The notes under the pieces were generated by a model that worked only from the letters and a program-made list of their open reading frames with translations, had not been told where the DNA came from and did not search any database. The translations under genes and the position numbers were made by a program. Shown one piece after another: positions 1-6,436 of a DNA stretch of 6,436 nt; positions within the stretch are counted from its first letter, which is position 1; every line of letters starts with the position of its first letter. Source of the stretch: JBBIVP01 sp037439705 [NCBI: bacterium] (GTDB lineage: Bacteria > JBBIVP01); assembly GCA_037439705.1 (NCBI GenBank), contig JBBIVP010000124.1, positions 1 through 6,436 of the forward strand. The letters run 5' to 3'.

Positions 1-2
1 CC

Positions 3-31
3 ATTATAACTTCTCGGAAATCAGATGTCAA
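3..31 (-). promoter_or_regulatory. Perfect consensus sigma70 promoter reading out of the window
   Basis: On the minus strand, TTGACA (31-26) and TATAAT (8-3) are separated by exactly 17 bases (25-9): 12 of 12 consensus bases at the optimal spacing. An A/T tract (AAAAATTTT) sits just upstream, like a weak UP element. It lies 110 bases after the ftsH stop. Transcription would start a few bases beyond the left edge, so the gene served is not visible; it must lie on the same strand. Confidence 0.85.
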
Positions 32-78
32 GGAAAATTTTTGCAGTTACTTATTTCCCTTCCACTTTCCTGATTTCC
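16..78. repeat. 9-bp inverted repeat spanning the left promoter
   Basis: GGAAATCAG at 16-24 is the exact reverse complement of CTGATTTCC at 70-78; arm centres are 54 bases apart, close to five helical turns. One arm lies inside the promoter spacer and the other upstream of the -35 box. A short direct repeat CTCGGAA (13-19 and 80-86) adjoins both arms. The rest of 32-140 holds no gene, and I find no good terminator after ftsH there. Confidence 0.35.
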
Positions 79-140
79 CCTCGGAATTTATCCACCTTTC
101 AGTATGGGAAAAAACCATCCCTGATAAAACGGACGCAACA

Positions 141-1931
141 TTATTGAGAAGTGCTTTTAAGAACTTCGTCTATTTCATTTCCCTCCAGAACCTCCTTTTC
201 AAGAAGAGCCTTAGCAAGTTTGTGGAGTTTGTCCATGTTCTCAGTAATTATTTGTTTTGCTCTTGAATAACAGGTTTCAACAATCCTTTTTATCTCCCTG
301 TCAATTTCAATTGCTGTGGCTTCACTGAATTCTGCATACCTTGCTATTTCCCTTCCCAGGAATATGTGTTCTTCCCTTTTTCCAAAAGTTACAGGTCCCA
401 GCCTCTCGCTCATTCCCCACTCACAAACCATCCTTCTTGCAATTTCAGTTGCCCTTTCAAGGTCGTTTCCTGAACCGGTTGTAAGGGTTCCAAGAACAAT
501 CTCTTCCGCTGCCCTTCCCCCAAGGAGCACAGTTATTGTGGCTATGAGATAATCTTTGTTATAGATATATTTATCTTCAAGAGGAAGCTGTTGCGTGGCT
601 CCGAGAGACATCCCTCTCGGGATAATGGTTACTTTATGAATTGGGTCGCTGTTTGGATGTATTTTTGCTACCAGGACATGTCCTGACTCGTGATAGGCTG
701 TTAGTTTTCTTTCCTCTTCGCTTATTATCATGCTTTTTCTTTCAATGCCCATTAGAATTTTGTCCTTGGCCTTTTCAAAATCTTCCTGCTCAACCTTTTT
801 CTTGTTTTTTCTTGCTGCGATCAGGATTGCCTCGTTCACCATATTTTCTATATCAGCCCCTGAAAAACCGGGCGTCCCCCTTGCAATTTTGGAAAGTTCT
901 ACATCCTCTCCAAGAGGCACCTTCTGGGTGTGAACCCTTAAAATCTGCTCCCTTCCTTTTACATCTGGACGCGGAATGAAAATTCTTCTATCAAACCTTC
1001 CGGGTCTAAGTAAAGCTGGATCAAGGACATCGGGTCTGTTTGTTGCAGCAATGACAATTATTCCTTCATTTGATTCCATACCGTCCATTTCAACAAGAAG
1101 CTGATTCAGGGTCTGTTCTCTTTCGTCATGTCCGCCACCAAGCCCTGTTCCTCTCATTCTTCCCACTGCATCAATTTCATCTATAAAGATGATGCAAGGT
1201 GCATGCCTTTTTCCCTGTTCAAATAGGTCCCTCACCCTTGCTGCTCCAACTCCAACGAACATCTCAACGAATTCCGAACCGCTTATGCTGAAGAACGGCA
1301 CCTTAGCCTCTCCAGCTATAGCCTTTGCGAGGAGTGTCTTTCCTGTTCCAGGTGCCCCAACAAGAAGCACACCCTTCGGAATCCTTGCACCGAGGGCTCC
1401 ATACTTCTTTGGTGCTTTGAGAAAGTCTATTATTTCTTTGACCTCTTCCTTAGCCTCGTCTATCCCTGCAATATCATTGAAAGTAACTTTCTGAGTGGAA
1501 GGGGTGAAGAGCTTTGCCCTGCTCTTTCCAAAGCTAAAGGCTTTCCCGCCGGGAACTTGTATCTGCCTCATCATTCCTATCCAGAATATTACAAATATAA
1601 AGAGCGGTATTAGAAAGAGAATATCCCTCCAGAACTGGGTATTTCTTTCCCTTTCGGCTTTCACGCTCACATTGTGGGAACGGAGAAATTTCAGAAGGTC
1701 TGGGTCATTTATCAGAACAGTTCTGTAGATTTCGTTTTTTATACCCTTTCCTTCCGCTTCATTTCCCTGTATTGTAACCTCTTTTATTTCACCATTTTCA
1801 ATCTTTGAGTAAAATTCAGTAAGCGTGAGTTCCTTCGGAGCATACTCTTTGTTTTTTATATACCAGTAGAGTGCTATGAAGACTGTAAAGATAAAAAACC
1901 ATACTATTAAGCTTTTTATTGTTTTCTCCAT
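141..1931 (-). CDS. ftsH: ATP-dependent zinc metalloprotease FtsH
   Basis: Membrane-anchored AAA+ protease that extracts and degrades misfolded membrane proteins and short-lived regulators, working as a hexamer on the cytoplasmic face of the inner membrane. Seen in the 596 residues: a first membrane segment at about 6-25, an extracytoplasmic domain at about 26-102, a second membrane segment at about 103-121, Walker A GAPGTGKT at 192-199, the pore loop MFVGVG at 224-229, Walker B ending D251-E252, and a second region of homology with ATNRPD and arginine fingers R312 and R315. The zinc site is HESGH at 414-418 (usually HEAGH), with D490 in SGNDLERAT as the probable third ligand. A short coiled-coil-like helix ends the protein. 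It is slightly shorter than many FtsH proteins (about 610-650), mainly at the C-terminus. The ATG at 1931 is chosen because the first membrane segment follows directly; no clear Shine-Dalgarno precedes it. It lies 62 bases after the ferredoxin gene and is functionally unrelated to that operon. Identity is certain. Confidence 0.98.
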
Positions 1932-1939
1932 TTTCTATC

Positions 1940-1968
1940 AGGATATTAAATTCTGGTCTTTAATTCAA
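1940..1968 (-). promoter_or_regulatory. Possible sigma70 promoter for ftsH
   Basis: On the minus strand, TTGAAT (1968-1963) and TATCCT (1945-1940) are separated by exactly 17 bases. Each box matches the consensus at 4 of 6 positions. The -10 box ends only 8 bases before the ftsH ATG, so the start point would fall at or next to the start codon, giving an almost leaderless message. This fits the lack of a Shine-Dalgarno site there. The gap between the ferredoxin gene and ftsH is the only sizeable one between genes in the window, which makes it a reasonable promoter site. The region is AT-rich, so a chance match is quite possible. Confidence 0.33.
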
Positions 1969-1993
1969 ATTTCCAAATTGACGCTTTCTGGGT

Positions 1994-2197
1994 TCAGTAT
2001 TCCTTTTTTATTATAATTGCGTTTTCGGGACATACCTCAAGACATAGATTGCAGAAGGTGCATTCGTCTTCGTTTTCAGAAACTACGGATATTTTTTCTC
2101 CTTTGACCTCAAAAATGTTAAGGGGACATACTTCAACGCATTTTTTACATCCATCCCTGCAATTTTCCTTTATTATTACTGTAACAAATGTTCCCAT
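1994..2197 (-). CDS. Small 2[4Fe-4S] ferredoxin, KorD/PorD-like
   Basis: A 67-residue cytoplasmic electron carrier with two four-cysteine clusters. The first is C13, C17, C20, C24 followed by Pro (spacing CX3CX2CX3CP); the second is C46, C49, C52, C56 followed by Pro (the usual CX2CX2CX3CP). The extra residue between the first two cysteines of cluster 1 is unusual; all eight ligands are present. Size and layout match bacterial dicluster ferredoxins and the delta subunit of 2-oxoacid:ferredoxin oxidoreductases. In many genomes (known from family context, not shown here) such a subunit follows sucC-sucD and precedes the catalytic kor genes. Here it follows a sucCD-like pair, but ftsH comes next. 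Its ATG overlaps the upstream TGA by one base (TGATG), and AAAGGAG at 2212-2206 lies 8 bases upstream, fixing the start. The electron partner cannot be read from the sequence. Confidence 0.9.
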   Translation of the reverse strand: MGTFVTVIIKENCRDGCKKCVEVCPLNIFEVKGEKISVVSENEDECTFCNLCLEVCPENAIIIKKEY

Positions 2198-3081
2198 CAG
2201 ATAAACTCCTTTATGATTTCTGGAATTTCAGAATAGGTTTCAACCACTATACATCCCGCTGATTTAAAAAGTTTTATTTTTTCTTCTGTGGTGCCGTATC
2301 CGGGTCTTACAATAACTGAGGCATGTCCGAATCTCATGCCGGGCATTCTATCCACAAACCTTCCTCCGAAAAACACCACAACCTTTTTTGTGAACTTCTC
2401 CCTTATGAATTCTGCAGCTGCCTCTTCTTTTTTCCCACCCGGTTCACAGAAAAGCAAAACAACTTTTGTTTCCTCATCCTCCTGAAAAAGAGGGAGAAGG
2501 TCAGTATATGTAGTTCCAACAACCGGATCTCCTCCTATTCCAATCACGGTTGATTGTCCGATTCCATTCCTTGTAAGGATGTTCGCCAGTTCCGTGCACA
2601 TTCCACCGCTTCTTGAGATTATCCCAACAGGTCCCTTCATGTAAGCCTTTTCAGGATTGCTTCCACCAAGGTAACCAAGCCTTGTTTCTTCCGGGCATAT
2701 AATTCCGGGAGAGTTTGGACCGATAACCCTTGCTCCTTTTGATTCCGCAAATGCAAGCATCTCTATCACATGGGATTTTGGAATCCTTTCGGTTAAAACC
2801 ACAATGAGTTTTATTCCAGCATCTGCTGCCTCCATAACTGCATCCTTTGAAAAAAGCGGAGGAACAGAAACAATGGAAGTATCACCTCCACATTTTTCAA
2901 CTGCTTCTATCACGGTATCAAAAACAGGAATTCCGTGAACCTTTTGTCCCCCTTTTCCGGGTGTTACACCCGCCACAACCTTTGTTCCGTATGCGAGCAT
3001 TTCCTGCGACATTGTGGCTGCTTCCCTCCCTGTTATTCCCTGAATTATCACCCTTGTATTTCTGTCCGCAAGGATTGCCAA
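2197..3081 (-). CDS. sucD: SucD-like acyl-CoA ligase (NDP-forming) alpha subunit
   Basis: CoA-binding and phosphohistidine-carrying subunit of an acid:CoA ligase (acid + ATP + CoA to acyl-CoA + ADP + phosphate). The 294 residues start with a CoA-binding Rossmann domain (QGITGRE at 14-20, GVTPGKGG at 38-45), continue with GPNSPGI at 121-127, and end with a ligase domain holding GIGGDP at 181-186, E213 in CEPGG and the catalytic histidine H253 in RFGHAS. Length matches SucD and malate-thiokinase alpha subunits. Several stretches differ from ordinary SucD and resemble ATP-citrate lyase: SRSGGMCTELANI at 156-168 (SucD usually has SRSGTLTYEA), LGYLGG at 135-140, and FGHA rather than MGHA. The symbol is therefore family-level; the acid could be succinate, malate, citramalate or citrate. 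The start is TTG, directly after the beta-subunit TAA, supported by a strong ribosome site and by the normal SucD N-terminus (compare SILIDKNT). Confidence 0.9.
   Translation of the reverse strand: MAILADRNTRVIIQGITGREAATMSQEMLAYGTKVVAGVTPGKGGQKVHGIPVFDTVIEAVEKCGGDTSIVSVPPLFSKDAVMEAADAGIKLIVVLTERIPKSHVIEMLAFAESKGARVIGPNSPGIICPEETRLGYLGGSNPEKAYMKGPVGIISRSGGMCTELANILTRNGIGQSTVIGIGGDPVVGTTYTDLLPLFQEDEETKVVLLFCEPGGKKEEAAAEFIREKFTKKVVVFFGGRFVDRMPGMRFGHASVIVRPGYGTTEEKIKLFKSAGCIVVETYSEIPEIIKEFI
2206..2212 (-). promoter_or_regulatory. Ribosome-binding site of the ferredoxin gene
   Basis: AAAGGAG on the minus strand lies 8 bases before the ATG at 2197. It sits inside the end of the alpha-subunit gene. 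Together with the TGATG stop/start overlap, it supports translational coupling between the two genes. Confidence 0.75.
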
Positions 3082-4278
3082 TTATCCCTCCTTCTTTAAT
3101 AATTCCACTATGAATTTTGCAGCCTCATCCATTGTATGCTCTCTCGTGAAGTATTTTATTCCATATTTTTCAAGAATTTTAAAACCCTCTTCCTCCCATG
3201 AACCCGGAACCCTGAAGACAACCGGAAATTTTGATGGGTCTATGCCCTTTGAAAGCATCCCCTTTATAACCCCTCTTGCCACCAAGTCAACCCTCGTATT
3301 TGATAGAACATTTGTAATGACTGCAACCCCCCTTATTCCCTTTTTGCTCAAAAGGAGTTCTGTCAGTTTCTGAACCTTTTTCACAGTTGGATTTCCTCCT
3401 ATCTCACAGTAGTTTGCAGGCTTTCCTCCGTATCTTAAAATTGCGTCAAATACGGTCAAACTTGCTCCTCCACCTCCGATTATCAGTGCAAGATCTCCAT
3501 CAAATTCAACAACCCTCCCGGCAACCCCTCTGTGGTCAAGTTGGTCTATTTCCTTTGCTTTTATCTCAAGTTCTGTTGGTTCCCTCTCCTTTTCCTCTCT
3601 TATCGGTATGTTGAACCTTTCAAGATTTTTTTTCTGAAGGTTAAGAGCGTCATCGTCTATTTCAATCCTTGAGTCAGCGCAGAAGAATTCGTGTTCTTTC
3701 GTCAGGATAAGTGGATTTATTTCTGCCAGATTAGCATCCATTTTTATGTAAAGGTCATAAAGCTGGACAGCAATTTCAGAGAGTTGAAGGAGGGTCTTTC
3801 CTTTAAATCCAGTTGTTGCGAAAAACATTTTCATCATAAAACTTTTAACTCCTGTAAAGGGGTCAATTGTCAATTTCAAAACCCTTCCGGTTTTTGCAAT
3901 CTCCTCCACATCCATTCCGCCCTCTGTAAAGAGAATGCAGTTCCTTTTTTCAAGCTCATCAATGGTGATTCCAAGATAAAACTCCTTTTCCGCCATCAGT
4001 TTTTTTTCAAGAAGAATACCGCGAACACGAGTCCCATCAAATCCTTCCTTGAAAATTTTTTCTCCGAACTCAAGAAGTTCCTTTTCATCTTTTATTTCTC
4101 TAACTCCTCCTTTCTTTCCCCTCCCTCCTTTTAGACCCTGAACCTTCGCCATAAGTGGAAAACCGATTTTTTCACCTGCCTTTAAGAGTTCATCTTCTTT
4201 TTCAACGAGTTCACCTTCGGGCACAGGTAAATTCCATTCCTTAAAAAGCCTTTTCCCCTCAAATTCATAAAACCTCAT
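3082..4278 (-). CDS. sucC: SucC-like ATP-grasp acyl-CoA ligase beta subunit
   Basis: Nucleotide- and acid-binding subunit that pairs with the alpha subunit encoded next. The 398 residues contain an N-terminal ATP-grasp domain (KGGRGKKGG at 50-58, TEGG at 118-121, metal-site region LAEINPL at 184-190 and D202 in ADSR) and a C-terminal ligase-CoA domain (GGGGAS at 268-273, GGNPT at 294-298, FRVPGS at 355-360). Length is normal for SucC (about 390). In ordinary SucC the C-terminal domain has an NIFGGI-type loop before RCD that helps bind succinate; here the aligned stretch reads NVLSNTRVD (323-331), so the Gly-Gly is lost. GGGGAS and YCEIGG also lean towards ATP-citrate lyase and citryl-CoA synthetase large subunits. 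The arginine recalled as a citrate ligand in human ATP-citrate lyase aligns to V357, so citrate is not assured. Start ATG overlaps the lyase stop by 4 bases (ATGA), with AAGAGGA at 4292-4286. The symbol is family-level. Confidence 0.9.
   Translation of the reverse strand: MRFYEFEGKRLFKEWNLPVPEGELVEKEDELLKAGEKIGFPLMAKVQGLKGGRGKKGGVREIKDEKELLEFGEKIFKEGFDGTRVRGILLEKKLMAEKEFYLGITIDELEKRNCILFTEGGMDVEEIAKTGRVLKLTIDPFTGVKSFMMKMFFATTGFKGKTLLQLSEIAVQLYDLYIKMDANLAEINPLILTKEHEFFCADSRIEIDDDALNLQKKNLERFNIPIREEKEREPTELEIKAKEIDQLDHRGVAGRVVEFDGDLALIIGGGGASLTVFDAILRYGGKPANYCEIGGNPTVKKVQKLTELLLSKKGIRGVAVITNVLSNTRVDLVARGVIKGMLSKGIDPSKFPVVFRVPGSWEEEGFKILEKYGIKYFTREHTMDEAAKFIVELLKKEG
3087..3093 (-). promoter_or_regulatory. 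Strong ribosome-binding site deciding a TTG start
   Basis: AAGGAGG on the minus strand lies 5 bases upstream of the TTG at 3081. The spacer contains the TAA stop of the beta-subunit gene, which abuts the TTG with no base between. No in-frame ATG lies nearby (the next methionine is residue 24, inside the nucleotide-binding fold). The near-perfect site plus a canonical SucD N-terminus make TTG the start. Confidence 0.85.
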
Positions 4279-5132
4279 TTTTTTATCCTCTTCGCAAGTT
4301 TCTTTATTTTCAAAGCCTGTTCGTAATGAAGTCTCTCAATCATCTCTCCATCAATTGAAATAACACCTATTCCCTTTTTCATGGCTTCTTCATAATGTGA
4401 TATAACCTTTTGAGCCCAAAGAATCTCTTCATCAGAGGGAGAAAAAATTCTGTTTACAATTTCTATCTGGGATGGATGAATTATCTGTTTTCCATCAAAT
4501 CCCATCTCCTTCGCAATAAGGCAGTCCCTTTCAAGCCCTTCAGTATCTTTTATGTTAAAAAATGGTGCGTCAATGACATCAATCTTTTTTGTCCTTGCTC
4601 CTGCTATCACCAAACTCATAAGGGGTTGAAGTATTTCCTTCTTGTTCTTACACCTCATTTCTTTTGATAAATCTGCAGAACCAAGAAGAAATGCTGAAAG
4701 TTTTTCTGACGAATTTGCTATCTCCCTTATCCTGAGAACCGATGAAGGAGTTTCAATCATGAGATGGATTTTTATTTCTTTCTTCAGCCCTTTTTCCTTT
4801 GAGACTTCATAAACCATCCTTTCAAAACTTTGGACATCTTTTTCCGATAAAACCTTTGGAAGAAGAACCGCATCAATTTTATCGGAAAGAACACTTCTAA
4901 GGTCGTCCCGGGTAAGTCCGCTTTGAAGTCCGTTGACCCTTACTATCACCTCTTTTTCGCCGAAGGACAATTCGTTAATAAAATTTTTAAGAACTTCCCT
5001 TGCCTTTTCCTTCTGGTCAGGGGCAACCGCATCCTCAAGGTCAAAAATTATTGCGTCTGCTTTTAATTCAGCAGATTTTCTTATCATCTTTTCCGATATC
5101 CCGGGAACATAAAGTATACTCCTTCTTATCAT
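4275..5132 (-). CDS. CitE/HpcH-family CoA-ester lyase (malyl-, citramalyl- or citryl-CoA lyase-like)
   Basis: TIM-barrel lyase of the HpcH/HpaI-CitE superfamily. Family members cleave a 3-hydroxyacyl-CoA to acetyl-CoA (or propionyl-CoA) plus a 2-oxoacid, or run the reverse Claisen condensation, with Mg2+. In the 285 residues: RSILYVPG at 4-11 (typical family start), FDLEDAV at 30-36, R65 in VRVNG, metal ligands E127 (IETP) and D154 (GSADLS), FDGKQIIHPSQ at 212-222, and the C-terminal lid motif DGEMIE at 261-266. In most relatives this last motif reads GxMID or GxMVD, and that Asp is proposed to act in catalysis in the human homologue CLYBL; here it is Glu. Size fits CitE, MtCitE and CLYBL-type lyases better than the longer serine-cycle Mcl (about 320). 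I see no gene for an acyl-carrier subunit (CitD) or CitF in the window, so a free CoA ester is the likely substrate. Overlaps both neighbours by 4 bases (ATGA). Confidence 0.9.
   Translation of the reverse strand: MIRRSILYVPGISEKMIRKSAELKADAIIFDLEDAVAPDQKEKAREVLKNFINELSFGEKEVIVRVNGLQSGLTRDDLRSVLSDKIDAVLLPKVLSEKDVQSFERMVYEVSKEKGLKKEIKIHLMIETPSSVLRIREIANSSEKLSAFLLGSADLSKEMRCKNKKEILQPLMSLVIAGARTKKIDVIDAPFFNIKDTEGLERDCLIAKEMGFDGKQIIHPSQIEIVNRIFSPSDEEILWAQKVISHYEEAMKKGIGVISIDGEMIERLHYEQALKIKKLAKRIKK
4286..4292 (-). promoter_or_regulatory. Ribosome-binding site of the beta-subunit gene
   Basis: AAGAGGA on the minus strand, 7 bases before the ATG at 4278, inside the last codons of the lyase gene. 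With the ATGA overlap it indicates coupled translation. Confidence 0.65.
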
Positions 5133-6304
5133 ATCACCCCATCCCCTTTAAGTTTTTTTATTTCTTCATCATTCATGCCGAGAAGAGCTTTCAGAATTTC
5201 TTCCGTATGCTCACCGTGAAGAGGTGGAAACGAAAATTTTTCCGAGTTCACCCCATCCATTCTTATTGGATTGCCCAGAACATTTAAACCTCCTATTTCC
5301 TGAACCATATTTCTTGCCTTTATCTGTTCATCATTAAGAGCCTGAGCAATATTATAAACAGGAGCGCACGGAATTTCAGCAGTTTCAAGAATTGAAAGCC
5401 ATTCCTCTGTTGTCCTTTCCTCAAATTTTTTTTCAAGTATGGAAAGGAGTTCAGATTTGTTTTTTAGTCTATTCTCGTTGGTTGAGAATTTTTCGTCGTC
5501 TATGAGCTCAGGAAGACCTATTGCGTTTGCAAACCTTTCCCAGAACTTCTCCGTAAGGATGGCAACCACGATGTAAGAATCCTTTGTTTTAAAAGCCTGA
5601 TAGGGAACTATCGTCTGATGGGACGAACCAACTCTCCCGGGAATTTTTCCATCTACAAAATAGTATTCTGCCACATATGTCAAAAGGGAGATATTAGAGT
5701 CAAGAAGCGAAAGGTCTATCTTTGTCCCTCTTCCAGTTTTTTCCCTTAAATAAAGTGCAGATGAGATTGCTATCGCTCCGAAAAGTCCTCCCGCAATGTC
5801 GCCCAGTGGAATTCCCATCCTAACAGGAGGAAATCCCTCATATCCAGTTATGCTCATTGCTCCAGAAATAGCCTGGATGCTCAGATCAAATGCAGGCTGA
5901 TGAGCCCTCGGACCATCAACTCCGAAGGCAGAGATTGAACACGAGATTATTTTTGGATTTATTTTTGAGAGGGTTTCATAATCTATTCCTAATTTTTTTG
6001 GCACATCTGGTCTGAAATTGTCAAGCACTACATCAGATTTTTTCACAAGTTCATAAAATATCATCCTTCCTTTTTCATTTTTTAGATTGAGAGTCATTCC
6101 TTTTTTATTTCTGTTTATGCTTATGAAATAGGCGCTCATCCCTTTCCATCTTGGTCCCATATTTCTCGTTGGGTCCGGTTCATCAGGTGGCTCTATTTTT
6201 ATTACCTCTGCCCCAAGGTCAGAGAGTATAAGACTGCAATATGGACCCGCCAGAACCCTTGTAAGGTCAAGAACCCTTATTCCCTCAAAAACCTTTATTC
6301 TCAT
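5129..6304 (-). CDS. Type III (CaiB/BaiF family) CoA-transferase
   Basis: Moves CoA from a donor such as succinyl-CoA or acetyl-CoA to a carboxylic acid, through a covalent glutamyl/aspartyl intermediate, as an interlocked dimer in the cytoplasm. Residues counted from the upstream TTG (392 in all): N-terminal RVLDLTRVLAGPYC at 11-24, AEVIKIEPP at 33-41, DNFRPD at 96-101, AFDLSIQA at 139-146, and the catalytic D170 in GIPLGDIAGG, matching Asp169 of formyl-CoA transferase. Length (about 390-400) is typical. The family covers transferases for malate, citramalate, itaconate, mesaconate, carnitine and benzylsuccinate, so the substrate is read from context: the gene leads an operon with a CitE-type lyase, as in itaconate degradation and the 3-hydroxypropionate bicycle. 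Two starts are possible: ATG at 6304 (used here) or the adjacent in-frame TTG at 6307, which is 8 bases after a partial AAAGAGAG ribosome site. They differ by one residue. Confidence 0.93.
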   Translation of the reverse strand: MRIKVFEGIRVLDLTRVLAGPYCSLILSDLGAEVIKIEPPDEPDPTRNMGPRWKGMSAYFISINRNKKGMTLNLKNEKGRMIFYELVKKSDVVLDNFRPDVPKKLGIDYETLSKINPKIISCSISAFGVDGPRAHQPAFDLSIQAISGAMSITGYEGFPPVRMGIPLGDIAGGLFGAIAISSALYLREKTGRGTKIDLSLLDSNISLLTYVAEYYFVDGKIPGRVGSSHQTIVPYQAFKTKDSYIVVAILTEKFWERFANAIGLPELIDDEKFSTNENRLKNKSELLSILEKKFEERTTEEWLSILETAEIPCAPVYNIAQALNDEQIKARNMVQEIGGLNVLGNPIRMDGVNSEKFSFPPLHGEHTEEILKALLGMNDEEIKKLKGDGVI

Positions 6305-6348
6305 CAAACTATTTTCTCTCTTTAAAAATAAAAATCAATTATTCGGCG

Positions 6349-6396
6349 TTCCTCAAAAATAATCTCTATGAAAAGGGATTGTTTCCTCAAAATAAT
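6349..6396. repeat. Near-identical direct repeat upstream of the CoA operon
   Basis: TTCCTCAAAAATAAT (6349-6363) and TTCCTCAAAATAAT (6383-6396) differ by one A and start 34 bases apart. They lie 45-92 bases upstream of the first gene of the operon, where an operator could sit. An additional 9-bp inverted repeat, TCAATTATT (6335-6343) and AATAATTGA (6391-6399), brackets the region. No convincing -35/-10 pair was found in this leader, so a regulatory role is only suggested. Confidence 0.35.
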
Positions 6397-6401
6397 TGAA
6401 A

Positions 6402-6420
6402 TAAGGGCAACCATCCCTTA
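6402..6420 (-). terminator. Possible weak terminator hairpin of an upstream gene
   Basis: The minus strand reads TAAGGG, a 7-base loop, then CCCTTA, making a perfect 6-bp stem, followed by a broken T-rich tail (TTTCAATTATTTT). It could end a gene lying to the right of the window. The stem is short and the T tract interrupted, so it could equally be a leader hairpin or chance. Confidence 0.25.
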
Positions 6421-6436
6421 CTCTAAAGAGAAAAAA

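Follow-up and report, generated by a model that had tools for sequence, protein, structure and literature searches.

A ferredoxin family co-inherited with a candidate hydroxy-acid:CoA ligase that may feed a CoA-ester lyase

Which of the enzymes encoded in a tightly packed bacterial operon belong together, and what would a ferredoxin be doing beside an acyl-CoA ligase? The question is raised by a 6,436-nucleotide stretch of DNA (the window, i.e. the whole stretch that was analysed), in which a sequence-only reading had described a cassette of five genes that overlap or abut end to end. Indeed, all five genes were confirmed on the minus strand, at the positions given and with every junction overlapping or abutting. 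They encode a class III (CaiB/BaiF) CoA-transferase (5129..6304; Pfam CoA_transf_3, E 2e-126), a CitE-type CoA-ester lyase of the HpcH/HpaI fold (4275..5132; Pfam HpcH_HpaI, E 2e-45), the beta (ATP-grasp) subunit of a ligase, LigB (3082..4278; Pfam ATP-grasp_2, E 5.2e-40), its alpha (CoA-binding) subunit, LigA (2197..3081; Pfam CoA_binding, 1.5e-26, and Ligase_CoA, 3e-17), and a 2[4Fe-4S] ferredoxin-like protein (1994..2197; Pfam Fer4, E 1.7e-10). The transferase and lyase genes overlap by 4 bases, as do those of the lyase and LigB; LigB and LigA abut, with TTG as the LigA start codon, and LigA and the ferredoxin gene share a single base. Chance can be excluded, since the products match their families over the full length and the ligase-ferredoxin-lyase part recurs at other loci. 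The gene for FtsH (1931-141, minus strand), 62 bases downstream of the ferredoxin gene, was rejected as a member of the unit, since none of the 96 related loci has it close to the ligase; its best match, at 64% over most of the length, pointed to no clear host taxon.

These 96 loci comprise a LigB-seeded scan (best 80 of 199 relatives) and 16 genome stretches added from genomes detected with a LigB profile (A1); 95 are distinct, as L102 repeats L054. Neighbouring genes were detected by tblastn with chosen queries and the counts cover that query set only, a transhydrogenase was assigned by eye, and many of the records are metagenome bins with doubtful taxon labels. The complete five-gene order has no second case among these loci (best 80 of 199 relatives plus 16), and in none of the 96 did tblastn place a class III CoA-transferase near the ligase, so that the conserved five-gene cassette was rejected; by the earlier reading's own test of conservation in other genomes the five-gene order is refuted and the ligase-ferredoxin-lyase part is not. 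What recurs of the gene order is a core: LigB, LigA and the ferredoxin stand together in 82 of the 96 loci (again the best 80 of 199 plus 16), a CitE-type lyase is near the ligase in 54, and a C-C lyase is chained to it on the same strand in 50. In 4 loci the lyase near the ligase is a citryl-CoA lyase with the citrate-synthase fold, which means that lyases of two unrelated folds occur near the ligase. Apart from the lyase, the neighbours vary with lineage and include genes for acyl-CoA dehydrogenases (24/96), mesaconyl-CoA-hydratase-like proteins (19/96), MmgE/PrpD (13/96), PEPCK (13/96), B12-dependent mutases (10/96) and Sdh/Frd-like proteins (10/96). The hydratase said to be missing is indeed absent from the window; hydratase-like genes stand close to the ligase in some relatives.

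The ligase's most constant and oddest partner is the ferredoxin, which the earlier reading overlooked in this respect. The chemistry of acyl-CoA ligases has no redox step and needs no electron transfer. The ferredoxin gene follows LigA in 82 of the 96 loci (best 80 of 199 relatives plus 16), and even in a locus where LigA lies about 6.4 kb from LigB (L032) it still comes after LigA; in four others the contig ends after LigA. Three loci (L017, L018, L024) have LigB and LigA with no ferredoxin in more than 8 kb downstream, and one genome (G035) has LigB with neither LigA nor ferredoxin. Across 543 genomes in three phylum samples, which are not phylogenetically independent, the ferredoxin family was detected in 17 of 18 genomes with the ligase and in 0 of 525 without it, where for many genomes part of the first-look candidates were scored (no more than 9 for LigB and no more than 29 or 40 for the ferredoxin) and absence is accordingly not exhaustive. 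The ferredoxin cut-off was fixed after the gap in scores was visible, and the profile (A2) includes rows of 5 of the 17 positive genomes (G001, G002, G003, G005 and G499, the contig of the last being that of L054); the remaining 12 have no known rows in it. The ferredoxin family is co-inherited with the ligase, and no description of such a ligase-ferredoxin unit was found in open-licence PMC text.

The protein itself has eight cysteines in two four-Cys motifs and passes the Fer4 cut-off (40.7 of 21.1 bits). One cluster site, with Cys 24, 46, 49 and 52 (2042..2128, minus strand), is retained in every uncut family member, and the second was lost in one change on the LigA tree, which flags long branches, the window's own included; the assignment of cysteines to clusters is our assumption. 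LigA and the ferredoxin are in the same frame in 15 loci, and a frame check alone revealed no natural fusion, with a stop between the genes in all eight loci read through (L003, L005, L009, L021, L041, L053, L056, L062). AlphaFold2 models of artificial read-throughs left docking unsupported, both for LigA-ferredoxin (pTM 0.74, 39-row alignment, normal ferredoxin fold) and for LigB-LigA-ferredoxin (37-row alignment), where a pTM of 0.67 is low overall and does not make a fair negative.

Because the gene stays after LigA, even in L032, and in ligase-carrying genomes, because one cluster site was lost in a single change and the other always kept, and because neighbours other than the lyase vary with lineage, the ferredoxin is read as a dedicated partner of the ligase; its likeliest role is that of a small iron-sulfur subunit, accessory or regulatory in function, and not that of a carrier serving the neighbouring enzymes. 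The three loci without it, G035 and the two undocked models are counted against this. In a rather unlikely explanation, the protein works as a common soluble electron carrier, serves a redox enzyme of the same pathway whose gene lies outside the operon, and sits among these genes for co-regulation only. Its normal fold and Cys motifs would suit such a role, as would the Sdh/Frd-like and acyl-CoA dehydrogenase genes near some modules and the two models that do not dock it, but no single redox gene of the query set accompanies the ferredoxin throughout, whereas the ligase does, both in gene order and in distribution over genomes. To our knowledge, neither an iron-sulfur regulatory subunit nor a redox link of this kind is known for the NDP-forming acyl-CoA ligase family, so that either outcome, be it a regulatory subunit or an unrecognised redox connection to central carbon metabolism, would be a novelty there, and co-inheritance turns the matter into a testable question, namely why an acyl-CoA ligase should have an iron-sulfur partner.

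As for the ligase, the best NCBIfam models for both subunits are those of succinate-CoA ligase, and both matches stay under the cut-off (LigB, TIGR01016, 257 of 375.55 bits; LigA, TIGR01019, 316.8 of 353.2 bits), while the malate-CoA ligase beta model gives LigB 165 of 604 bits (NF010647). In the tree LigB falls in a clade of 23 rows (99/98) apart from SucC and malate thiokinase; SucC forms its own clade (100/99), within which two annotated malate thiokinases nest, and the single citryl-CoA synthetase row sits outside the LigB clade on a long branch of unsure placement. By record labels, many of them doubtful, the LigB clade spans about nine phyla. Citryl-CoA synthetase is the best solved relative of LigB and has in common with it the segment IDQLDHRGVAG (3517..3549, minus strand; a gap in the SucC and malate thiokinase rows), IGGNP and the NTR motif (3292..3300, minus strand), which is invariant in 17 clade rows. 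In the same rows of the pocket alignment the glycine loop (GGGGASLT in the window, 3454..3477, minus strand) reads IGGGGASLT in 11 and IGAGGGSLT in 6. A second Arg that citryl-CoA synthetase has is missing from LigB, and LigA, which carries the conserved and presumably catalytic FGHA histidine, looks closer to SucD than to the synthetase. A separate canonical SucC was found in addition to LigB in 7 of 11 genomes; in 4 of the 11 LigB is the only SucC-like protein detected, and it might therefore be the succinate ligase there. The identity of LigB-LigA with SucCD was set aside on the model cut-offs, the separate clade and the separate SucC, and that with malate thiokinase on the NF010647 score and the position of the thiokinases inside the SucC clade. 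Judged by sequence, LigB-LigA forms a distinct clade among the NDP-forming acyl-CoA ligases and is not SucCD or malate thiokinase, and the label ‘succinate-CoA ligase’ is probably wrong for it; if so, the reconstructions made for many uncultured bacteria assign a succinate step in place of the cleavage or synthesis of a hydroxy acid.

The lyase clearly belongs to the HpcH/HpaI superfamily (155.2 bits against a Pfam cut-off of 25), and its solved relatives are malyl-CoA lyase and CLYBL; for the substrates of these named lyases we rely on general assumption. Citrate lyase was set aside, with 218.5 of 443.4 bits for the CitE model (TIGR01588), as was an itaconate (rip) operon, with 187.8 of 375 bits for RipC (NF038242); neither CitD nor CitF is among the six genes of the window. 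Its Glu266 (4335..4337, minus strand) replaces an Asp, presumably catalytic, that is found in CLYBL and in 53 of the 54 related-locus lyases (the remaining one has a gap), and of the 10 lyases of the window type that are nearest to it, 9 have the same Glu. Window-type lyases occur in ligase-carrying genomes, the only ones searched, and in its other host genomes this lyase type is unlinked.

On balance, we slightly favour a hydroxy-acid:CoA ligase that passes its product to a CoA-ester lyase and has an iron-sulfur protein as its dedicated partner. The operon would then serve to activate a hydroxy-di- or tricarboxylic acid and to cleave it at a C-C bond. More specifically, (i) LigB-LigA would convert acid, CoA and ATP to a beta-hydroxyacyl-CoA, e.g. 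malyl-, citramalyl- or citryl-CoA, (ii) the CitE-type lyase would release acetyl-CoA (or propionyl-CoA) from this together with a 2-oxo acid or, in reverse, condense the two, whereupon ATP could be recovered by the ligase, (iii) the CoA-transferase, specific to the window, may offer an ATP-free entry by CoA swap with another acyl-CoA and (iv) the ferredoxin would be the ligase's accessory or regulatory partner. Of the two options that had been put forward for the ligase, direct activation of the hydroxy acid is the better-fitting one, given the below-cut-off models, the LigB clade, the citryl-CoA-synthetase-like pocket, the separate SucC and the lyases of two folds nearby, chained to the ligase in 50 of the 96 loci. 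The missing second Arg, the glycine-loop variant and the SucD-like LigA are counted against this part, and the Glu in the lyase and the transferase, which the module does not conserve, against the reading as a whole. It is possible, and proposed here with some reserve, that the [4Fe-4S] protein is a third subunit throughout the LigB clade, by which an iron-sulfur site gates the activation and cleavage, or the formation, of CoA esters of the malyl, citramalyl or citryl type; an enzyme family without a redox step would then depend on an iron-sulfur cluster.

Among the pathways compared, the combination of genes indeed resembles none exactly. One that comes close is the two-step citrate cleavage of Hydrogenobacter and relatives, in which citryl-CoA synthetase, likewise a two-subunit NDP-forming ligase and similar to LigB in its pocket motifs, feeds citryl-CoA lyase; that lyase partner is near the ligase in 4 of 96 relatives and absent from the window, which has a CitE-type lyase instead. 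The second Arg is missing in LigB, the one synthetase row compared falls outside its clade on a long branch of unsure position, and the dedicated ferredoxin, as observed at LigB-LigA loci, may be a further difference. Malate thiokinase and malyl-CoA lyase of the serine cycle (PMC5023235) likewise pair a SucCD-like ligase with a CitE-superfamily lyase. Unlike LigB, however, the thiokinase nests in SucC; no serine-cycle genes are in the window, and the annotated Paracoccus and Ruegeria thiokinase stretches contain no ferredoxin. SucCD has the subunit architecture and the FGHA histidine in common with LigB-LigA, and differs in clade, pocket motifs, model scores and the lack of a dedicated ferredoxin. 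Itaconate degradation consists of a CoA-transferase, a hydratase and citramalyl-CoA lyase (PMC12290011). The window shares a CoA-transferase and a CitE-superfamily lyase with it, but has no hydratase, a lyase well below the RipC cut-off (188 vs 375) and a ligase and ferredoxin in addition. The mitochondrial itaconate route is entered via succinyl-CoA ligase or SUGCT and continues with a hydratase and CLYBL; the window's transferase resembles SUGCT and its lyase CLYBL, whereas the hydratase is absent, and the ligase clade and the ferredoxin differ.

An unlikely alternative, itself compatible with the favoured hydroxy-acid ligase reading (which allows either direction), makes the module mainly synthetic: the lyase would join acetyl-CoA to a 2-oxo acid and the ligase recover ATP, releasing malate or citramalate. 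Aerobe-type loci with PEPCK, B12-dependent mutase, acyl-CoA dehydrogenase and mesaconyl-CoA-hydratase-like genes (counts above) speak for it, a set that we take to recall glyoxylate-regenerating pathways, but these genes are absent from the window and sequence cannot tell the direction.

The transferase bears on the next alternative. It passes the class III Pfam cut-off (422.5 of 23.3 bits), its best solved relative is succinate-hydroxymethylglutarate CoA-transferase (9br6, 309.6 bits), and it reaches no cut-off among 7 matched NCBIfam models (best NF008511, 328.9 of 522 bits), the specific models of the named class III types (oxalate, glutarate, mesaconate, carnitine) included. Homologues of 45-48% occur in five genomes (G001, G002, G004, G007, G008), in stretches of 10-14 kb with no lyase or ligase match; the transferase is a window-specific companion of the module. 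That LigB-LigA is a succinate-CoA ligase giving succinyl-CoA to this transferase, which would activate the true substrate, is improbable: the best models, the four genomes with no other SucC-like protein and the likeness of the transferase to succinate-dependent enzymes point that way, against which stand the separate clade, the different pocket motifs, the additional SucC that 7 of 11 genomes possess and the transferase's absence near the module elsewhere. Adjacency by mere genome compaction, with no common pathway, would agree with the solitary transferase and with a lyase unlinked in its other hosts, but is very improbable given the overlapping junctions, the lyases chained to the ligase in 50 loci and the window-type lyases of ligase-carrying genomes (the only ones searched). 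L069 has a single weak match to the transferase, about 9 kb off, and in the window a further in-frame TTG stands at 6307, one codon upstream of the transferase start at 6304.

The recurrent unit found in the window is an NDP-forming acyl-CoA ligase, built of a beta and an alpha subunit (LigB and LigA), together with a ferredoxin and a C-C lyase (either a CitE lyase or a citryl-CoA lyase, two unrelated folds). In the window, the operon is transcribed from the minus strand in the order class III CoA-transferase, CitE-type lyase, LigB, LigA and ferredoxin-like protein. Adjacent genes overlap at three junctions, by four, four and one bases, and abut at the remaining one, and Pfam matches establish the identities of all five genes. 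The sequence-only reading had regarded these genes as a single cassette, and a search for the same gene order upholds its core but not the full set: a match to the CoA-transferase within 9 kb of the ligase was found in none of the 96 related loci, whereas a ferredoxin lies downstream of LigA on the same strand within 4.5 kb in 82/96 (within 800 bases in 70/96), and a C-C lyase is chained to the ligase (same strand, gaps of at most 800 bases) in 50/96. Therefore, as far as seen, the full order of five genes is particular to the window, and ligase, ferredoxin and C-C lyase form a recurrent module. Within 9 kb of the ligase, a CitE lyase occurs in 54 of the 96 loci and a citryl-CoA lyase in four. 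An FtsH protease gene (141-1931) lies on the same strand, 62 bases downstream of the operon; it is probably an unrelated neighbour, since FtsH is found near the ligase in 0/96 related loci. Sequence comparison of this FtsH indicates no single taxon.

These loci derive from a LigB scan, in which 199 relatives were found and the best 80 loci retained (top identity 58% among these 80 of 199), and from 16 further stretches added through profile searches (one of these 16, L102, duplicates L054). The LigB profile (A1) separates the clade cleanly, with members at 4e-169 or better, while no non-member reached 1e-110 in four phylum samples and the best in the fifth, a 147-genome sample, scored 2e-94. 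The distribution of the clade is patchy (4/147, 1/201, 6/198, 8/198 and 4/4 genomes in the five samples). As for the 14 loci counted as lacking a ferredoxin, in four (L019, L045, L064, L079) the sequence ends within 91 bases past LigA, and seven have no LigA by the search rule, four of them at a contig end (L047, L048, L061, L075) and three not (L029, L044, L105). Only L017, L018 and L024 have no ferredoxin after LigA despite more than 8 kb of sequence there.

Judged by profile scores and phylogeny, the ligase is to be classed as neither SucCD nor malate thiokinase. Specifically, both subunits fall below the cut-offs of the curated succinate-CoA ligase models (LigB 257 bits against 375.55, LigA 316.8 against 353.2), and LigB is far below that of the malate-CoA ligase model (165 bits against 604); among solved structures, LigB is closest to the citryl-CoA synthetase large subunit (6hxq, 185.1 bits), followed by Thermus SucC (171.6 bits). 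In a tree of 41 beta-type subunits, the 23 LigB rows form a single clade (support 99/98), separate from a SucC clade of 14 rows (100/99) within which two annotated malate thiokinases are nested, and the lone citryl-CoA synthetase row has a long branch that belongs to neither clade and whose position is unsure. The row labels, which come from metagenome bins and are not all reliable, span nine phyla (Actinomycetota, Chloroflexota, Myxococcota, Thermodesulfobacteriota, Schekmaniibacteriota, Caldifarciminota (WOR-3), Tectimicrobiota, Methylomirabilota and Pseudomonadota). A separate canonical SucC, placed in the SucC clade in every case, is present in 7/11 LigB-clade genomes, and in the other four no SucC-like protein was found besides LigB. 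Three loci from WOR-3-type genomes (L090, L091, L139) carry an extra SucC-like branch, with frames of more than 500 aa, that belongs to neither the SucC nor the LigB clade.

Pocket motifs of LigB also differ from those of SucC and thiokinase. The glycine loop of LigB reads IGGGGASLT in 11 of 17 rows and IGAGGGSLT in the other six, where SucC and thiokinase have NGAGL. In its C-terminal half, LigB has in common with citryl-CoA synthetase the IGGNP and NTR motifs and a stretch containing DHRG, opposite which SucC and thiokinase show a gap in the alignment, but the second Arg of citryl-CoA synthetase is absent from LigB. LigA resembles SucD more, and its FGHA histidine is kept across 24 aligned rows.

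The ferredoxin is inherited together with the ligase. When three phylum samples were each searched with the LigB profile and with a ferredoxin profile (A2), a high-scoring ferredoxin was found in 8/8, 6/6 and 3/4 LigB genomes versus 0/190, 0/192 and 0/143 of the others (17/18 versus 0/525 in total), and it lies about 2 kb or less from LigB in all 17 genomes, five of which contributed rows to A2. Members scored 2.4e-20, 4.0e-27 and 4.4e-22 or better, respectively, and the best non-members 1.5e-9 in the first sample and 1.9e-12 in the second, with none at the 1e-11 limit in the third. The sole exception, genome G035, has a LigB with neither LigA nor ferredoxin adjoining. Distances between LigA sequences correlate with those between ferredoxins (r 0.84 over 81 rows), as co-inheritance would give. 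Among 83 ferredoxins (82 loci and the window), all eight cysteines are present in 22, and in 55 the four that we take to belong to cluster I are lost and the presumed four of cluster II kept; of the rest, five are intermediate and one is cut by a contig end. Loss of cluster I maps to one change on the LigA tree of 82 rows (SH-aLRT 100), compared with an average of 22.8 in shuffles. Members that lost one cluster site have kept exactly one complete site, which speaks in favour of a functional iron-sulfur protein; none of three single-cluster members matched an NCBIfam model at its cut-off.

Such a protein would most likely serve the ligase as an accessory or regulatory subunit. The main rival is that it is a soluble electron carrier, which we consider rather unlikely, and docking to the ligase is unsupported by either of two AlphaFold2 models. 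The read-through LigA-ferredoxin protein of L053 gave a mean pLDDT of 88.5 and a pTM of 0.74, roughly the fraction of residues that LigA alone contributes (306/410), and the triad of LigB, LigA and ferredoxin gave 82.5 and 0.67. Because the alignments held 39 and 37 rows and the pTM of the triad was low overall, neither model would weigh strongly against docking.

The lyase of the window retains the DLEDAV, RVNG, IETP, GSAD and IHP motifs, with Glu266 (4335-4337) at the position of the Asp in the CLYBL MID motif, a position that is Asp in 53 of the 54 lyases of related loci and a gap in one. A lyase match at E 1e-20 was obtained in 18 of 24 ligase-bearing genomes searched. The ten best relatives (39-47% identical) all come from ligase-bearing genomes (G001, four Schekmanbacteria, four WOR-3-type genomes and G008), and their genes sit in stretches without a ligase match; thus, the window places within a single operon a type of lyase that is elsewhere co-resident but unlinked. 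A CitE-superfamily subtype with Glu replacing the usual Asp comprises the window lyase and nine of these ten (stretches L203-L211), all from LigB-clade genomes.

Lyases of this kind usually take malyl-, citramalyl- or citryl-CoA, and therefore we infer that the ligase would make or use such esters. Its substrate would be a hydroxy acid, the module may work in the direction of cleavage or of condensation, and the CoA-transferase may provide a second route of entry. Pairings of the same general kind are known, namely citryl-CoA synthetase with citryl-CoA lyase (in passages of PMC5441870) and malate thiokinase with malyl-CoA lyase, a pairing tabulated in PMC5023235. What is new is an additional lineage of ligases that has an iron-sulfur partner of its own, and no description of the ligase-ferredoxin unit was found in the open-licence literature searched (PMC).

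The neighbourhood of the triad varies with lineage: MmgE/PrpD, HD-domain and Sdh/Frd-like genes in Desulfobacterales-type loci; a mesaconyl-CoA-hydratase-like protein, a transhydrogenase (identified by eye) and acyl-CoA dehydrogenase in Myxococcota-type loci; PEPCK and MaoC in Actinomycetota-type loci; and a B12-dependent acyl-CoA mutase with a second CitE protein in Chloroflexota-type loci. Across the 96 loci, the counts are 24 for acyl-CoA dehydrogenase, 19 for the mesaconyl-CoA-hydratase-like protein, 13 each for MmgE/PrpD and PEPCK, and 10 each for SdhA and the mutase. In four Chloroflexota-type loci (L007, L008, L057, L073), the triad adjoins genes for B12-dependent mutase, CitE, acyl-CoA dehydrogenase or hydratase-like proteins, a set reminiscent of an ethylmalonyl-CoA-type pathway. 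The nearest LigB relatives (L001 7130-17129, L002 5607-15368) have genes for a glycyl-radical enzyme, a class I CoA-transferase, an HMG-CoA-synthase-like protein and a thiolase alongside. Finally, a citryl-CoA lyase of citrate-synthase fold replaces CitE directly after the triad in L003 (11666-12337, clearing an NCBIfam citryl-CoA lyase cut-off), L123 and L124, and follows LigA in L024; these four loci possibly encode a two-step citrate cleavage outside Aquificota.
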